IMG/VR virus record: IMGVR_UViG_3300046820_002568 | Span: 62,001-126,000 of that record | Source: a virus | Direction: 5' to 3' (one strand) | Length of the DNA: 64,000 nucleotides | Part shown: one piece after another, positions 1-64,000 of the stretch | Position numbering within the stretch: position 1 is the first letter of the stretch | Layout of the letters: each line of letters begins with the position of its first letter | Made by a program: the position numbers and the translations under genes | Notes under the pieces: model-generated | Told to the model about the DNA's origin: nothing | The model's database searches: none | The model's input: the letters and a program-made list of their open reading frames with translations, nothing else

Positions 1-1035
1 TCCGCTATTAACTAATATATATGTTGAGTCTGAACTTGAAATTCCTGTTATTGGGTATGATGAAGTTCCAGAATATATAACATTTATAACATCAGGTAAT
101 ATTGCATATTGATAAGTATTCTGAACAATCCATCCCTTCATGGGTGAAATAATAATACTTGTTCCTCCTGTATATGTTAATCCAGTAAAGTCATAAGTAC
201 CAGTTGATATTACATTACCCTCTAATATATTTCTTTCAATGTCGGTTAATGTTAGGTTTGTATCCTCATTTCTAATACTAACATAAATTTCTCCTGTTGT
301 AGTCCCTGTCGCTGTGACATAACCAATCTGGTGACTTCTTGAACTAAATTGTAAAGAAGTTGTTCCTGATACATATCCACCAGGGACTGTATCTGATAAA
401 TAAAGAATTGTACCAATTGGGTAACTAACATTAACCCCCAATAAAATACCCTGATTAATTGCAAGTCCTATTGAACCATTAGGAATATCATTAGCGGCCA
501 AACCAATAACTTGGTTATTTGTGTTACCCGAAGAAGTTAAAAGAGACGCATTTGGAATCCCGTTTGTTGCACTTTGAATAGCAATTGCCGAGCCTTTTGG
601 TATTAATGAACCTGTAAAGTTGTTTACTCGAGCATATAATTGTTTACCAATTTTAATTTTAACATTTGGGTCAACAAATGAATAAAATGCAACATCGTTT
701 GTTAAATTATCATAAAAAAATCTACCTCCAACATTTGATGGATTTGTACTACCTGTATTAAATTGTAAATAATTTCCAATAAATTGAGTCGTTGCCGATA
801 CCGTATTTGCCGTTAATCCACTTTGGAATATTGTCGCACCTGTTACGGTTCCTCCACTTAATGGTAAGTAATCACCTGTCGTTCCTCCACTTGATGCTGG
901 TAGATTCAAATAAGTTCCACCTGATACTGTATTAATAACAAATGTTCCACCACTTGTAAGTGTCGCCCAAGTCGTGTTGTTTGTTGTAAAATTTAAAGTA
1001 TTACCCGAACTATAATATATTCCGTTATTTGCCAT
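1..1035 (-). CDS. Tail fibre-like protein, C-terminus beyond the window
   Basis: The reading frame is open from an ATG at 1035 to the left edge of the window, giving 345 codons; the C-terminal part is missing. The protein is rich in Gly, Ser, Thr and Asn, as phage fibre and collar proteins are. Around residues 50-75 it carries the motif LPLSGGTVTGATIFQSGLTA, which recurs almost unchanged in the next upstream gene, so the two are related by duplication or domain exchange. It starts 3 bases after the stop of the gene at 1039-1671, so the two are probably read from one message. Fibre identity is inferred from composition, repeats and neighbours. The exact role (long fibre, short fibre or decoration) cannot be told. 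No enzymatic motif was seen. Confidence 0.6.
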   Translation of the reverse strand, partial: MANNGIYYSSGNTLNFTTNNTTWATLTSGGTFVINTVSGGTYLNLPASSGGTTGDYLPLSGGTVTGATIFQSGLTANTVSATTQFIGNYLQFNTGSTNPSNVGGRFFYDNLTNDVAFYSFVDPNVKIKIGKQLYARVNNFTGSLIPKGSAIAIQSATNGIPNASLLTSSGNTNNQVIGLAANDIPNGSIGLAINQGILLGVNVSYPIGTILYLSDTVPGGYVSGTTSLQFSSRSHQIGYVTATGTTTGEIYVSIRNEDTNLTLTDIERNILEGNVISTGTYDFTGLTYTGGTSIIISPMKGWIVQNTYQYAILPDVINVIYSGTSSYPITGISSSDSTYILVNSG

Positions 1036-1341
1036 TTCTTAAATTATTTGAACCCATCCACTTGTTTTATAAATATACAAACCTTCATTATCGTCAGTTA
1101 CAAAAAGAATAAGTCCAATAGGCGGAGTTGATATTGCGTCCCTTTGTACCTTTGTCATTCTTGGAAATAAAACACCTTGAGTTGTTGATGCAATTTCTAT
1201 AATTGCTGCGGCATTTGGATTTGATGTTCCAATACCAATTTGACCTGAAGAATAAAATGTATTTGCGGTTAACCCACTTTGGAATATTGTTACTCCTGTT
1301 ACAGTTCCCCCACTTAATGGAAGGTAGTCTCCTGAAGTACC
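803..1341. repeat. Diverged pair of ~83-bp direct repeats in two fibre genes (803-885 and 1259-1341)
   Basis: The two copies start with gtatttgc and run through the segment encoding the LSGGTVTG.TIFQSGLTANT peptide. They lie in the same orientation in two consecutive fibre genes and differ at scattered, mostly third-codon positions. They look like an old domain duplication that could still support recombination between fibre genes. Confidence 0.6.
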
Positions 1342-1671
1342 AGTCGATGCGGTTAATACTATGGTAACCGCTCCTGTTGTTGAATTTGCAGATAATCCAT
1401 CACCAACTGTAATACTTGTAACCCCTGAAGATGGAGTTGCTCCTGATACAGGACCCCAATAAGCATAACCCGTTCCATCAGTTAAAAGAGCATAACCATT
1501 TTGTTCAGTTCCATTTGAATATGTAAAACCACTATTAACCGTAAGTCCTGATTGAAAAATAGGATTGACAGGAATTGAACCACCAATTCTATATACTACA
1601 CCAGTAGATAAATCGGATTGTAATACATAATTGTAACTATCCTTTATTAACTGGTTTGAAATATCTGACAT
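1039..1671 (-). CDS. Tail fibre / collar-like protein
   Basis: A 210-residue Gly/Ser/Thr-rich protein with an ATG at 1671. The middle (about residues 115-135) holds the LSGGTVTGVTIFQSGLTANT repeat shared with the gene at 1-1035. The C-terminus has the pattern GLILFVTDDNEGLYIYKTSG followed by WVQII. A near-identical terminal pattern (VYKAAGWVQMI) ends the protein at 3045-3929, so these are paralogous fibre proteins with a common C-terminal tag. A segment near residue 150 reads like the GIGTSNP...IEIASTTQGVLFPRMT motif that I associate with fibre and adhesin-like proteins of Bacteroidota and their phages. The TnpB element ends directly upstream of its start codon, so its native promoter or coupling to the upstream fibre gene may be interrupted. 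Virion function is inferred. Confidence 0.6.
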   Translation of the reverse strand: MSDISNQLIKDSYNYVLQSDLSTGVVYRIGGSIPVNPIFQSGLTVNSGFTYSNGTEQNGYALLTDGTGYAYWGPVSGATPSSGVTSITVGDGLSANSTTGAVTIVLTASTGTSGDYLPLSGGTVTGVTIFQSGLTANTFYSSGQIGIGTSNPNAAAIIEIASTTQGVLFPRMTKVQRDAISTPPIGLILFVTDDNEGLYIYKTSGWVQII

Positions 1672-1672
1672 T

Positions 1673-1810
1673 TTGAACTACCCACGAACTAAAGATTCGT
1701 GGGATTCTGAATTATAAATATTCAGAATTTTAGAAGTTTCATCGATTGTGCCGGCTAAAGCTGGTCTTATTTTATCTCCACTTCTGTAATCGTCAGTTCC
1801 TGACGATATA
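1673..1810 (-). ncRNA. Candidate TnpB guide (omega) RNA overlapping the 3' end of tnpB
   Basis: In known TnpB systems the guide RNA comes from the transposon right end and overlaps the 3' end of tnpB. Here the last ~130 bases of the gene contain three hairpins on the same strand: 1789-1807 (ATCGTCAG/CTGACGAT), 1704-1728 (ATTCTGAAT/ATTCAGAAT, 9-bp stem) and 1681-1703 (CCCACGAA/TTCGTGGG, 8-bp stem). The guide would then continue leftwards past about 1673 into the start of the downstream fibre gene. The hairpins are seen directly; the RNA is inferred by family analogy. Confidence 0.45.
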
Positions 1811-2889
1811 AGTTTATACCCTTCTTTAAGGATGTTTTTACTAGCGTTTAAATCTCTATCTAGTTTTGTATTACAAGATGGACAAGACCATTCACGAATA
1901 CTTAAATCAAGATTTTGATTAATATAACCACAGCAATTGCAAGTTTTACTGGAAGGAAAAAATCTATCAATTTTAACAATTTTTTTGTCATTCCATTCCG
2001 CTTTGTAGGTTAAAAGCTCTATGAACTTTGACCAACTAGCATCTGCAATATGTTTTGAAAGTTTATAATTTTTAATCATTCCTTTTATGTTTAAATCTTC
2101 CAGTATGATTGTATCATATTTTTTGATTAATTCTGTGGATACTTTATGTAAATTATCTAAACGAGAATTGGTTATCTTCTTGTGAATTTTTGCAACTTTT
2201 AATTTTTGTTTTTCATATCTGTTAGAACCTTTTTTCTTTCTACTTAAATGTTGTTGAGCCTTTTTAAGTAAGGTTTGATATGTTTTTGTGTATCTATTAT
2301 TTTTGTATTTATATCCTTCGGATGTAATTACAAAATCTTTCAATCCTAAATCAATACCGATACTTTTACCAGTTTTTTCAAATTTTTTATGTTCAGTTTC
2401 AACTAAAATACTCACAAAATATTCATTTGTTGTCGTTTTTGATATTGTGCATTGTTTAATTATTCCTGAAAAATTTCTACTTAAAATTAAATCAATTGGT
2501 TCTTTAAATTTAGGTATTTTTAATTTCCCATTTTCTAATTTAACAAACTGAGGAACACAAAATGAATTTCTATTATGTTTTGATTTAAATTTAGGGAATC
2601 CTTTTTTAAATCTAAAAAAATTTTTATATGCGGTTTCTAGATTTTTTAAACTATCTTGTAATGATTGTGAATTAATTTCATTTAACCAAGAATATTCTTC
2701 TTGTTTTTTTAGTTCAGTTAAAGACCTTGCATTATCATAATAGTTAATAGTATTTTTGTTAGTTTCATATTCTTTTTTTCTTTCGTTAAGAAAATAATTA
2801 TAAGCAAATCTAATGGAACCAAAATGTTTATTTAATAAAACAATTTGTTCTTCAGATGGTTTAAGTTTATATTTGTATGATTTTAACAT
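1678..2889 (-). CDS. tnpB: TnpB family RNA-guided nuclease (IS605 OrfB)
   Basis: At 403 residues it has the normal TnpB length. The N-terminus (1-110) is the usual helix-turn-helix/wedge region. The RuvC-like nuclease residues are all present: D180 in SIGIDLG, E264 in IILEDL, and D344/D346 in DRDLNASKN. The zinc ribbon is intact, with C317/C320 and C336/C339. The family comprises RNA-guided DNA endonucleases, ancestral to Cas12, which help their transposon persist. The final codons (HESLVRG, stop at 1680-1678) are encoded by the right-end hairpin itself, so gene and transposon end are fused. Nothing suggests decay. It could still act as a homing-like nuclease for the phage. A TATTTAT box lies upstream at 2913-2919 (minus strand). 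Confidence 0.93.
   Translation of the reverse strand: MLKSYKYKLKPSEEQIVLLNKHFGSIRFAYNYFLNERKKEYETNKNTINYYDNARSLTELKKQEEYSWLNEINSQSLQDSLKNLETAYKNFFRFKKGFPKFKSKHNRNSFCVPQFVKLENGKLKIPKFKEPIDLILSRNFSGIIKQCTISKTTTNEYFVSILVETEHKKFEKTGKSIGIDLGLKDFVITSEGYKYKNNRYTKTYQTLLKKAQQHLSRKKKGSNRYEKQKLKVAKIHKKITNSRLDNLHKVSTELIKKYDTIILEDLNIKGMIKNYKLSKHIADASWSKFIELLTYKAEWNDKKIVKIDRFFPSSKTCNCCGYINQNLDLSIREWSCPSCNTKLDRDLNASKNILKEGYKLISSGTDDYRSGDKIRPALAGTIDETSKILNIYNSESHESLVRG
1681..1703. repeat. Right-end hairpin of the TnpB element
   Basis: Perfect 8-bp inverted repeat with a 7-base loop. It pairs in position and sequence with the hairpin at 2988-3010, and encodes the last residues of TnpB. Confidence 0.7.
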
Positions 2890-2912
2890 TTAACAGATTA
2901 TCACTATATATG

Positions 2913-2919
2913 ATAAATA
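2913..2919 (-). promoter_or_regulatory. TATTTAT box upstream of tnpB
   Basis: The minus strand reads GATATTTATCATATATAG about 25 bases before the tnpB ATG. The same GATATTTAT(T/C)A core precedes the genes starting at 34243, 60938 and 62784. It is a candidate promoter element, and its presence inside the mobile element suggests the element uses or has acquired phage-type signals. Confidence 0.35.
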
Positions 2920-2987
2920 TCTCTAAATATTAAAAAGCGATTGTTTTTTTTAAAAAATATTATTATCATTAATTAATCACCTTTCAT

Positions 2988-3010
2988 CCCAACCACTAAA
3001 GATTTGTGGG
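2988..3010. repeat. Left-end hairpin of the TnpB element
   Basis: A 23-base imperfect palindrome with the same length and the same central ctaaagatt as the right-end hairpin, differing from it at four positions. It lies about 100 bases upstream of the tnpB start, where an IS605-type left end is expected. Confidence 0.6.
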
Positions 3011-3044
3011 TTTTTCGGTGGAATTTTATAAATAGTAAGAAGTA

Positions 3045-3929
3045 TCATATCATCTGAACCCATCCCGCAGCTTTATAAACATATACTCCATCGCTTCCGT
3101 CAGTTTGATAAACCATATATCCGATAGTTGGGGTAAGTCCTGTCCTTGTTGCTTCTGTTACTTGAGTAAGCCCATTAAATACCGAGCTTGATGTTATACC
3201 AGTTACAGAAACTGTACCTCCTGTTGAGTTAAATAAATCAAGTGTAGATGTTCCTGATGTGTAAGTTCCCGCAGATATATAAAGGCCTGTGACATTACCG
3301 ATTGATATTGTTGAACCAGTTGATTCTAAATCTAAAGTTAATGTGTTCGGATAATAAGTTCCTCCAGTAATTCCTGAACCTCCCCCACCTCCGCCTGTTG
3401 TTAGTTTTTTCCAAACCGCAGTTGAGCTTGTCGCCCCACTTATTCCTTCAACAGTATTTCCAGTCCAAGATGAAATAAAACTTATGTTCTCTGACGAATC
3501 GGCTCTTACAATTGTTCCAAATTGATTTGTTACAACAGTTCCAGTTGATGCTGTTGCCGCTGACCATAAACTATCATAATTACTAATATTAAATTGATAT
3601 ATTTGGTCGGTCTCATATACATAAACAAGCATTCCAAGTCGTCTTCTACCTGATGAAATTAAATCAGAATTAAGGACCAATGTGTCAACTGAGTAAGATG
3701 TTCCACTACCTTTAAAAAAATTAATTGGAATAGTATTTCCACTGTATTCTATAGTACCATAAGTTCCTGAAGGAACAGTATAATATAAGTCAGATACATT
3801 ATAGACCTCCATAAAACCACCAACACCATATATACTAAAATGAGTTCCATATAATGAAGTATTAGATACTGAGGGAGTTCCTACAGTTTGGACTGGACTT
3901 ATTGGATTTTTATATGGAAGTTGTGACAT
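3045..3929 (-). CDS. Tail fibre / collar-like protein
   Basis: A 294-residue Gly/Ser/Thr-rich protein with an ATG at 3929, three bases from the upstream gene's stop. The C-terminal 30 residues (GYMVYQTDGSDGVYVYK then AAGWVQMI) match the C-terminal tag of the 210-residue fibre protein at 1039-1671. A poly-Gly hinge (GGGGGGS) lies near residue 180, followed by a beta-rich repetitive region, as in phage fibres. The N-terminal 20 residues are Pro/Ser/Thr rich, perhaps for attachment. Before the TnpB element inserted it would have been directly followed by the 210-residue gene. Virion location is inferred from context and composition; no receptor specificity can be read from it. Confidence 0.6.
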   Translation of the reverse strand: MSQLPYKNPISPVQTVGTPSVSNTSLYGTHFSIYGVGGFMEVYNVSDLYYTVPSGTYGTIEYSGNTIPINFFKGSGTSYSVDTLVLNSDLISSGRRRLGMLVYVYETDQIYQFNISNYDSLWSAATASTGTVVTNQFGTIVRADSSENISFISSWTGNTVEGISGATSSTAVWKKLTTGGGGGGSGITGGTYYPNTLTLDLESTGSTISIGNVTGLYISAGTYTSGTSTLDLFNSTGGTVSVTGITSSSVFNGLTQVTEATRTGLTPTIGYMVYQTDGSDGVYVYKAAGWVQMI

Positions 3930-3932
3930 AAT

Positions 3933-4901
3933 TTATAACCCTACCCATATACCCTTAAAGGTTATGGGATATTGTGTATTATCTAAAAGAAACTCGGTTG
4001 ATGGGAATGTTGTGTAAACTCTGTAAGTTGTTCTGTTGAAGTTGTACCCAGAATATGTAAAAGTATTAGAATAAATAACTGAATCAGGATAAACATTTGT
4101 AAATGAATGGGAATCTCCCTCACTTACACCTATTTGTTTTTGAATATATCCTTGTGTTTGAGCAGTAGGTATCATTATAGTGTACCAAGCCTTATCACCT
4201 AGTGAGTTTTGTGTAATTGGTCCTGTAGTATAAAAATTATTTAATGTTCTTGGATTTCCAGCACTATCAAAACCTGATGATGATGGTGAAATACCCGCAC
4301 CAATCCAATACATTTCACTATTAGACCAACCACTAAAATTTAAATAATGATTCATCTCAATATTAAATGTTGTCGAACTGGTTGAAGGTGAGGTCCCATT
4401 AGTAAACCCTTTGAAGTTACTTCCAACACTATCCATATATTGTCCTATTTGAGTTGCCGCGGAAAAAGGCTCAACAATAATTAAAGCAACTTGTTGTGGT
4501 TGAGGAGTAGTGGAAGGAGTAATTGAAGGTGTTGGAGTAATTGTTGAAGTAATACTTGGTGTTGGTGTTGGGGTAGGTGCTTGATAACTTGGGGTTACAC
4601 TTGGAGTTACGGTATTTGAAGGTGTAATTGATGGGGTTATACTTGGTGTTGGAGTTTGGGTATTTGTTGGTGTTGGGGTTATACAGCTAAAGGTCTGGTC
4701 TTCTTGACATCCTAAAGCATCAATAATCCTTACAATTACTGTAGGACTATATGTTAATCCTGATGGTAAATCAAGGGTTAGAGGTGGCGGAACTGTAGTT
4801 GAGCCTGAGTAAACCTGTTCACAGTTTAATCCAAATCCATCACATATATAAATTACATAAGGTGACTGACCACTAATGGTATTTATAGTAACTTGACTCA
4901 T
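3933..4901 (-). CDS. Tail protein with Pro/Thr-rich linker
   Basis: A 322-residue protein in three parts. Residues 1-73 form a small Cys-containing domain (Cys near 20, 27, 65 and 73). Residues about 74-137 are an almost pure run of TPTPSITPS-type repeats. Residues 138-322 are an unrecognised domain rich in aromatic and Ser/Asn residues that may be a receptor-binding head. The linker is the same type found in the 1104- and 846-residue proteins nearby and suggests an extended, possibly glycosylated stalk. It starts at an ATG at 4901 and ends 3 bases before the next fibre gene. A distal tail or fibre role is inferred; no family was recognised for the C-terminal domain. Confidence 0.5.
   Translation of the reverse strand: MSQVTINTISGQSPYVIYICDGFGLNCEQVYSGSTTVPPPLTLDLPSGLTYSPTVIVRIIDALGCQEDQTFSCITPTPTNTQTPTPSITPSITPSNTVTPSVTPSYQAPTPTPTPSITSTITPTPSITPSTTPQPQQVALIIVEPFSAATQIGQYMDSVGSNFKGFTNGTSPSTSSTTFNIEMNHYLNFSGWSNSEMYWIGAGISPSSSGFDSAGNPRTLNNFYTTGPITQNSLGDKAWYTIMIPTAQTQGYIQKQIGVSEGDSHSFTNVYPDSVIYSNTFTYSGYNFNRTTYRVYTTFPSTEFLLDNTQYPITFKGIWVGL
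4492..4681. repeat. Degenerate minisatellite encoding a Pro/Thr linker
   Basis: Tandem imperfect units related to ggtgttggagtaatt encode TPTPSITPS-type peptides. Related tracts occur at about 5228-5320, 5590-5765, 5995-6068 and 12740-12850 in other tail genes. Confidence 0.7.
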
Positions 4902-4936
4902 CTATACTATTAAATACTTTGAATCTCTATATCTGA

Positions 4937-7900
4937 TTAGCACGCACCTATCAAAGATGAGTTAAATTGAGTACCCGCAGATGAATTTGGATTATACCAA
5001 CTATAACTTAAACTATTTGGAGTTAATTGTACTCCGTTGTATAATCTATCATAATATGTTGTTGAGTTACCGAGTACATCAGACCAATACCAATAAACTC
5101 CTCCATCTGACCAAACAACACCATTTGTTAAATTATAATAACTTCTTCCACTGAATACCCCGTCAGGAGTTTTACTTTCGGTATAATTAACAGACGAATA
5201 GTCATAATCAAAACATAGTGTAACTGCGGAAATAGTAGGTGTGACTGTCGGTGTTGGTGTTTTAGTTGTAGTAACACTAGGGGTAGGAGTATTTGTCGGA
5301 GTTACTGAAGGAGTAATTAATCCAACACATCCATTTGGGTCTGAAGATGTTATAGTTCCTGTTCCTCCAGAAACAAGATACCAAGCATATCCGTCAGAAT
5401 AATATCCGTCAGGTGCAGGAGAACTTGGTGTTGCACTAGCGTCCAAGTAAATTTTCTCGCCAACATTAGGAGTCGAACCTCCAGATACTGGAGCATATAG
5501 TGTTTGAGGTGAGGCCCAATAATCATCACATGCAAGAGTCTGAGTTGCCCCAGTTCCTAAAATATAACTGAAGTAAGAAATAGTTGGAGTAACGGTAGTA
5601 GTAGGAGTCACAGTATTAGTTGGTGTAACTGTTCTAGTTGGTGTAACTGTAGGTGTTGCTGATTTTGTGGGGGTTATTGTTTGGGTGACTGTAGGCGTAA
5701 CTGTGGCGGTTGTAGAAGGTGTTGGGGTTATTGTAGGCGTAGGAGTATTTGTTGGGGTTGGACATATTCCAAATGAGCCAACAACATTTCCACCAGTGTC
5801 TAATTCACATACCACGCCATTTAATGAATAATATCCCGACATTACAATAGTAACCGCACCGTAATTATTATTATAGAACTCGGTGTTAGTATCAAATATT
5901 GATTCGGTACCATAAATAATCGTTGTTCCTGTTCCAAAACACGCATCATTTTCAGTTAATCCAGAAGTTACCGCAAATGAATATCTTGCAATTGTCGGGG
6001 TTATTGTTGGTGTAATACTAGGCGTTATCGTTGGTGTAATGCTAGGTGTTATGGTTGGTGAAGGTGTAATACAAATAATATTATTTACAGATGTACAATT
6101 AATTTTAAAATCTATAATAATTGTAAAACTAATAGTCTCATCTCTATATCCTCCAGACCCTGACGAAACAATACTAATGGCATTAGTGTCGGCATCAACA
6201 ATACAACTAACAATGTCCGGTATAGTTAAAACCGCACTTTCAATTATGGTCGCAAAATATCCTAAGTCAGGGATGTCATTAAAAGATTGGGTAAAGTAAA
6301 ACGGGAATTGATAGTCGGTTCCGGCAATATTAATTTTAAATGAAAAAGTCGCACTACTTAAAGAACAATTTGTCGCATTTGCAACTAGTGATGTATATCC
6401 CGAGTACATCATATTCTTCAATGTAAACTTAGTCGACTGTATATTATTAACAGTTCCATCTTTAAATTTAACAGTGTAATTTGAGGCACTTAAAGGATTA
6501 CAAGAAACAGTTGTAGATGTTGATTGTACACACCCTTCATTGTTAGATATTGTGAGTGTATAGGTACCAGCCGTTAATCCTGTCACAAAAATTCCTGTTT
6601 GTCCATTAACATTTTCACTCCATGTAAAATTAAAAGGACCATCAGCATCTTTTATTAAAGCGGTAATAGTTCCAGAACTACCATCATTACAACTTGTTGG
6701 ATAAAGAAGTACCGAGACTAATTCAGAAGGTTGTATATAAATACTTTCCGTTCTAATACACCCAAATTGGTCTGTAACTGATAGTGTGTAAAATCCTGAT
6801 GATAATGATGAAAAAGTATAACTAGTTGTAGTTGTTTGGGTGGAAGTTAACCCGTTGGATAAAGAATATGTGAATTGTAGGTCATCTCTAGATGGGTTTG
6901 ATGTAACCACGCTAATTGTCCCGTCATTTCCTCCGCAATTTGTTGAAGTTGCCGAAGTAGTGATATCAAAATTATATAAATTCTCAATTACAACACTCTC
7001 ATTGTAGGTACACGCACTCTTACTATCTCTAATAGAAAGATAATAATTACCAGGACTTAAAGAACCAAAACTAGTAGACTTTATAAGTGAATTTTGATTA
7101 ATTGTTACACTATTATCACCAGATAAACTATAGAAGTATGGAGGAGTTCCTCCCTCCAAATTTACACTTATACTACCTAATAAGTTACAATTAGCATTAG
7201 TTTTATATGTGTTTAAAACAGTAAAAGTATTAGGTGAAAGTAAAGTCGCCTTAGCCGTTGTAGTACAAATTGCCGAATCAGTAACATTTAAAGTATAGTT
7301 CCCTGAACTCAATCCAGTAAAAGTAACTTGATTAGATAATATTATTTGATAATCACCATTACTTAAAAGATAATAATATGGTGCCGCACCACCTGAAAAA
7401 CTAAAAGTTAATGACCCATCACCATTAAAACATGAAGGACTTTGAGCCACATAATTTATTAATCCTAATTGCGGCGATGGATTAACAACGGTATTAACTG
7501 TCTTTTGACAACCTGAGGCATCTGTTATAGTAACACCATAACTTCCAGAGGTTAATCCTGTGACACTTAAAGTTGTTGAGCTCGTTGTTACATTATATGA
7601 GGATGGAATATTTTTAGTCCACTGATAGGTATACGGTGGTACTCCTGTCATTCCTGTTACATATATCTGTCCTCTTCCAACTTGACAAAATGGACTATCA
7701 ACGGTATATAAACCAAAATCAAAAGTTAAACTATCCCTAACTAAAACTACCTCACTTGTTCCAATACATCCACCTGAATCTTCTAATGTTGCATAATAAA
7801 AATTAGGAAATAAACTAGAAAATGCAAAAGTAGAATTTGTAGTAGTTGCACTTTTTACAAAATTATTGTTAATATCATATAATCTAAATTTACTACTTGA

Positions 7901-8251
7901 ATAAACTTGTGGGCTACTAAATAATATTGTTCCGTTGGGTTGTCCACAATTGCAGTCAGTGACAGTGTTAACATTTATAGTACTCGAGGTCGTTACAAAA
8001 AAATTGATACTTTGTTCTCCTGGAGGATTATCAGTATCAGTTAATGTAAAACTATATGTACCTCCACTTAATCCATTAACTAAGTAAGGACTTTGGGTTA
8101 AAGTTTGAGACGAAAATGTTAGTCCTGAAATAGGGTTAGTCCATGTTATATAAACGGGTGGAGAAGTTGCAGTGAAACTTAAAGAAATGGCACCTGCCGA
8201 AGTATTACTACAATCTCCAGTTAATATATAACTATAATTAATTAAACCCAT
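4937..8251 (-). CDS. Large tail adhesin with SprB-like repeats
   Basis: A 1104-residue protein. Residues roughly 90-600 consist of about six or seven repeats of some 75-85 residues, each with a Cys/Gly start, a PPY(T/Y)Y-type strand, a GL(S/T)(S/A)G(N/T)YT turn and a (V/I)TD..GC end. This is the pattern of SprB repeats found in the gliding-motility adhesins of Bacteroidota. A mixed region (600-725) follows. After it come three Pro/Thr-rich linkers (about 728-752, 829-887 and 977-1008) separating three small domains, the last ending at the C-terminus in a Tyr/Trp-rich domain. The gene overlaps no neighbour but lies 3 bases from the next one, inside the tail operon. A host-binding or host-mimicking fibre is the likeliest role. 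Repeat identity is by pattern only. Confidence 0.65.
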   Translation of the reverse strand: MGLINYSYILTGDCSNTSAGAISLSFTATSPPVYITWTNPISGLTFSSQTLTQSPYLVNGLSGGTYSFTLTDTDNPPGEQSINFFVTTSSTINVNTVTDCNCGQPNGTILFSSPQVYSSSKFRLYDINNNFVKSATTTNSTFAFSSLFPNFYYATLEDSGGCIGTSEVVLVRDSLTFDFGLYTVDSPFCQVGRGQIYVTGMTGVPPYTYQWTKNIPSSYNVTTSSTTLSVTGLTSGSYGVTITDASGCQKTVNTVVNPSPQLGLINYVAQSPSCFNGDGSLTFSFSGGAAPYYYLLSNGDYQIILSNQVTFTGLSSGNYTLNVTDSAICTTTAKATLLSPNTFTVLNTYKTNANCNLLGSISVNLEGGTPPYFYSLSGDNSVTINQNSLIKSTSFGSLSPGNYYLSIRDSKSACTYNESVVIENLYNFDITTSATSTNCGGNDGTISVVTSNPSRDDLQFTYSLSNGLTSTQTTTTSYTFSSLSSGFYTLSVTDQFGCIRTESIYIQPSELVSVLLYPTSCNDGSSGTITALIKDADGPFNFTWSENVNGQTGIFVTGLTAGTYTLTISNNEGCVQSTSTTVSCNPLSASNYTVKFKDGTVNNIQSTKFTLKNMMYSGYTSLVANATNCSLSSATFSFKINIAGTDYQFPFYFTQSFNDIPDLGYFATIIESAVLTIPDIVSCIVDADTNAISIVSSGSGGYRDETISFTIIIDFKINCTSVNNIICITPSPTITPSITPTITPSITPTITPTIARYSFAVTSGLTENDACFGTGTTIIYGTESIFDTNTEFYNNNYGAVTIVMSGYYSLNGVVCELDTGGNVVGSFGICPTPTNTPTPTITPTPSTTATVTPTVTQTITPTKSATPTVTPTRTVTPTNTVTPTTTVTPTISYFSYILGTGATQTLACDDYWASPQTLYAPVSGGSTPNVGEKIYLDASATPSSPAPDGYYSDGYAWYLVSGGTGTITSSDPNGCVGLITPSVTPTNTPTPSVTTTKTPTPTVTPTISAVTLCFDYDYSSVNYTESKTPDGVFSGRSYYNLTNGVVWSDGGVYWYWSDVLGNSTTYYDRLYNGVQLTPNSLSYSWYNPNSSAGTQFNSSLIGAC
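5228..6068. repeat. Three Pro/Thr-linker minisatellites in the adhesin gene (5228-5320, 5590-5765, 5995-6068)
   Basis: Tandem degenerate units of the type ggtgtaactgtaggtgtt encode TVTPT/TITPT peptides. The three tracts separate small globular domains of the same protein and resemble tracts in two other genes. Confidence 0.7.
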
Positions 8252-8254
8252 CTA

Positions 8255-11203
8255 TTAAAGACAACCAAATTGAATGTTTATAAATTGTAAATTAAATTCC
8301 ACAGATTGTATCTGAATACAATCTTGTGATTGCAATGTAAGTATATTTTTTTCATAATTAGCTGTTATACTAATATTTGTAAATTCATCCATCAAAAATC
8401 CAACTCCTTGTAATATAAATTCATTCCAAGCATCGCTTTTAATAATATAGTTAGAACCCTCATAAACTGAAGGATTACTATATTGTAATGTATATGTTTG
8501 TGAATTTTTTACTATTACTAATTCAAAACCATATTGTAACGACTTTACATATGGTACAGTTTTACCACAATCAACCTCATTCAAAATAGCACCTATCTGA
8601 AACTGTATTTCGTTTGAGCTATATGTTAAATTAACAGTTACATCGGTTGCGTTACAGTCATTTGGAGCAAAACCTCCAAATACTTGTGGTCCAGCAACAT
8701 TAAAATCTGTTGGTAGACATCCTCTTTGCATTCTGTAAACAAATTTTTGTCTGTGGAATATTGAATTTTCTATTCTGGTACCTGTGTTCCAAATAGTACT
8801 CGCAGGTATAAATTGTTCAACCAGTCTAATCCAAAAATCACCAATACCATTAATGTATTTGGTCATTGCAGAATATGAAAAATTGTTATTTTCAATCCCA
8901 ACATCATTAAACATTGTAAGATATTTGTAATATATGTTTTGTAAAGTTGGGTACCCCCCTGTTTTACCATCAGAAGAGTTTTGTCTGTGTCTTACATTTA
9001 TCATGTTTCTCCAAAAAGTTTCTTTAAATTCAAAGAAATCTTTTATTTGTGGTTTTGGATTAATTACGGTTGAATCATAATTTTCAAAAATGAAAGGATT
9101 CTCTGTTTCAGGTAATTTCGTAACACCACTATAAGGAATAGGATAATTTTGTGTATTGGACATATACCAAACATCATATGCAAGTGCTTGGGCCGGATTT
9201 AAAAATAAATCCACATTTTTCACATTTAGTAATAATCTATCGTCCGCAACTTGGTAATAAGCATCAAAGTTACCTGAAGAATTTTTCCTTAAAAATTCCC
9301 CGTCAACCCAAGATTTTTTATTATCAATTGTTTTTTGTAATTCAAACCCATCACCTAAATAAGGAAAATATCTAAATCTATCTAAATATTTTTCGCCATA
9401 ACTAAAAGGTTCAAGTGAAGTTTGGACAGTTGGGCTATCTCCAGTAAACACACTTCCATTTGAATCTATTACCTCGGGACTTCTGTGTTGTGGTGTTGAT
9501 TCAAACCATCCTGAACCTTTTTGAAAATAAAAACTATCATTGTCTTGTGGAACTTTTGGATAACCTTCATTATCGATTGGATAATCTTCTCTAGTTAAAG
9601 TAACATCAACTATAGTAGTTGAGGATGTAAAAGCCGTATAGGGGGCTCCATTAAATCTATATGTATTATTTGGGTCAAGAACAGACAAAGAACTTGTGAA
9701 AGTTCCTCCAGTAATTGTAGTATATAAAGCATTAAAGTTAGCTATAGGGTATTTTCCTCCAGCTAAGTAAACATGTTCATTAAATTCAACAAGAGCCTCG
9801 GGAGCGCCTATATTATTCATTAAAAATTCTATAGCCCTTCTTGTTCCTTTTGATTTGAATAGATATGCAGAATTTAATATTAAATTCCTATAATACTGAT
9901 AATTCAATTCATCAGTAGAAACTCCGTTTGAAAGTCCTGGAAAATTACTAGAGTTTTGTTGGTATAGTGTTGATAGAAATCCGTCGCTTTGTACTGGAGA
10001 TATATTTGTCTTCCAACCTAAAGTTTCCGCAACATTTGTTAATAATTTTGATGGGACATCGTCACCAACATTATAATTAACTGAAACCATGTGAGAAATT
10101 GAATCAATATATTTTTTACTCTCATCAAAACTTCTTCCATATATCTTTAATGTCTTATTAACTTTACCGTCAATTGTGTCAAATTCTTTTAATGATTCGG
10201 TAGTATAGAATCTAGATAATAAATCAGTTTGATTTACATCATAGCTCTGACCTATTTCATCCAAATTTTGGAGGTACTTTGTGAATGCCGGTGTTTTAAT
10301 ATCAATATTCCAAGAACCATCAAGTGGCCAGGTCACTGTTTGGTATTTAATAAAGTCGTTACCGTCAGGTGATTCTGTGTTAACTTGGAATTCAGATGTA
10401 TAAATTGGATATGAAGTCCTATTAAGTAATAACTCCTCAATCTCGTCAAGCTCTAAATTAAAAACTTCATTAACTGTGAAATCATTTGGTCTAATTACCA
10501 GTAACTGTCTTGTAGTTGTTACCCCGCTAAATGGGTTTCCTTTGACCAATATTGATAGGGTTCCGGCGGTCACTGAAGTAGTACCGGTCATATCTACCAC
10601 ACTAAAACTACCATTTGGTGTTTCTAAGATATAACTTGTATAATATGATGTAAAATTTCTATATTTGGATACTTCAAACTCTAATGAGGATAAATTAATT
10701 GACGCTCTAATTGAAAAATCTACTGAGAACGGATTTTTAACCGTTGACGCATCTAACTGTAAAAAAGTAAAATCTTCAGAAGAATCATAACTAATATTAA
10801 ATGCAGTATTACCTGTGGTATAATCAAGTCTTATTTGTGAAGATTCTATAGCTGCGGGAAAGTGGTTAATAATATTTAAAACAGCTGCCGAAAATCTTTT
10901 ACTTAAAGGTCCATAAGCAACAAAATTTAAAACATTTGTTTCATCAAAATTAGGAAATATTCTAAAGTTAACTTCATTAATTACTTGTGCTTGTACTGTT
11001 GATAATATACTTAAATTATCTAAAGTATAAGGTTGTGAAAATTTTCCAGTATCAAAAAATCTATTACTTTTTTCAGATATAGATGTGGTTAATTGGAAAT
11101 TACCTTGCGTAAGTCCTCCTCCTTGGACTACTTGTAATCCAACTATATTATCAAAAATACTACTTTCAGATAATCGTTTCTGAGGAGGACAAGTATATGA
11201 CAT
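8255..11203 (-). CDS. Large baseplate/tail protein with gpI-like motif
   Basis: A 982-residue protein starting at an ATG at 11203. Around residues 440-480 it carries AYLFKSKGTRRAIEFLMNN followed by an acidic/aromatic strand. This resembles the KGT..A...L motif of the phage tail protein I / TIGR02242 group, which joins the baseplate wedge to fibres. A conserved-looking helical stretch follows near residues 740-820 (FWRNMINVRHRQ, then WIRLVEQFIPAST). The rest is beta-rich. Its place between wedge genes on one side and adhesin genes on the other fits a connector between baseplate and fibres. The family assignment rests on one motif and is tentative; a structural role is more secure. Confidence 0.5.
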   Translation of the reverse strand: MSYTCPPQKRLSESSIFDNIVGLQVVQGGGLTQGNFQLTTSISEKSNRFFDTGKFSQPYTLDNLSILSTVQAQVINEVNFRIFPNFDETNVLNFVAYGPLSKRFSAAVLNIINHFPAAIESSQIRLDYTTGNTAFNISYDSSEDFTFLQLDASTVKNPFSVDFSIRASINLSSLEFEVSKYRNFTSYYTSYILETPNGSFSVVDMTGTTSVTAGTLSILVKGNPFSGVTTTRQLLVIRPNDFTVNEVFNLELDEIEELLLNRTSYPIYTSEFQVNTESPDGNDFIKYQTVTWPLDGSWNIDIKTPAFTKYLQNLDEIGQSYDVNQTDLLSRFYTTESLKEFDTIDGKVNKTLKIYGRSFDESKKYIDSISHMVSVNYNVGDDVPSKLLTNVAETLGWKTNISPVQSDGFLSTLYQQNSSNFPGLSNGVSTDELNYQYYRNLILNSAYLFKSKGTRRAIEFLMNNIGAPEALVEFNEHVYLAGGKYPIANFNALYTTITGGTFTSSLSVLDPNNTYRFNGAPYTAFTSSTTIVDVTLTREDYPIDNEGYPKVPQDNDSFYFQKGSGWFESTPQHRSPEVIDSNGSVFTGDSPTVQTSLEPFSYGEKYLDRFRYFPYLGDGFELQKTIDNKKSWVDGEFLRKNSSGNFDAYYQVADDRLLLNVKNVDLFLNPAQALAYDVWYMSNTQNYPIPYSGVTKLPETENPFIFENYDSTVINPKPQIKDFFEFKETFWRNMINVRHRQNSSDGKTGGYPTLQNIYYKYLTMFNDVGIENNNFSYSAMTKYINGIGDFWIRLVEQFIPASTIWNTGTRIENSIFHRQKFVYRMQRGCLPTDFNVAGPQVFGGFAPNDCNATDVTVNLTYSSNEIQFQIGAILNEVDCGKTVPYVKSLQYGFELVIVKNSQTYTLQYSNPSVYEGSNYIIKSDAWNEFILQGVGFLMDEFTNISITANYEKNILTLQSQDCIQIQSVEFNLQFINIQFGCL

Positions 11204-11204
11204 C

Positions 11205-12116
11205 TTATTGTATTGTTATTATGTTTTGGAAATTTTTACTGAAATCAATGTTATTAATCCTATCTTGTCTAACTTCATATAACAATTCATTAAATTGGTC
11301 GCGTATAACATAAAGATTATATTGTCTATAAATATTGTTATTTGAGTCATATAAGGTGTAAATACCATCTTCAATTGATTTGGTCTGATTACCATAAAGA
11401 GCAATAGCCAAAGTAGACGCATCGTGTTCAACTATTTCAACTTCAACTACCGTTGGATTGAAGAAAGTATTAGTAACGATTATATTTTGATTTGGGTTAC
11501 CAATAAATGGTGTTGCATTTGGTTTTGTGGTTGGTGACGATGAAGGTGTTAGGGTTAAAAACATCAAATTAGTGGTACCTTCTGAGTATCTGTATCTTAC
11601 AGCCTTTTGTAATGTATTAGTTAGGTTTTGGGTTACTGGTTCACAATAAAATGATGATGTTACTATTCTATAAAAATTGGGAATTTTAGTCCCATCGTCA
11701 TTTAGATACTCTATTCTAAACCCTACAAGTCCTTGGTTTATAAATTTGTTTCTATAATTTGAGGGAACATCTTGTAAATTAATAATGATTCCTTTAATAT
11801 TTGGGGATGATGATAAAACACCACAATCATTAATTCTAGTTCTAATTTGTGAAGGTCTAAAATATAGTGTGTAGATTCCAAGGGCATTAAATTGGTCCGC
11901 AGGTAATGTTAAATTATACAATCCTCCTAATAGTTCAGTATCTCCCCCACCTATATTAGTATTACTGTAATAAGGTCTTAAATATTGTTGTGAGTCTAAT
12001 CTTGTTAAACTAAAATCCGAGCTTTGGTCTCTTGACGGCACATAATGTAATATTATGTCCACATCTTCTGGACTTACATCTGCCGGTCTAACTATTCCAT
12101 AATTTCCTGTTGCCAC
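11205..12116 (-). CDS. Tail structural protein, function unknown
   Basis: A 303-residue protein starting with GTG at 12116 and ending one base before the next gene's start region. It is beta-rich with many Asn, Tyr and Thr residues and has no transmembrane segment or known catalytic motif. I do not recognise a family. Its position in a tightly packed block of tail genes, between the metallopeptidase protein and the 982-residue baseplate protein, argues for a virion component, perhaps a small baseplate or fibre-attachment subunit. Confidence 0.45.
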   Translation of the reverse strand: MATGNYGIVRPADVSPEDVDIILHYVPSRDQSSDFSLTRLDSQQYLRPYYSNTNIGGGDTELLGGLYNLTLPADQFNALGIYTLYFRPSQIRTRINDCGVLSSSPNIKGIIINLQDVPSNYRNKFINQGLVGFRIEYLNDDGTKIPNFYRIVTSSFYCEPVTQNLTNTLQKAVRYRYSEGTTNLMFLTLTPSSSPTTKPNATPFIGNPNQNIIVTNTFFNPTVVEVEIVEHDASTLAIALYGNQTKSIEDGIYTLYDSNNNIYRQYNLYVIRDQFNELLYEVRQDRINNIDFSKNFQNIITIQ

Positions 12117-12137
12117 ACTTTTTCTTTTTAAAATTTA

Positions 12138-14678
12138 TTAAATATCATTATAATTTCTAACATCAAAAAACTTATAACCATAAGTTCTAAGTGAACCCGT
12201 ATTATTAACTTCACCAATTCTCCTGAAATTCTCCATTCCTGATATTTTTCCTCTTTCAATAAATACATTTGATTGGATTATTGGCTGCTCAATTACATTC
12301 ATTAGATATTCCATTTTAGTAATTGTTGTTGCCGTTAAGTTAACCTCTGAAAATCCATAAGATTGTACAACAAATACACTAGTACCTGCCGAAAAATCTA
12401 TGTAACTTTGGTCGTTAATTGTATAAGCGGTATATTCAGGACTTTGCGAAGTCACCACTCCTGTAGTACCATCAGGTAAATTAATTACTAAATCATTAAC
12501 ATATGGATTTATTCCATAAACTTTCAGTTCTTCAAGTCTAGACTGAGTAAATCCTGAAATAATGTATGGTACTTCTACAAAATTCCAGCTAGATTGAGCG
12601 TCAATAGTATTCAATGCGTCAAAATAATTTATAAAATTTTGAGATTTTGGACTTGTATTCCATGAGCCATTTTTAGTTAAAAATCTTACTTCCCCATAAG
12701 GATTTTCTATTTCTACTGTAAGATTTGTACCCAGTGCAGGAGTAGGGGTAGGCGTTGAGTTCACACCTATTGTTGGTGTTACGGTAATAGTAGGGGTTGT
12801 TACGATTGTGGGTGTAACTGTTGGGGTAACACCGATGTCAACAGTTGGCGTTGGGGGTAAAAACGGTGGCTCACATCCGGTAGAGCTTGCTAATGCATAT
12901 CTTGGTCCTCCGGGTTCAAATAATACTCTTGCTCTTAAAACTTGACCAGGTGAAAACATCCATGTACATCTTTGACTTGAATAGTCCATAAAATTCATAG
13001 TCATCTCAACAGGATTACCAGGACATGATGAGTAATGCGGATAAACGGGACACCCTGAATTTGGACCGTCATGGGTTGGGGTATCATCAACATCATCACT
13101 TTGGCAATTTCCGTTTCCAGTTCCCCAAATATGTTTTAAGTTCAACCAATGTCCTACCTCATGTGTTGCAGTTCTTCCAACTCCGACAGAATAATTTAGT
13201 CCAGGATTTTCCATACTTCCAATAGTCTCATAATCTAAAACAATTCCATCAGTAGCGGCAGGACCCCCTGGTCCTGGTGCAAATCCAGCATAATTATTAA
13301 TGTCACATACCCAAATATTTAAATATTTGTCCCTTGGCCATGCATTAACCCCTCCTAAGGACTCAAATTGTACTCCATTACCCATAGAGAATTGAGGTAC
13401 ATTTGTAAATTTTCTAGTTATACCATTAGTTGGTCTACCATCAGGGTCTTGAGTTGCCAAACAAAATTGAAGATTCATATTTCCAACTGGTTGGAATATA
13501 TCGGGTGTGTTTGCGATTTGTGGTCCTGATGCGGAAAAATCAATATTTAATTGGTCAATTTGAGCGTAAATTAAATCATCACTTATATTCTGAATATTTT
13601 GACTATAAACAATGTGAAAAACTACAGGAATTGTTATTGTTGTAAATGAAGCGGCTCTTCCTCTATTTTGAATAGCATTTCTAGTAAACTCTTCAATATT
13701 AATTACCTCTTCTTTTGTATTTTTATTTTGTATAAGTGAGTCTTGGTATTCTTGATATCCACATAATAATTCATCCCCTGTTGGGTCAGATTGTAAAGCC
13801 CTACTTATAGGTCCTATCTGTCTTTGTAAAAAACTATCAATTGTTTGCACCGCAGAATACGGTACATTCACTGTTTTTGTAATAACATAATCCCCTAAAG
13901 ATGTTGTACCATAAAAAGTTATGGTATAACTTTTAACATCGGTCAAAGTCGGATATGTATGAGATACCGATTCAGGAATAAAAACTGTAACTTCTTGGAT
14001 TGGTGTACCGTCGCCCCAGTCTATCCTATATGTCGATTCTTGTAAATAAGTTTTTTTGTTATCTGATGTGTTGTATATTGTAATCTCATTTGAGTTAGTG
14101 AATACAAAAGTAAAATTAACTTCGTCGTTTAATTGTGATATTTCTCCGTCCCATGCGGAATAATATCCTATATCTTCGTAGTTTTGCTCTAATAAAATTG
14201 GTATAGATAAATCAATTAATTGTGATGTATTTGGTTGAGTTATTAATAGTTCAACTATACTACCAACAGGGATAGTTATACCATCACCGACCAATTCCAA
14301 AAACAAATAAAAGAAAGTTGTTGCTTCCTGAGTTGGTTGTGTCGTTATGTAATTTACTCTATTTCCATCTTCCGCAATAAAAGTAACAGTTGACCCTGTT
14401 TTTAATTTACTAAAATAAAAAGACCAATCATACCCAGTTGACCCGCTTTTATTAATCCAAATTATTGGAGTTTGTCCTTCAATTGGTTCGAACCCAATAG
14501 AAATTAAATTACCCGCAGATTCCGGTTGAGCAATATTCCAAGTACCCAAGTTAACGGTACCTGAACTTAAAACATAAGATAACCCACTATAATAACCAAA
14601 AGTATTCCCACTATAAGTTTGAGTTGTAAGTTCATTCCTTAAAACCTCAGGTGATATTTTAATTTTAAAAGTTTCCAT
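12138..14678 (-). CDS. Tail protein with M43 (pappalysin-type) metallopeptidase domain
   Basis: An 846-residue protein. Residues about 210-265 look like a PKD-type beta domain (WGDGTP ... SHTYP). Residues about 345-595 form a full M43 peptidase. The start is TIPVVFHIVY, then YLNIWVCDINNYAG. The zinc-binding motif is HEVGHWLNLKH with H506, E507, H510 and H516, followed by a Met-turn region (NFMDYSSQRC). Several Cys occur where M43B enzymes have disulphides. A Pro/Thr linker (about 609-650) joins it to a C-terminal domain of about 200 residues. The family cleaves proteins outside cells and is common among secreted enzymes of Bacteroidota. Overlap of one base (TAATG) with the upstream gene puts it in the tail operon, so the peptidase may ride on the virion and cut host surface proteins. 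Confidence 0.85.
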   Translation of the reverse strand: METFKIKISPEVLRNELTTQTYSGNTFGYYSGLSYVLSSGTVNLGTWNIAQPESAGNLISIGFEPIEGQTPIIWINKSGSTGYDWSFYFSKLKTGSTVTFIAEDGNRVNYITTQPTQEATTFFYLFLELVGDGITIPVGSIVELLITQPNTSQLIDLSIPILLEQNYEDIGYYSAWDGEISQLNDEVNFTFVFTNSNEITIYNTSDNKKTYLQESTYRIDWGDGTPIQEVTVFIPESVSHTYPTLTDVKSYTITFYGTTSLGDYVITKTVNVPYSAVQTIDSFLQRQIGPISRALQSDPTGDELLCGYQEYQDSLIQNKNTKEEVINIEEFTRNAIQNRGRAASFTTITIPVVFHIVYSQNIQNISDDLIYAQIDQLNIDFSASGPQIANTPDIFQPVGNMNLQFCLATQDPDGRPTNGITRKFTNVPQFSMGNGVQFESLGGVNAWPRDKYLNIWVCDINNYAGFAPGPGGPAATDGIVLDYETIGSMENPGLNYSVGVGRTATHEVGHWLNLKHIWGTGNGNCQSDDVDDTPTHDGPNSGCPVYPHYSSCPGNPVEMTMNFMDYSSQRCTWMFSPGQVLRARVLFEPGGPRYALASSTGCEPPFLPPTPTVDIGVTPTVTPTIVTTPTITVTPTIGVNSTPTPTPALGTNLTVEIENPYGEVRFLTKNGSWNTSPKSQNFINYFDALNTIDAQSSWNFVEVPYIISGFTQSRLEELKVYGINPYVNDLVINLPDGTTGVVTSQSPEYTAYTINDQSYIDFSAGTSVFVVQSYGFSEVNLTATTITKMEYLMNVIEQPIIQSNVFIERGKISGMENFRRIGEVNNTGSLRTYGYKFFDVRNYNDI

Positions 14679-15730
14679 TATCCAATAGGGGGGTTAATAT
14701 ATTCAAACCAAGTTATTTCATCAGTTGAACTATCAGTTTGAGTGCTTAGAATTTGATAAGTTTTTGCGTTGTAATCCAAATTAACTACATAATAAAAATC
14801 TTTATTTGATATTCTATATAAATTTGAGTAACTTGTTTGAGGTTCATTTATAAATTTTATATACTGTCCCGTCGCCGCATTGAAAAACTTAGCTGTCATA
14901 TAGAAAGTAGTTATATTAGTTACTGTCTCGTCTTCGAACCAATGAAGGTAGAACCCTTCTTTATTTCCAGTATGGTCTAATATTATTGTAGGAGTAACAA
15001 GTGGTCTAGATGTTGACTCTTCTGTTGGGAGTCCTGTATCACATACACATGGTCCTATTTCAGAAATGGAGTATCTGCTAGTACTGCTAGGAAAATCAAC
15101 TGCTATATAGTAATAGATATAAAGTAGTCCGTCTCTATCTAAATCCAAATATCTAAATTCGGCTTGTGTTCCCAATTTAACACAAATTCTTCTTGTAGGA
15201 TTTTGGCCAGGTACACCTGGAGAAACATTTAATATTTTTTCTGTATTACAACAATCCGTATAAGTTAATCTTCCACTTACAGAGAAAGTGAAAAAATACT
15301 CAAAACATGTTGATTCATTAATACTAGTACTCATCCTTGTTGGAAGAATTACTGTTAAATAATTTCTTTGGGTTTTTGGGTCCATTGAATTATAAAAATC
15401 CAATTTAAAGAAGGATTTATTAAATGCCTCTGAAGCATATCTAACTTGTCCGTCAGTAAATTTGGATAGATAACTATTTTCCCAAGGACCTTCAATTGAT
15501 GGTGAAAAATTAAATCTATATGTTAACCTGCTAAATCCTTGTCCTGTTGCATCGTGTGAAAATCTTGAAAGTTCGTAATTAATCGGTTGACCTATAACTT
15601 GCTCAATTATATTTTCCTGCTCTTCCAAAATTGAGGATTCTCTATCTAAAAAATCCCAATTCATACCAATCGGAACTACAATTCCTTTAGTTAAATCACT
15701 GTCGAGTATTTTAATTCTATTCACATCCAT
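14678..15730 (-). CDS. Tail structural protein, function unknown
   Basis: A 350-residue protein starting with ATG at 15730. The start overlaps the upstream gene by 14 bases and the stop overlaps the metallopeptidase gene by one base, implying coupled translation. It is beta-rich. A Cys pair (DCCNTEK near residue 160) and a further CVCDTG motif near residue 230 could form disulphides or bind a metal. No family was recognised. A structural role at the tail tip is inferred from the neighbours only. Confidence 0.45.
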   Translation of the reverse strand: MDVNRIKILDSDLTKGIVVPIGMNWDFLDRESSILEEQENIIEQVIGQPINYELSRFSHDATGQGFSRLTYRFNFSPSIEGPWENSYLSKFTDGQVRYASEAFNKSFFKLDFYNSMDPKTQRNYLTVILPTRMSTSINESTCFEYFFTFSVSGRLTYTDCCNTEKILNVSPGVPGQNPTRRICVKLGTQAEFRYLDLDRDGLLYIYYYIAVDFPSSTSRYSISEIGPCVCDTGLPTEESTSRPLVTPTIILDHTGNKEGFYLHWFEDETVTNITTFYMTAKFFNAATGQYIKFINEPQTSYSNLYRISNKDFYYVVNLDYNAKTYQILSTQTDSSTDEITWFEYINPPIG

Positions 15731-17501
15731 CTATTGTGGGGTCTTCAACTGCTATTGTGTTTATTGAAATATTAGTTCCCTCGGGTATTATTCTAAACAT
15801 AAAATTCTTATAAGGGTAGTGTCTTCCATTCATAAATGGAAAATCAGTTCCATTACCATCTGAGTCAATAAATCCATATGGATATAAATCTCTCCAATAA
15901 AATGTATTATTATAATTAGAGTAAAAAGCATAATCTGGTATTCCATCAGTAGTTTCTTTTGAGCCTTCCTCGATATAATCTGAAAAATCTTTTATCTTTA
16001 TACCAAAAAAAGGTTTATAATAGTATCCCAATGGATTGTTTATACTAGTTCCGATATTAAAAACTTCAGGATTAAAAACAAATTTATGATAACAATCTGA
16101 TAATACAGTTTCTATTTGTGTTATTTCATTCCATTCACATAGGTCTCCATTAATATATTGACCTGGACTTAAATTTCTATTCCTATAGAATGTCCTACCA
16201 TTAGTATCAAAGGCATCAGATGGTATTGTTGTGTTTGAGTAAGTATTAGACCTCTCCCACCAAGCTGTTGTCACATTTGAAATATTAAATTCCCAACCTT
16301 CTTTCAACCCATTTCCTTGGTCTGTCTCGGGGTTGAAGTAACCGAAAAATCCTCTATTGACTACTGTAAAAAATAACTCGGTAAGTGGTCTATTTAAATT
16401 ATCCATTAAACCATTAATATTCACAGTATTGTTAAATGATACATTATAAGATTGTGAATCTTCCTTTATAGATATTCTTGATTTCTGATTTGGTGTTAAA
16501 TCGGCACTTTCCCATTTTTTAGTAGTTCTAAATGCATTTTGTTCAAATCCTGAATTTGTTATTATCGCATCTGTATATGTTGTTAAAATTCTATGTCTTC
16601 TAACATAATATCTAGATTGGGACTCGGTTGGGTTGTCAATGTCTACAACCCTGAAAAATAATCCAGTTTTTGATTCAAAAAACGATGTTGATGTTTCATA
16701 AAAATTAATATCCAAAACATTAAATATAGTTTCTTCTGAACCATAAAATCCGTTACCTAAACTATACACCTCAAATCTATTTCTGTCTGTTTGTACCACA
16801 GATGCCGCATTAACAACTGTGACACTTGGTAAATAAACATATTCACCAACTTGTAAGTTATGTTTAAATGGACAAGTAAACTGCCAAAAAGTTTTGCCGT
16901 CAACATTTATTTTATTCATAATAAATGGTATACCATTTATTGGTTGCCATGTTATTGTTTGCCCATCACCAAATTGATATTGTAGTGTTTTTATACTGTT
17001 ACTTTCAGCGGGATAACTTAAATGAATATACCAATTATAGTAAGATGCCAGTTGAGCCTGTCCATTTATATGTCTACTCAATCCAGTAGTATATCCATCA
17101 ACATTTAAATCAGTTCTTATAAAATTAAATTCATTATATTGAGGTAAACCTCCCCATGGTATAGGAATATCATCGTTCTGAACTTGTAGTCTTTTATATT
17201 GTTCAGCATTAATATAATATAAATTATTATTAAATGGACTATACGGACTGTCAGGTGTTTGGGTAACACCTGAAAAAGAATTGTTAAATATCAATTGGAA
17301 TTTACACGATGGTAAGAACAAAGTCGATTTTTGCCTCTCATCATCATAGACTTGAGCCAAATTTATACTAACAGTTCTATTAAATTCATCTAATTCTTTA
17401 AGTTTCCCACTTAAAGGCACTGAAAGTTGTATCGATTTTTCGGGAGCCTGTTTATATCTCAGACTACCTTTAACAAATTCTATTTTACCTAAATCACTCA
17501 T
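15717..17501 (-). CDS. Tail structural protein, function unknown
   Basis: A 594-residue protein starting with ATG at 17501, overlapping the 2250-residue upstream gene by 8 bases and the downstream gene by 14. It is rich in Tyr, Phe and Asn, with no membrane segment or enzyme motif visible. The overlaps on both sides mean translation is probably coupled across this part of the tail operon. I do not recognise a family; a large baseplate or distal tail subunit is the likely role by position. Confidence 0.45.
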   Translation of the reverse strand: MSDLGKIEFVKGSLRYKQAPEKSIQLSVPLSGKLKELDEFNRTVSINLAQVYDDERQKSTLFLPSCKFQLIFNNSFSGVTQTPDSPYSPFNNNLYYINAEQYKRLQVQNDDIPIPWGGLPQYNEFNFIRTDLNVDGYTTGLSRHINGQAQLASYYNWYIHLSYPAESNSIKTLQYQFGDGQTITWQPINGIPFIMNKINVDGKTFWQFTCPFKHNLQVGEYVYLPSVTVVNAASVVQTDRNRFEVYSLGNGFYGSEETIFNVLDINFYETSTSFFESKTGLFFRVVDIDNPTESQSRYYVRRHRILTTYTDAIITNSGFEQNAFRTTKKWESADLTPNQKSRISIKEDSQSYNVSFNNTVNINGLMDNLNRPLTELFFTVVNRGFFGYFNPETDQGNGLKEGWEFNISNVTTAWWERSNTYSNTTIPSDAFDTNGRTFYRNRNLSPGQYINGDLCEWNEITQIETVLSDCYHKFVFNPEVFNIGTSINNPLGYYYKPFFGIKIKDFSDYIEEGSKETTDGIPDYAFYSNYNNTFYWRDLYPYGFIDSDGNGTDFPFMNGRHYPYKNFMFRIIPEGTNISINTIAVEDPTIDGCE

Positions 17502-20500
17502 ATACTATATTTGTATCAACATATTTCTGTATAAATAGGTCCATTGCTGTTCCTCCTTGAACTAATCCAAAATAAAAATGGAATGGAGCCCCAAAAGTAT
17601 ACCTATTATTAGTGCTTTGTGGAGCCTGAAAGGTCGGTACTCTTATCGGATATCCATTAGAATCAACTACCGGATTTCCGTTAGAATCTAATAGAATTTC
17701 AAAATTAATGAGGTAACCTTTATAATAAAAAGTATCATTTCCATCAGGTCTAAAATATTCAGAACTAGGGTTTAACCTATCTAAAGTTTGATATCTATGA
17801 TTAAAGAACCCATTAGGGAATGTTGAGCTATTTGTATACTCATTGGAGTCAAATTCTGTGATGAAATTGTTTGACTGATATCCAAATACACTTTCCTCTT
17901 CGGCTCTATCGTGGAAAACATTCCACTGATAAAAAGGTACAACCTGACTTTTAGTACCAATGTCTGTAAAGTCAGAATCGACTATTGCTCCAAATTCAGC
18001 ATGTTCATCCCATATTGTTCTTCTTGGAGTTATATAATCCCTTAATTGATTATCTCCACTCATGTATATGGCGAATACTGGTTTGTTAGAGCGAGTTATT
18101 CTTTGGACTCCTCCTCGGCTAAATCCTAAAATAAACGGTTGTCCAGGTATGCCCTCATCCCTACCAAAAAATATGTCATTATTTGTGTAAGTTTCGGGAG
18201 AATATTCATTAACTCCAAACTCAGAATTTATAGATATCATCTGAGCATAATCAGCATCGATTAATCCAGGTAATAGGTTTAACGCATATACTTCTCCATT
18301 TTTCCATCTTGTGTTTGAGAACATAGCTCCAATAGATGGGTCATCAGAACCCTCCTCATTACCTCCCTCATCTACAGGTAATGGTATTAATAACTGTAAA
18401 AAGCTAGCATCTATAAGACGACTTAATACAAAAAGATTCAATAAGTCAGTTGTATCTTGATAGGTTGTACTAGGTATTCTATCCACAATATATCCATCAT
18501 ATTCGTCAGAATATACTAGTTCTTGTATGAAAGAATTTTTTGGACCCATATCCATAATAGTGGTTGGGTATAGTAAATTTCTTTTATTTCCTCTATCATC
18601 ATTTTCTGACATGGGTCTTCCAACAAAATCACTACCATTCCATGGACTACTTCGATAATAATAATTGTTCAAAGGATTATGGAAGTATATTACATCCCTA
18701 CAAAATCTTCTAATTGGTTGATTTTGGTCATCAAATATTGTTTGATTTTGAAAAGGGAATGCATATAGTGTTCCGTTTATCCAATTATTTGAAAAGGTGT
18801 GAGAAAAAATTTCAAAACATTGAGCAAAAGTTAATTTTAATCTTTGAATCCACTCGACTACCGAAGCAATGTCCCAATAAAATTTACCATCTGGGTCATC
18901 AGGTATTGGGTGAGGGAATAGCGATGCCAGTGGTTTTGATACAAAATTATAACATCCTCTAGTTCTTTTAAACCAAATCCAATCAGCCCCAAGATTAGCA
19001 TCTTGTCTACTGTATCCTCTACCTCCCTCATCATAAATCATAGGATTGTTCTCAGAATCAGTATAGTAACTATTTAGGTCAACTGCGTAATAACACTCAC
19101 TTAAAGACCTAGCAACATTTGCAATTGGACTATCCTCACCTCCAGGTAAATCACTATAAGTCGTATCACTAATAGGAGGTGTTTCGATATCACCACCACC
19201 TAATTGTGTTACATTACATTCCTTGTCAATTCTATAGATTGAAAATCCGTTGTTTTGATGTAACAAATATCCATTTCCATTATTGTCAGTTTGCGTCGTA
19301 TCTGAGCTAGGTAATCTATCAGTTCTAAATACATTTCTTACTCTATTATTTATTTCAATTGTATGATTTGGATTTACATACCAATATCTTCTAGCATCTT
19401 CAATCGAATCAAAGAACTGTTGGAATCCTGGAGATGGGTCAACATTTTCAGGGAATGTTGCGTAACATGGGGAAATGTAACCAATATTAAATCCAGGTTC
19501 AATATATCTTCTATAACTTCTAGTACACCCATTACTACAAGCACCACCCCCACCATTCCATTGTGGGTCATTAGAACTACCAAACCATCCTTGTCCAGCC
19601 GGGTCATTATACACACAGTCAATATTACTACCAAATAAAGTCTGACCATAATCCCTACTTGCATCAATCTCACTTCCCATTGCGGAACCTCCTTCAACAT
19701 ATTCTTGACCCCAATAAGAACCAACTTCATTTACACTATGAGCCGCATAATAATCATGATAAACATGAAGTCTTGTTCTAAGTTCAACCCTATATCTACA
19801 ACATCCGGCACAACCTGTATCATTATCATCACAAGCACACGAATTTCCCTCGGTTGAGACTGTAACTGATGGTTCATTACCGCAGGTAAGTTGCATGTTA
19901 CTACCATGAGTATCACTATAAGCACATGGTATTCTAAATCCATCACTACCTCCAGCCGCCGCTGCTGGAACTATAGGAAGTAAAACTTGTGTAAACAAAT
20001 TTCTGAAGCCTCCTTGGTCTTGACTTTTAATACCTATAGGATTTGCAAAACTTTCAGATTGTAATATAAAAGAATCTAAATTTCCAACAGTATATGTTTT
20101 CCATCTATGACCTTCTTCTGAAGAAAAATACAAGGTATCTTCGTCAAGCGCCGAATAATATGTTGGCATTGTAGTAGTAAATCCAGTGAATTGGTTGGCA
20201 TCGTAAGTAAAAAATTGACTAGGAAAAAATATAGTGCCTCTACTTGATAAATCCGAATTATTTTGGATTTCATTGTGTTTAGGTAATTTCAAACCAAAAG
20301 TATTATCATCTGTCCAGCCTAATGTATCAGCATAGTAAGTAATATCTTGTAGCGTAAAATCTCTAACTTGTAATTGATATTCGTGATTCTCGGTTAAATT
20401 TAAATTAAAAAACTCAGAATAGTTTGAGGTATTAGTATTTAAACTGGTAGTTTCTGATAAAATATATACTCCATCTGTAAGGTCTCTTATAAAAATACCT

Positions 20501-23500
20501 AATCCATTAGGATTATTGACATTTCCGCTATATTTCAAAACTATTCGAATTCTAAATATCCCAGTTAGTGGCGCGGTTAAAATTCCACCATTAAAAATAT
20601 CATTATTATCGGGTAATATACTAGGTGATTCCTCCAAAGGTCCCAAAGGAATTACTCCAGAAGGTAGTGTTATGTTTGACGACAATAATGCTAAAAATTG
20701 ATATTCAGGATTGATAATCGGCTGACCATTAAGAGCAATTGCTGTGACTTGTCCAATCATTGCCCATCCACTAGAATTATTGGCGTTAAATCCTACTTGT
20801 ATATCACCTCCAGGTAATATTGGTTGATTTGGTTTAAATCTTCCTTGTACAATACACTCGCCGGTAATATCATAAGAAGCTCCAAGTGGTAATCCTAAAT
20901 CAAGTGTCGGAGGTGAAGAATATACATTACTTACTCCAAAATATCTTCTTAAATCATATCTTATTTCAATATCTGGGGCATTTGGGTCAACTCCTCTTTG
21001 TAGAAAAATAATTCTTAGATTTGGGTCTGGTCTATCTTCAAATGGAATTGGTTCAACATCAGGACTTGGGGTAAATGACCTAACCATATCATAATTTCCA
21101 ACAGGGTGAGTTGTTGTACTAAAACAAGCATCAAAACAAGTTTGTTCATTTTGATTAACTTGATAATGTCTAAATACTCCCATTCCATTTCCAAAAGTTG
21201 GGGTCCCATTAGTATAGGTATAACTATCTTTATATCCCGCAGTATCTGACCTTAAAAATCTCCAAGGTAATGAAAACCTTCTATCACTAGTTGAGGTTGG
21301 GGGTGCTGTATTTGTATAATATCTAAAATCTTGATAAGATATTTCTTTAATTACTTGAAAATATTCAATGTCCATTGGATAGCAGGATGTTACACTTTCT
21401 CCCTCTGATGATTGTAATTGATTAACAACTACTCCATTTGGTCCTATTCCTACAACTCCTGAATTATTAGAATAAGCATCAGACATATCATATATTGTAG
21501 TTTTTAAAGGTATGTCAGGTTGAGCAGTATTTGGATTTGCGTATCTAACAATAGCTGAACTAGGGTAAGATTTGAATCCTCTAGAGACATTCACATTTGG
21601 GTCAAGTGAGTCATTAGGATTTTGAAATGTTAAAATGTCGCCTCTTGTGAATCCTGTATTATCAACTAACAATACTATTAAATTATCAAAGTGAAAAGTA
21701 GTGTCAGGGTCATTAGCATCAGGATTCCAAGTTACCTTTACTTGATTCCATCCAGTATTTCCAGGACTTAAACTACCGCCGATTCTATTTTCAAGACTTT
21801 CTGACCCTTGATTTTCAGTCAAATTGTCAAAATATTTTGCTTTAGTGTTGAATAAATTCATCCTTTCGGGAAAAGTTAATTGTGGTGAAAATATTGTTGT
21901 ATTAACACCATTAATATTTCCTCTCCAAACAGGAAGTTTCCTTGTTCTGTAGTCGTTAGCACCATTACCTGCCAACATCACCCCAACAGCATCTGCATAC
22001 TGTAAATCATTGTTTATATAATATGGTTGATAAGAACTATACGCATTTCCATTTGTTGCAACATTGTAAGAAGAAATTAAAGCAACATCTGCCAAATAAG
22101 ATACATTTACAGAATCAATTTGTTGTTGATTTTGTACTAATTCATATAATGTCTGATTATTTGCCTCATCTAATTCTTGGTCCTCAACCTTACATCTACA
22201 CCTTTCGCAACCGTCTTCAGTATATAGAAATAATGGGACTGCAATATTTTTAAAAGGATTTTGTAATAATTCACCTAGTGGTCGAGGTTCATTACATGGT
22301 TTATCCCTTAGATTTATTCTATCGAGTAACCTACATATACCATATACTAATTGTTGTATACCCCAAACTAAAATAAGAAGAGTTGCAATTACGGGCCAAA
22401 GAAATGCCAAGACATGAAGAAATATAACAATCATGGTCATAACAGGCTTAAAAAGTGTTAATATGAAATTAATCGCAATGAAAAGAAAATCATATCGATA
22501 ATAAACATCATTAGTTGGAAATGTATTAAATTGACCTTCACACTTATTATCTGTGACATGTTTAATTTGAATTGATTTTTGTGGAAAATACCTATTTGAA
22601 TATCTGTCAATTAATTGTGACACAGTGTATACCTTATTATACTGAAATTCATAAAATCTATCTTCACAATTAACAGCTTCTTGTATCATATCGGGTGTCC
22701 CGTAGTCTGACCAGCTAACACTAAAAGCATATGAACTTTGCATTCTAAATTCAGACTCTTCTAAAACTTGGACAATGAATTCACCATCCAGTAATGGGTC
22801 AACCAAAGTATATCTTATAGCAACAACACTTGATTGTAGAAGGTTCATTGGAATGGTATCCTTCATATCCGGTCTTTCAACTCCGTCCACTAATACTATA
22901 TAAGATGAAATATTAATAGAATCTTGGAAATTATAATAAGAACCATTTGTTGGTAATATGTAATCAAATGGTCCAGCACTTGGTGGTTCATTATTTGCCG
23001 GAGTAACATGAGGTAAAGTAAAAGATTGAGTAGTGAAAAAAGAATAATTTGGGTCAGTATTATTTACCCATCCTTGCTCTTTAATATTTGGTACTAAAAA
23101 ATACCCACGCCTATTTTCTTCTCTAAGTGATGGTGATTGTTGCCATTTAATCTTAAACCTATATCTAGCTCTTATTGGTACACCAACACTACCATCAGGA
23201 GATATTTGTCTAATACCATTTTCATCTGTATAAACATAGTCCAAGTTCATTGGCAACTCTACCATCCAAGCCCCATTTTCGTCAATTAATTTTCCGTCAT
23301 TTTGAAGTCTGTATTGTTCTAAAACAGGGAGCCCTTGGTCGTCGCTAAAAACCGTATGTCTTATGGTCTCAATTTGACCAGGCCCCGATATCATATCGCA
23401 AAGCCATCCTTGTTTAGAAGGTACTCGACATCTTCTTTTTAACTTTTTTCTATCTTTGGCAGAAATTAATGAACCAATAAAAACTGATGTTGGTATAATT

Positions 23501-24246
23501 TCAACATTTGCCTCTGAAGTAATGTCAAAATCCGCTCTTGTGATATAATGTTGACAAATTCCATCTTGTCCATAAAATGGTGCAATTTGTATTACCTTTT
23601 TTAAAGTAACAATTTGAGGTAACTCACTATAATTTTCCGAGAATTTAAATTTAACACCGTTAACTTGATTTTCAGTTGCCAGTCCCATTCTTATCAAATC
23701 TTGGGGAGTTAGTGAAAATTCACCTATGTCTGAAAGGTCGACTTGCATAAACAAATCATATTCACCAATCGGAATTCCAAAAATCATATAATCACCAGCA
23801 TCATTTGTTTTTGCGGTAAACTTGTAATACTTATCGTAGACTTCAATTACATTTTTATTAGTAAGAGCATCTAATCTGTCAGGAAAAGTTCCAACAGGAA
23901 CATGCCCTGAATGTGAGGGTGAATATGGTAATAGATTATATTTATACCCATCTTCATTAAAGTCATCAAAGCTCTTATAAGGATATAGAGTAGAGATAAC
24001 AGGATTACTTTCATCTACTTGGTCTATTGGGATAAAAATTGAAACTCTGGCGTTAACTAACCCTAATCCTTTATTTGCAAATACTCTTCCGCACACAACT
24101 CCAAAGTCCGCACAGTTCCTAGTATAAACATCATTAGGAAACAATGCCATTGATAGTACTTCTAATGTATCGTAATCTTGGTCTAAATTTACTTGTAAAA
24201 CTTTGTCAACACCTACTTGTGTCCGTATTCTATAAGAATTGGGCAT
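17494..24246 (-). CDS. Giant tail protein with regulatory-like domain and membrane-like segment
   Basis: A 2250-residue protein starting with ATG at 24246. Residues about 50-175 resemble a carboxypeptidase-regulatory-like beta domain (CGRVFANKGLGLVNARV, ending KTNDAGDYMIFGIPIGEYDL), a fold common in surface proteins of Bacteroidota. Residues about 582-645 form a long hydrophobic stretch (AINFILTLFKPVMTMIVIFL onward) that looks like two membrane-spanning helices. A Cys cluster CERCRC follows near residue 680. Another Cys-rich patch near residue 1450 (SCACDD, then CAGCC) suggests metal binding or disulphides. The rest is beta-rich. It heads the distal tail block, and the TATTTAT box at 24260 lies 14 bases before its ATG. 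A membrane segment in a virion protein suggests contact with the host envelope during DNA entry. Function is inferred. Confidence 0.55.
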   Translation of the reverse strand: MPNSYRIRTQVGVDKVLQVNLDQDYDTLEVLSMALFPNDVYTRNCADFGVVCGRVFANKGLGLVNARVSIFIPIDQVDESNPVISTLYPYKSFDDFNEDGYKYNLLPYSPSHSGHVPVGTFPDRLDALTNKNVIEVYDKYYKFTAKTNDAGDYMIFGIPIGEYDLFMQVDLSDIGEFSLTPQDLIRMGLATENQVNGVKFKFSENYSELPQIVTLKKVIQIAPFYGQDGICQHYITRADFDITSEANVEIIPTSVFIGSLISAKDRKKLKRRCRVPSKQGWLCDMISGPGQIETIRHTVFSDDQGLPVLEQYRLQNDGKLIDENGAWMVELPMNLDYVYTDENGIRQISPDGSVGVPIRARYRFKIKWQQSPSLREENRRGYFLVPNIKEQGWVNNTDPNYSFFTTQSFTLPHVTPANNEPPSAGPFDYILPTNGSYYNFQDSINISSYIVLVDGVERPDMKDTIPMNLLQSSVVAIRYTLVDPLLDGEFIVQVLEESEFRMQSSYAFSVSWSDYGTPDMIQEAVNCEDRFYEFQYNKVYTVSQLIDRYSNRYFPQKSIQIKHVTDNKCEGQFNTFPTNDVYYRYDFLFIAINFILTLFKPVMTMIVIFLHVLAFLWPVIATLLILVWGIQQLVYGICRLLDRINLRDKPCNEPRPLGELLQNPFKNIAVPLFLYTEDGCERCRCKVEDQELDEANNQTLYELVQNQQQIDSVNVSYLADVALISSYNVATNGNAYSSYQPYYINNDLQYADAVGVMLAGNGANDYRTRKLPVWRGNINGVNTTIFSPQLTFPERMNLFNTKAKYFDNLTENQGSESLENRIGGSLSPGNTGWNQVKVTWNPDANDPDTTFHFDNLIVLLVDNTGFTRGDILTFQNPNDSLDPNVNVSRGFKSYPSSAIVRYANPNTAQPDIPLKTTIYDMSDAYSNNSGVVGIGPNGVVVNQLQSSEGESVTSCYPMDIEYFQVIKEISYQDFRYYTNTAPPTSTSDRRFSLPWRFLRSDTAGYKDSYTYTNGTPTFGNGMGVFRHYQVNQNEQTCFDACFSTTTHPVGNYDMVRSFTPSPDVEPIPFEDRPDPNLRIIFLQRGVDPNAPDIEIRYDLRRYFGVSNVYSSPPTLDLGLPLGASYDITGECIVQGRFKPNQPILPGGDIQVGFNANNSSGWAMIGQVTAIALNGQPIINPEYQFLALLSSNITLPSGVIPLGPLEESPSILPDNNDIFNGGILTAPLTGIFRIRIVLKYSGNVNNPNGLGIFIRDLTDGVYILSETTSLNTNTSNYSEFFNLNLTENHEYQLQVRDFTLQDITYYADTLGWTDDNTFGLKLPKHNEIQNNSDLSSRGTIFFPSQFFTYDANQFTGFTTTMPTYYSALDEDTLYFSSEEGHRWKTYTVGNLDSFILQSESFANPIGIKSQDQGGFRNLFTQVLLPIVPAAAAGGSDGFRIPCAYSDTHGSNMQLTCGNEPSVTVSTEGNSCACDDNDTGCAGCCRYRVELRTRLHVYHDYYAAHSVNEVGSYWGQEYVEGGSAMGSEIDASRDYGQTLFGSNIDCVYNDPAGQGWFGSSNDPQWNGGGGACSNGCTRSYRRYIEPGFNIGYISPCYATFPENVDPSPGFQQFFDSIEDARRYWYVNPNHTIEINNRVRNVFRTDRLPSSDTTQTDNNGNGYLLHQNNGFSIYRIDKECNVTQLGGGDIETPPISDTTYSDLPGGEDSPIANVARSLSECYYAVDLNSYYTDSENNPMIYDEGGRGYSRQDANLGADWIWFKRTRGCYNFVSKPLASLFPHPIPDDPDGKFYWDIASVVEWIQRLKLTFAQCFEIFSHTFSNNWINGTLYAFPFQNQTIFDDQNQPIRRFCRDVIYFHNPLNNYYYRSSPWNGSDFVGRPMSENDDRGNKRNLLYPTTIMDMGPKNSFIQELVYSDEYDGYIVDRIPSTTYQDTTDLLNLFVLSRLIDASFLQLLIPLPVDEGGNEEGSDDPSIGAMFSNTRWKNGEVYALNLLPGLIDADYAQMISINSEFGVNEYSPETYTNNDIFFGRDEGIPGQPFILGFSRGGVQRITRSNKPVFAIYMSGDNQLRDYITPRRTIWDEHAEFGAIVDSDFTDIGTKSQVVPFYQWNVFHDRAEEESVFGYQSNNFITEFDSNEYTNSSTFPNGFFNHRYQTLDRLNPSSEYFRPDGNDTFYYKGYLINFEILLDSNGNPVVDSNGYPIRVPTFQAPQSTNNRYTFGAPFHFYFGLVQGGTAMDLFIQKYVDTNIVYE

Positions 24247-24259
24247 AACTATTTTTTTT

Positions 24260-24266
24260 ATAAATA
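24260..24266 (-). promoter_or_regulatory. TATTTAT box before the 2250-residue gene
   Basis: The minus strand reads ACACTATTTATA, the same 12 bases as before the tube gene (54971-54977), and lies in one of the few real intergenic gaps of the tail operon. It is a candidate phage promoter element. Confidence 0.4.
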
Positions 24267-24303
24267 GTGTAAGTAAAATTTTAAAAAAATAAATGAAAGA
24301 CCA

Positions 24304-26142
24304 CTAAGAGAAGTTAACCGTTGACAGGTTTTTAACTCTTATTCTAATGTCTTGCCCAGGGAATCTAACTTGATATATTTGAGTCGGTTCGGCAAAAATT
24401 GTATCATCAATTAATTCAATTTGTCTAGTTGCTGAATCTATATACCTTTGTGATGTTTCACTTGATGAATACTGTCCTCCAACATTATTGAATACTGATA
24501 TATCAGATATTGCAATTACCCCGTTTTCGGATTGGATTATTCTTCTTATATCTGAGATGTTAACATTTTGTCCCATCTCCCTATTAACTGGACTCATAAA
24601 ATTTTCAACTAAAACAATTACATTTGAAATTACAACTCCTTGATTTTGCGTTGCATCTAAAACCAATGAAATATCAAAAGTTAAATCAATCACATTTGCC
24701 GAGGTAACAAATATATAATCATTTATCATTCTGTAATTTGACAAATAATTTGCAATATTGTTTTTTAAAGTATCCGATATTACAGGAATTAATTTACCGT
24801 TAGTGTCGTAAGAAAGTACACTTATTTTTATTTTATTGTCTTCCTCAGATATTGCAACTTTTGCAGGTGCCCCAAAATTAGATGGCATTTTACGAAGTAA
24901 TGCCTCATAGTCATTAATGGTCACCGCTCTATTTTGAGCAGAAAAATTAAAAGTAGTATAATTTCTAACCTCCTCAGTTGTTGGTATATTAGCACCTCCA
25001 ATTGCCGCAGTAACATTTAGACACGAAAGTGAATTAATTACTGCGGTATTAATATTACTTAATGGTCCGGTCACAACGAAATTAACTGTTCCAATACTTT
25101 TAATAATTCCCACACCTAAATTACTTCCAAGACCTCCACCAATTCTATACTGAACGAATAAAGTTGAGTTTGGTTTTAAGACTGAACCAAGAGAAAAATT
25201 ATTCTGATACTTTGCCAAATCTAACGGTGTTCCATTTCTTGCAAATTCTCTTAATAATTCGTCAGTAGATGTATTACCACCTCCAAATGTCATTTTTAAA
25301 AATCCTTCAGGAGTAAATTCAGTAATAAATCTTGTATTTGTTTGCAAATATTTACCAACTTTGATACCGGGAGTGTCAGATGGTTTTGTTGGGTCCTCTA
25401 TAAAAATTCTATCTTCGGCAAGAGCTTGGACTTCATACCATCTATTGTTAGTCCCCAAAAATTCTTGTACTGATGGAACATTTGTGTAATTAGTTCCATC
25501 TTTTAAAAGTACACTTGTGACTCCTAATACATTCTTCTCAGGTAAAAATATCTCATAGAAAGGTCTGGATTCCGCATCAGTTATTGTTTTTCTAAATACT
25601 TTTGTTATTCCATTAACAACAGCCTCTCTTTTAACAATCGTATAACTTACAAGTTGGTTATTTGCATCAAAATTTGGAATTTTTTTCTTGTTTGGGTATC
25701 CTTCAGCACTGTAATCTGACGCAAAATCAATATCATTTATAAGTTCAAATATTTGACCAGCCCCTTGTACCTGACTACCTCTTCTTAATATACCACAATA
25801 TCTTATATCTTCTTTATCCCCAAGAACTGGTACTACAATTGAGAATTCACATAATGCAACCGATGGTCTTTGCCCAGGAATTTTTAATCCGTAAGTTCTC
25901 GCAATATTAAAAACTGACGACCTTTGTTGCGCATATTGTAAAACTGTTTCTTGTAAACTTCTGTCAATATGATAGTGTAAATTATCAGTAACAGCTGCGT
26001 TCAAATCCATAAAAACACTGAATATTGCTGCGTCATTAAAATTTGCAACAAGCTCTGGATAATAGGTTTTTGTAAAATTTATAAGTTCAGCTCTTATACT
26101 TTGAAAATCCCTTGTAGTATATGAAATTTGTTTGTTTGCCAT
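24304..26142 (-). CDS. Baseplate wedge protein, gp6/BaseplateJ-like
   Basis: A 612-residue protein (T4 gp6 is about 660). It begins ISYTTRDFQSIRAELINFTK and continues with NFNDAAIFSVFMDLNAAVTD, the characteristic N-terminus of T4 gp6-like proteins. The C-terminal half contains the pattern seen in baseplate J proteins (NRAVTINDYEALLRKMPSNF, then INDYIFVTSANVIDLTFDIS). In T4, gp6 dimers link the six wedges around the hub. The gene follows the gp25-like gene by three bases, the same pairing seen in many contractile tails. The start is the ATG at 26142. Confidence 0.88.
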   Translation of the reverse strand: MANKQISYTTRDFQSIRAELINFTKTYYPELVANFNDAAIFSVFMDLNAAVTDNLHYHIDRSLQETVLQYAQQRSSVFNIARTYGLKIPGQRPSVALCEFSIVVPVLGDKEDIRYCGILRRGSQVQGAGQIFELINDIDFASDYSAEGYPNKKKIPNFDANNQLVSYTIVKREAVVNGITKVFRKTITDAESRPFYEIFLPEKNVLGVTSVLLKDGTNYTNVPSVQEFLGTNNRWYEVQALAEDRIFIEDPTKPSDTPGIKVGKYLQTNTRFITEFTPEGFLKMTFGGGNTSTDELLREFARNGTPLDLAKYQNNFSLGSVLKPNSTLFVQYRIGGGLGSNLGVGIIKSIGTVNFVVTGPLSNINTAVINSLSCLNVTAAIGGANIPTTEEVRNYTTFNFSAQNRAVTINDYEALLRKMPSNFGAPAKVAISEEDNKIKISVLSYDTNGKLIPVISDTLKNNIANYLSNYRMINDYIFVTSANVIDLTFDISLVLDATQNQGVVISNVIVLVENFMSPVNREMGQNVNISDIRRIIQSENGVIAISDISVFNNVGGQYSSSETSQRYIDSATRQIELIDDTIFAEPTQIYQVRFPGQDIRIRVKNLSTVNFS

Positions 26143-26145
26143 TTC

Positions 26146-26589
26146 TTATAAATTAATAATTATAAAATCACTAGAATTAAATACATTATTTGTTACAGTA
26201 TAATCAATTCTAACTTTTGCAGTATACTCAACGGATGTCCTCCCTGGCATATCGAAAGTTTTTATTCCTTCCGTACCGCCAATTTCGTCATCAGTTGCTG
26301 GATATACAGCAATGTTATTTATTTGCAAATTGGGAATGTATGTTTGGACAGAATCTCTAATTTCCGCTTCAATTTGATTAAATGTTGGCCCGTCCAAAGG
26401 TTCAAAGATATATTCATATAGTCTTGTTCCAAAATCAGGTAAAAAATATCTAGTCCCTTTTCTCGTTAAAAGCAAATGAATCAAAGAACTTCTTATTTCC
26501 TCATCTTCAAAATCTGTAAGGTCTAAATACTTTCCATCAAATGAATCCCTAAATGGAAATGTTATACCATATGTTTTTCCGTTTGCCAT
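26146..26589 (-). CDS. Baseplate wedge protein, gp25-like
   Basis: A 147-residue protein (T4 gp25 is 132). The family core is clear: an N-terminal YGITFPFRDS, then an R..L..LL.T..G.R....FG..L..YIFEP segment (RSSLIHLLLTRKGTRYFLPD) and a C-terminal beta region. gp25/GPW proteins form the inner wedge and contact the sheath, and triggering of contraction passes through them. It lies immediately upstream of the gp6-like gene. A TATTTAT box lies 6 bases before the ATG (26595-26601). Confidence 0.92.
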   Translation of the reverse strand: MANGKTYGITFPFRDSFDGKYLDLTDFEDEEIRSSLIHLLLTRKGTRYFLPDFGTRLYEYIFEPLDGPTFNQIEAEIRDSVQTYIPNLQINNIAVYPATDDEIGGTEGIKTFDMPGRTSVEYTAKVRIDYTVTNNVFNSSDFIIINL

Positions 26590-26594
26590 ATCAT

Positions 26595-26601
26595 ATAAAT
26601 A
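26595..26601 (-). promoter_or_regulatory. TATTTAT box before the gp25-like gene
   Basis: The minus strand reads CTATATTTATATGAT directly before the ATG. It is one of the recurrent strand-specific boxes found at unit heads in this window. Confidence 0.3.
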
Positions 26602-26609
26602 TAGAAATA

Positions 26610-27230
26610 TTAAATTTCATCTATATTATAATAATAAGAATTGGAATCTTCTGAAACCCATCTATCAGAGCTAGTTTCAACTGATGGTAAATCATCGTCA
26701 ACTTTTATTTTACTTCTCTCGAGCGGAAACTCAATTGTAACCCAATTTGAGTCCTTCCAAAATATTCTATTATTAGGCTGACATAATAAGTAACCATCAT
26801 CAGCTACTAATATGTGACCGCATTTATAATCAGACGGTTCATCAGAATATGGATTATTAAACCAATCGATTGTCATAAGATAAGTTGCCCATACTTTGGT
26901 TTTATCTTTTAAAACAATCTCACATCTTTTTCCTTTTAAAAATTCAAATTTTGTAACTGAATGTTCTTCACCAAAACAATCCCATAATTGTTTAAAATGA
27001 AATGGAATATCTTTGTTTGGTACCTTAAAAAATATTTCAGATATTGGAACTCTTGACCTTAACATTCCATAATCAGTCATTATATGGAATGTTAAGATTT
27101 TACCAGAAACAGACTGTATTCCAAATACATAAGCGTTATGGAATTTATTATTGTCTTCTTCTTTTTTAGTAAAGTGGGATAGTCTCACTAAACATTTGAA
27201 ACTATCTACACTTGTGTTTAATGTTGCCAT
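26610..27230 (-). CDS. Conserved-looking protein of unknown function between baseplate genes and nrdA
   Basis: A 206-residue protein starting with ATG at 27230, three bases from the nrdA stop. It has no membrane segment, and Cys residues occur at about 14, 64, 81, 136 and 151. The fold appears mixed, with several Trp-containing strands (WDCFGEEH, WATYLMTIDWF, FWKDSNWVTIEF). I do not recognise the family. Position could place it in either the baseplate or the nucleotide metabolism group. It shares close spacing with nrdA but a gap of about 20 bases with the gp25-like gene, so co-expression with nrdA is likelier. Confidence 0.45.
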   Translation of the reverse strand: MATLNTSVDSFKCLVRLSHFTKKEEDNNKFHNAYVFGIQSVSGKILTFHIMTDYGMLRSRVPISEIFFKVPNKDIPFHFKQLWDCFGEEHSVTKFEFLKGKRCEIVLKDKTKVWATYLMTIDWFNNPYSDEPSDYKCGHILVADDGYLLCQPNNRIFWKDSNWVTIEFPLERSKIKVDDDLPSVETSSDRWVSEDSNSYYYNIDEI

Positions 27231-27233
27231 TTT

Positions 27234-29666
27234 TTATGATGAACATCCAAAACAATCAAATTCACTATTTGCCGGTTTTGGTGGTAAGTTTAAATTTGAA
27301 TAATCTACTTTAGGTGGTTCAGGTGTTACATTTGGTTTTGATATTTTTGATATGTCAACCGCCAAATGTTTTGCTCCTGTTGAAATTGCCTTTGTTCTAA
27401 CATAGTAACAAAGAGTCTTCAGTCCTTTTTCCCATCCATAGAAGTGAGATGACGAAATCTTTGACAGGGTTGGATTACCCATATAGATGTTCATCGACTG
27501 TGATTGGTCAATAAACGGAGCTCTGTCGGCTGCCATTTCAATTAATTCCTTCTGTGAGATTTCCCAAATTGTTTTGTATTTTGGAATAAGGTGTTCAATT
27601 CTTTTAACTTTCTTATTGTATTGTTTGTCCTCAGGGTCAAGGTAGTTATTGAAATTAATTCCTTGCACTGAACCTTCATTAAGAATAATTTCATTCTTTA
27701 GGTCTTCGCCCCAAATACCGAGCTTCTCAAAGTCATTAATCAAATACTTGTTAACAATCATAATCTCACCTCCAACAACTCTTCTATTAAAGATTGCCGA
27801 GTGAGCTGGTTCTGTCATTTCATATGACCCTGTAATTTTAGCCGATGATGCCACAGGCATTTGAGCGGTGAATAAAGAGTTACAAACACCATACTTACTA
27901 ACATTCTCCTTCAATATCCCCCAAGGCCATCTTCCTGATAACTCGTCTTCTTTAAGTCCCCACATATCAAACTGAAATATTCCGTTTGACATTGGTGACC
28001 CTTCAAAAAAGTCATACGGTTTATATTCACCATCAATACATAGTCTGTTACTTTCAGTGATTGCAGCAAAATAAATTGTTTCAAAAATTTCTTTATTAAG
28101 TTTCTTTGCTTCTTCAGATGTAAAAATGTAATCCATCAAATAGAATACATCCGCAAGTCCTTGAGTTCCAATGGCAATTGCTCTTTGTTCACGACCACCC
28201 TTGTTCCCCTTTTCAGTTGAGTAGTTGTTAATATCCACAACTTTGTTAAGGGCTCTAACTACTTTACGGGTTTCTTCATACAATAACTGGTGGTTAAATT
28301 CTCCATCTTTAATGAAGTTCTTTAATACCATTGATGATAATGTACAAATAGCGGTTGTGTTTTCGTCAGTATATTGGTAAATCTCGTTACAAAGATTTGA
28401 CTGTTTGATTACACCTATGTTTTGGTGGTTTGTCTTTTTGTTAGCATTGTCCTTTGAACAAAGATATGGTACTCCAGTTTCAATCTGTGATTCAATAATC
28501 TTAGACCAAATTTCTTGTGCTTTAACTTTTTTGCCGAGTCCTAATTCAACTGCTTTATTATAGTTTTCTTCATACTCGTCACCATAACATTCTTGAAGAG
28601 GTTTAACGCCCGCTTTCTTAATATCATTAGGACAGAACAAATACCAATCACCATTGTTCTTAACGGCTTTCATAAAGTTATCAGGAATCCAAAGTGCGGT
28701 GAATAAGTCACGAGCTCTTAATTCTTCGGCACCTGTATTCTTTTTAATGTCCAAAAGGTCAAAAATGTCTTTGTGCCAAGGTTCCAAATAAATTGCAGCC
28801 GAACCAGGACGACGACCTTGTTGATTAAAGAATCGAAGTGATTCATTAACAATTTTCAAATACTTCAAAAGTCCACCGGCAAATCCCCCTGAAGATGAAA
28901 TACGGCTTTCTTTGCTTCTAATATTTGACATAGAAAGACCAATACCCGCAGCATCTGATGAGTATGTTGAAATATCTTTCATTGTATTTAAAAGACCTTC
29001 TCTTGAGTCCGCATCATTAAAGTGAAGGACACAAGAAGCAAGTTGTGGAACCTTTGTACCGGCATTAATCATAATTGGAGTTGCCGGTGAAATAAGTTGA
29101 CTTGAGAGTGACTTATAATATTCAACCGCTTGTTCAAATGATTTAGTTACCCATATCGCAACACGCATATACATATGTTGTGGTCTTTCAATTGTCTTAC
29201 CACTTGGAAGTTTCAAAAGATACATCTCTTGTAGCGACCTCCAAGCAAAGTAGTCAAAATTATAGTCATTGTCGTGATTAATAACTTCATCCACATTAGA
29301 CGGTCCGTAACTGCTAATCATATTGATAAACTCCTGATTAACAATTCCTTCTTTGTAAAGTTCCATCATAGTGTTTGAGAAACTTGGGTTTGTTTCTTTA
29401 TGATAAGCAGAAATGGCAACTGATGATGCAAGTCTTGAATAGTCGTGATGACTACCAGTAAACGCTGCTGCAATTTCATAGATTAACTTATCAAGTTCCT
29501 TTGTGGTAATCTCACCCTCAGTTGGAACTGAAGTAATTACCTTAATAAAAATCTCGTCAGAATTAATGTTTAAACCTTTGGCGGCTCTTTTAATTCGGTT
29601 ATATATTTTCTGTGGGTTAAAGGACGCATCTTCCCCACTACGCTTTTTAATTTTTAGTGACATCAT
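27234..29666 (-). CDS. nrdA: Class Ia ribonucleoside-diphosphate reductase, large subunit
   Basis: An 810-residue protein reducing ribonucleoside diphosphates to deoxy forms for phage DNA synthesis. An ATP-cone allosteric domain occupies about residues 1-95. The catalytic barrel keeps every key residue: Cys in LASCVLHF (near 211), the N-C-E set in NLCNEI (near 424) and the second redox Cys in TAICTLS (about 439). The radical-relay Tyr pair is in TLCYYVRTK, and the C-terminal CxxC (C805/C808) receives electrons from thioredoxin or glutaredoxin. Two Met codons begin the frame (29666 and 29663). The gene lies 19 bases downstream of nrdB, so the two subunits are co-expressed with the small subunit first. 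No dedicated redoxin gene was seen in the window. Confidence 0.97.
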   Translation of the reverse strand: MMSLKIKKRSGEDASFNPQKIYNRIKRAAKGLNINSDEIFIKVITSVPTEGEITTKELDKLIYEIAAAFTGSHHDYSRLASSVAISAYHKETNPSFSNTMMELYKEGIVNQEFINMISSYGPSNVDEVINHDNDYNFDYFAWRSLQEMYLLKLPSGKTIERPQHMYMRVAIWVTKSFEQAVEYYKSLSSQLISPATPIMINAGTKVPQLASCVLHFNDADSREGLLNTMKDISTYSSDAAGIGLSMSNIRSKESRISSSGGFAGGLLKYLKIVNESLRFFNQQGRRPGSAAIYLEPWHKDIFDLLDIKKNTGAEELRARDLFTALWIPDNFMKAVKNNGDWYLFCPNDIKKAGVKPLQECYGDEYEENYNKAVELGLGKKVKAQEIWSKIIESQIETGVPYLCSKDNANKKTNHQNIGVIKQSNLCNEIYQYTDENTTAICTLSSMVLKNFIKDGEFNHQLLYEETRKVVRALNKVVDINNYSTEKGNKGGREQRAIAIGTQGLADVFYLMDYIFTSEEAKKLNKEIFETIYFAAITESNRLCIDGEYKPYDFFEGSPMSNGIFQFDMWGLKEDELSGRWPWGILKENVSKYGVCNSLFTAQMPVASSAKITGSYEMTEPAHSAIFNRRVVGGEIMIVNKYLINDFEKLGIWGEDLKNEIILNEGSVQGINFNNYLDPEDKQYNKKVKRIEHLIPKYKTIWEISQKELIEMAADRAPFIDQSQSMNIYMGNPTLSKISSSHFYGWEKGLKTLCYYVRTKAISTGAKHLAVDISKISKPNVTPEPPKVDYSNLNLPPKPANSEFDCFGCSS

Positions 29667-29685
29667 AGTTTTATAAAATAATCAA

Positions 29686-30633
29686 TTAAAAGTCATCCGT
29701 AAAGGACAATGTTTCGTTCAACTTTGCCTTTTGATATTCAACAGTTCTTGACTCAAAGAAATTACCTTTTGTTTCAACTGCAATTTGTTCCATAAATTTA
29801 AATGGCTGTTCAACATTAAAATGTTTCTTACAACCCAATTTAACTAACAGACCATCAACAACAAACTCAAGATATTGTTTCATAAGATTTGAGTTCATTC
29901 CAATAAGTGAAACTGGAAGTGACTCAGTAATGAATTCTTTTTCAATCTCAAGTGCTGAAAGAAGAATTTCCTTAATTCTCTTTTCACTTGGCTTGTTTTC
30001 ACAGTGATTGTTCAAAAGGTGAATTGCAAAGTCACAGTGAAGATTTTCATCTTTAAATATAAGTGAGTTAGCATTACACAAACCTTGCATGATTCCTCTT
30101 GATTTTAACCAAAAGATTGAACAGAATGAGCCTGAAAAGAATATTCCTTCTACAGCGGCAAATGCTACAAGTCTTTCTTGGAACGATGCGTTTGTAATCC
30201 AATCAAGAGCCCATTTAGCTTTCTTTTGAACTGCTGGAAGTCTGTCAATCGCATTAAAACATTCATCCTTTTCATTTGGATTTGACACATATGTATCAAT
30301 CAAAAGTGAATACATTAGACTGTGAATGTTCTCCATTGCAAGTTGCATTCCGTAAAAGAATTTTGCTTCGGGGTATTGTACTTCTCGGTAAAAATTTTCA
30401 GCCAAATTTTCGTTAACAATTCCATCGGATGCCGCAAAGAACGATAAAACATTCTTAACAAAGTATTGTTCATTCTCTGAAAGGTTCTCCCAATCACGAA
30501 TATCACCCGACAAATCCACCTCTTCAGCCGTCCAAAATGCGGCTTGGTGCATTTTATAATATTCCCATATGTCGTTATGTTCAATTGGAAATATAACGAA
30601 ACGATTTGGATTTTGTACCAATATTTTTTCCAT
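29686..30633 (-). CDS. nrdB: Ribonucleotide reductase small (radical) subunit
   Basis: A 315-residue protein that houses the di-iron centre and tyrosyl radical. The ligands are visible: Asp in [12 protein letters not shown], Glu in [11 protein letters not shown], Glu/His in MENIH with the radical Tyr in SLMYSLL, Glu in AVEGIFFSG, and Glu/His in DENLHCDFA. The C-terminal tail FTDDF is the usual peptide that docks in the large subunit. The sequence closely follows the eukaryote-type R2 pattern ([27 protein letters not shown]), which is also found in Bacteroidota. It is upstream of nrdA in the same operon and 25 bases downstream of the helicase gene. Confidence 0.96.
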
Positions 30634-30658
30634 AATAAATGCTATTGTTTTATAATAA

Positions 30659-32029
30659 TTATACTGTTTGTTGTTTCTTTCTGTCTAAAATTTCGCGAAT
30701 TCTATCTCTATTTTTTTGTTCTTTGTTTTCTTCAAAACCTAACATTGTCATCGAACTTTCTGTATCAATTACAAGTAGTTCATTATCAAATTTACAGTTT
30801 TCAAAGATTACCCCATCTTTACCGATACGAGATTTTGTGATTGCAATTGTTGCAAGTTTGAGTTCCTTTTGTTGTAATGTTTTCGCCACCGATATGATAA
30901 CATGACCTACTTGAGCCTTCTTAATAGAACCACCCATTTGGTCTGTTGTTACAACTTCAGACGAAATCGAACTTCTGTTACCTTGTGTTGCTGTCCATCC
31001 TGCAATGTGTAACTCGTGACACATTGCTTCAAATGCTCTCATTACTGAACCCTCACTTTTCCATTCATCATCCATCATCTTCTCAGGTGTAACACAATCA
31101 ATGTAGTCCAAGATAATAACGTCAATCTTAATTCCATCGGCAATCATCTTTCTAAGTTGATTCTTAATTTGACCCATAGTCAAAGTATCGGATGGGAGTT
31201 TTTTAAGGATAAGTCTGTTTTTCATCTTATCTTGAACCTCGGTTACTTTCTTCATAACCTCTTCTTTGTGGTCGCCAAGAAGGTCAGGAGCAATTCCAGT
31301 CCAAAGGGTGAAGTGTTTTCTTTGAATAATCTTTGGGTTGTCCTCAAAGAATATCTGTAACACATTGAATCCCATATTGAAGGCGTGGTTTGCAATCTTT
31401 GTGGTCAAACTTGTCTTACCGACACCTGTTGGTGCAAGTATCACTCCGATTTCACCTTTAGCAAGACCACCTTTCAATAGGTTATCAATACCTGGAATCC
31501 CCATTGGAATTGGATGACGATAATCTTCTTGAAGAACTTGGTCCAAGTTTTCAAAAACATCACCTGTATCTTTCTCTATAACACCAACTTGAAGAGCCTC
31601 TCGAACCATCTCCTCAAGGGTGTCATAGTTTTCAAACTCGCCTCCGTCAATAATCTTTTGAGCCTTTCCCATCACCTTCTGAAGCTCTTGTTGCTTACAG
31701 AATTTGAGAGCTTTTTCTTGAACAAAAAGTGACCCTTCTTCAGATACATTTTTAATTTCATTAATTGTATCCAAAGTGATTTTTAACATCAGCTCTTGGG
31801 TAATCTCTGACTTAATAATTTGATGTAATGTGTCATAGGTTGGAGCACAATCAAACTTTTTGTAGTATTCTTTAATCATCTGTATGATGATTTTGTAATA
31901 CTTATTTTCAAAGTAATTTGCCTCAAGTACATCCAATATCGAGTGAGAAAAGTTCTTATCAATTATTATCTGATTGATAAGTTGTTGTTGGAAAGTACCT
32001 CCTAAATAATCAAAATTCTTGTCAGCCAT
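30659..32029 (-). CDS. Replicative DNA helicase, DnaB/gp41-like
   Basis: A 456-residue RecA-fold helicase. The N-terminal ~150 residues are the helical primase-interacting domain. Walker A is APTGVGKTS at 199-207 and Walker B is VIILDYIDC. Later motifs include TATQGNRSS and the regulatory QMGGS segment. DnaB-family enzymes travel on the lagging strand at the fork as hexamers and in T4 work with the gp61 primase; no primase gene was seen here. The gene lies upstream of nrdB and downstream of an unknown 151-residue gene, in a replication operon. The start is an ATG at 32029. Confidence 0.92.
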
Positions 32030-32054
32030 CTTAGTCTTTTTTTATTAAATATTA

Positions 32055-32510
32055 TTAGACTAAGGAGTATCCCATCAAATCGTAAGTTAAATTTTTAGAA
32101 GAAAATACTTCGGTCAAATTAGACAAAACCCCTTTAAGATATGGTCGAATATCGACTGTGTATCGAACTTTTGGGGGGTAAGGTTTTGCATCAAAAGTGT
32201 AGTGGTACATAACATTACCATTGTATTTTAGATACAAATTAAACACCTCAGGTCCATCTGTGAAAGATGTTTCGAGAACCTCAGGGTTTTCCATAATTTC
32301 ATATTGGTTGTCAGACATATATGAAACACTCTTCATCTTTAGATGTAGTTTCATAGTCTCAACAAATCCATCCAACAATTCCAAAAGCTCTACTGAATTT
32401 TTAGCCTTTGGGTTGTAGTCTTTCACATTAAAATACCGTTGTACAATAAAGTTGTCGTTTACGGTCATCAAAAACTCCAACTTTGTTAAATCTGCATTTT
32501 GCTCTTTCAT
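32055..32510 (-). CDS. Protein of unknown function in the replication block
   Basis: A 151-residue soluble protein with an ATG at 32510, 8 bases after the exonuclease gene's stop. The N-terminal half is helical and charged. The C-terminal half has beta character (FNLYLKYNGNVMYHYTFDAK). No catalytic motif or Cys cluster is visible and I do not recognise a family. Being between an RNase H-type exonuclease and the replicative helicase suggests a replication or recombination accessory role, by context only. Confidence 0.5.
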   Translation of the reverse strand: MKEQNADLTKLEFLMTVNDNFIVQRYFNVKDYNPKAKNSVELLELLDGFVETMKLHLKMKSVSYMSDNQYEIMENPEVLETSFTDGPEVFNLYLKYNGNVMYHYTFDAKPYPPKVRYTVDIRPYLKGVLSNLTEVFSSKNLTYDLMGYSLV

Positions 32511-32518
32511 AAAGAATT

Positions 32519-33520
32519 TTACTTTGTTTTTTTACTTTTTTCTTTTCTTGTTAACTTTAAAAATGGTGTGATAAAATAAGTCCATGCGTCGTCCGTTTTT
32601 GGTAGAAACTTAAAAATCCCATCATCCACCATAAACTTGATTAGATTTTTATAACTCCTACCGTCTGTATCTAAGTTCTCTGAGAAGATAAGTTTTACTT
32701 GTTCAATTGCCTCTTCATTCAAAAGAGGGTTAGACAAATCCACAATCTTTTCATTAATCTCATAATACTCTTTTTCAAATATACCTGATTTTGTCTTACC
32801 AGTCAAAATATTTTTTAAAGTTTGGTTATCTTTTTGTTCTTTCAACAATAGTTCAGCCTTTTCAAGAATTTCTTGGTAGGTGACTTTTCTTTCCAAAACT
32901 TCAGGAAAAAATTTAACGAGTGTCTTTTCTCCAAGGGATTGAATACCTTGGATATTATCTGATTTATCCCCCATCATTATCTTCAATGTTAAGACATTTT
33001 CGTGTGGAAATTCAAAATCATTGAACTTGATTTTGTCTCCATTTTCATATGTTGTTCTAAGTGAAGGTGAATAAAGTGAAACTTTTTCAGAAATAAGCTG
33101 AGTTAAATCTTTGTCAGAAGAGAATATTAATTTCTTTTCATTCTCAGATATTCTGCAATACTCAGCCATAAGGTCATCAGCTTCAATTCCTTGGACTTCA
33201 AGTTGTCGGACATACATTTCCTCCAAGTATTGTTTAACTCTGTTTTTTTGGTATAGATATGACAAATAAATTGGTTCTTCAAAAGATAGTTTTCTATTCT
33301 GTTTGTAACTTGGATATAGAATTTCTCTTTTTGACCTTGAGTCTTCTCCGTCCCAAAAAACAATTACCTTATCAAAATTGTGCTCGTCAATAAATTTTCT
33401 AAGAGTATTAATAAAGTGAAAGAGACCCCCAATATGGTTTCCATTGTGGAAATAATCTTTCACACCATGGAAACCAATTTTAAAGAGGTTATTACCGTCT
33501 ACAAGGAGAGTCTTCTTCAC
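32519..33520 (-). CDS. 5'-3' exonuclease, T4 RNase H / FEN family
   Basis: A 333-residue protein. The acidic metal-binding residues of the FEN/PIN superfamily are present: D8 in LLVDGNN, Asp in VFWDGEDSRSKR, IEADDL, SSDKDL, and the helix-hairpin-helix entry GDKSDNIQG. The basic YPSYKQNRK segment follows as in flap nucleases. T4 Rnh removes RNA primers and flaps from Okazaki fragments; the same job is likely here. A Lys-rich tail ends the protein. The gene lies 5 bases from an HNH endonuclease gene, which seems to have been inserted between it and uvsX. Confidence 0.9.
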   Translation of the reverse strand: MKKTLLVDGNNLFKIGFHGVKDYFHNGNHIGGLFHFINTLRKFIDEHNFDKVIVFWDGEDSRSKREILYPSYKQNRKLSFEEPIYLSYLYQKNRVKQYLEEMYVRQLEVQGIEADDLMAEYCRISENEKKLIFSSDKDLTQLISEKVSLYSPSLRTTYENGDKIKFNDFEFPHENVLTLKIMMGDKSDNIQGIQSLGEKTLVKFFPEVLERKVTYQEILEKAELLLKEQKDNQTLKNILTGKTKSGIFEKEYYEINEKIVDLSNPLLNEEAIEQVKLIFSENLDTDGRSYKNLIKFMVDDGIFKFLPKTDDAWTYFITPFLKLTRKEKSKKTK

Positions 33521-33525
33521 AGATT

Positions 33526-34101
33526 TTAGATTAAATCTTTTGACAAAATTTTGTTACTTTTTTTGATATTTTCTAACTTCCAAAGTGGTTGTAAATTAGT
33601 GTAGTAACATAATTTATACAACTCTTCTTCAGTTTTTGCGGATGATAAAGGTATTATGTGGTCTATATGCCAATCACTTCTGTTATCCCAAGTCATACCA
33701 TCAACGAATTGTTTTTCTAAATGTTCCCTTAATTGTAAGGGAGTACACCCCACAATGTCAAATGTTTTGTTTTTTTTGGTGATATCAAGTTTTTTTAAAT
33801 AAGACCATAATCTACTTCTCATTCCTGATAATAATTTAAATTCAGGTTCATCACTTTTTCTTTTTGTCCAATAACTATTATATTTTTCCCTATTATTTTC
33901 TATCCAAATTTTCTTTTTTCTTGATTGTTCTTCTTTGGTAGATTCATAATATTTTTTTGTTTGTTTTTTATACTCTTCCGGATTTTCTTCTCTCCATTTT
34001 TTCTTTTTTAAAAGATGACAAACTTTACAATTAGCGTGTTTTTTAAAAAATAAACTTTCGCATTTTTCTTCTCCACAATCTTTACAAACTTTGGTTTTCA
34101 T
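33526..34101 (-). CDS. HNH endonuclease, homing type (module 1)
   Basis: A 191-residue protein. The N-terminus has two CxxC pairs (CKDC, CKVC), probably a zinc ribbon. A Lys-rich helical linker follows, and the C-terminus holds the HNH site: DWHIDHIIPLSSAKTEEE followed by TNLQPLW, with the invariant H-x-D-H. It is homologous through the whole C-terminal half to the HNH protein at 62911-63615, which shares the GMTWDN ... WHIDHIIPLSSAKTEEE ... NLQPLW pattern. The start (ATG 34101) overlaps the end of the small RHH gene at 34082-34243 by 20 bases, so translation is probably coupled. Free-standing HNH genes of this kind in phages usually act as homing endonucleases. It lies between rnh-like and uvsX genes. 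Confidence 0.88.
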   Translation of the reverse strand: MKTKVCKDCGEEKCESLFFKKHANCKVCHLLKKKKWREENPEEYKKQTKKYYESTKEEQSRKKKIWIENNREKYNSYWTKRKSDEPEFKLLSGMRSRLWSYLKKLDITKKNKTFDIVGCTPLQLREHLEKQFVDGMTWDNRSDWHIDHIIPLSSAKTEEELYKLCYYTNLQPLWKLENIKKSNKILSKDLI

Positions 34102-34243
34102 TTTCTACATATTTCCTTAATAGTTTATTAACTAAAGACGAAAGATTAATTGATTTATATTTAAAATATTCAGGTAGGTCGGGGTCAATTGAAACCCCGA
34201 CTTTTACCTTCTTTAAATTTTCTACAATTTTCTTTCTTCCCAT
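34082..34243 (-). CDS. Small ribbon-helix-helix protein (module 1)
   Basis: A 53-residue frame from ATG 34243 to a TAA at 34084-34082. The protein begins MGRKK, then a short strand VKVGVSIDPDL and two helices ending in LSSLVNKLLRKYVEN. This is the strand-helix-helix layout of MetJ/Arc/CopG DNA-binding proteins. It aligns along its length with the protein at 62784-62939, which also starts MGR and ends EY.EN.N. Each precedes and overlaps a related HNH gene. The family binds short inverted repeats as dimers and often represses its own promoter. A near-palindrome at 34270-34285 is a candidate operator. It could regulate the nuclease or help it bind DNA. Confidence 0.75.
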   Translation of the reverse strand: MGRKKIVENLKKVKVGVSIDPDLPEYFKYKSINLSSLVNKLLRKYVENENQSL

Positions 34244-34248
34244 TATTA

Positions 34249-34285
34249 ATAAATATCTGAAAAAGTGGAAAAAATATAACTTTTA
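34249..34285 (-). promoter_or_regulatory. Candidate promoter/operator of RHH-HNH module 1
   Basis: The TATTTAT box (34249-34255) lies 5 bases before the RHH start. A 16-base near-palindrome on the forward strand (34270-34285, AAAAATATAACTTTTA) lies 14 bases further upstream. Module 2 at 62744-62779 has a TATTTAT box at nearly the same distance from its ATG and a 16-mer identical at 15 of 16 bases. Confidence 0.5.
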
Positions 34286-35269
34286 TTAGTCTTCGGAATC
34301 ATCTTGTGACTCATCCAAAGAATAGTTAGAATCTCCAAGCTTTTGAACCCAATAATCTGAGTAGTCTTTTTTATACTTTTCTAAAGCGTCTTTTGTGTCC
34401 GTAATATATCCATGCGGTACCGCAATAATCTTACCATCTTTATATCCAAGTCCATTTACGTGATTCTTTAAGATAGAAATTTTAGTCCTAATCGCAAAAG
34501 ATACTTTTCTACCATTTTTAGTGGCGTCAATATGGCTTATACCCGCCTTTTTTTGATTACCAAACAAAAATACTAAACTACTAGCCAACCAAATTGCCGT
34601 TCCACCCTTAGCTTGAATCTCGGGTTGTCCAAATGGATTATCAGGTAAAAGTACCCAAGGCTGATTTAAAACAACCAAAGTATTATAATATGGATAATCT
34701 TCTTTTTTTGATTTTGATATTCTTGAGTGTATCCCCATCCCTATTTTATCGGCAAGTACTTTTGCATTGTGCATGCCGCCGCCCTTACCATCAAATGTCA
34801 TTTGGCAAGGAATACTTCCAATACTATCCCACAAAAATAAAATATTATATGGGATGTCACCCTTTTCTTGAGCGTCCAAAATTTGATTAATGAAATCTGT
34901 GGCTTGTTCAATAACATCAAATGAATCATTAAAAATGAACATCCCGTCATACTCTCCGAACTCATTTTTTTCAGCTTGTAGTCCTAGTTCAATAGCATGT
35001 TCCCAACTCCATTTTTTTTCTGTAATAATAAAAACAGGTAGGTGACCTTTTTTCTGAGCGTCAGCGGCTGCTAAAATCATGGCCGTTGTTTTAGATGTAT
35101 TAGAATGTCCTAAAAACATATTAATACCACCTAAAACAGGTCCAGGTAACCCACATGCGTCCATAAAAGATTCTCCACAACTATAAAAAGTTTCTGGCTT
35201 ATATTTTGTTTTGGTGGAGTACTTATCTTTTATAGAATCTAATGAAAATTCTTTTTTCTTGATTGCCAT
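34286..35269 (-). CDS. uvsX: UvsX/RecA-like recombinase
   Basis: A 327-residue RecA-fold ATPase. Walker A is GHSNTSKT at 54-61 and Walker B is ILFLWDSIGS. A loop rich in Gly (FDGKGGGMHN) and the segment LVVLNQPW fit the DNA-binding and sensor regions. Its C-terminus is acidic (SQDDSED), like UvsX and RecA. UvsX forms filaments on single-stranded DNA and drives strand exchange and recombination-primed replication with SSB. The gene is shorter than T4 UvsX (about 390), mostly at the ends. It is in the same operon as SSB (upstream) and the exonuclease and helicase (downstream). Confidence 0.9.
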   Translation of the reverse strand: MAIKKKEFSLDSIKDKYSTKTKYKPETFYSCGESFMDACGLPGPVLGGINMFLGHSNTSKTTAMILAAADAQKKGHLPVFIITEKKWSWEHAIELGLQAEKNEFGEYDGMFIFNDSFDVIEQATDFINQILDAQEKGDIPYNILFLWDSIGSIPCQMTFDGKGGGMHNAKVLADKIGMGIHSRISKSKKEDYPYYNTLVVLNQPWVLLPDNPFGQPEIQAKGGTAIWLASSLVFLFGNQKKAGISHIDATKNGRKVSFAIRTKISILKNHVNGLGYKDGKIIAVPHGYITDTKDALEKYKKDYSDYWVQKLGDSNYSLDESQDDSED

Positions 35270-35367
35270 TATTTCTTTATTTTATTTAATAAATTAGTAG
35301 ACCAAAGTATTAATATATAGATACAGGATATAGTAAAATACTTTAATTTCTTTATCCAAATCTTCAT
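35269..35367 (-). CDS. Possible 32-residue hydrophobic peptide
   Basis: A short frame from ATG 35367 to a TAA that overlaps the uvsX start codon by one base (TAATG). It has a basic N-terminus (MKIWIKKLKYF) and a hydrophobic centre. The TAATG junction is typical of coupled phage genes, but at this length the frame could be chance, and coding potential cannot be judged. Confidence 0.25.
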   Translation of the reverse strand: MKIWIKKLKYFTISCIYILILWSTNLLNKIKK

Positions 35368-35397
35368 ATATTAAAATTAAATTATCTACAAATTAAA

Positions 35398-35622
35398 TTA
35401 GTTGTATTTTACAATTTGTTGCAATGCTTCGCTTTTATCTTTTGCGTTTGCATATTTTTCAACCATTTTATCCATTTCTTCCAAGTGTTGTGGGTGTTCT
35501 CCAATTCCAACAGGATTATTAAAATATACCAAAAGTGTTGCCTCAGCTTCATTCATTTCAGAAGCATATTTGCTCATAAGAGCATCATAAAGTTTTTTTG
35601 AGATTTTTTCTTGAGTTGTCAT
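35398..35622 (-). CDS. Small protein of unknown function
   Basis: A 74-residue protein starting MTTQEKISKKLYDALMSKYA at ATG 35622. An ATG further upstream (35649) would add nine residues, but that stretch lies inside the terminator-like hairpin at 35639-35664, so the shorter start is preferred. The protein is helical and acidic, with no Cys and no membrane segment. I do not recognise a family. It sits between ssb and uvsX genes, so a role in replication or recombination is possible by context only. Confidence 0.55.
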   Translation of the reverse strand: MTTQEKISKKLYDALMSKYASEMNEAEATLLVYFNNPVGIGEHPQHLEEMDKMVEKYANAKDKSEALQQIVKYN

Positions 35623-35635
35623 TTTATAGTAGTAT

Positions 35636-35664
35636 AAAGGCCACCCCATATTTCAGGGGTAGCC
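35636..35664 (-). terminator. Terminator-like hairpin after the SSB gene
   Basis: The minus strand has a 9-bp stem (GGCTACCCC/GGGGTGGCC with one G-U pair) and an 8-base loop, followed by TTTATAC. The T tract is short, so termination may be partial, leaving some read-through into the downstream replication genes. Confidence 0.6.
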
Positions 35665-35684
35665 AAGTTAATATTAAATTTTAA

Positions 35685-36518
35685 TTAGAAGGGAAGGTCA
35701 CCATCAGGTTCGTCTCCGGCTTGTGGGTCAGAAATTGTTCCACCCATAGTCATTTCACCTGATTCATCACCGTAAACATATTTACCAAGTTCAGAAGACC
35801 ATCTTGGAGTTTCACCACGAGCAATTGCCTCCAAGTATTCTACAGGCTTTTTAGAATAAACATCTTTCCAAGTCAGTTCATCTTTAACCCAAGAGTCCAT
35901 AGTTTCTTTGTCTTCGTGAAGTGGGGTTGGGTCATCATACATTACAGTTTGGATAACTGTGTACTCAATACCTTTTGGAGTCTTTGCCTTTGTGAGTTCC
36001 AAAATCAAATCTCGTCCTTTTTCAGGGTCAGTGATATCACCTTTGGCTCTCCAAATCGGAATGATTTTGTCAAGGATACCTTCGTTCTTGTAGTTGTGTT
36101 TAAAACGCCAGAACTTAACTCCGTCCTCAGGTGCGTCTTTGTCAATTACTTTAACAATGTAGAATTTACGAGCCTTATATTGTTTTGCAAGTTCCTTATC
36201 AGAAGCCTTACCTGTCATCATAAGTTCATCGTGAATCTCATTAAGTGGTGAACGCTCGTTGTCGTTTTTACCTGGGTCATAGATTTTATTCCATTTTCCA
36301 GCCACTTGTACTTCGTGAAACCATACTTCTTTAAACGGAGATGAGCCGTCAGTGGTTGGTAGGACTCGAAGTCGCTTTTGCCCTGTTGATTTTCCTTGTG
36401 GTAGAATTGCCGCGAAGTACTTCTTCATTCGGTCTTCTTGTGAGATTTTACTACCACCTGTGTTTGATTTCGCTTTTTCATACTGAGCGAGAACAGCATC
36501 TAAAGAATTTGTCGCCAT
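35685..36518 (-). CDS. Single-stranded-DNA-binding protein, gp32-like
   Basis: A 277-residue protein. The N-terminus is basic and polar. The centre has an OB-fold-like run of aromatic strands (FKEVWFHEVQVAGKWNKIYD, FYIVKVIDKDAPEDGVKFWR). The C-terminal ~35 residues are acidic and end DGDLPF, the partner-docking tip typical of SSB proteins. It lacks any Cys, so the zinc site of T4 gp32 is absent. It would coat single strands for the helicase, exonuclease and UvsX encoded downstream. It has its own terminator-like hairpin, consistent with higher expression than its neighbours. Confidence 0.82.
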   Translation of the reverse strand: MATNSLDAVLAQYEKAKSNTGGSKISQEDRMKKYFAAILPQGKSTGQKRLRVLPTTDGSSPFKEVWFHEVQVAGKWNKIYDPGKNDNERSPLNEIHDELMMTGKASDKELAKQYKARKFYIVKVIDKDAPEDGVKFWRFKHNYKNEGILDKIIPIWRAKGDITDPEKGRDLILELTKAKTPKGIEYTVIQTVMYDDPTPLHEDKETMDSWVKDELTWKDVYSKKPVEYLEAIARGETPRWSSELGKYVYGDESGEMTMGGTISDPQAGDEPDGDLPF

Positions 36519-36586
36519 AAAATATAATTTAAAAGTTAATAAACAAAAGTAAGTGTGTCAGCCTTAAAAGTCAAATATCGTATCTA

Positions 36587-37243
36587 TTAATACTTAATTT
36601 CTTTAAAATCTCCCTCTTCTCCGTAGTTGTTAAAAGTTCCTTTAATTTCTGCCGGAGTATAATCCTCAACCTCATCTGTAGTTAAAACATATTCATTTTT
36701 TCCTGATTTTTCCATATCAGATTGTTTGTCAGTAAAAAAATCAGTAAGTTTTTGATTAAACGGACCCGAGTCAATACTTCTTAATTCAAGTTTTTCTTCA
36801 GGTGTCTTTGGTCTGTATTTTTCAATTTTAGCCTCAAGCTCATTAAGTTTTGACATAACATTATCCATCTCTGAAAGTTTTTGTTCCAAATTAGATAGCT
36901 GTCCAAATAAATTGTTAAAATATTCTTCTTGTTTTGACTCAATGTTTTGTTGTGATTTAACAAGGTCGGTGATTTCTAACTCTTCTGTAGAATCTTCCTC
37001 TTCCCCAATTTTTTCAACATCAGGGTCTGCCGCAACATCCACAGGTTGTGGGCTATCATCCGATGCCGGAGTTGGTGTTACGCCTGGCTCGGCAGGTGGA
37101 GCCCCTTCAGGTGCCGGTGGTACATCACCACCAGGTGTTGGTAATTCCTCAGCTGGAGGTAATTCAGCCTCCTGCTCAGATATATAATTATTAATTTTAT
37201 TATATCTATTAAGTTCTTCAAGAATTGTGTTAGAAATGTCCAT
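36587..37243 (-). CDS. Acidic Pro-rich coiled-coil protein, function unknown
   Basis: A 218-residue protein. Residues about 25-75 are a Pro/Ala/Glu-rich disordered stretch. Residues about 90-145 have heptad-like Leu/Ile spacing (LFGQLSNLEQKLSEMDNVMS) and should form a coiled coil. The C-terminus is charged and Tyr-ended. No family was recognised. It follows the 74-residue gene by 4 bases and precedes ssb. It could be an assembly or scaffolding-type factor for the tail, but the sequence alone does not show this. Confidence 0.5.
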   Translation of the reverse strand: MDISNTILEELNRYNKINNYISEQEAELPPAEELPTPGGDVPPAPEGAPPAEPGVTPTPASDDSPQPVDVAADPDVEKIGEEEDSTEELEITDLVKSQQNIESKQEEYFNNLFGQLSNLEQKLSEMDNVMSKLNELEAKIEKYRPKTPEEKLELRSIDSGPFNQKLTDFFTDKQSDMEKSGKNEYVLTTDEVEDYTPAEIKGTFNNYGEEGDFKEIKY

Positions 37244-37247
37244 TTAA

Positions 37248-37472
37248 TTATCCGTTTAAAAGTTGCTTTATACCTGATTTGGTTTCAACATTGATTTTTC
37301 TATTTGAATTGTAGGTGTTGTCCACTCTTTCAATCAGACCATCTTTCATTCTAATTGTGTAGCAATCGCCAGTATCCAAATCACAAACTTCTTTAAATCC
37401 GTTACCGGCATCTCTTTCTGTAATTCTTGTTTGACGACCTAAGTAGTTGTCTAAGATTTGTTTTACATCCAT
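37248..37472 (-). CDS. Small protein of unknown function
   Basis: A 74-residue protein with ATG at 37472. It is soluble and mixed in character; a central segment FKEVCDLDTGDCYTIRMKDG looks like a small beta hairpin with two Cys. A TATTTAT box lies upstream at 37488-37494. It is 4 bases from the coiled-coil gene, so the two are probably co-translated. I do not recognise the family. Confidence 0.5.
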   Translation of the reverse strand: MDVKQILDNYLGRQTRITERDAGNGFKEVCDLDTGDCYTIRMKDGLIERVDNTYNSNRKINVETKSGIKQLLNG

Positions 37473-37487
37473 AGTATTAATTTATAT

Positions 37488-37494
37488 ATAAATA
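37488..37494 (-). promoter_or_regulatory. TATTTAT box before the 74-residue gene
   Basis: The minus strand reads ACACTATATTTATA, a variant (two extra bases) of the ACACTATTTATA seen before the tube gene and the 2250-residue gene. Confidence 0.35.
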
Positions 37495-37512
37495 TAGTGT
37501 TTATGAATAAAA

Positions 37513-40500
37513 TTAACCAGTTAATCTTGCTTTAACTAAATTGTAGGATTCTCTTACCTTTCTTTCCAATTCATTATATTCACTTGGATTTGTTGTTTTA
37601 AATGTGTCATATAAATTTGTAGTAGTACTTGTTTTATCGTATGGGAATTTTTCAATCCAAGTTCTTGTAAATCCACTTACAAATATATTTTCCGCGGATA
37701 CATTATTTGCCGAATCTTGGAATACATTTTTATATTTGCTATGTGTAAATTCTATACAATTATCCAAAGTTGGGAAAGTCGCATAAGATTCGGTTTCATT
37801 TGACGGTCCATTTATACACATATATTCTTTATTGAAGAATTTACTCAGGTCTCCTCCCCATTTTGGTGTACCTGGAGAAATTGGTATTAGTGGAACATTA
37901 TTACCATAATATTCAAAAGATGTTCCTTTATAGGATTTGATATAGAATAAAGTATGAACAATATAAGTCATTGAATCTCCTGTGTTACTTCCAAAATTAA
38001 GTTCTCTTACCTTGGTTAATATTGAATCAAACATATTCCTAACTGGCGTCTGACTACTAACAGGAGTTGTAACGGCTGAATATGAAGCATAACTAACTCC
38101 TACTGTACAAATTGGATTTGCCGTAGGTGAGTAATTTGGGCTAATTGCATTTGCAACATTACTTCTAGCCTGAATAGTATTTGTCTCAAGTCGTTTTTGA
38201 TTTTCTCTCTTAGTTGTTAAGTTATTAATTAACTTAGTTACAAACTGACTTTTAATTGTTTCTAATAATTTGTTTTCGACCGGAGGGGTATAAGTTTTTT
38301 GTCTAGTTCCAACAACTTTAGTTGTAAAACTACCATTTGTTATTACATGTTCAACCTCAGTAACTAAATATGGTCCGGCAAATAATGGCATATGTTTTAT
38401 GATTATATACATCATTGGTTGAATCATCATGTTACCCATCATGGTAATTGTTGATTTATATGCCCTTGTTTTGTATATCTTTAACAAACTAACACTTTGT
38501 GTCAAAGTATTTGTACCTCTCATAACATTTCCAAGTTCATAATCAGCTTTTAATGATTCAGAAGTTGCTTTACCCAAATCTTGGGATACTTGTATTGTTT
38601 GAAATATTCCTTGATTTTGGACTCCAAAATCGGCAACAATTCCTACTGGTTTATTAGACAAAGACCAATCATTTTTACTTTCCTTTAACGATAAATTCTC
38701 AACTACCGGATTGTTTGTTGGTTGCTCAAAGTTCCAACTATCATCATTAAATCCATTTTTAATATTAACAACATTAAGTTGTTCAGAACTAGTTTCGGCA
38801 TAATAACAAACCAATTTTGTTTTAGATTGCGAATAATCCACTTCGGTAAAAGTTCCAAACATAGAATTAGCAAAAGATTCTTCATTTTCATCGTTTCTAG
38901 AATCCCCAGCATTTGGAGCTCCATAAAAATTTAAATAACTAGGTAAATTGTATGGAACAAAGTGATGGTCTCTAACAATTTTATCAGTAAGATTATGAAT
39001 TGTCATTTTAGGATTATCTTTTAACAATGAAATTATCGAGAAGATATCGACAATAACTTTACCTCCTAAATTCTTACTACCTCTATCCAACAAAAGTATG
39101 TCTTCAAACATGGTTTCTTTGTTGTAGTTATTTGCAGCAACCCATTTATCGTTAAGTGCCTTAAACAAATAGTAATATTCAAATTTAGTAGTTTCGCCAG
39201 TTGTTTTTGAGTTATCCTCATTTGTTGTAGTATTTTTAACAGTCTGAAGTGAGTATTGTAATTTAGTATACATTCCATCAAATACTAAATCTCTAAAGCT
39301 ATTCATTTCATCAATGAATTGGGTCATAATAACTGCAAATCTTTCTTTGTTAGTTACATTACCAAGATACTTTTGGGTCGCATAGATTTTAATTACATTG
39401 GCAAATCTTATAATATTTTCAGAATTAAATGCAATATTCATATCTGGAAAAAAGTCAGTAATTACTGAACTGTCTCCATAATATCCAACCCCACTTAATG
39501 AGGAGAATCCAACATATGTTTGTAATGTTACCCAAGCCTCAGGATAATCTAATTGTGATTGTAAAAACGATTGTGTGTTTCCCGAATAAGGAACTGAATC
39601 CGGTGTATTGTCTGTATAATTTAAAACACCATCATCAACACCTTTTAGCGGGTTGGTTGAAAAATAACTAAAAGTTCTATAATCAAAATTAGTTGGATTA
39701 CCCTTTTGATATAAAATATTTTCATTTATATAAGTGTTAATGTTAGAATTAAAATTAACTTGTTGTGTCTTTTGAAATTTCTCCAATAATTTATTTGGGT
39801 CGGTATCATTAAAATCATCAAAACTAACTTGGATAGAATTTTTTATAATCGACTGAATGTTAAATTTAGAAGTAGTTCTTTGTTCTGATTGACAAAAATT
39901 TAAAAATTCGTTTTCAAATAAAGATAATTCTTCATAGGTAAATACACCAAATAAATCTTCAACATAGTCGAGTTGTCCGCTTTCATTACTTGAGTTTAAA
40001 AATAAATTCCAAGCCCATTCATTATTTCTTGTCCAAGAAATATATTGGTCAGGTGGACTAAATCTATTTATTGTTGGCATGTAACCAAAATGAGTTCCAC
40101 CCCATAAGAATCTGACAGACCCATTAAACACATATTGATTTCCGACTATTGGTGTAGTTAAAACTCCTTGGGAAATACACTCGCTTTTTACTTGGCTATA
40201 TTGTGAGCCAAACGAAGGTGCCGAATAATAATAATTTAAGTTATTACCATCAGTTATAGGATTAATATTTTTAAATAAAACACTAAAAGTCGAATACAAA
40301 AGCAAATTGTTTGGGTTATTTGGGTCATATCCGGTTTCTGTACTAAATTGTGAGTTTCTATTTGAAATCAGTTTTAAGTTTCCACTGTCTATCTCTAATT
40401 GTATTCCTTCTTGGATGGTCGCATCGTTACTATAAAGATTTCTACCATTCAAAAAATAAAAAAAGTCATTTAGTATCCTTGGGTAAAATCCAACATTAAT

Positions 40501-43500
40501 TATATCATTATTAAGTAAATTAGTATCAACTTCTGTTGCCGACAATTTGATTGTAAAGTTTTCAGTGGTTGATGTAAATTTATACATTCTTGCTGGGTCT
40601 GAATTCTGAGGGTCATAGTTTGAGTTTTGGTCAAAATCTCCAACCACATCACTTAGAATGTCCACATTATTTTCAATCCAAACTTTATATCTATGCCAAA
40701 TACTTCCTATTTTGGCAGCCCACATTTTTGGTATATTGTGAACCGCCCCATATTTTTTAAAAGTTGATGCAATATAACTATTTGTGGTATCGTCAGAATT
40801 TCTGTAGGGCCATTTTAAATTAGTTAAAGGTAAACTATTTAAAAACAAATAACCCGCTTGGACATAAGGACTTGGTGAATTGTTTTTATCATTTTGTACT
40901 CCATTTTGTATAGCCCTTATAAAAGATGGAGTATTCAACATAGAAGTGGTAATTGATTTGGTATCAACTTCACTTGTATAAAATGTAACTCTTCCCTCAG
41001 TATATGATGATTTTTTTGGTTCAGATACTCGTTCACTAAAAAAACCAGCCATATTAGTTTTAACTTTTTCTTCATAAGGAATTACTGAACTTGTACTTAC
41101 AAAGTAATTAAATGGTCTATTCTTGTCATTATCCCCCCTTCCGTCTAATGCAAAATCTGAAGTATAATTTACAAGTTTTTTTGTTTTTTTATTATAAAAA
41201 AGTGATTTTTCAGTTCTAAAAACTTTGTCAATAGTGTAGTTATTATTACCCTGGAAGAGTTGGTCTTTATTCCATTTTTCCGATGCAAAAGGTAATATAT
41301 CTGTAAAATATAAAGAATTTTTATCTGTAGATTTTAAATACTTATTAATTGTGTCCTCGACTTCAGATGGTTTAGTTTCTGTAATAATAGAAGCAACAAT
41401 TTCTGGTAATTCTTGTGAAAGAAATTTGGAATTATTATTTAAATCATTTTTTAAATAACTTGTAGTGTAAATTCCTCTTGATAACAATTCGTATGACTTT
41501 GGTGTGTTCTGAGATAAAAATTCTAAGAAATTATCAGGAGTAAATTTATACTCCTTTAAAAAATCAATCAATTCAGGACTATTGGTTCCGATTGCTGTTT
41601 TTATATTACTAGCCTCAAACGCTTCTAAAAAATTAAGGATGTCTCCATACTTGCTTAATCTTGAGAACCCTTGATAATGGCAGATTGCTTGTACTCTTTC
41701 CCACATTTCGTATAGAAAAGGGGTTTGTTGTAAAAAAGAATATGAAATATTGCTTGGGGTATCGAATGCTGAAATTAATAGCCTTTTTATTGAATTCGCA
41801 TCACTAACTGCATTACTTGAGTTAACATTTTTGGGTAACCTTTCTAAATAAGCCTTTTGAAATTCTTCAACAAACTCTACTTCAGGCCAAGATTCATAAT
41901 CATCAGCACCTGTTTCATTAATATAATCAGGGTCACCAGGATATCTTAAATCATATTTTGGTTCACCTTCGACTAATATTTGTTTATCATACTCAGGCCA
42001 TGGATAAACTGGTGAATCAGGTTCTTGTTTAACATCAGTTATTACCGCTTGTTTTTTCTTAGAATTATTTCTAGCCTCAAAAGCCCTTTTATGAACTTTA
42101 TCTAACATTCTTAAAAACGCATCAGTTGATGCGTAAATTACTGCCAAAATATTTCTAATATTGGGCTCAAAACCAATACCTTTATCAGATTTAATAATCT
42201 CATTAATCTGAGCAGTAATATTTCTTTCTATATCTTCTGATTGTACAGTTAAACTTTTTTTAATTTTATTAATTTCATCTAAAAAAAAACCATCCCCATC
42301 AAATCTAAATAGAAAAGGAATTTCAACAGGATTTTTTGGTGGTTCAGATTTACTTCTGAGTTCCTCAATTTGTCTTCTAGTTTCATCCAAACTTCTTAAC
42401 TCAGTTGCAATTATATTCAATTGAGAGTTAGTTGGTGATTTCGTTGCGAACCTTTCCTTGGCGGTTTCTAAAATATCAATAGTTCCAGGATTTGGTAAAT
42501 AATAAGGTGTTGCAGCAATTGATGAAAATTTTATGTTGACGGGTATTTGTCTATCCCCATTACTTTTTGTACCAAATGTAGGTGCCTCATCTAAAGTTTT
42601 ATTGTTATCGTCAATTAAAGTTTTTAACTTATTTATCGCATCGTCAAATTTTAAATTATCAAATATATTTTTAGTATATGTATAGACCTTATATCGATTA
42701 CCTTTATCTAAAATTACATAATATTTTTTAGTATCAAGGTACTCTTCTTTCCACGATAATGGGTTTTTTGAGAAGAAAATATTTTGAGCGTAATTTGTCA
42801 AAAGATTATCAAATTCCTTAGCGTCGGTAATTGGTTTTGTTGATACTTGTCCTAATAATTCTTGGTAGTTTTTTTCAAAATTTTGTAGTCTTGACACCAA
42901 CTCATTAATTGTCAGGTTGGGAAAACTTTGTTCAACTAACCCTAATTCTTTATATTTTGAATAAACCTGATTAATCGTATCCCTACCTTCTGTCCCAAAT
43001 GAAGATTCAATTCTAACATCATTTCCATTTAATTGGTCAACCGATGCCTGCTCAGGTCCATTTGGGTCGACTTGAACGCTTTGGTTAAGTTGTCTTTGAT
43101 ACATAAATGGAACTGACATTAAATAACCTAAGGTAATGTCATTTAATGCATTAAATTTATATCCAATAAATGAAAGATTAATTATGAAATTACCTGATGT
43201 TTGGTCTAATGATGCTAAAAATTTTTGTAGTATTAGTGGCATTCTAATAGCCTTCCCATAATAACCTTTTAAAGTTAAATAAAAAGTAGGATATGGAAGA
43301 TTAAAAAATGCCGAGTATACTGATTCGTCTCCCGACTCAAACAAAGCCCTACCTTTAATATCTTCTAATGTTATATTAACTTGGGGTGTGAAATCTTGAG
43401 AGGCTCTATAAGTAATATTCGTAATACCAAGTAATTCACTATTAACTGTATTTGGATTAGAGTATTCACTCTGTAATTCTGTCCAATTAGTTGTTAGATA

Positions 43501-43752
43501 ATCTTGGTCATTTGGTTTTAAAAAATTTATTTTAGCAATACCAACGGTTTCCAATGTTTGTGAATCTTCACCTGAAAGTAACCTGCTTCTTGGTTGTATA
43601 TTACATTCCAAATTAGCATACATTACCAAATTTTCTTGTTCGACATTTCTATCTTCAGGAAATCCATTTTCATTGATAATCTTGTTTGGGTCAATTACAA
43701 TAACATTATCGAATGCTTTATTGTATATTACTCTTTTAGAACTACTTGCCAT
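37513..43752 (-). CDS. Very large baseplate hub-like protein
   Basis: A 2079-residue protein starting with ATG at 43752, overlapping the gp53-like gene by 11 bases. Residues about 110-215 include SVYSAFFNLPYPTFYLTLKG and YGKAIRMPLILQKF, then a SGNFIINLSFIGY strand; this pattern is seen in phage baseplate hub proteins. Near residues 1780-1830 the segment FAGPYLVTEVEHVITNGSFT then KVVGTR resembles the hub proteins that stack under the tail tube. Between them is a long region with no recognised family, and the C-terminal 150 residues form a separate domain. A central baseplate role is likely but the assignment is by motif pattern. No lysozyme signature was seen. Confidence 0.5.
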   Translation of the reverse strand: MASSSKRVIYNKAFDNVIVIDPNKIINENGFPEDRNVEQENLVMYANLECNIQPRSRLLSGEDSQTLETVGIAKINFLKPNDQDYLTTNWTELQSEYSNPNTVNSELLGITNITYRASQDFTPQVNITLEDIKGRALFESGDESVYSAFFNLPYPTFYLTLKGYYGKAIRMPLILQKFLASLDQTSGNFIINLSFIGYKFNALNDITLGYLMSVPFMYQRQLNQSVQVDPNGPEQASVDQLNGNDVRIESSFGTEGRDTINQVYSKYKELGLVEQSFPNLTINELVSRLQNFEKNYQELLGQVSTKPITDAKEFDNLLTNYAQNIFFSKNPLSWKEEYLDTKKYYVILDKGNRYKVYTYTKNIFDNLKFDDAINKLKTLIDDNNKTLDEAPTFGTKSNGDRQIPVNIKFSSIAATPYYLPNPGTIDILETAKERFATKSPTNSQLNIIATELRSLDETRRQIEELRSKSEPPKNPVEIPFLFRFDGDGFFLDEINKIKKSLTVQSEDIERNITAQINEIIKSDKGIGFEPNIRNILAVIYASTDAFLRMLDKVHKRAFEARNNSKKKQAVITDVKQEPDSPVYPWPEYDKQILVEGEPKYDLRYPGDPDYINETGADDYESWPEVEFVEEFQKAYLERLPKNVNSSNAVSDANSIKRLLISAFDTPSNISYSFLQQTPFLYEMWERVQAICHYQGFSRLSKYGDILNFLEAFEASNIKTAIGTNSPELIDFLKEYKFTPDNFLEFLSQNTPKSYELLSRGIYTTSYLKNDLNNNSKFLSQELPEIVASIITETKPSEVEDTINKYLKSTDKNSLYFTDILPFASEKWNKDQLFQGNNNYTIDKVFRTEKSLFYNKKTKKLVNYTSDFALDGRGDNDKNRPFNYFVSTSSVIPYEEKVKTNMAGFFSERVSEPKKSSYTEGRVTFYTSEVDTKSITTSMLNTPSFIRAIQNGVQNDKNNSPSPYVQAGYLFLNSLPLTNLKWPYRNSDDTTNSYIASTFKKYGAVHNIPKMWAAKIGSIWHRYKVWIENNVDILSDVVGDFDQNSNYDPQNSDPARMYKFTSTTENFTIKLSATEVDTNLLNNDIINVGFYPRILNDFFYFLNGRNLYSNDATIQEGIQLEIDSGNLKLISNRNSQFSTETGYDPNNPNNLLLYSTFSVLFKNINPITDGNNLNYYYSAPSFGSQYSQVKSECISQGVLTTPIVGNQYVFNGSVRFLWGGTHFGYMPTINRFSPPDQYISWTRNNEWAWNLFLNSSNESGQLDYVEDLFGVFTYEELSLFENEFLNFCQSEQRTTSKFNIQSIIKNSIQVSFDDFNDTDPNKLLEKFQKTQQVNFNSNINTYINENILYQKGNPTNFDYRTFSYFSTNPLKGVDDGVLNYTDNTPDSVPYSGNTQSFLQSQLDYPEAWVTLQTYVGFSSLSGVGYYGDSSVITDFFPDMNIAFNSENIIRFANVIKIYATQKYLGNVTNKERFAVIMTQFIDEMNSFRDLVFDGMYTKLQYSLQTVKNTTTNEDNSKTTGETTKFEYYYLFKALNDKWVAANNYNKETMFEDILLLDRGSKNLGGKVIVDIFSIISLLKDNPKMTIHNLTDKIVRDHHFVPYNLPSYLNFYGAPNAGDSRNDENEESFANSMFGTFTEVDYSQSKTKLVCYYAETSSEQLNVVNIKNGFNDDSWNFEQPTNNPVVENLSLKESKNDWSLSNKPVGIVADFGVQNQGIFQTIQVSQDLGKATSESLKADYELGNVMRGTNTLTQSVSLLKIYKTRAYKSTITMMGNMMIQPMMYIIIKHMPLFAGPYLVTEVEHVITNGSFTTKVVGTRQKTYTPPVENKLLETIKSQFVTKLINNLTTKRENQKRLETNTIQARSNVANAISPNYSPTANPICTVGVSYASYSAVTTPVSSQTPVRNMFDSILTKVRELNFGSNTGDSMTYIVHTLFYIKSYKGTSFEYYGNNVPLIPISPGTPKWGGDLSKFFNKEYMCINGPSNETESYATFPTLDNCIEFTHSKYKNVFQDSANNVSAENIFVSGFTRTWIEKFPYDKTSTTTNLYDTFKTTNPSEYNELERKVRESYNLVKARLTG

Positions 43753-44065
43753 AATAATAGAAATGTGTTTGAAGCGCTGTCTTATAATCTAAAAGAGAAG
43801 CAGTTAAAGGAAAGGGTATTTTAAGTGTAGTATTGTTTGGTATATTAACTTCAGAACCACCATATTCAGGATTTGCTTGTAGAATTAACCAACCAAAATA
43901 AGGTGAGCCATAATAAGTTTGCGATACCTTATCTAGTCTTGAAACTCCAATTCTATAAATGTACATTTTATCTGTACTTTTGGGCGGCAATGTTACATAT
44001 GGTATATTAATTTGACTACCATTAACTATTAAATTATTGTATCTATTATAGTATTGAAATGGCAT
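43742..44065 (-). CDS. Baseplate wedge protein, gp53 / LysM-like
   Basis: A 107-residue protein with the LysM-like core of T4 gp53 (which is longer, 196): YRIGVSRLDKVSQTYYGSPY, then FGWLILQANPEY and an ending LKIPFP. In T4 this protein joins adjacent wedges. The gene overlaps the 2079-residue gene by 11 bases and the 1642-residue gene by one base, a tight baseplate cluster. The start is ATG 44065. Confidence 0.8.
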   Translation of the reverse strand: MPFQYYNRYNNLIVNGSQINIPYVTLPPKSTDKMYIYRIGVSRLDKVSQTYYGSPYFGWLILQANPEYGGSEVNIPNNTTLKIPFPLTASLLDYKTALQTHFYYYGK

Positions 44066-47000
44066 TAATTATCGAATTGTTTTTTACCGTTGAAAATGTT
44101 TATGTTGTTATCAGTATTTACAGTCTTATATATGTTTTCTAAAGCTAATCTTCTATAATAATTTACAGCATTGAATGGGGCGTCGGTTGTAAATGTAAAA
44201 TCTCTTTGTCTTGTAGTTACGCTTACCCCTTCCACGGTTGGATTATATTTAATATAAGATTGATATTCAGTAGTTGTAGTGAAATCGGTTAGAAATTCTT
44301 GTTCCGCATTTTTTTCAACAGTAAATTCAAATAACCAATTATTTTCTACAAAATCTTTTATTAAATTTCTAGCAATATTTTTATACTCTGATTGTGTATC
44401 TTTAACTAAATAATCAAAAAAATCTTTTCTTTTTGAATTGTTAATAATTACATTAGATAGTATCGTATAAACATAATTATCGTTACTATTAGTAAATGGA
44501 ATTATTGGGGAATATGAAGTAGTATTGCCTGAAGTTAATGAATCGGGTAAGAATATTTTATTCAATCCGTAATTATAAAAATTTACAGAATCAGTCATTA
44601 TCTGAAAATAATCATTTCTAAATTGAGTTATAGTATCTGAGCCACTTTCAGGGGTTCCTCCTAACACATATAATTTTGATGCTCCGTTTGCTAAAATTTT
44701 ACCGTCCGCCGAATCGGCAACTAAATCCATTTTAGCCATATATTTTGTAAAATTAAGTTGGGAATCTGTAATTTGTTGAATATAAATGGCAATTTGCGTA
44801 AAGTTATTTATAAGTGTATCATTTATAAACGATTTATAATTTTCTCTTATTTTATTTTTAGTTTGTGTATCAATATTTAGCGCAGAATTCACTTTTTGTA
44901 TTAATGTGTCGGTTCCGTTGTCGGCATTAGTTTTAATAAAATTACCAATAACATTTAAACTTGTTTCCCAATTACCCTGTTTACCTAAAATATTTAATGT
45001 ACTTCCTTGGAAATTGAAAATATTATCATAATACCCATTAGTATAGTACCTGTCGTGGTTTATTTGAGCCCAAACTCCTAAGTTATACTCATTAGTCAAT
45101 GTTTGATATGTATTACCAATTGTGGTAAAATAATTTTTTGTTACATCAACAAATCCATTAAAGAACTCATTGTACCTTGTAGTACCTGTTTCTATTCCAG
45201 CATCATTTCTTTGTGATGAAATTATGTTTCCAACTAGTGTACCTCCTTCATTTTGTTTGGTGTCATTCACATTATTTACAGTTACTAATGGTTCTTCATT
45301 TCTTAGACTTTCAATTAAAGCATTATCCACAGCTTCAGTAGATTCTGTTTCATCAGCCCTTTCATCATACATCTCAGTATTAGCATAATAATTAAATGAC
45401 AATGCGTTCTGGAGTTTTTCAACGGGTCTAGCAAGTCCATGTCCACCAATCATACTAAAACCTAATGTAACTTTTGCAATCATAGGCTGGAATCCTATCC
45501 CCTCGGGATTAAAGTCCCACATATTCTCATATGCGATTTGTAAACTATTCGGAATTATTTTTGTATTGTAGAAATCTCCAAATCTTAAAACCAAAACTGG
45601 TGGGGTTCCAAAATTTGTATTAAATGAATCAGTAATTTTTGCCTCTGTATTTTCTTCTGATTTTGTGGGTATTGTTCTTCCTGGTCTTACACATTGATTC
45701 AAAAATACAAGTCTACTATTTAAACCTTCAGGTGTTATAGCATGAAATGCCGGATTAAAAAATTTAAACTTATTTTTAATCGAGTCCAATATTATTTTAT
45801 CGGTCTGCTGTATAACTTCAAAATAATTACATTCAGTTAAAAGCTCTCTTATAATTTTTTTACTTACATTCTTTAATTTTGTTTGTAAACTTTGGTTTTG
45901 TTCAGGTTTTAGTCCAACTTTTGCATCAGGATTTGGTATATTATCATCATTTGTTGTTTCAGGCCCTGAAGACTGTGTTGGTTTATTTGGGCTAACAGTT
46001 ATATTAGATATCCTAACAGCTCTACAAGCCGCTGAATTAAATGAAGTTTGTGGAAACGAACCGTTTGGTTGATTACAATTTATATCATTACCAGTGCCCT
46101 CACTAGTTGTTAATCCTGAAACAGTATTTTCAGAACCAAGATTTTGTCTTTTAAATACTATTTTACCATCGTCAACATAACTTTTAATTGTTTTATTATT
46201 AGATAACACTGATTCTGTAAAAAATAATACTGCAGAGTCAAACCATGCCAATGAAATAATTGCGTTGTCCGCTCTTCCAGGTATCTTTGAGCCGTTTAAA
46301 GTTATTTCGATAATACCTTGTTCGTTTTCTAATATATTTTTTATCTCTTCCCTTAATTGTGTCATTTTATCATAATTTCCAGGTAAAACATTGTTAACAA
46401 ATAAACTCATCTTAATACTATCTAATCCTCCAATATATGAATTTCTATTGTCATAATAACTTTCGTATATTGAAGTGTAGTTAGTTGTTGATTCAGTTCC
46501 TGAAAAAACATACGGAAAATAGAACCCGTAATTTACAAAATCACCTAAAAGATTAGTTGGGGACTCCGTAGTCCCTTGTCCTCCTGTATCACCCGCCTCA
46601 TTTAATGCCTCTTTCTTCTCTTCATCTGTGGTTTGATTGCTTTGTAATATTTCTTGATATAATTGTTCTATTGTAGTCTTACTTAAAGTATTATATCTTT
46701 GAGCCAGTTCATATATGTCATATTTTTGACATCCGGCAAAGAAAGAAGCCGCAACTTGTGTTGCGGTGTCATCGTCCGTATTTTCTAAAACTTTTTTAAC
46801 AATAAGATTAGAAACAGATGGGTGGTCAACAATAATACTCCAAGAAATACTTGAACTTCTCTCAGTATTTTCATAAGTGTATATAGGTTCAGGTCTACCT
46901 AAAAAGTTTGTCGAATTAAACTTTGGGTTACTTTGTTCTGAACCCAAAGTTATGTCATATGGTGGAAACCACATTATTCTACCTCCATTAGGTCCTTTTT

Positions 47001-48993
47001 CACAATCAGGTAAAGATTCAAATTCTGCAGTTCCTCTCCAAGCTAAATTTTCAATAGAAAACATATATTTTTTTACCTTTCCATCTTTAATATTTGTAGA
47101 TGCTTGTCCGGCGAGTGGGGCAATATTTAAGTTATATGTTGAGTCAACAATTGAATTGGTAAACCTTCTTATATTACCATTGGTCTCGAGTCCACTTGTA
47201 TTAGCAATTGTAGATTGTAGATTACTATATGTTAAATAAGGGATATCTTTTGTAAAAACTCTACCATATTCAACTCCAACCTGTGTTCCATTTTGATTCA
47301 CAAATTTCATAACCCTTGAACCTTTGGTCATTTCTTTATATCCATCATTAAACACTTTAGATAATTGGTTCATAGCATTACCAACATGGACCAATCTTTT
47401 TGCTCCTGATGCTGGTGCTGAATCTATAATTCTTTGTGTCTCGTCTAATATTGAACCGGCCCTAAAACCTGTTTCAGGAGAATCAGCACTTGGTTTTAAT
47501 TTTGTTGACTGAGAACTTGTAAAATTTTGACCAACTCCTTGTAAGTAACTTTGGGATTGTGAGCCGATTCCTCCTCCAGGAGTTGGGTAATATCCTGCAC
47601 TTTGGTTATTTTTTATACTAACCCAAGAAAATCCTCCGGTCGGGTCTTTTAATGCAATGTCAGAGAAAACTCCACCTGGTCCATTAATCGTAGTTTTAAG
47701 ACCAAAATTATAAACTTGGTCTATCTGTTCCCCTTCATATATTTTTCCAACCTCATCAGGACCAAAAACTATTGTACTTGTAACATTTCCGTAAGCGTCT
47801 ATCGGAACTAAATCTGAGGGTGAAGTTGTTTTAGATACATCATTGGTTGAGTCTCCAACATAAAAATTTGTTAATGTATTATTTTTATCAAATACATTAT
47901 CAATTGCTAACCCTATTTGAGTTGTATTTTGTTCATACTCAGGTTTAAATCTATTATATCCTAAGCTATTAAATAAAACATTCTTTTGTCCGCTACCTGT
48001 ATTATTTAAAAATTTAATAGACGGATTACTTAGTGGTGTTGCCGGTTTATTTATAGGGTTAGATGTAGTATCAATTAATTGTCCTGCAGTTCCTTTTTGT
48101 CTTTGTGGTTCTGAAAAGTAATCCCCTTCAATTGGTGATGTTGGTATGTAAGTACCTGAAAACCTTTGTATCAAGAATGATGCTTGGTCAAATACGCCAT
48201 CAGGTACTGTAATTGAATAATTTTTATATATTAGAGGTTCTTGTCCTGACGCTAGGAGTGATGCTTGGAATGGGTCCGAGAAAGCGGCTAAGTTAACTCT
48301 ACCTACAGTATTTCTATAAATTTCTCTACTTATCCTTTCTTGTAATGCGTCCTGTAAAAAAACTGTTGAGATTTGTTGTAAATAAGATTCGGATGAAATT
48401 ACCCCTGTTCCAATACTGATAGCAAATATATTGTCAAAATATGGAAGCGTACCAAGAGCGTCATCCAACTTAAAATCAAAATTTGGATACTCATTTCCAC
48501 CTGTTTGTTTTTTTGGCAGAATTTTTTCTGTACTAATGTAACTATAAATGTACCCATCTTGTGGTATATATCTGTTAACAACCGCTGCCGAATCAATATA
48601 AAATTCACTTAAAAGTTCTAATTCAGCAACTGATTGGCTATAACCAACTTGTTGTTCTGAAGTTAAAACTTGTACATTACCTGTACCAGCTTGTTGGTAA
48701 GACACTGCTCCAGTTCCGGCAATTAAATCTGAACCATCTATTTTTGTTGTTTCTCCGTATACATTTACTATTGTTGCGGCTTTGGCATTTTCAAATAAAT
48801 CCAAAGATATGTTTGGAGTGTCAACAGGAACTTTTTCACCAAATACTATAGGGTAATTTTGATTTTTAACATCGTAAGAATAAGAGCCTTCGGTTTTGTA
48901 AGGTTTTAGATTTTTTGATATTAAAGCATTTCTAAAAGCCTCAGAACCTGCAAATGTTAGTAAATTATTTTTAATTGGAGATGTATCCGCCAT
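44065..48993 (-). CDS. Very large tail/baseplate protein
   Basis: A 1642-residue protein starting with ATG at 48993. No known catalytic motif was seen. The segment near residues 1165-1230 (FGDFYNTKIIPNSLQIAYEN, then GGHGLARPVEKLQNALSFNY) looks like a conserved tail-protein core, and an earlier part near 640-740 has WRGTAEFESLPDC and RIMWFPPYDIT. It lies between the tape measure and the gp53-like gene, where hub and tail-tip proteins are encoded in contractile phages. A structural role near the hub is the best inference. A TATTTAT box at 49011-49017 lies 18 bases before its ATG. Confidence 0.5.
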   Translation of the reverse strand: MADTSPIKNNLLTFAGSEAFRNALISKNLKPYKTEGSYSYDVKNQNYPIVFGEKVPVDTPNISLDLFENAKAATIVNVYGETTKIDGSDLIAGTGAVSYQQAGTGNVQVLTSEQQVGYSQSVAELELLSEFYIDSAAVVNRYIPQDGYIYSYISTEKILPKKQTGGNEYPNFDFKLDDALGTLPYFDNIFAISIGTGVISSESYLQQISTVFLQDALQERISREIYRNTVGRVNLAAFSDPFQASLLASGQEPLIYKNYSITVPDGVFDQASFLIQRFSGTYIPTSPIEGDYFSEPQRQKGTAGQLIDTTSNPINKPATPLSNPSIKFLNNTGSGQKNVLFNSLGYNRFKPEYEQNTTQIGLAIDNVFDKNNTLTNFYVGDSTNDVSKTTSPSDLVPIDAYGNVTSTIVFGPDEVGKIYEGEQIDQVYNFGLKTTINGPGGVFSDIALKDPTGGFSWVSIKNNQSAGYYPTPGGGIGSQSQSYLQGVGQNFTSSQSTKLKPSADSPETGFRAGSILDETQRIIDSAPASGAKRLVHVGNAMNQLSKVFNDGYKEMTKGSRVMKFVNQNGTQVGVEYGRVFTKDIPYLTYSNLQSTIANTSGLETNGNIRRFTNSIVDSTYNLNIAPLAGQASTNIKDGKVKKYMFSIENLAWRGTAEFESLPDCEKGPNGGRIMWFPPYDITLGSEQSNPKFNSTNFLGRPEPIYTYENTERSSSISWSIIVDHPSVSNLIVKKVLENTDDDTATQVAASFFAGCQKYDIYELAQRYNTLSKTTIEQLYQEILQSNQTTDEEKKEALNEAGDTGGQGTTESPTNLLGDFVNYGFYFPYVFSGTESTTNYTSIYESYYDNRNSYIGGLDSIKMSLFVNNVLPGNYDKMTQLREEIKNILENEQGIIEITLNGSKIPGRADNAIISLAWFDSAVLFFTESVLSNNKTIKSYVDDGKIVFKRQNLGSENTVSGLTTSEGTGNDINCNQPNGSFPQTSFNSAACRAVRISNITVSPNKPTQSSGPETTNDDNIPNPDAKVGLKPEQNQSLQTKLKNVSKKIIRELLTECNYFEVIQQTDKIILDSIKNKFKFFNPAFHAITPEGLNSRLVFLNQCVRPGRTIPTKSEENTEAKITDSFNTNFGTPPVLVLRFGDFYNTKIIPNSLQIAYENMWDFNPEGIGFQPMIAKVTLGFSMIGGHGLARPVEKLQNALSFNYYANTEMYDERADETESTEAVDNALIESLRNEEPLVTVNNVNDTKQNEGGTLVGNIISSQRNDAGIETGTTRYNEFFNGFVDVTKNYFTTIGNTYQTLTNEYNLGVWAQINHDRYYTNGYYDNIFNFQGSTLNILGKQGNWETSLNVIGNFIKTNADNGTDTLIQKVNSALNIDTQTKNKIRENYKSFINDTLINNFTQIAIYIQQITDSQLNFTKYMAKMDLVADSADGKILANGASKLYVLGGTPESGSDTITQFRNDYFQIMTDSVNFYNYGLNKIFLPDSLTSGNTTSYSPIIPFTNSNDNYVYTILSNVIINNSKRKDFFDYLVKDTQSEYKNIARNLIKDFVENNWLFEFTVEKNAEQEFLTDFTTTTEYQSYIKYNPTVEGVSVTTRQRDFTFTTDAPFNAVNYYRRLALENIYKTVNTDNNINIFNGKKQFDN

Positions 48994-49010
48994 TTATAAA
49001 ACTTATATCA

Positions 49011-49017
49011 ATAAATA
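49011..49017 (-). promoter_or_regulatory. TATTTAT box before the 1642-residue gene
   Basis: The minus strand reads CTATTTATTGATATAAG about 18 bases before the ATG, in the 47-base gap that follows the tape measure gene. Confidence 0.35.
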
Positions 49018-49040
49018 GATATAATGTTATTTTTTAGAGG

Positions 49041-52000
49041 TTATTGGTCTAAAGATGATGAATATGAAGAAATCCCCATACTGGCGTCTTGGGATGACGC
49101 ATTAACTTTTTGAGCAACATTTGTCTTTTGGGACATAGAAGTAACAAATATACTTTCAACTGTAGATTGTAATTTTCTTGGGTCTAATAAATTAGCGAAT
49201 GCAGGATTACCTGTTATTTCAATTTTAGCATTGACATTGATGGTTTGGGTCGACCCTTCTACTCCTGTTTGTGCAGTTTGTCCTCCAAAAACTTGTTCAT
49301 TAATTCCTTGTGGTGTAGGTATTTCAGGGATGCCAATTTCAGGAGCTTCAGGAGCTTCTATTTCTTCAGGACCTAAGTATTCTTGTTTAAGATTGGAAAT
49401 GTCAAATTTACCCATCTCATCTATCGGAGTATATTCATACTCTGTTTCCTCGGGCATTTCGTACTGTTGGATTTCTTCTTGTACCTCAGGTTTTCCAAAT
49501 AATCCTTTTCCAAATTCACCTATTCTTCCTCCAATTTCCGCAATTTTTTCAATACCTCTAGATGGAGTTTCAATTTGTTCTTTTTGTCTTAATTCTTCCA
49601 AATAGGACAATTGCTTTTCTCGTGCTTCTCTTAGAGCAGTTTGTATTTCAGTTTCTTTAGGTTCTTCAGGAGTAATTGTTACAGGTTCTACAATACCACC
49701 TTCCTCTTCTTCCATCGAGGTTAAACTAACTCCTAATGGACCTGATTCTTCAATTTCTTTGGGTTCTATTTTATCTAAATTTACGGGGAGCCCACTTTTA
49801 CTTGTCAAAAATTTATCAGCCTCAGAGTCGTTTTCCGCTAACATTTTCAAGTACCCTGATTCTTCCTTAGGTTCAGGTACTATCGGTTCAATTTTAGGGG
49901 TTTCTTGTATTTTACCTCCTGACTGAACCTCCCTTATCATTTTTCTTTGATTTTCTTTGTCAGTCTTTTCCTGTTGTTCAAGTTCTATTTTAAGATTGTC
50001 TTCAGGGGTAATTGTCTTTGTTTCTACAGGTTCTTCAATTGTTATTTTTCCTTCAGATTCTGCAGGTTTTTCTTTGATTAAGTTCTTTAATCTTTCTTTT
50101 AATGGTATTTTTTCCTCTTTATTTTCCGCCGCAATTTTTTCAATTCCAACTGCCGGTGTCTCAGGAACGGATGGGGTTATTGGGGTAGTTTCTTTAGAAA
50201 CTGTTATACCTTCGCTTGTTCCAGCCTTCCTTTCTGCAGTTTCTCTATCAATACTTCTTGCAAGTTCATTACCTTGAGTATCTCTTACTATAAATTCTTC
50301 TTGGGTTTCGGGTATTGCCGCTGTAACAGTAGGTTCTTTAACTTTTTCTTTTTTAAGTTTTTCAGTAAGATTACCAATACCTTCTTTTAACCTTTTCCCA
50401 AGAGGTTGTTTTTCTTCTTTTTCAGGTATAGGAATTTGACTTAAAGTTGGTTTAATCGGAGCCAACTCCATTTCTTTTTCTACACCCTTAGTTTCAATTT
50501 TTTTATTAAATGACTCAACTTCACCTATATCTAAATCGTAAGACATTTCTTCGTATGTATCACGCCTTTTCCTCATACTTTCCAAAGTATCAAGGTCATC
50601 TTTGCCCATATCCTCTTCCCTTTCTACTCCCCCAATACCTATTTTTTCCTTTTTGAAATTTTTAATTTCATTATTAATTTCATTATATTTCTTGTCATAA
50701 GATTCTATTTCAAGTTCTTTTTCTATTTCTGCTAATTCTTCTTTTGTTAGGGTGGTTATACTTCTTGTTGATTCAATTTTTTTGGGTATTCCTTTCTCAG
50801 GTCCTATAAACTCACTATCCTTTTTAGCTTGAGCCGTCATCTCAGGAGTTAAGAAAAAGGATTCTTCTCCTCGTCCTACCACTTCAGCGTTATTTATTTC
50901 TTCTAATAATTTCTTATAATTTTCAGATACCGATGGCTCAGGTTTCGGTCCCTCAATTAAGCTTGATGCTTTTTGTGAGATTTTTTCAAATAGTCCTGTT
51001 GGTTGTTTTGTTTCAATAGGAGGTAATCCTTCCTCAATTGACGGTAATTCTTCTTCAGTGATTGGTTGTGGTTCAGCGATATTAATTGAGGGTGTAGTTG
51101 TTGGTTTTTCTGTAATCGCCGCAGTTGGTTGTATTGCCCCCTCTTTAACCGATTCAACTTGTTTTTCTAATTCTGAAATAATTAAATTTGTTTTTTCAGC
51201 GTTTTCAGGAGTTGCAGAAATTTTGCCCACAAGTTCATCTAATGCAGTACCTATATTTAAATTTTTAACATTTAAAGTATCAACTTCAGAAGTATCAATT
51301 TTAGAAAGTTCCGCAGTTGTTTCAGGAATTGGTTGTATTTCTGTACCAATTGTCTCATTAATAACAGGTAATGGAGTTGTGGTTGGTAAATATGTTTCTG
51401 TACCTAATGATGCCGTTGGTGGTCCTACAATGCCTTCATCAATTAATTTTTGTATTTCAGGATTTATTGCCTGTATAGTAGTTGGTGTAGTTACAGGTGT
51501 GGTTGTAATTTCTTCCGTCTTTTCAGGCGCAACTAAATTAATTGGTTTGTCTGTAGTAACACTTAAAGACTCAGTTGTTATTGATTTTGTATTAACACCA
51601 TCAGTTAACGACTTATCTAAATTATCAAGAGTTCCATTTAACGTTTCAGAATGTAAAGAATGTTCTTCTTCTATTTTTTTAATTTCTTCAAGTATTTCTT
51701 TTTGACCTTTTGTCTCGTCTATATTAATACCTTTAGTATCTTGAAAATTAAAACTGTCTTGGCGTTCTTGTTCTATTTTACCAATCTCATCTAATATTTC
51801 AGCCTTTTCTTTGTCCTTAGGCAATCCGAGCTTATCTTTTAAAATACCAATTATTTCTGCGTCTTTGCCCTCAAGGGACTCTAACTTTTCTTGGACACCT
51901 GACATTATGTTATTGTATTGGTCTTCACCTAAAACATTTTTGGTTGCCGTTCCAGTTGCCTCTACAGTTGCCCCAAGTAAACTTGTAACCAGTTCTTCAC

Positions 52001-53468
52001 CTTGTTTAATTAGGTCAGTAAACGCTTTTTGTCTGTCCGCACCAGATAGTGTTGGGTCTTTTAAGATTGTAACTAAATCTTGAAATTTAACAGCTGTTCC
52101 ATCTAACTCTTTATTTAACTCTCCACCGATTGCAAAAATATCTTTAAGTGGTTCATTAATACCTTCTGAAAGTGATAAATTGGCGTCTAAAGTCGCTTTA
52201 CCTAACTTACTAGCACCAACCATCATTCCTGGTGTGGCCTTTAATTCGGCAATTCCAGCATTAATTTTTGATAATACATCAAGTTGGTCTTTGGCTAATT
52301 CAATTGGGTCTGTAGGTTTCTCTTCTTCCCCAACTAAAGCATTTCTAAGTTCATCAGCATTACCTTTCGTTTGAACTAAAAGGTCTTGTATACTTTTTTC
52401 AACTATTGTTTCTTTACCTTCTTTATCAACTTGTTTAGTTTTGACAACATATTCACCACCCTTCCCCATTGTCGCAACATTGGCAATGAGAGACTTTGTT
52501 TCATCATCTATATTAAATCCTGAAAAATCAATTACGGAAAGTTTTTCCCCAATCTCTCTTTCAGCCAAAGCCATTTTTTCAAGTTCACCTCTAGCAAATC
52601 CTGTTTCCTTGCTTATTTCTTTAAGAATTCTAATACCTTGTGGACTAATCTGAGATTTACCCGTTTCCTTATTAAAGGTTGTATATTGAGCAACTGCACC
52701 TGCAATTTCTTTTTGGAGTCCGGCAACATCGTTCTGTGCCATATCCATAAGTTTTAATGGATTTAAAAGTTTTTCTGAAGCAACTCCTAGTCTTTGGAAA
52801 GTTGCCGACATCTCAATGGCCTTTTCAGGGTCCATAAGTCCATCCGCAAAATCCATAGTTTCTTCCATTCCAACTCTCAAAGTTTGCGACTGAGCCGCCA
52901 TCTTTGCAAGTCCTTCAACTCCTCCTTGGAAATTAAACCTATTTAACTTATCTAAGTTTGCAACTACTAATGAGGATACTGCTTTGGCATTAACACCCAA
53001 ATTGTTAGAAACTTCTCTAACCTTGAGCATTTCTGCTGAAATATCTTTTAAGGACATTCCAGCGTTTGTGAATCCAGCTATTAAATCTTTTGTGACTACA
53101 CCTGAAAATTTAGAAGCTGCAAATATGTCAGTTGTTTGTTCTTTACTTAAAACAACATTTCTACCTAAAGTTTCAAGAGTTTCTTGTTGGATAGCTAAAG
53201 CATCTTTTTGAGTTCCACCCATTGATATTACATTGAGGGCGGCTTGAGCATATTCCTTTTTTAATCCTTCGGCAAGATTTTTACCTTGCCCCATTGTATT
53301 AAGTATGGATTGTATTGATTGGTCAACATTTACAATACCTTCCTCAATAGTCTCAATGGGTTTATCCAAAAGAGATGTAATACCTTCAACACCTTTTTGT
53401 AGGTTTAAAAATTCAATCTCTTTACCTTTTGACGCTTGATTCTCGTCACCTGTAGTAGCACCTTGCAT
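49041..53468 (-). CDS. Tail tape measure protein
   Basis: A 1475-residue protein. The first ~620 residues are mostly helical and Ala/Leu/Gln/Lys rich, with segments such as KKEYAQAALNVISMGGTQKD and MEETMDFADGLMDPEKAIEM, as in tape measure proteins. From about 620 to 1400 it is unusually rich in Glu, Pro, Thr and Ile with many PETT/PEKEE-type stretches and looks disordered. The final 75 residues are again ordered (VNAKIEITGNPAFANLLDP). No membrane segment or peptidase motif was seen. Its place after the tube and chaperone-like genes is the standard position for the tape measure. The start is ATG 53468. Confidence 0.75.
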   Translation of the reverse strand: MQGATTGDENQASKGKEIEFLNLQKGVEGITSLLDKPIETIEEGIVNVDQSIQSILNTMGQGKNLAEGLKKEYAQAALNVISMGGTQKDALAIQQETLETLGRNVVLSKEQTTDIFAASKFSGVVTKDLIAGFTNAGMSLKDISAEMLKVREVSNNLGVNAKAVSSLVVANLDKLNRFNFQGGVEGLAKMAAQSQTLRVGMEETMDFADGLMDPEKAIEMSATFQRLGVASEKLLNPLKLMDMAQNDVAGLQKEIAGAVAQYTTFNKETGKSQISPQGIRILKEISKETGFARGELEKMALAEREIGEKLSVIDFSGFNIDDETKSLIANVATMGKGGEYVVKTKQVDKEGKETIVEKSIQDLLVQTKGNADELRNALVGEEEKPTDPIELAKDQLDVLSKINAGIAELKATPGMMVGASKLGKATLDANLSLSEGINEPLKDIFAIGGELNKELDGTAVKFQDLVTILKDPTLSGADRQKAFTDLIKQGEELVTSLLGATVEATGTATKNVLGEDQYNNIMSGVQEKLESLEGKDAEIIGILKDKLGLPKDKEKAEILDEIGKIEQERQDSFNFQDTKGINIDETKGQKEILEEIKKIEEEHSLHSETLNGTLDNLDKSLTDGVNTKSITTESLSVTTDKPINLVAPEKTEEITTTPVTTPTTIQAINPEIQKLIDEGIVGPPTASLGTETYLPTTTPLPVINETIGTEIQPIPETTAELSKIDTSEVDTLNVKNLNIGTALDELVGKISATPENAEKTNLIISELEKQVESVKEGAIQPTAAITEKPTTTPSINIAEPQPITEEELPSIEEGLPPIETKQPTGLFEKISQKASSLIEGPKPEPSVSENYKKLLEEINNAEVVGRGEESFFLTPEMTAQAKKDSEFIGPEKGIPKKIESTRSITTLTKEELAEIEKELEIESYDKKYNEINNEIKNFKKEKIGIGGVEREEDMGKDDLDTLESMRKRRDTYEEMSYDLDIGEVESFNKKIETKGVEKEMELAPIKPTLSQIPIPEKEEKQPLGKRLKEGIGNLTEKLKKEKVKEPTVTAAIPETQEEFIVRDTQGNELARSIDRETAERKAGTSEGITVSKETTPITPSVPETPAVGIEKIAAENKEEKIPLKERLKNLIKEKPAESEGKITIEEPVETKTITPEDNLKIELEQQEKTDKENQRKMIREVQSGGKIQETPKIEPIVPEPKEESGYLKMLAENDSEADKFLTSKSGLPVNLDKIEPKEIEESGPLGVSLTSMEEEEGGIVEPVTITPEEPKETEIQTALREAREKQLSYLEELRQKEQIETPSRGIEKIAEIGGRIGEFGKGLFGKPEVQEEIQQYEMPEETEYEYTPIDEMGKFDISNLKQEYLGPEEIEAPEAPEIGIPEIPTPQGINEQVFGGQTAQTGVEGSTQTINVNAKIEITGNPAFANLLDPRKLQSTVESIFVTSMSQKTNVAQKVNASSQDASMGISSYSSSLDQ

Positions 53469-53489
53469 ACTTAATAAATAATCTTAAAT

Positions 53490-53627
53490 CTATTTTTTCG
53501 GAGTATTATGCTCAATAATTTTATCAACCAAATATCTCCGCTGAAATATTGGCATTTTATAGAAATCAGAATACGAAGTATGCAAATACTTGGCCAGTAA
53601 ATAATACTGGTCAAGTAATGATAACAT
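53490..53627 (-). CDS. Small tail-assembly-chaperone-like protein
   Basis: A 45-residue frame from ATG 53627 to a TAG at 53492-53490, filling the gap between the gp26-like gene and the tape measure. The sequence YSDFYKMPIFQRRYLVDKII resembles the short SY..(F/L)..MP...R.....KI.E proteins found before tape measure genes in many T4-like phages, where a chaperone or its frameshift extension is encoded. The ATG lies 5 bases past the upstream stop and has no clear Shine-Dalgarno site, so reinitiation or frameshifting may supply it. Confidence 0.7.
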   Translation of the reverse strand: MLSLLDQYYLLAKYLHTSYSDFYKMPIFQRRYLVDKIIEHNTPKK

Positions 53628-53631
53628 ATAT

Positions 53632-54384
53632 TTAGAAGAAAGGGCGAAAAAACTCAGCCCCGAAGGCAATCCTCACTGTTACTTTTTTACCTGATGGAGC
53701 AGTTACCTCTCTGTTCAAATCAATCCTTGGTTCATTTGTTTTCAAAAAATTTGAGATATACTTTGAATCCATAATTGGCATCTGTTCAATAAACTTAGCA
53801 ATTTCTCCTTTGTCTTGACTCCCATTAACTTCAATGATTTGTTTTGCAAGTCTCCAAGTAGCTTTAGGTGCAATCATCGACGATGGATATTCATCGGCCA
53901 TTCTTTCAAGGTCTGTTGTTTCGCCATAACTAAGAGGTTTCAATTTGACTTGAGCTCCTGATTTTGGGAGTTTTGTTTCATAATATCCATTATCATCTGG
54001 GTCAACTTCAGGTTTTTTAAACGATAGAGCATCCAAAAGAACTGGTTTTTCAAACTTATTACCTGTATCAGGGTCAGTTAAAGTGAAATTATATTCAGGA
54101 CCAAATGAAGTGTTTCTTAAAAACAAAAGAATTGCCTCAATATCACCTTCAAGCATGTCTGAAGGGTTTAATTCAGGTTCATAAAGTTTACTTCTAACAA
54201 GTCTCAAAATAAGTTGTTCCCCCGATAGTTTACCAACACTACCCAAAAGGTTTTCGTCTGCAGCGGTTAGATAACCAACTTTAACACTTTTTTTCTTACT
54301 TTTATAAAATTTACCTTGACTTGGTAACATAACCACATCGTGGGGTAAATTAAAATTTTCTTGTCCTGCTATAATTTCGTTCAT
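53632..54384 (-). CDS. gp26 / tail assembly chaperone-like protein
   Basis: A 250-residue protein (T4 gp26 is 208). The diagnostic motif near residue 20, VMLPSQGKFYK, followed by KVGYLTAADENLL and LRLVRSKL, matches the phage T4 baseplate hub/chaperone family (PF12322-type). The middle (SFGPEYNFTLTDPDTGNKFE) is a small beta domain. It lies between the tail tube and the tape measure, where tail assembly chaperones are encoded. The protein ends AEFFRPFF and is followed closely by the 45-residue gene in the +1 frame. Expression is probably separate from the tube gene because a strong terminator lies between them. Confidence 0.75.
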   Translation of the reverse strand: MNEIIAGQENFNLPHDVVMLPSQGKFYKSKKKSVKVGYLTAADENLLGSVGKLSGEQLILRLVRSKLYEPELNPSDMLEGDIEAILLFLRNTSFGPEYNFTLTDPDTGNKFEKPVLLDALSFKKPEVDPDDNGYYETKLPKSGAQVKLKPLSYGETTDLERMADEYPSSMIAPKATWRLAKQIIEVNGSQDKGEIAKFIEQMPIMDSKYISNFLKTNEPRIDLNREVTAPSGKKVTVRIAFGAEFFRPFF

Positions 54385-54390
54385 AATTTT

Positions 54391-54426
54391 TTTTTATAAA
54401 AAAAAATCCGCACAAAGTACGGATTT
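54391..54426 (-). terminator. Rho-independent terminator after the tail tube gene
   Basis: On the minus strand a 10-bp stem (AAATCCGTAC/GTGCGGATTT, one G-U pair) with a three-base loop is followed directly by a run of T. It separates the tube gene from the chaperone and tape measure genes, so the tube message can be more abundant. Confidence 0.85.
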
Positions 54427-54449
54427 GTAAATAGTATTTTGAAAAAATA

Positions 54450-54938
54450 TTAGTAAACAAGTACACAATAGTCAGGACGAAGAGTTGCAACAATCTTTGC
54501 AAGACCATCTTGACCATAATCAAGACCTTGGAAGTCAACATCAGTTAAGAAGGTTCCAACCAAAATCCATTTTTCTACAACAACACCTGTTGGGTCTAAT
54601 AACTGAAGTGTCACATCCTTTTTGTAACCAGCCGCGTAACCCATACGACCTGTTACAGATTCTGCATGTAGACGAACCCACTCCATAAGGGCTTGAGCCG
54701 CAGATGGACCAATTGGGTCACGGAAAGTACAGTTAATGGTTCCCCAAGTGTATCTACCTGCAACATATCTTTCAGTGTTCAAGAAAGGAATTGCAGTAGC
54801 TCCGATTGTAATTTTTGGACGAGAAGTAGATTCAACATACCACTCATTTATGCCGAGTTCCGATGGAAAGCTAAGAATGAATCGGTTCATCCTTTTGGGT
54901 TCATACGGTATCGGCATTTTCATCAGTAAATCAGCCAT
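54450..54938 (-). CDS. Tail tube protein, gp19-like
   Basis: A 162-residue protein, almost exactly the length of T4 gp19 (163). It shows the family pattern: an N-terminal basic/aromatic strand (MNRFILSFPSELGI), ESTSRPKITIGATAIPFLNT, then AGRYTWGTINCTFRDPIGPS with a helix (AAQALMEWVRLHAESV), and a C-terminal VDFQGLDYGQDGLAKIVATL strand. It polymerises to form the inner tube through which DNA passes. It has its own candidate promoter upstream and a strong terminator downstream, as expected for an abundant structural protein. The start is ATG 54938. Confidence 0.95.
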   Translation of the reverse strand: MADLLMKMPIPYEPKRMNRFILSFPSELGINEWYVESTSRPKITIGATAIPFLNTERYVAGRYTWGTINCTFRDPIGPSAAQALMEWVRLHAESVTGRMGYAAGYKKDVTLQLLDPTGVVVEKWILVGTFLTDVDFQGLDYGQDGLAKIVATLRPDYCVLVY

Positions 54939-54970
54939 TTTTTTGTTTTTTTTTAAATTTTATTTTTATT

Positions 54971-55050
54971 ATAAATAGTGTAGTTTAAAAATTTTTCTAT
55001 TTACTTTAATTTATTTTTAGTCAAACTTACACTAGTCTTACATATAAATA
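54971..55050 (-). promoter_or_regulatory. Tail tube promoter region with two TATTTAT boxes
   Basis: The gap between the HAD gene and the tube gene holds TATTTAT at 54971-54977 (inside ACACTATTTATAATAAAA, which also contains TATAAT) and at 55044-55050. The first is identical over 12 bases to the box before the 2250-residue gene. Confidence 0.5.
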
Positions 55051-55052
55051 TA

Positions 55053-55868
55053 TTAATACTTCTTTTTAACTCCTCCATGTGTTGAATACATTTGTACGAT
55101 GTTATCAGGGTCATCTTTTAATGCACTTTTCATCTTTTCTAAGTTTCTTAAATCATCATCTGAAAATCCAATTGTAGGAATAAAATTATTGCTTACATCA
55201 TTTTTAAGGTAAGGAGTCTGCCCAAGTTTTTTTGACATATTAATAACATACCTTGAAAATTCTTTTATTGCATCAACTTTTCCTTGTTCGGGACTTTGTG
55301 CTGACCCCTTTCCGTAAGTAACAGGATAATATTTGTTCATATTTAAATATTGTTCTATTAATTCAGAATCACTTAATTCATCTTCACCAGAAATCTCCCT
55401 GTATTTCTTTAAATTTCTTACAAGTTCTTTCTTTGAAAGTCCCTTATATCCAACTTCTATAAGATTTTCGATGGCTTGCTTAATTGTCTCGGGAGAGTGA
55501 CCTCTTGCTGTTATAATGGAAAAAATTGACCCTCCATTAATACATTCCACAAAATCATCCCAAGCCGGACCAGTTTTTGCAAGTAAGGAATCAATTATAA
55601 ATTTTTTGTTTCCCGCTTCTGAGAAATTTCTAAAAGGATTCTCAGCAAAACCAACTATAGTCTTACCTTTATATTCAAAATCTTCTGTGCCAATTTTTGT
55701 CCTGTGTTCAGCAAAATCTTCTGTTCCCATACCAACTTCGTTTCCTTCAGAATCTTTTAAAATAATCTGAGTTGGCATATACATTAAATTATCATCCCAG
55801 TCAAAAGCATAATACTTTAAATCAGGAGTCAATTCTTCTTTAAAACCTTCTACTAACTTTAACTTCAT
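55053..55868 (-). CDS. HAD-superfamily phosphatase-like protein
   Basis: A 271-residue protein with the four HAD motifs. Motif I is AFDWDDNL (D23 nucleophile, D25), motif II is SIITARGH (T120), a Lys-containing stretch (YGKGSAQSPEQGK) is a candidate for motif III, and motif IV is IGFSDDDLRN (D237-D239). HAD enzymes are metal-dependent phosphatases or related hydrolases; a sugar, nucleotide or polynucleotide phosphate are all possible substrates. It lies between the sheath and tube genes and is bounded by a terminator and a candidate promoter, an odd place for an enzyme. The cap region (about 30-115) is not one I can assign. A TATTTAT box (55873-55879) lies just before its ATG. Confidence 0.7.
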   Translation of the reverse strand: MKLKLVEGFKEELTPDLKYYAFDWDDNLMYMPTQIILKDSEGNEVGMGTEDFAEHRTKIGTEDFEYKGKTIVGFAENPFRNFSEAGNKKFIIDSLLAKTGPAWDDFVECINGGSIFSIITARGHSPETIKQAIENLIEVGYKGLSKKELVRNLKKYREISGEDELSDSELIEQYLNMNKYYPVTYGKGSAQSPEQGKVDAIKEFSRYVINMSKKLGQTPYLKNDVSNNFIPTIGFSDDDLRNLEKMKSALKDDPDNIVQMYSTHGGVKKKY

Positions 55869-55872
55869 AACT

Positions 55873-55879
55873 ATAAATA
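55873..55879 (-). promoter_or_regulatory. TATTTAT box before the HAD gene
   Basis: The minus strand reads ATATATTTATAGTT directly before the ATG at 55868, immediately after the sheath terminator. A fresh promoter there would restart transcription. Confidence 0.35.
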
Positions 55880-55890
55880 TATTAAAAATA

Positions 55891-55918
55891 AAAAACCCCC
55901 TGTTTCCAGAGGGTTTTT
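55891..55918 (-). terminator. Rho-independent terminator after the sheath gene
   Basis: On the minus strand a 12-bp stem (AAAAACCCTCTG/CAGGGGGTTTTT, one G-U pair) is closed by a GAAA tetraloop and followed by an A/T-rich tract. This is a strong terminator isolating the sheath message. Confidence 0.88.
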
Positions 55919-55938
55919 AAATTTATTTGTTTTCGATA

Positions 55939-58900
55939 TTAGATATTTTCGAAACTTGCTCCTTGTGGAGTGATAATAAACTCGATGTCGATAAATTCAA
56001 GAGCCTTAGTTGGCTTTAAGAATATTCGTCCTGACATTTGGTTAGAATCAAAATCCTCAGGGTTGTTTGATACAGTTACACGGAAGTCAGTGATACCACG
56101 GTCTCTTCTGATAGCATCCAAGATTGGGTTTACTGAATCCAAGAACTGTTGTCTTACAACTGCGTCGTTTTGTTCGAACAACAATCTGATAGCAACTGCA
56201 GAAATCAATTTACGAGCTTGTAACAACAATCTTCTCACATTAACTCTGTCAAGAGGACTTTCTCTAACCTGAAGTGTCTTATTACCCCAAATTACAGTTC
56301 CAACATCGTTAAATGTTGCGATTGGGTTAAGTCTTCCTTGGTAAAGAGTATCTCTATCAAGTTGTGTTAATCTGCGTCTTGCTCTTACTGAATTAACAAT
56401 ACCTCTTGTGTAACCTGCGGTTGCGAACCAAGGGAATGCTATGTTATCAGTAAGTGCTAAGTTACGACATACTTCAGCCGTTGCTGGAATATAGATTTGA
56501 GTGTTGTATACACTATCACGAGTCAATACCCATGGGTAGTAAGTAATAGTGTAGTTTGAATCAATATTAGCATCTTCCAATGCGACAACAGCATCTTGTG
56601 GATATACAAAGTTATCCATAGAACCTGAAGGTTGTAACAAATCAAAGTCAGGTGTTGTTGTAACATAAATTGAGTCAGCTCTGTCAATTTCAACCATATC
56701 AATCGCAGCTCTTACCAATTTATAGTTATTAACATGGTCAATACCAGGAGTTGCAAATACATTAATATTAATAATACCAGGATTGTTAAATGACTCAATA
56801 CCGAGTAAGTATGCGTAGTAGTCAGTATTAGCGTAGTCAGATGTGTTATCTTCTACAGTAATTTGTCTAAATGCACCCCATCCTGTTGCGTTTGCATATG
56901 GCTGACAACCCGCTCTTGCACCATATAGGTAACCAGTTTTACCAAGTACAAAATCATCACCATTAGTTCTATACTCTCTATAGATGTCCCAACCGTCAAA
57001 ACCACCATAAGGAAGTACGGTAAATTTACGAGAATAAGTTCTAAAGTATGTTTCGTTAGAATTTGTTGGTTCAGTGTTAAATTGTCCAGCACCTACCTCA
57101 AAGGCCGATTGACCTGAAGTTGAATATATAGATGAGATTAATACAACACTAGCACCACTATCCATGTGGAAACCTTTTGTTAAATAAGACCAATTAGAAT
57201 ATGTTTGTTCTGTACAAGTCCAACCTGAAGGAGTTTGTTTACCTTTGTAATCAAAGAAGTTCACATCCCATCCAACAGATGTACTAAATCCAAGGTAGCT
57301 TCTTCTAACATTATCACCCGAACTAATCACTTCATCATCTACACCCAAAATAGTACCAAATGGTGGATTATATAATACATCACCAGGTGCGTTATACTGA
57401 GTTTTATAGATTGGGAAAGGAGGAGTTGATGTTGAGTAATTTCTTATCAAGTATCCCTCAAAACCTGCAGGAAGAGCGTCTGATGGGGCATCCTCATTAA
57501 CCTCAAGCATAATGTATTTAGAATTAATTGCATACTCTCCGTCAGTTGTACCAATCTTTTTAGCAACATAGTTGTTTTGAGCTGGGTCCATTGAACAACT
57601 TGTATACTTTTCTAAAATTACAGGATTTGCATCAGTATCGTTATAATCTCTAACAAGTACATCAAATGTCATAAGGTCAAAAGACATATTTGCAACCGAT
57701 AATTTAACTTCTCTGTTTGCTGAGTTACCATCTGAAATAGTGATATATCTGAAAAGTTGATAAACTGTATTACCACGAAGTTCAGAAACAATCCATGGTG
57801 AGTAAGCAGTTTGGTATCTTTCCAAATAGTTAGCAATTGAAGTTGAACTATTACCTTGGGCTTGAGGTAAATAAATCAATGTAGAATTTAACCCTCTAAT
57901 AAAACCTTTATTATATCCATGATACAATAATGTTGGGAATCTCTCCTCAACAAATATCGGAACATCGACCCTATTTTTTTGGAAGTTACCGGTGCCAAAA
58001 ACTTTACTAATAAAGTTTGAGTTAGTGTCATCTAATGAAATTTCAAAATTTGTAACCGCAGAATCTTTATCAGTAATAGAAACTCCAAATGTTCCATAAG
58101 GATTTTCAAGAACTCCTGAGTAGGCTCCTGTGAAATCTAATGTGACAGTGTTCCCAGTTACTTGATATTGAGGACCGTGATTTGTGGTTGAATATTCAGT
58201 AATACCTCTTGAGCGTAATGTCGCCATAACAACATTGTCGTATTCAGTATAAGCGGTGCCTAGATATGGGAAAATATCATAAGTAATTGTCCCAGTAGGA
58301 GTAACACCCGAAGCAAAAGTCGTAACTGTAGCATACCAAGAATATCCTGTATATGTTCCTGAACCATTAGGTACAAATGCCCCGTAATACCAAGGGTCAT
58401 TTAGAGCATCTGTTAGTGTGTTTGCTGAGTATACAGAACCGTCAACTCCAAAATTGTTAGTAACTGTTCTTGAACCAATTGCAGTTACACCTGAAGAGTG
58501 AAGAGAACCCCAAAGACTAATTGTACTACCACTAGAAGATGGATTACCAACAATCGATAATATAAATGCATCCAAGTCATCTTGATAAGAAGAAGTACTT
58601 CCATCAAATTTTATATATGGTGTTGAAAATTCAAGTCCCGCTGAAGTTGCGGAAAACGCACCAACCGTATAAGTTACGACTGAAGTTCCAGTGTTTACAG
58701 AAAAAGTAAAAGTTGCTGTTCCAGCAGCCGCTGCTCCCTCTATAATTGTAGAAGAATTTACATTTGCAATAGAAGTTAATGACCAAGATGGTCCTGCATC
58801 ATAACCTGAAAGACCAAGTACTCTTGATACAAATAATTGATTTGATTGTTGTAAATACGCCTTAGCAATATATGCTAATTCATACTTTGGAATTTGTGTG

Positions 58901-59100
58901 TTCACAAATTTTTCCGGACTTGTTGTACCAAAATACGCTTGGAACTCTTCATAATTTGTCACAAAAATAGGTTCAAAAGCTGGACCTTTCAGTGTTTCAC
59001 CTGCAATACCAAGCGTTGTAACACCTACACTTTGTGCAACATACGAAAGTTCGGTTTCGGTAGTATACACACCGGGAGAAACGAAAACTTTTGTTGCCAT
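55939..59100 (-). CDS. Contractile tail sheath protein, gp18-like
   Basis: A 1053-residue protein (T4 gp18 is 659). The N-terminus (FVSPGVYTTETELSYVAQSV, then GIAGETLKGPAFEPIFVTNY and a F...FG element) is the typical sheath start. The C-terminus (DRDTLYQGRLNPIATFNDVG, then VIWGNKTLQ and VNVRRLLLQARKLI) is the conserved sheath core that wraps the tube. About 300 extra residues lie mainly between residues 130 and 430 and between 480 and 740, and probably form surface domains. It has its own upstream gap with a TATTTAT box (59134) and its own terminator, as expected for a very abundant protein. The start is ATG 59100. Confidence 0.95.
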   Translation of the reverse strand: MATKVFVSPGVYTTETELSYVAQSVGVTTLGIAGETLKGPAFEPIFVTNYEEFQAYFGTTSPEKFVNTQIPKYELAYIAKAYLQQSNQLFVSRVLGLSGYDAGPSWSLTSIANVNSSTIIEGAAAAGTATFTFSVNTGTSVVTYTVGAFSATSAGLEFSTPYIKFDGSTSSYQDDLDAFILSIVGNPSSSGSTISLWGSLHSSGVTAIGSRTVTNNFGVDGSVYSANTLTDALNDPWYYGAFVPNGSGTYTGYSWYATVTTFASGVTPTGTITYDIFPYLGTAYTEYDNVVMATLRSRGITEYSTTNHGPQYQVTGNTVTLDFTGAYSGVLENPYGTFGVSITDKDSAVTNFEISLDDTNSNFISKVFGTGNFQKNRVDVPIFVEERFPTLLYHGYNKGFIRGLNSTLIYLPQAQGNSSTSIANYLERYQTAYSPWIVSELRGNTVYQLFRYITISDGNSANREVKLSVANMSFDLMTFDVLVRDYNDTDANPVILEKYTSCSMDPAQNNYVAKKIGTTDGEYAINSKYIMLEVNEDAPSDALPAGFEGYLIRNYSTSTPPFPIYKTQYNAPGDVLYNPPFGTILGVDDEVISSGDNVRRSYLGFSTSVGWDVNFFDYKGKQTPSGWTCTEQTYSNWSYLTKGFHMDSGASVVLISSIYSTSGQSAFEVGAGQFNTEPTNSNETYFRTYSRKFTVLPYGGFDGWDIYREYRTNGDDFVLGKTGYLYGARAGCQPYANATGWGAFRQITVEDNTSDYANTDYYAYLLGIESFNNPGIININVFATPGIDHVNNYKLVRAAIDMVEIDRADSIYVTTTPDFDLLQPSGSMDNFVYPQDAVVALEDANIDSNYTITYYPWVLTRDSVYNTQIYIPATAEVCRNLALTDNIAFPWFATAGYTRGIVNSVRARRRLTQLDRDTLYQGRLNPIATFNDVGTVIWGNKTLQVRESPLDRVNVRRLLLQARKLISAVAIRLLFEQNDAVVRQQFLDSVNPILDAIRRDRGITDFRVTVSNNPEDFDSNQMSGRIFLKPTKALEFIDIEFIITPQGASFENI

Positions 59101-59133
59101 TTGTTTTTTTGTTTTTTAAAGATTTATTTTTCA

Positions 59134-59140
59134 ATAAATA
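59134..59140 (-). promoter_or_regulatory. TATTTAT box before the sheath gene
   Basis: The minus strand reads GGTATTTATTG about 33 bases before the ATG. ACTTTT lies 20 bases upstream of the box, the same spacing as in the module-2 promoter. Confidence 0.4.
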
Positions 59141-59176
59141 CCATATAAAAAAACAAAAGTTTTTATTTAACAAAAC

Positions 59177-59211
59177 TATTTATTTAAAAGTAAGAATAAA
59201 TTCTTACTTTT
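59177..59211 (+). promoter_or_regulatory. Candidate promoter and operator of the third RHH gene
   Basis: On the plus strand a TATTTAT box (59177-59183) is followed at once by a perfect 11-bp inverted repeat (59186-59196 AAAAGTAAGAA / 59201-59211 TTCTTACTTTT, loop TAAA) ending 7 bases before the TTG start. The repeat could be the operator of the small RHH protein or act as an attenuator. Confidence 0.45.
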
Positions 59212-59218
59212 TTCTGCT

Positions 59219-59368
59219 TTGTCAATTAAGAACCTCAAGATATCAGAAGAATCTCACACAATACTAAAAAAGTATTGCCAAAAAAAAGGATTAAAGATTC
59301 ATAAGTTCTTAGAGAATTTAATAATTGAAACCTGTTCTGAAAAGAAAGATTTATACGGAGAACTTTAA
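59219..59368 (+). CDS. Small ribbon-helix-helix protein with TTG start
   Basis: A 49-residue frame from TTG 59219 to a TAA ending at 59368, missed if only ATG is allowed. The protein reads LKISEESHTILKKYCQKKGL then KIHKFLENLII, the classic pattern of small phage/bacterial Arc/CopG-type proteins (strand, helix, KKGLKI turn, helix). No ATG exists in the frame; TTG is the only plausible start. It is opposite in strand to its neighbours and overlaps the 3' end of the 352-residue gene by four bases. A perfect inverted repeat just upstream suggests autoregulation. It has no HNH partner, unlike the other two RHH genes. Confidence 0.65.
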   Translation: MSIKNLKISEESHTILKKYCQKKGLKIHKFLENLIIETCSEKKDLYGEL

Positions 59369-60423
59369 ATTACCTCAACTGATATCTGTATCTTTGAAGG
59401 AATTGTATTATCAGTTTTAACAATATTAATTAATAATACATCTTCTGAATTTACAGATAATTTTGAATCAGGTTGATTTAGGATGTCATCCCCATAAAAC
59501 AAACCATTAATTGTAAAAGTATAAGAGTCGATATTATCTAATCCAACAAGTCGTAAATTTGCGTTGTATTTAAACTCTTGTGTAAAACTCGTATCACCAA
59601 ATGGAAAATCAAACACTAAATCAAAATTTGAACTCGTGTCAGTTGTCCTACGATTTTTTTTAACTTTAGGCGATTTTTCATTTGTTTCTAAAAGTGTAAA
59701 AGTTCTGCTAACACCAGGACTTACTTGGAATTCATTTTCATCCATTAAGAACCCCATCATTGTAAAATTGTAACTTTGAATGTAATATTTTCTTTTTTCT
59801 ATTTCTGTTACAGATTCATCTTGAAGGTCATCCATAATAATTGGGATGTAGTGACCTTTAATTTGAGTGTATGCTTGTCTTGACGAAAATTTTTCTATAA
59901 TAACTTTATTTAAAGCATTTAACTCCCTCATTCTGTTACAAATGATTTTTATTGAGAATTTAATATCCACAGGAACAGGTTGTGGAATTGTGTAAACATC
60001 CATTCCCTTAACTCCATTATCCCAATTTGGGACCATTGCATAAAAAAATTGTTTTCTATTTGGTATTGTATATTGAAGGGATGGAAGTGTTCCGTATTTT
60101 ACTTCAGGATTTCTAACTGTCGTAATTACAGGAACACTAACATTTTTATCTAAATCATTGATATTCCAAGTTTGGGTAAACTGAGCCCAATTCTGGGTTG
60201 TAATTAAAATATCAACAACAGGAACTACTTTACCATCGGTTACAACTCTTAGTTCGTTTTTAACAAAATCTAAAAAACCTCTGTCTAAATCTTCATGTAA
60301 AATTGATTTTGGTAAAAAAGTTCCGTACTGATTTATTTGGTCGAGCATTTCTTGTCTTCTTGACGGACCATATAATTCAGGAGTCAATCTAATATGTTTT
60401 TTTATTTTCTTTCCAAATCCCAT
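59365..60423 (-). CDS. Tail completion / sheath stabiliser-like protein (gp15-like candidate)
   Basis: A 352-residue protein (T4 gp15 is 272). It contains PVPVDIKFSIKIICNRMREL, a basic helix, HYIPIIMDD, and IEKRKYYIQSYNFTMMGFLM. The order and spacing recall T4 gp15 (PSPIKMIYELSIF ... DIPFKRDIKI ... RRRIEWSLTFEVNGWMY). gp15 caps the sheath and tube at the head end. The gene lies upstream of the sheath gene and one base downstream of another neck candidate, a setting that fits. The C-terminal 90 residues are a separate beta region. The assignment is by remembered pattern, not alignment. Confidence 0.55.
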   Translation of the reverse strand: MGFGKKIKKHIRLTPELYGPSRRQEMLDQINQYGTFLPKSILHEDLDRGFLDFVKNELRVVTDGKVVPVVDILITTQNWAQFTQTWNINDLDKNVSVPVITTVRNPEVKYGTLPSLQYTIPNRKQFFYAMVPNWDNGVKGMDVYTIPQPVPVDIKFSIKIICNRMRELNALNKVIIEKFSSRQAYTQIKGHYIPIIMDDLQDESVTEIEKRKYYIQSYNFTMMGFLMDENEFQVSPGVSRTFTLLETNEKSPKVKKNRRTTDTSSNFDLVFDFPFGDTSFTQEFKYNANLRLVGLDNIDSYTFTINGLFYGDDILNQPDSKLSVNSEDVLLINIVKTDNTIPSKIQISVEVI

Positions 60424-60938
60424 TATAATCCTCTAAATTCATTATCGTTTACAGGAACCGCAATAATGGTTCTGTAAAATGGTTTGTAACCACCATAAGT
60501 ATGTTTGTTGTCCGACACCACACGACCATCATTTGCAACTGAGTAATACCTAACTCTTTTTTCAGTTTCATAATAACCAACATAATCACCAAATTCAACT
60601 TCAATACCAAGTTCATCAAGATGTGATTGGTAGACTGAAATTCTAATATTACCAGGTTCCATTTGGTCAAGTTTAGAATTACCCAAAAACTTATTCTCAG
60701 GTGCTGATACTTGAACGAATGCCTTAAATTCTATTGGTGGATGAAACTTAATAGAATCTTTTGTAGTTTCACCGTAGACATCATCAGTATTTGTTTTGGC
60801 CCTATCAACTTTGTATAAAACAAGAGTGAAATTCATATCCCCATGAAGCCACTCCTTACCCATATTCACATCAAGGTTAAAATCCTCGGCTCCAAAGAAT
60901 TTATTTAATCTTGTAATTGGGATATTCCTCTGTGACAT
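60423..60938 (-). CDS. Neck-like protein candidate (gp14 position)
   Basis: A 171-residue beta-rich protein with ATG at 60938, overlapping the gp15-like gene by one base. The segment EFGDYVGYYETEKRVRYYSV and the following GGYKPFYRTIIAV weakly recall the C-terminal half of T4 gp14 (EGDLIYFP ... FEINWVEPYDPFY). Head-to-tail neck genes precede gp15 in T4, which fits the order here. Confidence in the specific name is low; a virion head-tail joining role is reasonable. It heads the whole minus-strand tail block and has a TATTTAT box five bases before its ATG. Confidence 0.4.
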   Translation of the reverse strand: MSQRNIPITRLNKFFGAEDFNLDVNMGKEWLHGDMNFTLVLYKVDRAKTNTDDVYGETTKDSIKFHPPIEFKAFVQVSAPENKFLGNSKLDQMEPGNIRISVYQSHLDELGIEVEFGDYVGYYETEKRVRYYSVANDGRVVSDNKHTYGGYKPFYRTIIAVPVNDNEFRGL

Positions 60939-60975
60939 ATTGATAAATATCTAATTTTGAATTATAATTAACATA
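60939..60975. promoter_or_regulatory. Divergent promoter region
   Basis: Only 37 bases separate the minus-strand neck gene from the plus-strand helicase gene. The minus strand carries a TATTTAT box at 60943-60949. The plus strand carries TAATTTTG (60952-60959), which fits the TAnnTTTG -7 element of Bacteroidota promoters, but no TTG at the usual upstream spacing was found. Confidence 0.45.
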
Positions 60976-62745
60976 GTGCAAGAATCTGTTGACATTAGAA
61001 GTATTGAACAGAAAGCCCTACAAATCTTAGAAGAATACAAGGGCTCAAATAACTATATCCTAAAGTTAAAACAACAGCATGCAGTTAACCAAAAATTTAT
61101 CCCAACAAGAGCCCAATGTGATTATATAATTGGGTTCAATCAGGTGGAACCAAAAGTTGCAAAAAAGTGGGTTGATATTGATTCATATTTTGCAAAAAAA
61201 CTTGTGGATGATAATCCATTCATTAAGGAACCTGATAAAATTTATGTTGAAAAACTTCTTGTAGAAAAAGATAAGTCATATCACATTTGGGGAAAGATTT
61301 TTAGTGGGGATACAATTCACGACTTTTGGATTCCTAAAACGGCAATCCATAAAGCAAAAACAAGAACTGCTGAAGTTGATTGGGATAAGTATTCTCACAG
61401 ACCCGCTCTTAATCATCAAAAAGAATGTATCATTAAACTTCTTGAAAATGACAAATACATTGTTGCCGATGATATGGGTCTCGGAAAGACAACCTCAACT
61501 GTTATTTCATCTATTGAAAGTGGGGCCAAAAAGATTTTAATCATCTGTCCCGCAACACTCAAGATAAATTGGAAAAGGGAAATTGCTCTTTATACCGATG
61601 AATCAGTTTACATTGTTGAGAGTAAGAAATGGGAGGAGGGTCACAAATATTATATTATAAATTACGATATAATGAAAAACTTCCACGAACCAAAATCAAA
61701 AGAATCTATTTTAATGAAAGAGAATTTTGATTTGGTTGTAATTGATGAAGCTCACTATATTTCAAACCCTCAAGCTCAGAGAACAAAAATTATAAACGAT
61801 TTGGTTGGAAATTCTGAAAGACTTTGGCTTTTAACAGGAACTCCGATGACCTCAAGACCAATGAATTATTACAATCTTCTAAATTTAATTGAGAGTCCTG
61901 TTGCCGCAAATTGGATGGCATACGCCATTAGATATTGTGCGGGTTATCAGTTCTCAGTTGGAAAAAGAAAAGTTTGGAATGTTAATGGGGCATCAAATCT
62001 CGAAGAATTGAGAGACAGAACTTCCCGTCATGTGATTAGAAGATTAAAAACTGAGGTCTTGGATTTACCTGATAAAATTATTACACCACTTTACCAAAGA
62101 CTAAGTTCAAGATTATATGAAGAACTTATGGGTGAATACTATGACTGGTACACAAACAAAAAAGAAGAGTCAAAATCTTTGACCATTCAGTTCTCAAAAC
62201 TAACAAAAGTTAGACAGGTAATTGCTGAAGAAAAAATTGCGACCACAATTGAGGTTGCGGAAAACATTATTGAACAAGGAAAGAAAGTTATAATCTTTTC
62301 AAACTTTACAGAACCCCTTCAAAAAATTCATGAACATTTTAAAAAACAATCTGTTTATTTGGACGGGTCAACATCAAAACCAGCAAGACAAAAGGCTGTG
62401 GATGACTTCCAAGAAAATGATAAAGTAAAAGTTTTTTGTGGGAATATTAAAGCCGCTGGTGTTGGAATTACATTAACTGCCGCCGAAGCTGTCATTATGA
62501 ATGACCTTTCATTTTTACCTTCAGACCACGCTCAAGCGGAGGATAGGTCTTACAGATACGGACAAAAAAATAATGTTTTGGTCTACTACCCTATTTTCGA
62601 AAATACTTTGGAGATGGAAATTTATAATATTTTATCAAGAAAGAAACAAATCATAGGAACCGTTATGGGGGATACCCAAGATTCGGAGACAGATATAGTT
62701 GAGCAAATACTTAATGAAATTAATTCATACTCAAATAAAAGATAA
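60976..62745 (+). CDS. SNF2-family DNA helicase/translocase
   Basis: A 589-residue superfamily 2 ATPase starting with GTG at 60976. Walker A is DDMGLGKT near 166-172, the DEAH box is VIDEAHYIS (257-260), motif III is LTGTPM, and motif VI is AEDRSYRYGQKN, which together define the SNF2 group. The first ~140 residues are an accessory domain I cannot name. In phages such enzymes may do the work of T4 UvsW, branching and remodelling recombination intermediates. It is the first gene of the plus-strand unit and lies upstream of an RHH-HNH module, opposite in direction to the tail genes. Confidence 0.92.
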   Translation: MQESVDIRSIEQKALQILEEYKGSNNYILKLKQQHAVNQKFIPTRAQCDYIIGFNQVEPKVAKKWVDIDSYFAKKLVDDNPFIKEPDKIYVEKLLVEKDKSYHIWGKIFSGDTIHDFWIPKTAIHKAKTRTAEVDWDKYSHRPALNHQKECIIKLLENDKYIVADDMGLGKTTSTVISSIESGAKKILIICPATLKINWKREIALYTDESVYIVESKKWEEGHKYYIINYDIMKNFHEPKSKESILMKENFDLVVIDEAHYISNPQAQRTKIINDLVGNSERLWLLTGTPMTSRPMNYYNLLNLIESPVAANWMAYAIRYCAGYQFSVGKRKVWNVNGASNLEELRDRTSRHVIRRLKTEVLDLPDKIITPLYQRLSSRLYEELMGEYYDWYTNKKEESKSLTIQFSKLTKVRQVIAEEKIATTIEVAENIIEQGKKVIIFSNFTEPLQKIHEHFKKQSVYLDGSTSKPARQKAVDDFQENDKVKVFCGNIKAAGVGITLTAAEAVIMNDLSFLPSDHAQAEDRSYRYGQKNNVLVYYPIFENTLEMEIYNILSRKKQIIGTVMGDTQDSETDIVEQILNEINSYSNKR

Positions 62746-62779
62746 AAGTATAACTTTTACTATGTATTAAGATATTTAT
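62744..62779 (+). promoter_or_regulatory. Candidate promoter/operator of RHH-HNH module 2
   Basis: A near-palindrome AAAAGTATAACTTTTA (62744-62759) overlaps the helicase stop codon. A TATTTAT box (62773-62779) follows 13 bases later, and the RHH ATG comes 4 bases after that. The arrangement repeats that of module 1 (34249-34285). Confidence 0.5.
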
Positions 62780-62783
62780 TATT

Positions 62784-62939
62784 ATGGGAAGACCACCAAA
62801 AAAAGAAGAGGATAAAAAAATTAAAATAGGTATTAGTTTAGATAAAAAACTATATAACAAAATAATGAAAGATGGAGGAAAGGTTTCCCGAATAATTGAA
62901 GGAATTATCAATGAATATTGTGAAAACAAAAATTTGTAG
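62784..62939 (+). CDS. Small ribbon-helix-helix protein (module 2)
   Basis: A 51-residue frame from ATG 62784 to TAG 62937-62939. It begins MGRPPKK, then a strand KIKIGISLDKKL and two helices (VSRIIEGIINEY). It matches the module-1 protein in the MGR start, the K(V/I)G(V/I)S(I/L)D strand and the Y.EN.N end. Its last 29 bases overlap the start of the HNH gene, so the nuclease is probably translated only when this gene is. As an Arc/CopG-type protein it likely binds DNA as a dimer, possibly the palindrome just upstream. Whether it represses the module or guides the nuclease cannot be told. Confidence 0.78.
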   Translation: MGRPPKKEEDKKIKIGISLDKKLYNKIMKDGGKVSRIIEGIINEYCENKNL

Positions 62940-63615
62940 TAAGTGTAAATTAATAAAAAATATTAGTGAGTTTGTAAAACACCCTCAAACCAAGGATGGG
63001 TTACAGTGCCGTTGTAATGAATGTCGTAAAATAGAAAAAAAGGAATATTATAAAAAAAACAAAAAATCAATAAACGACAAATCAAAAAAATATAGGGAAG
63101 ATAACACACAAAAACTTATTGATTACTCTAGAAATTATTATAAGAAAAATAAAAAAAAATTACTTGAGGATAAAAAAGAATATTATAAAAAAAATTCTGA
63201 ATTAATTTATAAAAAGTTAGTAATTTATAATAAAAAAAATAAAAAAAAGGTAAATTTTTATAAAAATAATTATAATAAAGAAAAAAAGAAAAGTTCTAAT
63301 TTATTTAAATTAAGAATATTAATGAGAGATAGATTAAACAAATATTTTAAAAACTCATCATTATCTAAAAAAAATACGACCTTTAAAATAATTGGGTGTG
63401 AGCCGAAGCAACTAAAAGAACATCTTGAAAATCAATTCAAAGAAGGGATGACATGGGATAACCACGGACTTTATGGTTGGCATATTGACCACATAATTCC
63501 TTTATCTTCGGCTAAAACTGAAGAAGAAATTATTAAATTATGTCATTATAGTAATTTACAACCACTATGGGCTAAAGACAATTTAAGTAAGGGTTCTAAA
63601 ATCAGCAATAGATGA
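62911..63615 (+). CDS. HNH endonuclease, homing type (module 2)
   Basis: A 234-residue protein from ATG 62911; a TTG at 62896 in the same frame is a less likely start. The N-terminus has two CxxC pairs (CSKC, CNEC) forming a zinc ribbon, followed by a long Lys/Tyr-rich segment, which is coded by strikingly A-rich DNA. The C-terminal HNH domain reads GWHIDHIIPLSSAKTEEE and NLQPLWAKDN, with the invariant H-x-D-H. It is clearly homologous to the module-1 nuclease at 33526-34101. It lies between the SNF2 helicase and superoxide dismutase genes and was probably inserted there as a mobile module with its RHH partner. Confidence 0.88.
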   Translation: MNIVKTKICSKCKLIKNISEFVKHPQTKDGLQCRCNECRKIEKKEYYKKNKKSINDKSKKYREDNTQKLIDYSRNYYKKNKKKLLEDKKEYYKKNSELIYKKLVIYNKKNKKKVNFYKNNYNKEKKKSSNLFKLRILMRDRLNKYFKNSSLSKKNTTFKIIGCEPKQLKEHLENQFKEGMTWDNHGLYGWHIDHIIPLSSAKTEEEIIKLCHYSNLQPLWAKDNLSKGSKISNR

Positions 63616-63616
63616 G

Positions 63617-63623
63617 TATTTAT
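63617..63623 (+). promoter_or_regulatory. TATTTAT box before the superoxide dismutase gene
   Basis: The plus strand reads GAGTATTTATTATTG immediately before the ATG at 63629, the same core as before the RHH gene of module 2. Confidence 0.35.
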
Positions 63624-63628
63624 TATTG

Positions 63629-64000
63629 ATGAATAGACTTGAATTAATTTCAGAAAGTTTAGTTAAACAAATTAATGGTGATGAACCAAATGAAGTAAAA
63701 TTCTTTATCAATGAGGCAAAGACCATTGGCATTGATAAACTTCCATATTCATATTCCGCAATTAGAAGATTCATTGACCCTGAGACAATGAAGATTCATT
63801 ATAGAAGACATTACAAAACTTATGTTAAAAAATTAAATTCGGCTCTCCGTAAAAAAGATTATGGAGATGTGGAACTTGAGGATATTGTAAAACAAATTTC
63901 AAAGTATAGTACGGATATTAGAAACAATGCTGGTGGGGCATTTAATCACGCTCTTTTTTGGAAAATGCTTTCACCAAAATCTCAAAATCCATCGGGGGCA
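63629..64000 (+). CDS. Iron/manganese superoxide dismutase, cut by the window end
   Basis: The frame is open from ATG 63629 to the right edge, giving 124 codons. After about 35 residues of N-terminal extension the Fe/Mn-SOD pattern begins: LPYSYSAIRRFIDPETMKIH, then YRRHYKTYVKKLN and NNAGGAFNHALFWKMLSP. The first two metal ligands (His in MKIHYRR and His in FNHALFW) and the active-site Tyr (KTYV) are present. The remaining two ligands (Asp and His) would lie beyond the window. The enzyme converts superoxide to peroxide and oxygen. A phage copy may protect the infected cell from oxidative damage; alternatively it may be a structural protein that reuses the fold. It follows the HNH gene by 13 bases. 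Confidence 0.85.
   Translation, partial: MNRLELISESLVKQINGDEPNEVKFFINEAKTIGIDKLPYSYSAIRRFIDPETMKIHYRRHYKTYVKKLNSALRKKDYGDVELEDIVKQISKYSTDIRNNAGGAFNHALFWKMLSPKSQNPSGA

Follow-up and report, generated by a model that had tools for sequence, protein, structure and literature searches.

The locus examined here raises the question as to why a small gene for a ribbon-helix-helix (RHH) protein overlaps the start of an HNH endonuclease gene, and whether the two move together as one unit. The usual picture of a homing endonuclease gene is of a one-gene parasite, and only for a few T4 enzymes is the self-limitation of nuclease toxicity, to our knowledge, understood in detail. The reading that we favor, with a probability of roughly 0.68, is that these are free-standing homing endonuclease genes accompanied by a separate, co-mobile RHH autorepressor, the small protein probably serving as a dedicated off-switch.

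Two RHH-HNH gene pairs in one phage genome

The window, by which we mean the whole 64,000-nucleotide stretch that was analyzed, corresponds to bases 62,001-126,000 of a 139,882 bp IMG/VR contig from an uncultured phage. Relatives were gathered in IMG/VR scans from which the best 80 loci per scan were taken, and all of the close relatives are metagenomic. The host probably belongs to the Bacteroidota: among annotated phages a matching UvsX was seen only in those that infect Flavobacterium, and the nearest ribonucleotide reductases are those of Cellulophaga and Tenacibaculum phages.

At locus 1 the open reading frame for RHH1 (34082-34243, minus strand; 53 aa, class 1) overlaps that of HNH1 (33526-34101, minus; 191 aa), a zinc-ribbon endonuclease of homing type, by 20 nt. 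At locus 2, RHH2 (62784-62939, plus; 51 aa), assigned to class 2 by alignment with other class-2 RHH proteins, overlaps the 234-aa zinc-ribbon endonuclease HNH2 (62911-63615, plus) by 29 nt if translation begins at the ATG at 62911; a start at the GTG at 62920, as is typical of the family, shortens the overlap to the 20 nt that most relatives show. The first-pass annotation had described a gene pair of this kind, with an RHH protein of about 52 residues and overlaps of 20 and 29 nt, at both places, and we find both pairs as described; the partners are also homologous across loci as it had proposed, with the HNH proteins about 51% and the RHH proteins 33% identical. A scan of all 139,882 bp of the contig gives only these two copies of the HNH1/HNH2-type nuclease.

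HNH1 matches PHROG 1035 ('endonuclease VII', E 5e-21), a label that PHROG gives to HNH2 as well, and the Pfam HNH match is sub-threshold for these nucleases. The architecture of HNH1 comprises a zinc ribbon (C6, C9, C25 and C28), a variable, charged central part and, at the C-terminus, an HxDH..N..N motif with catalytic residues H145-x-D147-H148..N169..N178; the four cysteines and the HxDH..N..N residues are kept at 95% or more across 106 relatives. The catalytic half of a structure model is predicted with low confidence and was set aside. A search of bacterial genomes with the HNH protein gave a single, distant match, and a PADLOC scan gave nothing convincing.

The assignment of the small protein to the ribbon-helix-helix family proves sound: RHH1 scores above the Pfam CcdA cut-off (with a weak BrnA score), and 54 of 62 family members match the PHROG 'Arc-like repressor'. 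The RHH residues are conserved across the 62 sequences, and the proteins are 50-54 residues long, ending soon after helix 2, with a basic, AT-hook-like N-terminal arm (MGRPKK..KK). An AlphaFold monomer (pLDDT 88) has predicted helices at residues 22-29 and 34-47, and the best PDB matches of this model are to the RHH protein CdbA, at a non-significant E above 1 for so short a chain.

Elsewhere in the window, a 403-aa TnpB/IS605 OrfB-like protein (1678-2889, minus) is encoded amid tail genes with a GATATTTAT motif before the gene, and an 846-aa protein of the structural region (12138-14678, minus) contains HEVGHWLNLKH, resembling a zinc metallopeptidase domain.

Pairing and selection

HNH1 and HNH2 themselves were used as IMG/VR queries, a choice with no bias toward RHH carriers. 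Enough upstream DNA was available for 53 distinct HNH1-clade proteins, and an RHH frame precedes 48 of them (47 scored automatically and one, L091, by eye); the pairing is far above chance. At the other five the RHH and its leader are cleanly deleted so that the end of uvsX is joined to the HNH start, and in three of these alleles the HNH looks intact. None of the 18 more distant HNH proteins in the HNH2 scan has the frame, and the pairing is thus a trait of one HNH clade, with secondary losses. The condition under which the first-pass annotation would have called the pairing a coincidence, a lack of the RHH frame in most HNH homologues, does not hold for the close ones, and the proposed pairing stands for the HNH1 clade but does not extend to HNH homing genes at large.

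The reverse search agrees. At nearly all of 79 class-1 RHH loci, gathered with a class-1 RHH profile, and 57 class-2 RHH loci there is an overlapping nuclease frame (11-29 nt), and the loci without one are cut contigs and remnants. Several RHH genes persist next to broken or deleted nucleases, which counts against a role in control, since pure self-control would not long maintain the RHH. In the annotated phage records no RHH match was found by tblastn; one of nine phage-record HNH relatives checked, LR756501 (L368, a 735-kb huge metagenomic phage), shows an RHH-like frame that overlaps the start of a zinc-ribbon HNH gene to the same extent, a weak similarity (E 0.011) that suggests a wider distribution of the pairing. 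In L025 a small RHH-like frame of a different kind stands before an HNH gene that has no zinc ribbon, and this may be a pairing that arose independently.

The RHH frame is under selection as a protein. Over codons 1-44 the median dN/dS is 0.45, or 0.18 in an equal-length set, compared with medians of 0.79 and 2.46 in the shifted frames, and the alternative raised in the first-pass annotation, that the frames show no purifying selection, does not hold. The HNH value is 0.38, so that purifying selection on the two partners is about equally strong, and RHH distances track HNH distances (Mantel r 0.50, 0 of 500 permutations). These data bear on the idea that the RHH frame is a leader whose main role is to couple translation to the nuclease start, its product being nearly functionless. 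The constancy of the overlaps fits such a leader, but neither the selection at the protein level, comparable to that on the nuclease, nor the conserved RHH residues in 62 sequences, nor the class-specific palindromes described below would be expected of it, and we regard it as very unlikely.

Locus 1: the uvsX-exonuclease site

Module 1 lies between a gene for a UvsX/RecA-like recombinase (34286-35269, minus) and its right-hand neighbor, a 5'-3' exonuclease of RNase H/FEN type (32519-33520, minus) that belongs to the resident background. In the best 80 exonuclease loci, most of those with upstream DNA have uvsX and then the exonuclease with no HNH gene, the two being directly adjacent in many; such empty alleles occur in L193 and its relatives and also in the cultured Flavobacterium phage immuto. 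Against the empty L193 the window reaches 90% identity upstream but only 72% in uvsX; the exonuclease is 97% identical and the DNA past it 95%. Compared with the module-bearing L034 and L037, which have a diverged background, the upstream DNA is 75-78% identical, uvsX 85-90%, the leader 95-100%, the RHH gene 90-94%, the HNH gene 74-88% and the exonuclease 67%. This mosaic is the pattern expected from homing with co-conversion of the neighboring uvsX, and as read from these alignments the crossing of module 1 between diverged phages together with uvsX is a co-conversion signature.

The gene upstream is uvsX at 69 of the 77 distinct loci of the class-1 search and a phosphoesterase (gp47/SbcD-like) at others; class-2 modules sit after a DNA polymerase or helicase gene. 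L218 was considered as a never-invaded site and rejected, as the last HNH codons remain and the rest was apparently deleted between AAAAGT repeats; L213 seems to carry a scar of the same type. A further feature of the region is a stretch of about 110 nt (35284-35395), between an 83-aa gene and uvsX, that is missing from the aligned relatives whether occupied or empty.

Locus 2: insertion at the end of a helicase gene

Module 2 occupies the last codons of a gene for an SNF2/UvsW-like helicase (60976-62745, plus), which is followed by an Fe/Mn superoxide dismutase (SOD) gene (63629-64000, plus) that extends beyond the window. The empty allele is represented by L226, in which the helicase ends ...KEISNR* and is followed by the SOD gene, with flanks 92% and 98% identical to those of the window. 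Relative to L226, about 878 bp (62721-63598, plus) has been inserted after GAAAT with a seamless junction and no target-site duplication. The insertion has re-made the helicase C-terminus, which now reads INSYSNKR* instead of ISNR*, and what used to be the end of the helicase now supplies the final codons of HNH2 (ISNR*). The segment is absent from L226 and 79 other helicase relatives, so that the site is empty in all of the best 80 loci of the helicase search; class-2 modules occupy the same helicase-SOD site in L312 and in L315, L318 and L319.

The adjacency of the SOD gene to the SNF2/UvsW-like helicase gene is retained in many related contigs. In L312 the helicase beside the class-2 module apparently also has an intein-like insertion, so that two types of homing element may be housed in and beside this one helicase gene.

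Neither module lies within an intron or intein: one sits between two genes and the other in the final codons of the helicase gene, so that splicing is unneeded. The earlier proposal that the unit moves as a pair gains from these comparisons, given the occupied and empty alleles at both sites and the uvsX-module tract common to diverged phages; at the level of sequence, joint movement of RHH and HNH is well supported.

Other nuclease folds behind the RHH gene

RHH genes also precede nucleases of other folds. A LAGLIDADG protein lies behind an RHH in all four close relatives of the L340 nuclease (L378-L381), and a NUMOD3/TnsA-like protein does so in 7 of 11 relatives of the L142 nuclease (L385-L391); the overlaps are 14-26 nt or near this, and more than one RHH type is involved. 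The RHH is therefore not tied to the HNH fold. A distinct arrangement is seen in L143 and L146, where a cytosine methylase gene with a LAGLIDADG-bearing intein lies directly behind the RHH and the HNH partner seems to be deleted; we considered a nuclease-to-methylase swap and rejected it, the HNH gene apparently having been deleted up to a neighboring methylase gene.

This exchange of partners informs a second alternative, in which the RHH is an antitoxin-like inhibitor that binds the nuclease as a toxin and keeps it inactive. CcdA and BrnA bind their toxins to inactivate them, RHH1 scores above the CcdA cut-off and weakly with BrnA, and a small gene placed first and overlapping a toxic gene is a toxin-antitoxin layout. 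But the RHH proteins end at 50-54 residues after the second helix and so have no C-terminal toxin-binding tail, and the cognate partner varies among three unrelated nuclease folds. Moreover, an addiction pair should resist both the clean loss of the module, as in L218, and the loss of the RHH beside an intact HNH. We judge an antitoxin-like role to be decidedly improbable.

If the RHH is instead an autorepressor, it and its palindrome could constitute a general co-mobile repressor cassette for HNH, LAGLIDADG and PD-(D/E)XK (TnsA-like) nucleases, defining a two-gene, repressor-controlled class of homing elements; we hold the odds of this broader proposal to be about even.

Palindromes and a promoter-like motif in the leaders

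Both leaders have the same order of palindrome, GATATTTAT motif and RHH start. In leader 1 the candidate RHH1 operator is a 24-bp palindrome, AAAAGT-N12-ACTTTT (34261-34284, minus), with the GATATTTAT motif (34249-34257, minus) directly before the RHH1 ATG; in leader 2 the candidate RHH2 operator is a 15-bp palindrome, AAAAGT-ATA-ACTTTT (62744-62758, plus), with GATATTTAT at 62771-62779 (plus). A general inverted-repeat score was weak for individual leaders (median p 0.33), and a fixed-spacing test took its place. By this test 24 of 66 class-1 leaders have AAAGT-N12-ACTTT and 19 of 47 class-2 leaders have AAAGT-N3-ACTTT; the half-sites show almost no other spacing, and shuffled leaders give counts near 0. 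Exact half-sites thus occur in about 40% of leaders, with about 60% lacking a match. The fixed spacing is in part inherited, because leaders within one class are related by descent, and class-2 palindromes are kept behind differing upstream genes, with varied centers. Divergence between leaders levels off at 0.32 (0.42 when shuffled), even where RHH synonymous sites reach 0.72, so that the leaders remain more similar than shuffled ones. The 24-bp palindrome has a single copy in the contig, that of leader 1; the 15-bp type has three, about chance level, one of them in leader 2.

The sequence ATATTTAT has 32 copies in the contig, 16 of them no more than 25 nt ahead of a gene start and often 4 nt before the ATG, and is likely to be a phage promoter or translation signal; judging from its recurrence at gene starts phage-wide, GATATTTAT is probably a promoter. 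We had considered TATTTATTA as a module-specific operator or target duplication, and rejected this since ATATTTAT precedes many genes of the phage.

The first-pass annotation had left open whether the unit is controlled or co-targeted. Under co-targeting the RHH would bind DNA in or close to the homing site, perhaps together with the nuclease, and so help the nuclease to find or cut its target. The RHH does move with the nuclease, its basic AT-hook-like arm would suit such a role, and a class-2-type palindrome (AAAGTGAAACTTT) lies in the exonuclease gene near module 1, although chance alone would produce about one match of this kind. Against this, close RHH proteins accompany different nuclease folds and different insertion sites, and the class palindrome is in the module's own leader and absent from the empty uvsX-exonuclease junction that we inspected. 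We consider co-targeting unlikely, there being no positive support for it, whereas the class-specific palindrome beside a promoter-like motif and the fold exchange behind the RHH both argue, indirectly, for control.

An autorepressor would act as follows. The HNH nuclease would cut the element-free allele of a co-infecting phage, and repair from the element-bearing genome would copy the palindrome, the promoter-like motif and both module genes; at locus 1, to judge from the tract seen there, it would take the adjoining uvsX along. The RHH protein, made first from the shared message, would bind the palindrome upstream of its own promoter-like motif and so damp expression of both itself and the translationally coupled nuclease. 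Repression through the palindrome would mean that nuclease self-control in the style of I-TevI has been replaced by a small separate repressor, which could be joined to HNH, LAGLIDADG or TnsA-like nucleases alike; a phage that already carries an RHH might also use it to shut down a newly arriving module of that class.

Comparison with known systems

The compact, widespread two-gene design with its visible palindrome makes self-control of a selfish gene directly testable; it also explains a class of frames of about 50 aa that are easily missed in annotation, and shows a recombinase gene, uvsX, replaced through a hitch-hiking homing element. In a literature search for RHH proteins with homing or HNH nucleases, or for small or co-transcribed partner genes, with subscription papers mostly outside its scope, no such unit was described.

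The closest parallels are the free-standing elements of T4-type phages, such as segA at uvsX, segE at uvsW and mobE at nrdA/nrdB, in which a stand-alone nuclease gene likewise adjoins a conserved gene for replication or recombination; empty alleles and co-transfer of neighboring genes are shared as well, and even the neighbors, uvsX and a UvsW-like helicase, are the same (PMC2988022). Those elements are described as single genes (PMC2988022), whereas the mobile unit here appears to add a DNA-binding-type gene with a palindrome. I-TevI represses its own late promoter, and by analogy expression of the module nucleases may be held down at a promoter just upstream; I-TevI itself binds an operator that resembles its homing site (PMC2988022), whereas in the modules this role would fall to a separate RHH protein, and the empty sites do not show the palindrome. 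With the Arc/MetJ/CopG repressors and CcdA-type antitoxins the RHH shares its size, a predicted strand-helix-helix pattern and a palindrome, here a candidate operator, upstream of its gene, but unlike these it is mobile with a homing nuclease and has no C-terminal toxin-binding tail. Finally, in the exchanges bounded by homing endonuclease genes in ICP1 and other phages the nuclease genes mark the borders of exchanged DNA, as the modules do; there the DNA-binding domains lie within the nuclease protein (PMC10448857), while here the RHH is a separate, overlapping gene.
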